Source of the DNA: Bryobacterales bacterium
Lineage (GTDB): Bacteria; Acidobacteriota; Terriglobia; Bryobacterales; Bryobacteraceae
NCBI GenBank assembly: GCA_016789785.1
Contig: JAEUQE010000235.1
Coordinates: 1-13,659 of the forward strand
Direction: 5' to 3'
Length of the DNA: 13,659 nt
The position numbers were made by a program, and so were the translations under genes. This document shows positions 1-13,659 of this stretch, piece by piece. Each line of letters starts with the position of its first letter. Within the stretch, counting starts at the first letter, position 1. The notes under the pieces were generated by a model. That model was given only the letters and a program-made list of their open reading frames with translations, ran no database searches and had not been told where the DNA came from.

Positions 1-944
1 ACGAATCGATCGATGAATATGTCCACTTGGCGGTCGACATAAGTTTCGGGCACCGGGAAATCATGCTCAGTCACCAAACGGTCAATGATGGCTTCCTTGG
101 CGACGCGTTGGGCCGCGACTTCCTTCTCCCGAAGCATGTTGGCGCGCACAGTGCTCTTTAGCTCTTCGAACGACTGGAAATCGCCGAGATCCTTTGCGAA
201 CTCATCGTTCAGTTCCGGAAGTTCTTTCTTCTGGATGACACGCAGAGTTACCCGGAAGTCCACGGTCTTGCCGGCCAGACGCTCTTCGCCGTAGGTGTCC
301 GGATAGCCGACCTGGATCACCTTGTCATCGCCGGGATTCATGCCCGGGATACCTTCGGAGAACTGCGCCATGGTGTCCGGTGCGCCGAGTTCGACCTGCA
401 TCCCCTGCGCCACCAGTGGTTTGCCCTCCAGGCCCGAAATGCTCTCGAGGTCAATCACCGCGACGTCACCCGTCTCAACCGGGCGAGGATCCACGTTCAC
501 ATAGTCGGCCTTCTGCTGGCGAATCTGCTCGATCCGGGCATCCAGTTCCGTATCGCTAATCTCGGGGCTGTTGTAGGGGACGGTAACGCCAGTGTATTCC
601 TTCAGCTCGATCACCGGGGCCACGTCGAACTGTGCCTTGAAGACAATGGGGTCGCCGTCGTTGGCCCACTGAATATCAGAGACATTGGGAGTGCCGACCA
701 CTTGAAGCTGCTCCGCCTCGGCACGCTCGCGGAAGAACTTGCCGAGCAGGTTGTCCAGAACCTCCTGGCGCATGTTCGCCCCGAACTGGCGCCGGATCAT
801 GGACAGTGGCGCCTTGCCTGGCCGGAATCCCGGCAGGTGGGCTTTCTTTTGGATGGACTCCGCCACCCGGTCCATTTCCTTCTGCACATCGTCAGCGGGA
901 ATGGTGATTTCCAGTTCGTGCTTGCAGCCTTCAATGAGTGCCAA
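1..944 (-). CDS. tig: Trigger factor, ribosome-associated chaperone and peptidyl-prolyl isomerase (C-terminus off window)
   Basis: About 314 residues are visible; the C-terminal part lies beyond the left edge. Trigger factor sits at the ribosome exit tunnel and shields nascent chains. The N-terminal ribosome-binding domain carries the family signature GFRPGKAP (about residues 39-46), followed by RRQFGANMRQEVLDNL. The FKBP-like isomerase domain follows (about 150-240), with GDVAVIDLESISG, EGIPGMNPGDDK and YGEERLAGKTVDFRVTL, and then the helical domain opening with KKELPELNDEFAKDLG. I chose the TTG start at 944 because AGGAG lies 9 nt upstream (954-958) and the resulting start, (M)ALIEGCKHELEITI, matches the family N-terminus. 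No in-frame ATG lies closer to this point. It begins 19 nt after the ahcY stop, so co-transcription with metK-ahcY is likely. Identification is firm. Confidence 0.96.
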   Translation of the reverse strand, partial: MALIEGCKHELEITIPADDVQKEMDRVAESIQKKAHLPGFRPGKAPLSMIRRQFGANMRQEVLDNLLGKFFRERAEAEQLQVVGTPNVSDIQWANDGDPIVFKAQFDVAPVIELKEYTGVTVPYNSPEISDTELDARIEQIRQQKADYVNVDPRPVETGDVAVIDLESISGLEGKPLVAQGMQVELGAPDTMAQFSEGIPGMNPGDDKVIQVGYPDTYGEERLAGKTVDFRVTLRVIQKKELPELNDEFAKDLGDFQSFEELKSTVRANMLREKEVAAQRVAKEAIIDRLVTEHDFPVPETYVDRQVDIFIDRF

Positions 945-963
945 TGTACCAATCTCCTGTGTC

Positions 964-2238
964 TCAAGTGCCTTCGGACCAGCTCGAGAGGTAGTTCTCC
1001 TGCTCGATACTTAAGCGGTCAATCCGTACGCCCATGGCTTCCAGCTTGAAGCGAGCCACGTTCCGGTCCAGTTCCTCTGGCACTGCGTAAACTTTGTTTT
1101 CGAGCGAGCTGTGATGCTTTACCAGGTACTCCACCGACAAAGCCTGATTGGAGAAACTCATGTCCATCACCGACGCGGGATGTCCTTCGCCGGAAGCGAG
1201 GTTGATCAGCCGGCCCTCCCCCAGCACATAAATCCGGCGTCCGTCGCGAAGAACGAACTCATCGACGAATTCGCGTGTCTGCCGCTTGGAGCCAGCCGCA
1301 CGGCCCAGCGCCTCCAGGTCGATCTCCACGTTGAAGTGTCCAGAGTTGCAGAGAATCGCCCCGTTCTTGAGCTTGTCGAAGTGGTCTCTCCCGATCACCG
1401 ATTTGTTTCCGGTCACCGTGACAAACACATCGCCGATGCCCGCCGCTTCGCTCATCGACATCACGCGATATCCGTCCATCAGCGCTTCGAGAGCCTTGAT
1501 GGGATCCACTTCGCAGACAATCACGTTCGCGCCGAGCCCGCGTGCCCGCATCGCCACGCCGCGCCCGCACCAGCCATAGCCCGCAATCACGACGTTCATC
1601 CCGGCGAGCAGGATGTTGGTCGCCCGCAGGATTCCATCCATCGTGCTTTGCCCAGTTCCGTAGCGATTGTCGAAGAGATGCTTCGTCATCGCATCATTGA
1701 CGGCGATCACCGGGTAGCGAAGCAGTTTCTCTCTCGCCATCGCCTTCAGCCGGATTACGCCCGTAGTGGTCTCTTCCGTGCTCCCCACAATGCTTGTGCC
1801 CAACTCTGGATGCCGGATCTGAAGCGCGTTCGCCAAACCGCCCCCATCGTCGAGGAGGATCTGCGGATCGATTTCCAGCGCCGACGCGACGTGAGCATGG
1901 TAGCGTTCATTGGTGTCGCCCCGGAGGGCGAATACGTTGAGCTTGTAGTCGCGCACAAGCGACGCCGCAACATCATCCTGAGTGGACAACGGATTGGGAG
2001 AGCAAAGCGCCAGCGACGCTCCACCATCCCTCAGCGTGATCATGAGGTTGGCGGTCTCGGTAGTGACATGGAGGCAAGCCGCAATCCGAATCCCCGCAAG
2101 CGGCTGTGTTTTGATGAACTGCTTGCGGATGTTCTGCAGGACCGGCATGGACTGGAAAGCCCATTCGATGCGCCGTTTCCCGGCATCCGCAAGGGAGATA
2201 TCCCGGATGTCCCAAGCGGCCTGCGCTCCCGTCGACAT
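964..2238 (-). CDS. ahcY: S-adenosylhomocysteinase, short (archaeal/Thermotoga-like) form
   Basis: 424 residues. It hydrolyses S-adenosyl-L-homocysteine to homocysteine and adenosine, removing the inhibitory product of methyltransferases. Expected catalytic residues are present: His57 in [10 protein letters not shown], Asp131, Glu156 in [10 protein letters not shown], and Lys186, Asp190 and Asn191 in [14 protein letters not shown]. These are almost at the human enzyme's numbering. The NAD-binding loop is GYGWCGRG (220-227), with an acidic ribose contact likely at Glu243 (VCEVDP). The C-terminus is YLSSWSEGT, as in archaeal and Thermotoga enzymes, and not the KPDHYRY-type tail of the long form. 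The ATG at 2238 lies 15 nt after the metK stop, and a weak purine-rich stretch (GGATAAGG) overlaps that stop, so translation is probably coupled. Grouping with metK fits a methyl-cycle operon. Confidence 0.97.
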
Positions 2239-2253
2239 GATTGTGCCGCGGCC

Positions 2254-3420
2254 TTATCCGCGAGCCGCTACGGCAACCGTTGCGTCGGCCTTCAATGCCT
2301 CGGCCTTGTCGGTCGCTTCCCAACTGAAGGTGTCTTCCGTGCGCCCGAAGTGGCCAAAGGCCGCCGTGGCGCGATAAATGGGGCGGCGCAGCTTCAAATG
2401 CTCAATGATGCCGCGTGGCGTGAGTGGGAAGTGGGCGCGAACCAACTCCGTCAGCCGTGTCTCTTCCACCTTGCCCGTGCCAAAGGTATTCACCATCACC
2501 GATACCGGCTCCGCCACGCCGATCGCGTAGGCCAACTGCACTTCACAACGGTCGGCAAGTCCGGCGGCCACGAGGTTCTTTGCAATGTAGCGGGCCATGT
2601 AGCACGCCGAGCGGTCCACCTTCGTCGGATCCTTGCCGGAGAACGCTCCTCCACCATGACGGCCCATGCCGCCGTAGGTGTCCACGATGATCTTGCGGCC
2701 CGTCAGTCCGGTGTCGCCATGCGGTCCGCCGATCACAAAGCGGCCCGTCGGGTTGATGTGATACTTGGTGTTCTCGTCCACCATGTTCGCCGGCAGAACC
2801 GGGTCAATGATGTGCTTACGAACCTTTTCGCGAAGCTCTTCGGTCGAGACGCTATCGTGGTGCTGGGTGCTGATCACAACCGCATCAATACGGACCGGCT
2901 TGTTGTCCACATACTCCACGCTCACCTGCGACTTGCCGTCAGGACGAAGGAAATCCAGAATCCCCTGACGGCGTGCGTCGCTCAGCCTGCGGCACAGCTT
3001 GTGCGCCAGTTCAACCGGCAGTGGCATCAATTCGGGAGTCTCATTCGAGGCATAGCCGAACATCAGTCCCTGGTCGCCCGCGCCTCCGGTGTCCACACCC
3101 ATCGCGATGTCCGGCGACTGGCTTTGAATCGTGTTCAGAATCCCGCAGGTCTTCGCATCGAAGCCGTACGCCGCATCGGTGTACCCGATGTCCGCGATTA
3201 CCTTGCGAGCAAGGGTGGGTACGTCGACGTACGTGTTGGTGGTAATTTCGCCGGAAACAACGCAGATGCCAGTGGTGACCAATACTTCACAAGCAACGCG
3301 TCCCGTGGGATCGTCGGCAAGAACCGCATCCAGAACCGCATCGGAAATCTGATCGGCCATCTTGTCGGGGTGACCCTCGGTCACCGACTCCGAAGTAAAG
3401 ATGTACTTCGTCTTTGCCAC
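2254..3420 (-). CDS. metK: S-adenosylmethionine synthetase (methionine adenosyltransferase)
   Basis: 388 residues, normal length for the bacterial family. It makes S-adenosylmethionine from methionine and ATP, releasing phosphate and pyrophosphate, in the cytoplasm. Signatures in order: [20 protein letters not shown] near the N-terminus, with the catalytic-loop His17 and metal-binding Asp19; the hexapeptide GAGDQG (113-118); [20 protein letters not shown] (225-243); and the phosphate-binding [16 protein letters not shown] (256-271). The start codon is GTG at 3420, preceded by a strong Shine-Dalgarno GGAGG 7 nt upstream. It is the first gene of the probable metK-ahcY-tig operon, behind its own promoter and a leader of about 135 nt. 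The last codon is 15 nt from ahcY. Identification is firm. Confidence 0.98.
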
Positions 3421-3554
3421 TATGACTCCTCCTTCAAAAATGGACAGAATAGCGCTTCCTTACGCGTGACCCTGCTCTGTTGTGGCAAGAAGCGAAAGAT
3501 GAGGGATTACTGCCAGAACACGGAAGTAGGGATCTCGCCCGAAGGCAAGCCTAA
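3421..3554 (-). promoter_or_regulatory. Candidate structured 5' leader of metK
   Basis: Transcribed leftward, this leader can form a UUCG-capped hairpin (3535-3548; stem UUGCC/GGCGA). Directly next to it is a nested long stem: GA(U)CCCU/AGGGUC (3528-3534 with 3468-3473), GUUCU/AGAGC (3515-3519 with 3474-3478) and GGCA/UGCC (3511-3514 with 3484-3487). A smaller imperfect stem GGAAG/CU(g)UCC (3455-3459 with 3442-3447) is followed by AUUUUU (3436-3441), just before the Shine-Dalgarno sequence. The CUUCC at 3522-3526 could compete for GGAAG. I do not recognise the SAM-I, SAM-II, SAM-III or SAH riboswitch consensus. Pairings were found by eye and stems of 4-6 bp occur by chance, so a regulatory role is only a suggestion. 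Confidence 0.35.
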
Positions 3555-3560
3555 CCTGTT

Positions 3561-3590
3561 AGTGTAGCTGACCGGGATTCAGGCGGTCAA
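3561..3590 (-). promoter_or_regulatory. Sigma70-like promoter for metK-ahcY-tig
   Basis: On the minus strand, TTGACC (3585-3590) and TACACT (3561-3566) are separated by 18 nt. Five of six bases match the -35 consensus and four of six match the -10 consensus. A start near 3554 would give a leader of about 134 nt before the metK GTG. It lies downstream of the preceding gene's terminator-like hairpin, as expected for an independent unit. Confidence 0.6.
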
Positions 3591-3605
3591 ATTGGGCAGA
3601 AACAC

Positions 3606-3639
3606 GAAGGGCACCGGAGCAGGATGCCCGGTGCCCTTC
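3606..3639 (-). terminator. Terminator-like hairpin after the PEP-CTERM gene
   Basis: A perfect 12-bp inverted repeat, GAAGGGCACCGG / CCGGTGCCCTTC (3606-3617 and 3628-3639), with a 10-nt loop. It lies 19 nt beyond the stop codon at 3659. Read leftward it is followed by a weak T-rich stretch (CGTGTTT), so termination efficiency is uncertain. Its position between two same-strand units supports the call. Confidence 0.7.
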
Positions 3640-3658
3640 AGAAACACATTCGAGGGGA

Positions 3659-4519
3659 TTAGCGGACGCGCTTTCTGGCTCGCCAAGCCAGAGCGGCCAA
3701 CCCGGCTGTGATCACGCCGATTGTGCCTGGCTCCGGTGCGTCTCCACCACCACCGCTTCCGCCTCCTCCACCATTGCCGTTCGAACCCTGTGCAAGCAGG
3801 TTGAGGAAGAATTGCTGATTGGTCATACCCGGGTTTCCGAACCCGATATTGCCCAAGTTTTGGTTCGAGGCGAAGTTGTCGCCGAACACGTAGATCTTGC
3901 CAAGATTGAAGCTATCCACGCGCAGTGCGCTTCCCAAGAGGTTAATTGCCAGCGAGCTACCACCGCTCACACCCAGCGGATTGAACATCGAAATCGAGAA
4001 GCCTGCCAGATTTCCAACCGCGGCATCGGAACCAGCCAGCGCTGCCGCCGTCAACTGAAAAGTGATACTCGGATCAAGAAGCTGCGATGTGCTGACCTGC
4101 AGCGAATTCCCCGATGCGCCGGGACCGAAAGCGCTCAGAATGCTGTTTACCAGACCAATGGAGGAACCGGACGACTGCCCGTCGACGAACAGCATCAGGA
4201 TACCGCCGCCATTCACCCAATTGATGAGAGCATTGATTTCGGAAACGCCACCTACGGGATTCGAAATGATGAAGTGCGAATTGTTGGCGAGAGACTGCGC
4301 GGTGATCTGTTCCGGTGTTTCGATTGTGTGGCCATGACCGGAGGCCAAAGCCGCGCCATAGATCGTGCTAAAGTTACCCGAACCCGCCCAAATGCTTCCC
4401 GGATTGTTGCCGCTAAACTGTCCGACTACCGCAGCCGGCAGGCTGGACGCAAGCAACAAGCCCCCGAGCGCAACCAGCAGGCTCACCCTGCCGCTGCCAA
4501 CTCCTGGACGCTTGAACAT
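3659..4519 (-). CDS. Secreted PEP-CTERM sorting-domain protein
   Basis: 286 residues from the ATG at 4519, which has GGAGGA 8 nt upstream; an open frame continues upstream but lacks such a site. Residues 1-30 form a signal peptide: basic MFKRP, hydrophobic LLVALGGLLLAS, then LPAA. The body (about 31-245) is rich in Gly, Ser, Asn and Ala. Its NSHFIISNPVGG and INWVNGGGILMLFVDG segments look like alternating strands of an alpha/beta fold such as ThuA- or GATase-like domains; this is a weak resemblance. A Gly-rich linker (246-260) leads to the C-terminal sorting signal: PEPGT (262-266), a hydrophobic stretch (267-279) and a basic tail RARKRVR. In known systems an exosortase recognises this tail and the protein reaches the surface or exopolysaccharide. 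No exosortase is in the window. The substrate or partner is unknown. Confidence 0.85.
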   Translation of the reverse strand: MFKRPGVGSGRVSLLVALGGLLLASSLPAAVVGQFSGNNPGSIWAGSGNFSTIYGAALASGHGHTIETPEQITAQSLANNSHFIISNPVGGVSEINALINWVNGGGILMLFVDGQSSGSSIGLVNSILSAFGPGASGNSLQVSTSQLLDPSITFQLTAAALAGSDAAVGNLAGFSISMFNPLGVSGGSSLAINLLGSALRVDSFNLGKIYVFGDNFASNQNLGNIGFGNPGMTNQQFFLNLLAQGSNGNGGGGGSGGGGDAPEPGTIGVITAGLAALAWRARKRVR

Positions 4520-4600
4520 CGAAAGTATCCTCCGAACTCTTCGAGTTCTATCATTTCCCAGGCTCCCAGGTGGACACACCGGGTGGGCCTGACTAAAAGG

Positions 4601-4628
4601 AGTATAGCACGAATTTCCCATTGTGCAA
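4601..4628 (-). promoter_or_regulatory. Sigma70-like promoter for the PEP-CTERM gene
   Basis: On the minus strand, TTGCAC (4623-4628) and TATACT (4601-4606) are 16 nt apart. The -10 box is preceded by TG plus one base (TGCTATACT), an extended -10 arrangement. A start near 4594 would give a leader of about 75 nt before the ATG at 4519. Confidence 0.6.
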
Positions 4629-4694
4629 CGGAAAGATGGTACCAGGGTAATGTGCTGTCAGATCTATCGATTAGGTACGGTCGAACCAGGGATC

Positions 4695-4733
4695 GGAATG
4701 CCCCCGTACGGGGGGATCGGACTAGGGGATTCC
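4695..4733. repeat. Inverted-repeat cluster in the KAS III / PEP-CTERM gap
   Basis: The gap between the KAS III stop and the PEP-CTERM start (4520-4802, 283 nt) holds no gene. Its centre has a perfect 14-nt palindrome, CCCCCGTACGGGGG (4701-4714). An alternative 9-bp stem pairs GGAAT(g)CCCC (4695-4704) with GGGGATTCC (4725-4733), with one bulge. Closer to KAS III lies a short GC hairpin, CCGCC/GGCGG (4779-4783 with 4790-4794). None is followed by a T-run on the minus strand, so these are not convincing intrinsic terminators. They could be a 3' end structure, a protein-binding site, or chance in GC-rich DNA. Confidence 0.5.
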
Positions 4734-4802
4734 CGGTAGGATTATCGATCGATCTCGGGGGGCAATCGCACCGCGGGACCGCCCGATCCGGCGGCGGCAC
4801 GA

Positions 4803-5735
4803 TCAGATCCCCTGGGTGAGGATAGCGCCCCAGTGGAAGCCCGCGCCGAATGCGGCAAAGCAAACCAGCCCCTCGGCGGGAAAACCGTTTTCAGCCAGCC
4901 ACTCCGAAGCGGCGATCAGCATCGACGCCGACGAAGTGTTGCCGTAACGGGCAATGTTCGAGAAGAACTTTCCCCGTTCGACCCCAATCGCATCGGCAAT
5001 GCGGTCAATCAGGTTCTGGTTCGCCTGATGCATCACGAACCGGTCCACTTGACTCGCCTCAACCCCTTGTTTTTCAAGTACTTGCTGGATCGCGCGAGGG
5101 ATCTTCCGGGATGCCTGTAGGATCACGGTACGCCCGTTCATCTGAATCGGCGAGTTGAACTCCAGCCGCAGATCTTCCGAGAATGAGCCGTCGCAGGAAA
5201 GCTGCGTGTGGCAGATCCGCGCTGCCCCCTTCTTGGGATGGATCAGACAGGCCCCCGCGCCGTCGCCGAACAGCATCGCGACACCCGATTCCACCGGTTC
5301 GGTAACCACCACCGGGGAGAGGACTTCCGCCGCCACCACCAGCACCGGGCCATAGCTATCAGCCATCTCATTGGCAAGCACCATCGCTGCCAGGGCGCCC
5401 GCGCTTGCCATGGGGAGGTCAATCGCCCCGACCTCAGTCAGGCCAAGCCGCGCCGCCACGGATGCCGCCGGTCCCGGGAACCGCCGCGGAGCACTCCCGC
5501 TCGACACCAGGATCAGCCCCAACTCGGACGCGGATACCCCGCTCTTTGCCAGGCAATCCTCCGCTGCGCGAACGGCAAGGTCCACCAGGGTCTCCCCCTC
5601 GGCCACCCAGCGACGCTCCTCGATACCGGACACATTCCGAATCCACTCGGAAGTCTTCCCGATCAATGCGCCAATCTCATCGTTGGTCACGATTCGAGAC
5701 GGAAGCGCTGCTCCAAATGCTGAAATCCAGGCCAC
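4803..5735 (-). CDS. FabH-like KAS III family protein with Ser in place of the nucleophilic Cys
   Basis: 310 residues from the GTG at 5735, 4 nt after the carrier-protein stop. The start matches the FabH N-terminus (VAWISAFGAALPSRIVTNDEIG). A TTG at 5786 would add 17 residues and overlap the carrier gene. Thiolase-fold features are intact: EWIRNVSGIEER, LFGDGAGA, MHQAN with His236, and YGNTSSAS with Asn266. The nucleophile segment reads DLPMASAGAL where E. coli FabH has DVAAACAGF, so Cys112 is replaced by Ser111 (codon AGC at 5403-5405). Aligned by eye, the CoA-contacting Arg36 and Arg151 become Val35 and Ser150. FabH normally condenses acetyl-CoA with malonyl-ACP. KAS III relatives such as DpsC (Ser nucleophile), CerJ and ChlB3 act or can act as acyltransferases. 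I infer an acyl-transfer partner of the adjacent carrier; an inactive or purely structural role is possible. Confidence 0.88.
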   Translation of the reverse strand: MAWISAFGAALPSRIVTNDEIGALIGKTSEWIRNVSGIEERRWVAEGETLVDLAVRAAEDCLAKSGVSASELGLILVSSGSAPRRFPGPAASVAARLGLTEVGAIDLPMASAGALAAMVLANEMADSYGPVLVVAAEVLSPVVVTEPVESGVAMLFGDGAGACLIHPKKGAARICHTQLSCDGSFSEDLRLEFNSPIQMNGRTVILQASRKIPRAIQQVLEKQGVEASQVDRFVMHQANQNLIDRIADAIGVERGKFFSNIARYGNTSSASMLIAASEWLAENGFPAEGLVCFAAFGAGFHWGAILTQGI

Positions 5736-5739
5736 GTTA

Positions 5740-5973
5740 TCAGTTCCGGCCTTCCAGGTATTCCTCGATCCGCTCGATCGAGTCAAACTTGCGCGGATTC
5801 AGGTCGGCATCCGGGATGGTTATCCCAAACGCTTCTTCCAGCGCACCCACCATGTCCGGCAATGCAAACGAATCCAGCAGACCCGAGTCGAAAAGTGACT
5901 CGTCCGGCGCCGGCTGGAGATCCTTCTTGGATACCTTCCGCACGATTTCAATGATTTTCGCCCGTTTGTCCAT
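5740..5973 (-). CDS. Acyl carrier protein, DltC-like
   Basis: 77 residues from the ATG at 5973. A TTG at 5997 in the same frame would add 8 residues; the ATG has an AGGA-type site 5 nt upstream and gives the usual carrier length. The phosphopantetheine attachment site is Ser35 in SGLLDSFALPD. Helix III (FDSIERIEEYL) and the overall four-helix pattern fit the family. LLDSF and the following EEAFGITIP resemble DltC (D-alanyl carrier of teichoic acid modification) more than the DSLDTVEL of fatty-acid AcpP. It overlaps the end of the upstream SGNH gene by 26 nt and is followed by the KAS III gene after 4 nt, so the three are translated as a block. The likely role is to carry an acyl group for the KAS III protein and the MBOAT encoded nearby. 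The acyl group is unknown. Identification as a carrier protein is firm; the Dlt-like role is inferred. Confidence 0.92.
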   Translation of the reverse strand: MDKRAKIIEIVRKVSKKDLQPAPDESLFDSGLLDSFALPDMVGALEEAFGITIPDADLNPRKFDSIERIEEYLEGRN

Positions 5974-7327
5974 TCCGTTCCTGTAAGTCCTGTCCAATCA
6001 ACTCAGAGCGCACCTTCACGAAGGTCCCATAGTGTTCCATCAGATCTTGAAAAACTGCGCCGCCCAGTAGACGGTAGCCGGCGGCGGTGAAGTGCACGTA
6101 ATCTGTCTGGGCGAGACCGGCGGATACCCACCGCGGCATCGAACCCTTCCCGCCCATTTTCGCGCGCATGTCCCAAAAAGCACAACCCGTACCCAGCGCC
6201 GCTTCCCTTTGCGCCTCCACAATCCGGTCCACCCGGTCGTAGGTTTGCCACCCGCCCCGAGTGCGAATACTGCGGTCCGGCGGCCCGGTAACGAGAATCG
6301 ACGCCGTCGGCACCATCTTCCGGAACCGGTGAATCAACGATGCAAACATGTCCCGGTAGTTCTCGCGGCTCCAGTCCGAGTTGCCCGCCTCATTCGTTCC
6401 GTACGCCAGTACAATCAGAGCCGGATTCCGTTTCCCAATGTGCTCCGCCAGCAATTTCTCTTCCCAGTTGAAAACAATGGACGCCTGCGCCCCATTGATT
6501 CCCAGCGTCTCGTAGGTCACCCCGCGTCCCTGCTCGGCAACCCAGCCGAACAGCCGTACCGGCGCCGAATCGGTGGTCTCCAGATGGAACCGGTGCGGCC
6601 CCGGAGTCGCCGTGTACCGGAAGTAGCCCGGCCCTGTTTCTCCATCGGTCGCGATGCGCTCCACGAATATGCCGTTGTCGTAGAAACTCAGGGTTCCTCC
6701 GCCCGGCTGGCGCAGAAAAAAGATTTCCAGGGAGTCGCACAGCACTTCCAGACTCACTGACTCCCGCGGCCGCCGCGCCGTGATGCTGACACCGCCCAAT
6801 CCGTAAAGGCCATCGCCACTTCGGCCGACCAGCCCATCCGAATACCAGCCATCCGACGAATAGCTGCGCAGATCCAGGCGCCGGAACGAGTTCCATGGCC
6901 GCCCCGCGTGAGTCCACCCGCTGCCCCCATCGCCGAAGCGATTCTGGAATAAGGCTCGCAGGAAGCCAGTCCATTCATCGGCGGCCGTGTGCGAATCCCC
7001 GTAGTGGAGGATGTGTATCCGGTTGTCGCCCGTCCGGTTCTGATTCCGGTACAACTGTTCAAAGAAAGGCACCAGCGCCGCGACGTTCTCCATGGGAGTC
7101 TGCCGCGCGAGTTCCAGCACTTCCTCCACCGTATAGGCGGGCACCGGAGTGGGCGCGAGTCTGGTCCGGGAAGGCCGCTGTGCGGTCTTCGGCGTTGACT
7201 TCGCCGCCTTTTTCGCTACTGGTTTCCTGGTTGTGGTTTTCTTGGCTGCGGGGAGCCCGCTTGCCACCAGCAGGCCCAGAACGACAGGCAACACCAAGCT
7301 CATGCCGAGTTTGGTCATGGAAGCCAT
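5948..7327 (-). CDS. Exported SGNH/GDSL-family protein (second of a tandem pair)
   Basis: 459 residues. An N-terminal signal or anchor (about 5-28, ending SGLPAA) is followed by a Lys/Ala/Thr/Pro-rich segment (29-62), a likely extracytoplasmic spacer. The SGNH core has block I ILHYGDSHTAADEW with nucleophile Ser112, block III LAYGTNEAGN with Asn312, and block V TDYVHFTAAGYRLLG with Asp409 and His412. Between blocks I and III, about residues 150-280, lies an extra region rich in predicted strands. The SGNH fold covers esterases and acyltransferases such as AlgX, AlgJ, PatB and DltD. With an MBOAT upstream, transfer or removal of O-acyl groups on a cell-surface or extracellular glycan is likely. 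The ATG at 7327 is 3 nt after the preceding stop; a second ATG at 7318 is possible. It shares DGLYGLGGVS and LRQPGGG with its neighbour, so the two are paralogues. Confidence 0.88.
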   Translation of the reverse strand: MASMTKLGMSLVLPVVLGLLVASGLPAAKKTTTRKPVAKKAAKSTPKTAQRPSRTRLAPTPVPAYTVEEVLELARQTPMENVAALVPFFEQLYRNQNRTGDNRIHILHYGDSHTAADEWTGFLRALFQNRFGDGGSGWTHAGRPWNSFRRLDLRSYSSDGWYSDGLVGRSGDGLYGLGGVSITARRPRESVSLEVLCDSLEIFFLRQPGGGTLSFYDNGIFVERIATDGETGPGYFRYTATPGPHRFHLETTDSAPVRLFGWVAEQGRGVTYETLGINGAQASIVFNWEEKLLAEHIGKRNPALIVLAYGTNEAGNSDWSRENYRDMFASLIHRFRKMVPTASILVTGPPDRSIRTRGGWQTYDRVDRIVEAQREAALGTGCAFWDMRAKMGGKGSMPRWVSAGLAQTDYVHFTAAGYRLLGGAVFQDLMEHYGTFVKVRSELIGQDLQERNGQTGENH

Positions 7328-7330
7328 CGC

Positions 7331-8713
7331 CTACTCGCCACCCTGCCCGGAGGGGACAGCGCTCGAGGCGATACGCCTCGCCTGGATCAGACGCAGTTTG
7401 TATTTGGTGTAGCCATCCACCAGCGCTTGATAGAGCAGGCCGCCGACGATCTTGGCCCCCGCGGGCATGGGATGAATGAAGTCCGCGCCCACCAGACGCG
7501 GCTCCGCCTCATACCACCGGCCCATGGTGCCCACACCGCCCATGGCCGCAAACGTATTGAAGAACGCACTGGCTGTCTCCGATGCCACACGCTGCTGAAT
7601 CGCAACCAGCCGCGGGATGGTCGGCACCGTTCCAATCTCGCCGCCTGCCATGCGCTGGCCCCGGTCCATCGGGCTCATCAGCAGAATCGACGCGTCCGGA
7701 GCCGCCGCGCGGAGCCGCCGCACCACCTCCTTCAACTCCCTGGCCGAAGCCGTATCCACGAATTGCGGATACACGCTCTCGTTGGTGCCATAGTTGATGA
7801 TCACCAGATCCGGACGGTAGTGCTGCAGTTGCTCCCTCCAATGCTCTTCCGAAATCAAACGCGCCAGCACCGAGACATAGGCGCCGTTGACTCCCAAGCT
7901 GTTGTAGACGACACCGGGCGTCTTCCGTTCCAGCCGTGCCCCAAAGATCCGCACCGGCCCGCCCATGGCGCGAACCACAAAGTCGCGATGCGACGGATCG
8001 ACCTTGAATTCCTCGAATCCGGACATCAGCTTATCAGAATGCGTGTTCACGAAGCCGGCGGACTGCCCGCCCGCCTCCACCCGGAACTGCCCGCCGCCTG
8101 GTTGCCGCAGATAGGCCACTTCGAGCGATGTGTGTCCGCCGCCCTTCAGTTGAATCGACGCCGTCGCTCCGGCCGCGCCTCGAAAGCTGACGCCGCCCAG
8201 CCCGAACAGCCCGTCCTTGACCGAACTCTGATTCACCGGATCAATGAACCAGCCACCGCCGCGAATCTCCAGGCCGTGATGCGCATACCACGCCCACGGC
8301 TTCGCAATCAGGAAGAACCCGTGCCCGGCATCCCCGAACCGCTTCTGCAGCAGCGTGCGAACATCGCTTGTGATCATGTCGGCCGTGGTGGGGGAATCGC
8401 CATAGTGCAGGATCCGCACCACGCCTTCCTTGCTCTCGGCGCGATGCAGTGCCCGGTAGAAACGGTCCAGATCGTGGCCTTCGTCCTCAATCGGATGCTT
8501 CTGCTGCCGCATCGCGTCGGTATCAGGACGAAGACGCTGTTGCTCCTCCACTTCGGGGCTCGCCGAACGTGTCCGGTTGACGAAGTCCAGCAGTGCCGGC
8601 ACGGTTCGCCAGTCCATCACCTTGTAGTCCTTCAACACCGGCGCCAGATCCGTCAGCAGCAGAATGCCGCAGAAGGTGGCGAGTGTCAGGAAAGGCTTGG
8701 TTGGCCAGAGCAT
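7331..8713 (-). CDS. Exported SGNH/GDSL-family protein (first of a tandem pair)
   Basis: 460 residues. A hydrophobic N-terminal segment (about 7-27) without a clear cleavage site suggests a membrane anchor with the rest outside the cytoplasm. SGNH motifs: ILHYGDSPTTADM with nucleophile Ser107, INYGTNES with Asn311, and DFIHPMPAGAKIVG with Asp411 and His414. Residues about 140-285 between blocks I and III form an additional region with DGLFGLGGVS and YLRQPGGG, both shared with the next gene's product. The ATG lies 3 nt after the MBOAT stop, with no clear ribosome-binding site, so translation is probably coupled to the MBOAT. By analogy with AlgI plus AlgJ/AlgX, or DltB plus DltD, it likely passes acyl groups from the membrane acyltransferase to an external acceptor. 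A hydrolytic role is also possible. Confidence 0.88.
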   Translation of the reverse strand: MLWPTKPFLTLATFCGILLLTDLAPVLKDYKVMDWRTVPALLDFVNRTRSASPEVEEQQRLRPDTDAMRQQKHPIEDEGHDLDRFYRALHRAESKEGVVRILHYGDSPTTADMITSDVRTLLQKRFGDAGHGFFLIAKPWAWYAHHGLEIRGGGWFIDPVNQSSVKDGLFGLGGVSFRGAAGATASIQLKGGGHTSLEVAYLRQPGGGQFRVEAGGQSAGFVNTHSDKLMSGFEEFKVDPSHRDFVVRAMGGPVRIFGARLERKTPGVVYNSLGVNGAYVSVLARLISEEHWREQLQHYRPDLVIINYGTNESVYPQFVDTASARELKEVVRRLRAAAPDASILLMSPMDRGQRMAGGEIGTVPTIPRLVAIQQRVASETASAFFNTFAAMGGVGTMGRWYEAEPRLVGADFIHPMPAGAKIVGGLLYQALVDGYTKYKLRLIQARRIASSAVPSGQGGE

Positions 8714-8716
8714 GGT

Positions 8717-10123
8717 TCAGAATTTGGTGTAGATGAACGGCGCCACATCTTTCGCCGCCACATAGTGAATCGCCAGTAGCAGCAGTGCCATCGCGGCTGC
8801 CTGCACAAAGAACGGCGAACGGACAAACAGGTGGTCCGCCCGCTTGAACCAGGCGTCCGGCAGATAGTGGCCCAACGTCGCGATGGTCATGATAATCACA
8901 ATCGGCAGGGATATGTTCGCCACTGCCGCGGTCCCGGAGAAGATCCTGCCGAGCACCTCCATGGCATTCCCCAGACTCGATGCCCGGAAGAATACCCAGG
9001 CCAGACACACAAACTGACACGTGACGAAGATCCGCGTCCCACGTGCCCACCATGCCGGGTTCGGCTTGGCATCTCCCCGCAACGTCTGCAGGTAGCGTGT
9101 CAACGCAAGCGCTGATCCGTGCAGAAGACCCCAGATGACGAAGGTCCAACTCGGGCCGTGCCACAGACCGCCAATCACCATCGTAATGACAAGATTGGCG
9201 TACGTAAACACCTTCCACTTCGATCGCAGCCCCGGAAGCGAAAAATAGAGGTAATCCCTTAGCCAATTCGATAGAGTGATATGCCAGCGCCGCCAGAAAT
9301 CCGCGATGTTTTCCGCCGCATAGGGCATCTTGAAGTTCTCCGGCAGTTTCAGTCCCAGCAGCAGCGCCGACCCGATGGCAATGTCCGTGTAGCCCGAAAA
9401 ATCAAAGTACAACTGCAGTGCGTAGGCGTAGACTCCGATCAGCACTTCCGTCCCCGAGTAGAGATTCGGAAAGTCGAAGATGCGGTTCACGAAATTCGTG
9501 CCGAGGTAGTCCGCCACCAGCATCTTCTTCATCAGCCCCAGCCCGATCCGGAACACCGCGCGCCCGCCGTCCTCCGCGCTCACGTTCTTTGGTTTCTCTA
9601 ACTGAGGAAGCAGCGCGGCGACTCGCGTGATCGGCCCCGCGAGCGTGGTGGGAAAGAAACTGACTGCCGAGAGATACGCCAGATAGCTCGGCGTCGCCTT
9701 GGCATCCTTGCGGTAGACGTCGAACGTGTAGGTCAGTGATTGGAAGCAGTAAAACGAGATGCCGAGTGGAAAGCTCCAGTGCCATTCGGGCCGCTCGACT
9801 CCCGCCAGAAACGCATAGTTGTCCAGTAGGAATGGCATGTACTTCAACGTCGCCAGCATCCCTACGTTTAGAGCGAGGCTCAGCCCCAACAGCGCCCTCC
9901 GCTTCCACTGCGCTTTCGAGATCGAAATCCCGAAACCGATCAGAAAGTCCAGCGTGGATGCCGCCGGAATCAGGAACAGATAGAAGACGTCCCACTTCGC
10001 GTAGAAGAAGTAGTTCGCGAACAGGATCAGCGAAAGGCAGAGCGCCCTTCTCCGCGCCAGGGGCCAGTAGAGAAGAAAAACGGCAACCAGAAAAATGAAG
10101 TAGGCCGACGAGGACAGCAGCAT
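8717..10123 (-). CDS. MBOAT-family membrane O-acyltransferase (AlgI/DltB type)
   Basis: 468 residues with roughly 10-12 membrane segments. Family features in order: N-terminal SSAYFIFLVAVFLLYWPL; FPLGISFYCFQSLTYTFDVY (118-137); YFDFSGYTDIAIG (239-251); ENIADFWRRWHITLSNWLRD (271-290) with His281; and GGLWHGPSWTFVIWGLLHG (318-336) with His322 and His336, the usual active-site pair. The tail PFIYTKF resembles the PFIYFQF end of AlgI proteins. AlgI and DltB take acyl groups from a cytoplasmic donor and move them to the outer face for O-acylation. Here the donor could be the carrier protein encoded three genes downstream. The ATG at 10123 has no clear Shine-Dalgarno sequence and no alternative start just upstream. 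This is the first gene of the five-gene cassette. Fold and family are firm; the substrate is unknown. Confidence 0.94.
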   Translation of the reverse strand: MLLSSSAYFIFLVAVFLLYWPLARRRALCLSLILFANYFFYAKWDVFYLFLIPAASTLDFLIGFGISISKAQWKRRALLGLSLALNVGMLATLKYMPFLLDNYAFLAGVERPEWHWSFPLGISFYCFQSLTYTFDVYRKDAKATPSYLAYLSAVSFFPTTLAGPITRVAALLPQLEKPKNVSAEDGGRAVFRIGLGLMKKMLVADYLGTNFVNRIFDFPNLYSGTEVLIGVYAYALQLYFDFSGYTDIAIGSALLLGLKLPENFKMPYAAENIADFWRRWHITLSNWLRDYLYFSLPGLRSKWKVFTYANLVITMVIGGLWHGPSWTFVIWGLLHGSALALTRYLQTLRGDAKPNPAWWARGTRIFVTCQFVCLAWVFFRASSLGNAMEVLGRIFSGTAAVANISLPIVIIMTIATLGHYLPDAWFKRADHLFVRSPFFVQAAAMALLLLAIHYVAAKDVAPFIYTKF

Positions 10124-10164
10124 CGTTACGACAGCGCCGGAGTGAACGGTGCCAAAACCCTCTA

Positions 10165-10193
10165 ATTATAGCGAACCGCCATGGTGCCCCGAC
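10165..10193 (-). promoter_or_regulatory. Possible promoter for the MBOAT-SGNH-ACP-KAS III cassette
   Basis: A perfect TATAAT lies at 10165-10170 on the minus strand, 41 nt upstream of the MBOAT start, in the 80-nt gap after the receptor gene. The matching -35 position (GTCGGG at 10188-10193, 17-nt spacing) is poor, so an activator or an alternative sigma factor could be needed. The gap shows no convincing terminator for the receptor gene, and read-through is possible. Confidence 0.4.
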
Positions 10194-10203
10194 CCGTGCG
10201 TTC

Positions 10204-13200
10204 CTACCAGCGCAGCCGTACTTGCGCCTGAATGAACCGGTTGCGGGTCTCCGTCTGCGCTGTCACCCGGCCGAAGTCGGTGGAGAACGGATTCGCATTT
10301 GGAGACGCGAACTGTGTGCGGTTCTGGACGTTCAGCGCGTCCAACCGGAACTGGAGTGTGAACGACTCCCGGATCTGGAAGGACCGCGAGAGATTTGCGT
10401 TCCACTGATTCAGGCCATCGGCGCGCACCCCATTGAGCCGCGTGGGAAACACGCGCCGGTGAAACGCCGTTGGCCCGTTGTTGGCGACACGCTCAAATCC
10501 ATCGGTGCTGAACCACCGTGTCAGCGTGCGGCCCTCCGTCGTGATGCCCGACGGATCATCACGATAGAACAGGTTGCCCCAGTTGATCAGCGGACCAGGC
10601 TGGAACTCGAATGTCGCCGCCGCCTGAAATCCGCCCACCACCTTACCCAATGCTCCGCGTTGCAGGAAGGGCCTGCCTTTGCCGAACGGCAATTGATAGA
10701 TGCCCGTAGCCGCAATGCGATGCGGCCGGCCGTCGTTGCTCTCGCGCCATGCCGGCGTGACGTCGAACTCATTGAAATAGAAATCCGCCTCCTGCGTGGA
10801 GAGCCGCGTGTAGCCGAAGTTCAGATCGAAGCCTTGCGAGAATCGCTTTGTCACCTGCAACTCCATGCTGTGCGTGCGCGCGCGTCCGTCGGGCACGGTC
10901 GTGTTCGTTAGCCCGTTGATATGCGGGAATGCGCGTAGCAACTGCTGTTTCCGGATCGTCGGCGACGTGAAGAAACCCTGCGTGCTCAGATCCTGATAGA
11001 GCACGGGATTGCTCGTGCGCAGCGCGCTGAAGTTGGACAGCAGAAACGGATTGGTGACGTTGGCGTTGAGATTGTTGAACCCGGCATTGTCCCGAGTCTG
11101 TCCCGACGCCCAATACTGCTCCGGTAGGAACGACAGTTGACGGCCCAGATCAATGCGGCCGGAATCCGATCCCACATACGCGACATCGAAAAGCCAGTCC
11201 TTTCCCACCTGCCGCTGGATTCCGATGCGCCACCGCTGCTGACGCGCATGCCGGCGATCGAAGTCGTTGAAGCCCCAACCGCGCCCTGCTCGCGACATCA
11301 GGCCCAGCGAATCGCGCAGAGGCTCATCGAAACGTGTGCCGTCCGATCGGATCGGGAACGGATCGGTCAGCGGCGAGATGCCGCGCCGTGGATCACCCGC
11401 CAGCCAGTTGACTCCGAAGTCGTTCGTCAATACCGTGGTTGTGGACCGCGAAAAGCCGGTCTGGTCGGGGCCCTCATTCAACACGTTGATCGTGTCGTAG
11501 AACATGCCGTAACCACCGCGAATTACTGTGTTCTTGGCGATCTGCCAGGCGGCGGCGATCCGCGGCATTGGCATCCATTCGTTACGCCACATACGGCGCG
11601 TGCGGCCTTCTACGCCCGGATAGACGGATCCTCCGCGTACCTCGAATTGCGAGGCCGCCAACTCGGGAATCGGACTGCGCGCATAGGCCGCCTGAGCCGC
11701 GGCCGTGATCGGCAGCGTCGGCGATCCATCGAACCACCCGATCACGCGGTTGTAGCGCTCGTTCGGACCCAACTCGTACTCCAGGCGGAATCCCAGGGTG
11801 ACGGTGAGTTTCGGTGTAACCCGCCATGTGTCCTGCGCGAACCATGCGTAGTAGGGATTGAGCAGCGCGTAGGTGTCCGCGCGGGCGATCTGCGCACTGT
11901 TGGGAAGGCCCATCATGAAGGCAGCCCAGCTATGTGCGAGGTTTCCAGCCGGAACCAGGGTATCGTCGTTGCGCCGTGTCCAGTTGTTGCCGAAGCCGAA
12001 CGCGCCCGTGGTTGCGCCTCCGCCGCCGCCAGTCCGGTACTGGCCACGCGCTTCCATCCCCGCACGCAAGCTGTGATCGCCGCGAATATGCGACACATCG
12101 CCGCGCGCGCTCAGGGAACGGAAGTGGGTCAGCGTCGGGAATCCGCGGCTCACGGTTTCGTATCCCCCGAAACTCATTTGCGGCAGGATGGTGAGGTCGC
12201 CGGCACGCTGATCGAGATAGGCCGGCAAGCCCACATCCGCGGCTTTGTAGTCATTGGCGCGGTTGAACGCGCTACCCTCGCGGTAGTTGTTCACCGAAAC
12301 ATTTACATCCAGAATTGTTGCGGGCCCCATGGTGTACACCCAATCACCCGAACCATTCCAGTTCGTGCGATTTTGCTTCGCCGAGTGCAGACCACGCAGC
12401 GTATCAAATGTCCAATCCAGCGCATCGTTGATCCAGTCGTTGTAGCTCCACCGCACGAAGAAACGATGGCGGTCGCTCAGGTTGTAGTCGACGCGATTGG
12501 TGTAGGCCACGTAGTCGCGCAGCAGCGGCGTGGTCACGGCAAGGAAGTTGTTGAGCGGCTCGCGCTGCGGACCCGGATCGTTGTTCGGAATGGGCATCAG
12601 ATCGCGATAGAAGTTGTAGGCCGGGTTCACCACGCGCGACGCCGGGAGAATATTTCCGGGGATGGGGTCGCGAATGAAGTTGCGAGGGCGAGCCGGATCC
12701 ACGCGTACGCTCAGGGGATCGTGGAGTTGATAGAGCGTCGCGTTCGCGCCGAGATGCCGCGAGAAATCCCCCTTGCGATCATCCAGCGTGGGAATGGTGC
12801 GGTTCAACCGGCTCGGCAGATCGGACACCTTGTCGATGTTGCCCTGATACGAAAAGAAGAAGAACAGCTTGTTGCGCCCGTTGAAGACTTTCGGAATGAT
12901 CACCGGACCACCCATCGTCAGCACCCAGTTGTTCGATCTTCCAGGCTCCTGCTTGTCGGTATTACGGAGCTGATTCGCCAGTGCGCTGTTCCCTGCGGCG
13001 TCGGCTGCCGCGATGCGCTGATAGTAGAGCTGCCTTGTGAAGAACGGCGTCGCATGCCACCGCTGCTGCCAGTGTTGCCAGGTCGCGGTGCCGTGATACT
13101 GATTCGTGCCGGACCGCGTCATCATCGAAAGCGACACACCTGACGAGTGGCCAATCGACGCGTCGAAGCCCGATGTCTCCACCTTGATCTCGGATACCGT

Positions 13201-13659
13201 GTCCACTGCGGGCAGGAATGCCGCGCGCCGCCCCGCGCCGTTGTTCGGTGCGCCATCAAGCGTGTACTCATTGCCGCCCACGCGCCCGTTCACTCCGAAA
13301 TCCGATGCCCCGGCGTTCGAGTGCGGCCCCAGATAGTCGTTCACTCCGCTGGTCTGCACGCCTGGAGTCAGCTTTGCAAGCACCGTCGCGTTGTTGGCGA
13401 TCACTGGCAGATCCAGCACCTGGCGGTTATCCATGACACGCCCGGATGACACCGCGCTGGTGTCGATCAACGGAGCAACCTCGGTGACATTGACCGACTC
13501 GGTCACGCCCCCGAGCTCCAGTGTGATGTCGATATCGAGCCGCGAGCTGATCTGCAACACAATGCCCGATCGCACGGCCCGCTTGAACCCCGTCATCTCC
13601 GTGGTGAGCCGGTAGTCGCCGGGCAGGAGAAAGTTGGCTTCGTAGTAGCCGGTATCGTT
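10204..13659 (-). CDS. TonB-dependent receptor, CarboxypepD_reg / Oar-like family (N-terminus off window)
   Basis: 1151 residues are visible, to the TAG at 10204; the frame is open to the right edge, so the signal peptide and early domain are missing. The visible part opens inside a CarboxypepD_reg-type beta-sandwich (YYEANFLLPGDYRLTTEMTG), followed by ELGGVTESVNVTEVAPLIDT. A plug-like region follows with LDLPVIANNATVLAKLTPGV and DFGVNGRVGGNEYTLDGAPNN. The rest is a long aromatic-rich beta-barrel with repeated strand patterns (for example WRVTPKLTVTLGFRLEYELG and QRWRIGIQRQVGKDWLFDVA). It ends with the outer-membrane signature FIQAQVRLRW, with a terminal aromatic residue. Proteins of this type are numerous in Acidobacteriota genomes and are usually linked to uptake of glycans or other large substrates, or to surface functions; the ligand is not evident. 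It is on the same strand as the acylation cassette, 80 nt upstream of it. Confidence 0.93.
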   Translation of the reverse strand, partial: NDTGYYEANFLLPGDYRLTTEMTGFKRAVRSGIVLQISSRLDIDITLELGGVTESVNVTEVAPLIDTSAVSSGRVMDNRQVLDLPVIANNATVLAKLTPGVQTSGVNDYLGPHSNAGASDFGVNGRVGGNEYTLDGAPNNGAGRRAAFLPAVDTVSEIKVETSGFDASIGHSSGVSLSMMTRSGTNQYHGTATWQHWQQRWHATPFFTRQLYYQRIAAADAAGNSALANQLRNTDKQEPGRSNNWVLTMGGPVIIPKVFNGRNKLFFFFSYQGNIDKVSDLPSRLNRTIPTLDDRKGDFSRHLGANATLYQLHDPLSVRVDPARPRNFIRDPIPGNILPASRVVNPAYNFYRDLMPIPNNDPGPQREPLNNFLAVTTPLLRDYVAYTNRVDYNLSDRHRFFVRWSYNDWINDALDWTFDTLRGLHSAKQNRTNWNGSGDWVYTMGPATILDVNVSVNNYREGSAFNRANDYKAADVGLPAYLDQRAGDLTILPQMSFGGYETVSRGFPTLTHFRSLSARGDVSHIRGDHSLRAGMEARGQYRTGGGGGATTGAFGFGNNWTRRNDDTLVPAGNLAHSWAAFMMGLPNSAQIARADTYALLNPYYAWFAQDTWRVTPKLTVTLGFRLEYELGPNERYNRVIGWFDGSPTLPITAAAQAAYARSPIPELAASQFEVRGGSVYPGVEGRTRRMWRNEWMPMPRIAAAWQIAKNTVIRGGYGMFYDTINVLNEGPDQTGFSRSTTTVLTNDFGVNWLAGDPRRGISPLTDPFPIRSDGTRFDEPLRDSLGLMSRAGRGWGFNDFDRRHARQQRWRIGIQRQVGKDWLFDVAYVGSDSGRIDLGRQLSFLPEQYWASGQTRDNAGFNNLNANVTNPFLLSNFSALRTSNPVLYQDLSTQGFFTSPTIRKQQLLRAFPHINGLTNTTVPDGRARTHSMELQVTKRFSQGFDLNFGYTRLSTQEADFYFNEFDVTPAWRESNDGRPHRIAATGIYQLPFGKGRPFLQRGALGKVVGGFQAAATFEFQPGPLINWGNLFYRDDPSGITTEGRTLTRWFSTDGFERVANNGPTAFHRRVFPTRLNGVRADGLNQWNANLSRSFQIRESFTLQFRLDALNVQNRTQFASPNANPFSTDFGRVTAQTETRNRFIQAQVRLRW

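Follow-up and report, generated by a model that had tools for sequence, protein, structure and literature searches.

Five adjacent genes in the window

The window analysed here is a stretch of 13,659 nucleotides of Bryobacterales DNA, and five of its genes form a compact cassette. Table 1 presents an overview of the encoded proteins and their characteristic residues. Read from the starts and stops in the window, the intergenic gaps measure 3, 3 and 4 nt, and SGNH2 and the acyl carrier protein (ACP) gene overlap by 26 nt. The first-pass annotation had described an MBOAT-SGNH-SGNH-ACP-KAS III series on one strand with exactly this spacing, and the window sequence bears it out in full. Family calls for all five proteins are matches above the Pfam cut-offs, and among named proteins the closest belong to Bryobacteraceae and other Acidobacteriota. 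A role as a defence system was considered and set aside; four of the five proteins (all but the ACP) have no PADLOC match.

Table 1. Genes of the cassette and features of their products
Feature	Position	Strand	Description
MBOAT membrane acyltransferase	8717..10123	-	468 aa; Pfam MBOAT PF03062, 97 bits
MBOAT residues			conserved His281 and His322; C-terminal shuttle motif F463-x-Y465-x-x-F468
MBOAT loop RDYLYFSLPGLR			at the position equivalent to DltB helix HC
SGNH1	7331..8713	-	460 aa; Pfam Lipase_GDSL_2, 70.3 bits
SGNH1 residues			Ser107, Gly274, Asn311, Asp411, His414
SGNH2	5948..7327	-	459 aa; Pfam Lipase_GDSL_2, 59.3 bits
SGNH2 residues			Ser112, Gly276, Asn312, Asp409, His412
ACP, dedicated acyl carrier protein	5740..5973	-	77 aa from ATG; PP-binding PF00550, 39.8 bits
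ACP site			DSF with Ser35 (phosphopantetheine Ser)
KAS III (FabH fold)	4803..5735	-	310 aa, GTG start; ACP_syn_III_C 89.7 bits, ACP_syn_III 49.1 bits
KAS III residues			Ser111-His236-Asn266; Ser111 at the nucleophile position

Conservation of the gene set in two classes of Acidobacteriota

The five-gene set is real and conserved, and is found in two classes of Acidobacteriota. Public genomes were scanned with a KAS III alignment, and the best 80 of 527 relatives were taken as loci; all carry Acidobacteriota titles with one exception labelled Bordetella. The five genes stand in the same order in 47 of the 80, including one locus whose MBOAT is cut by a contig end (L010) and one in which 3.2 kb separates SGNH1 from SGNH2 (L041). 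At another 18 loci the KAS gene lies less than 4.7 kb from a contig end on its upstream side: ten of these have SGNH2 upstream of the ACP, two start at the KAS gene and six comprise ACP-KAS only, with another gene upstream in at least L044, L051 and L080. The other 15 deviate from the five-gene order. Nine are ACP-KAS pairs without an SGNH gene upstream, two are SGNH1-SGNH2-ACP-KAS with no MBOAT found, two are SGNH2-ACP-KAS, one is a cassette without the ACP (L009) and one is a KAS gene alone, with no ACP in the locus (L067). Across all 80 loci, each retrieved via KAS, the ACP adjoins KAS on the upstream side in 76.

The MBOAT was sought elsewhere in the genomes of seven of the nine ACP-KAS loci lacking an SGNH gene, L035 and L040 being outside this count. 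Six of the seven hold an MBOAT orthologue (58-63% identity) beside SGNH1 at a separate locus, followed by SGNH2 in five cases and by a contig end in one. At the seventh (L038), the genes after ACP-KAS encode a different MBOAT and an AlgX-family protein. Co-occurrence was then counted in a draw of 151 genomes from the class to which G025 belongs (an Acidobacteriaceae, placed in Terriglobia), at thresholds of E <=1e-85 for KAS and E <=1e-70 for SGNH1. The Ser-type KAS occurs in 28, SGNH1 in 26 and both in 25, as against 4.8 expected (Fisher p 4e-24, kinship ignored). The two genes lie about 170 kb apart in G470 and on separate contigs in G014, G018, G313, G486, G492 and G526. Three genomes have KAS without SGNH1 (G437, G449 and G533), each with ACP-KAS near a different MBOAT, and in one (G524) SGNH1 is present and a Ser-type KAS was not found. 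A draw across the phylum gave a KAS match at E <1e-95 in 13 of 396 genomes, with up to five candidates scored per genome; all of the wider draws lie within this one phylum. The first-pass annotation had staked its proposal on the five genes keeping company in related genomes, and the 47 ordered loci and the 25 genomes with both KAS and SGNH1 speak for it; the converse, that the genes are not kept together, was examined and did not hold.

Two weaker matches in the phylum draw led to a relative with a Cys-type KAS. In Blastocatellia, the same five parts occur in another gene order and with another KAS nucleophile. Among 98 genomes drawn from the class of G089 (KAS E <=1e-90, SGNH1 E <=1e-60), KAS was detected in six and SGNH1 in nine, all six falling within the nine (Fisher p 8e-8). 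On reading of these nine loci, KAS is present in eight, the contig of the ninth stopping just past the ACP, and the ACP adjoins SGNH1 (within 0.6 kb) in all nine. The order SGNH2-MBOAT-SGNH1-ACP-KAS is complete in L156, L180, L181 and L184 and is repeated in L185, where the contig ends within KAS; L179 begins at the MBOAT and L186 stops past the ACP. At L187, SGNH2-MBOAT-SGNH1-ACP lie together with KAS on another contig. A broken SGNH1, the ACP and KAS are all that is present at L182 (genome G537), the 14 kb read showing no MBOAT. All 120 proteins nearest to the Blastocatellia KAS have Cys as nucleophile. In G315 it is KAS that lies on another contig, with the ACP remaining next to MBOAT-SGNH1. 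Since this split reverses those of the first class, and since the ACP stands beside SGNH1 at nine of nine loci, a link exists between the ACP and each half of the set. Co-occurrence in two classes rules out chance neighbours.

Catalytic residues and affinities of the five proteins

At the nucleophile position of KAS III, Ser is found in the window and at each of the 80 scan loci. The description of the enzyme as Ser-type therefore stands for these loci but does not extend to the whole system, since the Blastocatellia sets use Cys. The nearest sequences and folds are those of ordinary FabH, from whose Cys-His-Asn triad the Ser-His-Asn triad of the window differs. DpsC is not among the best 60 of 71 sequence matches nor the 50 structure matches listed, which excludes nothing. 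Compared with FabH, Arg occupies the Arg36 position in none of 81 Ser-type proteins (window included) and none of 120 Cys-type proteins, and Asn occupies the Arg249 position in 78 of 81 and 119 of 120. At the Arg151 position, where the alignment is unsure, Arg occurs in 37 of 81 and 0 of 120. With the Arg36 position devoid of Arg and Asn prevailing at the Arg249 position, acyl-CoA is doubtful as the donor to this KAS III. A second KAS III was seen in 24 of 26 genomes, G012 and G018 having a single match, and is Cys-type in the four looked at; fatty-acid initiation is therefore an unlikely role for the cassette enzyme.

Two described relatives offer precedents for the loading of an ACP. DpsC, a Ser KAS III with a Ser-His-Asp triad, is reported to acylate itself and its ACP (PMC12664062), and ChlB3, a KAS III-like transferase with a Cys-His-Asp triad, to deliver 6-methylsalicylyl to an ACP (PMC9573744). 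Both share the KAS III fold with the cassette enzyme, and DpsC shares its Ser nucleophile, whereas the third triad residue differs from the cassette in each case and ChlB3 also differs in the first.

The best solved matches of the ACP are DltC proteins (E 2e-8), and the ACP falls below the cut-offs of the DltC family models. Asp34, Ser35, Phe36 and Asp40 are invariant in 56 of 56 aligned ACPs, this alignment being what was left of the 76 found after a length and gene-call filter removed 20. In DltC, Glu40 is reported to form salt bridges to DltB (PMC11035591).

The C-terminal FxYxxF motif is present in the window MBOAT, in 46 of 46 other cassette-type MBOATs measured and in eight of eight from Blastocatellia, and His322 is conserved in all 47 of cassette type, window included. 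The set of 46 excludes L010, where the MBOAT is cut, and L019, where the reading frame was lost in gene calling; L038 is counted apart. For comparison, 20 carrier-unlinked MBOATs were taken from 27 such places in the same genomes; in the 7-11 kb read, the cassette profiles detect neither ACP nor KAS for any of these 20, and the FxYxxF tail ends all of them too. DltB is the best solved match of the cassette MBOAT (E 9e-28) and its sole solved sequence match at E <=0.001. Since L143, an MBOAT outside the cassette clade, matches DltB equally well (E 8e-31), this likeness is not special to the cassette, and the protein scores 184.6 of 375 bits with the DltB equivalog model TIGR04091, below its cut-off. 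The first-pass annotation's blend of a carrier protein with an Alg-type MBOAT is borne out, in that a DltC-like ACP goes with an MBOAT bearing the Alg/Pat-type FxYxxF tail.

DltC is reported to dock on DltB at helix HC (PMC11035591). The hydrophobic DltC contacts of that helix are not kept in the cassette MBOAT, and the comparison is neither a clear pass nor a clean fail. In the loop at the equivalent position, GG[NS]R occurs in 0 of 47 cassette-type versus 19 of 20 carrier-unlinked MBOATs, which is suggestive, as a lead on carrier use from aligned sequences and not as proof. The contrast may reflect descent, since the cassette MBOATs group in a single clade (100/99), L144, L155 and L156 being the nearest variants, and since three proteins break the pattern: L172 lacks GG[NS]R though carrier-unlinked, and the carrier-linked L038 (GANR) and L184 (GGLR) come near the unlinked loop type. 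In the tree, L172 groups with L141 and L142 in another MBOAT clade. The protein beside the L172 MBOAT has a sub-cut-off match to DUF1574, and of the proteins tested beside the alternative MBOATs L141, L142 and L143, none matches a Pfam family.

For both SGNH proteins, the nearest solved protein is the esterase Ape1. In the structure model, SGNH1 folds like Ape1 and has a beta insert resembling carbohydrate-binding modules, as in the Ape1 fold, together with a hydrophobic N-terminal helix (residues 5-23) that, judged by eye, is a putative membrane anchor. SGNH2 is Ape1-like by sequence, and its N-terminus appears hydrophobic and signal-like by eye. The block II Gly, which PatB has lost, is retained as Gly274 in 46 of 46 aligned SGNH1 proteins and as Gly276 in 58 of 58 aligned SGNH2 proteins; the PatB-type change of this Gly to Ser or Asn is absent from both alignments. 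The claim of two SGNH transferases is accordingly not upheld as it stood: because SGNH1 by model and SGNH2 by sequence resemble an esterase, it is unproven.

A proposed carrier-fed route and its alternatives

On balance, the cassette is probably a self-contained, carrier-protein-fed machine for envelope acylation. From the conserved five-gene set, its catalytic residues and tail motif, and the predicted folds of KAS III and SGNH1, we infer the transfer steps, the direction of the KAS III step, the acyl group and a glycan acceptor as follows. KAS III would load its Ser (Cys in Blastocatellia) with a short acyl group drawn from a common thioester of the cytoplasm and pass this group on to the phosphopantetheine that the dedicated ACP carries, thereby charging the carrier rather than unloading it. 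The ACP would dock at the cytoplasmic side of the MBOAT, whose His would relay the acyl group to Tyr465 of its own C-terminal tail on the outer side. An Ape1-like SGNH protein, probably SGNH1, which adjoins the MBOAT, would then move it from Tyr to a glycan; the other SGNH protein may likewise be a transferase, or else an esterase with an editing role. Several observations run against this reading: the KAS III triad is not the Ser-His-Asp of DpsC and its nearest folds are those of ordinary FabH, acyl-CoA is a doubtful donor to it, the hydrophobics that contact DltC are lost in the MBOAT, whose likeness to DltB is nothing special, both SGNH proteins look like esterases, and the set is incomplete in L009 (no ACP), L067 (KAS without ACP), G524, G437, G449, G533 and G537. 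It is plausible, if somewhat short of probable, that the cassette represents a third feeding route for MBOAT-SGNH export, beside direct acyl-CoA (PatA/AlgI) and a carrier charged by a ligase (Dlt), in which KAS III supplies a dedicated carrier with an acyl group out of the fatty-acid pool and a Tyr shuttle is built in; the acyl group may then be a non-acetyl one from acyl-ACP, giving an undescribed glycan decoration.

An unlikely but serious alternative is that KAS III works as a condensing or decarboxylating enzyme that itself produces the group on the carrier, such as acetyl-ACP derived from malonyl-ACP or some special acyl-ACP, for export by the MBOAT-SGNH proteins. On the precedent of DpsC (PMC12664062), a change from Cys to Ser would be expected to weaken condensation and keep transfer. 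The surroundings of the cassette also argue against it, in that no flanking gene cluster is widely common, the largest (all are unannotated) reaching 9 of at most 47 loci; the cassette therefore fixes no chain-building partner beside it, and for the same reason the neighbours do not name the polymer. In the window, PEP-CTERM and outer-membrane genes flank the cassette and carry no weight as evidence for the polymer.

It is rather improbable that the system is Dlt-like, with an unlinked adenylating enzyme charging the ACP and KAS III serving only to proofread or unload it. The likeness of the ACP to DltC would fit, as would AMP-binding matches to the DltA model (TIGR01734), present in all 26 relatives' genomes. 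These matches are nevertheless all below the cut-off, which 2 of 14 control genomes pass and none of the 26 does; the best reaches 284.9 of 559.85 bits, and many of the better ones belong to reading frames of great length, such as NRPS have. Thus the absence of a DltA-type ligase holds in these genomes at the level of the cut-off, but weaker AMP-binding relatives exist in every one. No AMP-binding family appears among 29 neighbour proteins or the window genes scanned, and the ACP travels with KAS in most of the KAS-retrieved loci (76 of 80). Very improbable, in turn, is direct use of acyl-CoA by the MBOAT in the manner of PatA, with ACP-KAS a separate lipid or starter-unit function co-transcribed by happenstance. 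The PatA/AlgI-type tail would suit such a mode, as would those genomes in which ACP-KAS and the MBOAT are separated. Yet both halves are retained after such splits (six of the seven genomes searched, and G313, G470, G486 and G492), the Blastocatellia ACP keeps its place beside SGNH1 at nine of nine loci and with MBOAT-SGNH1 in G315 while KAS lies elsewhere, and for 20 other MBOATs of the same genomes the cassette profiles detect neither ACP nor KAS in the regions read.

Set against known systems, the carrier-fed reading places the cassette between two types. With Dlt (DltA-DltB-DltC-DltD-DltX) it shares an MBOAT, a dedicated carrier and an SGNH protein. It differs in having KAS III, in the lack of a DltA above cut-off (26 relatives' genomes), in its Ape1-like SGNH proteins, in an MBOAT and a carrier that fall below the Dlt family cut-offs, and in lacking a separate DltX, for which gaps of 3-4 nt leave no room between genes; the motif is instead on the MBOAT itself. 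With PatA/AlgI-type proteins, including WssH, its MBOAT shares the FxYxxF tail and the conserved His. A 2025 account (PMC12148441) has PatA using acetyl-CoA, its tail Tyr becoming auto-acetylated and the acetylated tail peptide feeding PatB. It assigns to Dlt a carrier together with a DltX encoded separately, and to the remaining MBOAT-SGNH systems acyl-CoA and a fused tail, stating that pathways other than Dlt lack a carrier protein. PatA-PatB-Ape1, which O-acetylates peptidoglycan, AlgI and WssH are thus carrier-free in that account, whereas the ACP is linked to the cassette in both classes. Because the cassette joins a carrier to a fused tail, it breaks this division between Dlt and the rest.

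The first-pass annotation knew of no described system with this parts list, and no MBOAT-SGNH-ACP-KAS III set turned up in the open-licence papers searched. Within the MBOAT-SGNH kind, this carrier-linked and KAS III-linked combination with a built-in Tyr shuttle is real and conserved, and was not found described. It makes testable which features of an MBOAT select acyl-ACP over acyl-CoA. The carrier-fed route would connect fatty-acid metabolism with the acylation of surface polymers in bacteria of soil and water, a group with little-studied envelopes. DpsC and ChlB3 serve polyketide pathways, whereas the partner of the cassette KAS III is an envelope acyltransferase, and the fold would here acquire a job beyond lipid and polyketide synthesis.

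The ACP-KAS pair outside the standard cassette

The ACP-KAS pair is also present on L071, a contig assembled from a metagenome whose title names Bordetella parapertussis. Because the same genome encodes a cassette MBOAT with 63% identity and was among those drawn for the acidobacterial class, this label is probably wrong. At a second locus, L038 (8745-12593), the genes that follow ACP and KAS encode a different MBOAT and a protein of the AlgX family, and here ACP-KAS may have been co-opted by another export pair.

Variant and incomplete sets

Variant sets consisting of an MBOAT, SGNH1 and two SGNH2-like genes occur at L144 (6953-13777) and L155, two of the loci whose MBOATs branch nearest the cassette clade. 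In L144, the ACP and KAS genes are oriented towards the MBOAT and SGNH genes, with a glycosyltransferase gene immediately upstream.

In the L009 cassette, no ACP was found across the 18.9 kb locus, and the interval between SGNH2 and KAS (8968-9001) is too small to accommodate one. In L182, a locus of the Cys-type class, an in-frame stop interrupts the SGNH1 frame (4652-5527); the ACP and a Cys-type KAS adjoin it, and no MBOAT was found within 14 kb. Possibly, L182 represents a decaying or split set.

Genes flanking the cassette in the window

Upstream of the MBOAT and on the same strand lies an outer membrane beta-barrel protein gene, whose end is separated from the MBOAT start by 80 nt.

Genes on either side of the cassette
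Feature	Position	Strand	Remarks
Outer membrane beta-barrel protein gene	10204-13659	-	PF25183, 443.5 bits; cut by window end
PEP-CTERM protein gene	3659-4621	-	PF07589; downstream of KAS III
S-adenosylhomocysteine hydrolase, methionine adenosyltransferase and trigger factor genes	964-3420 and 3-944	-	

In the relatives' loci L002 and L004, a MetK-like gene, as judged by eye, is likewise located downstream of the cassette.
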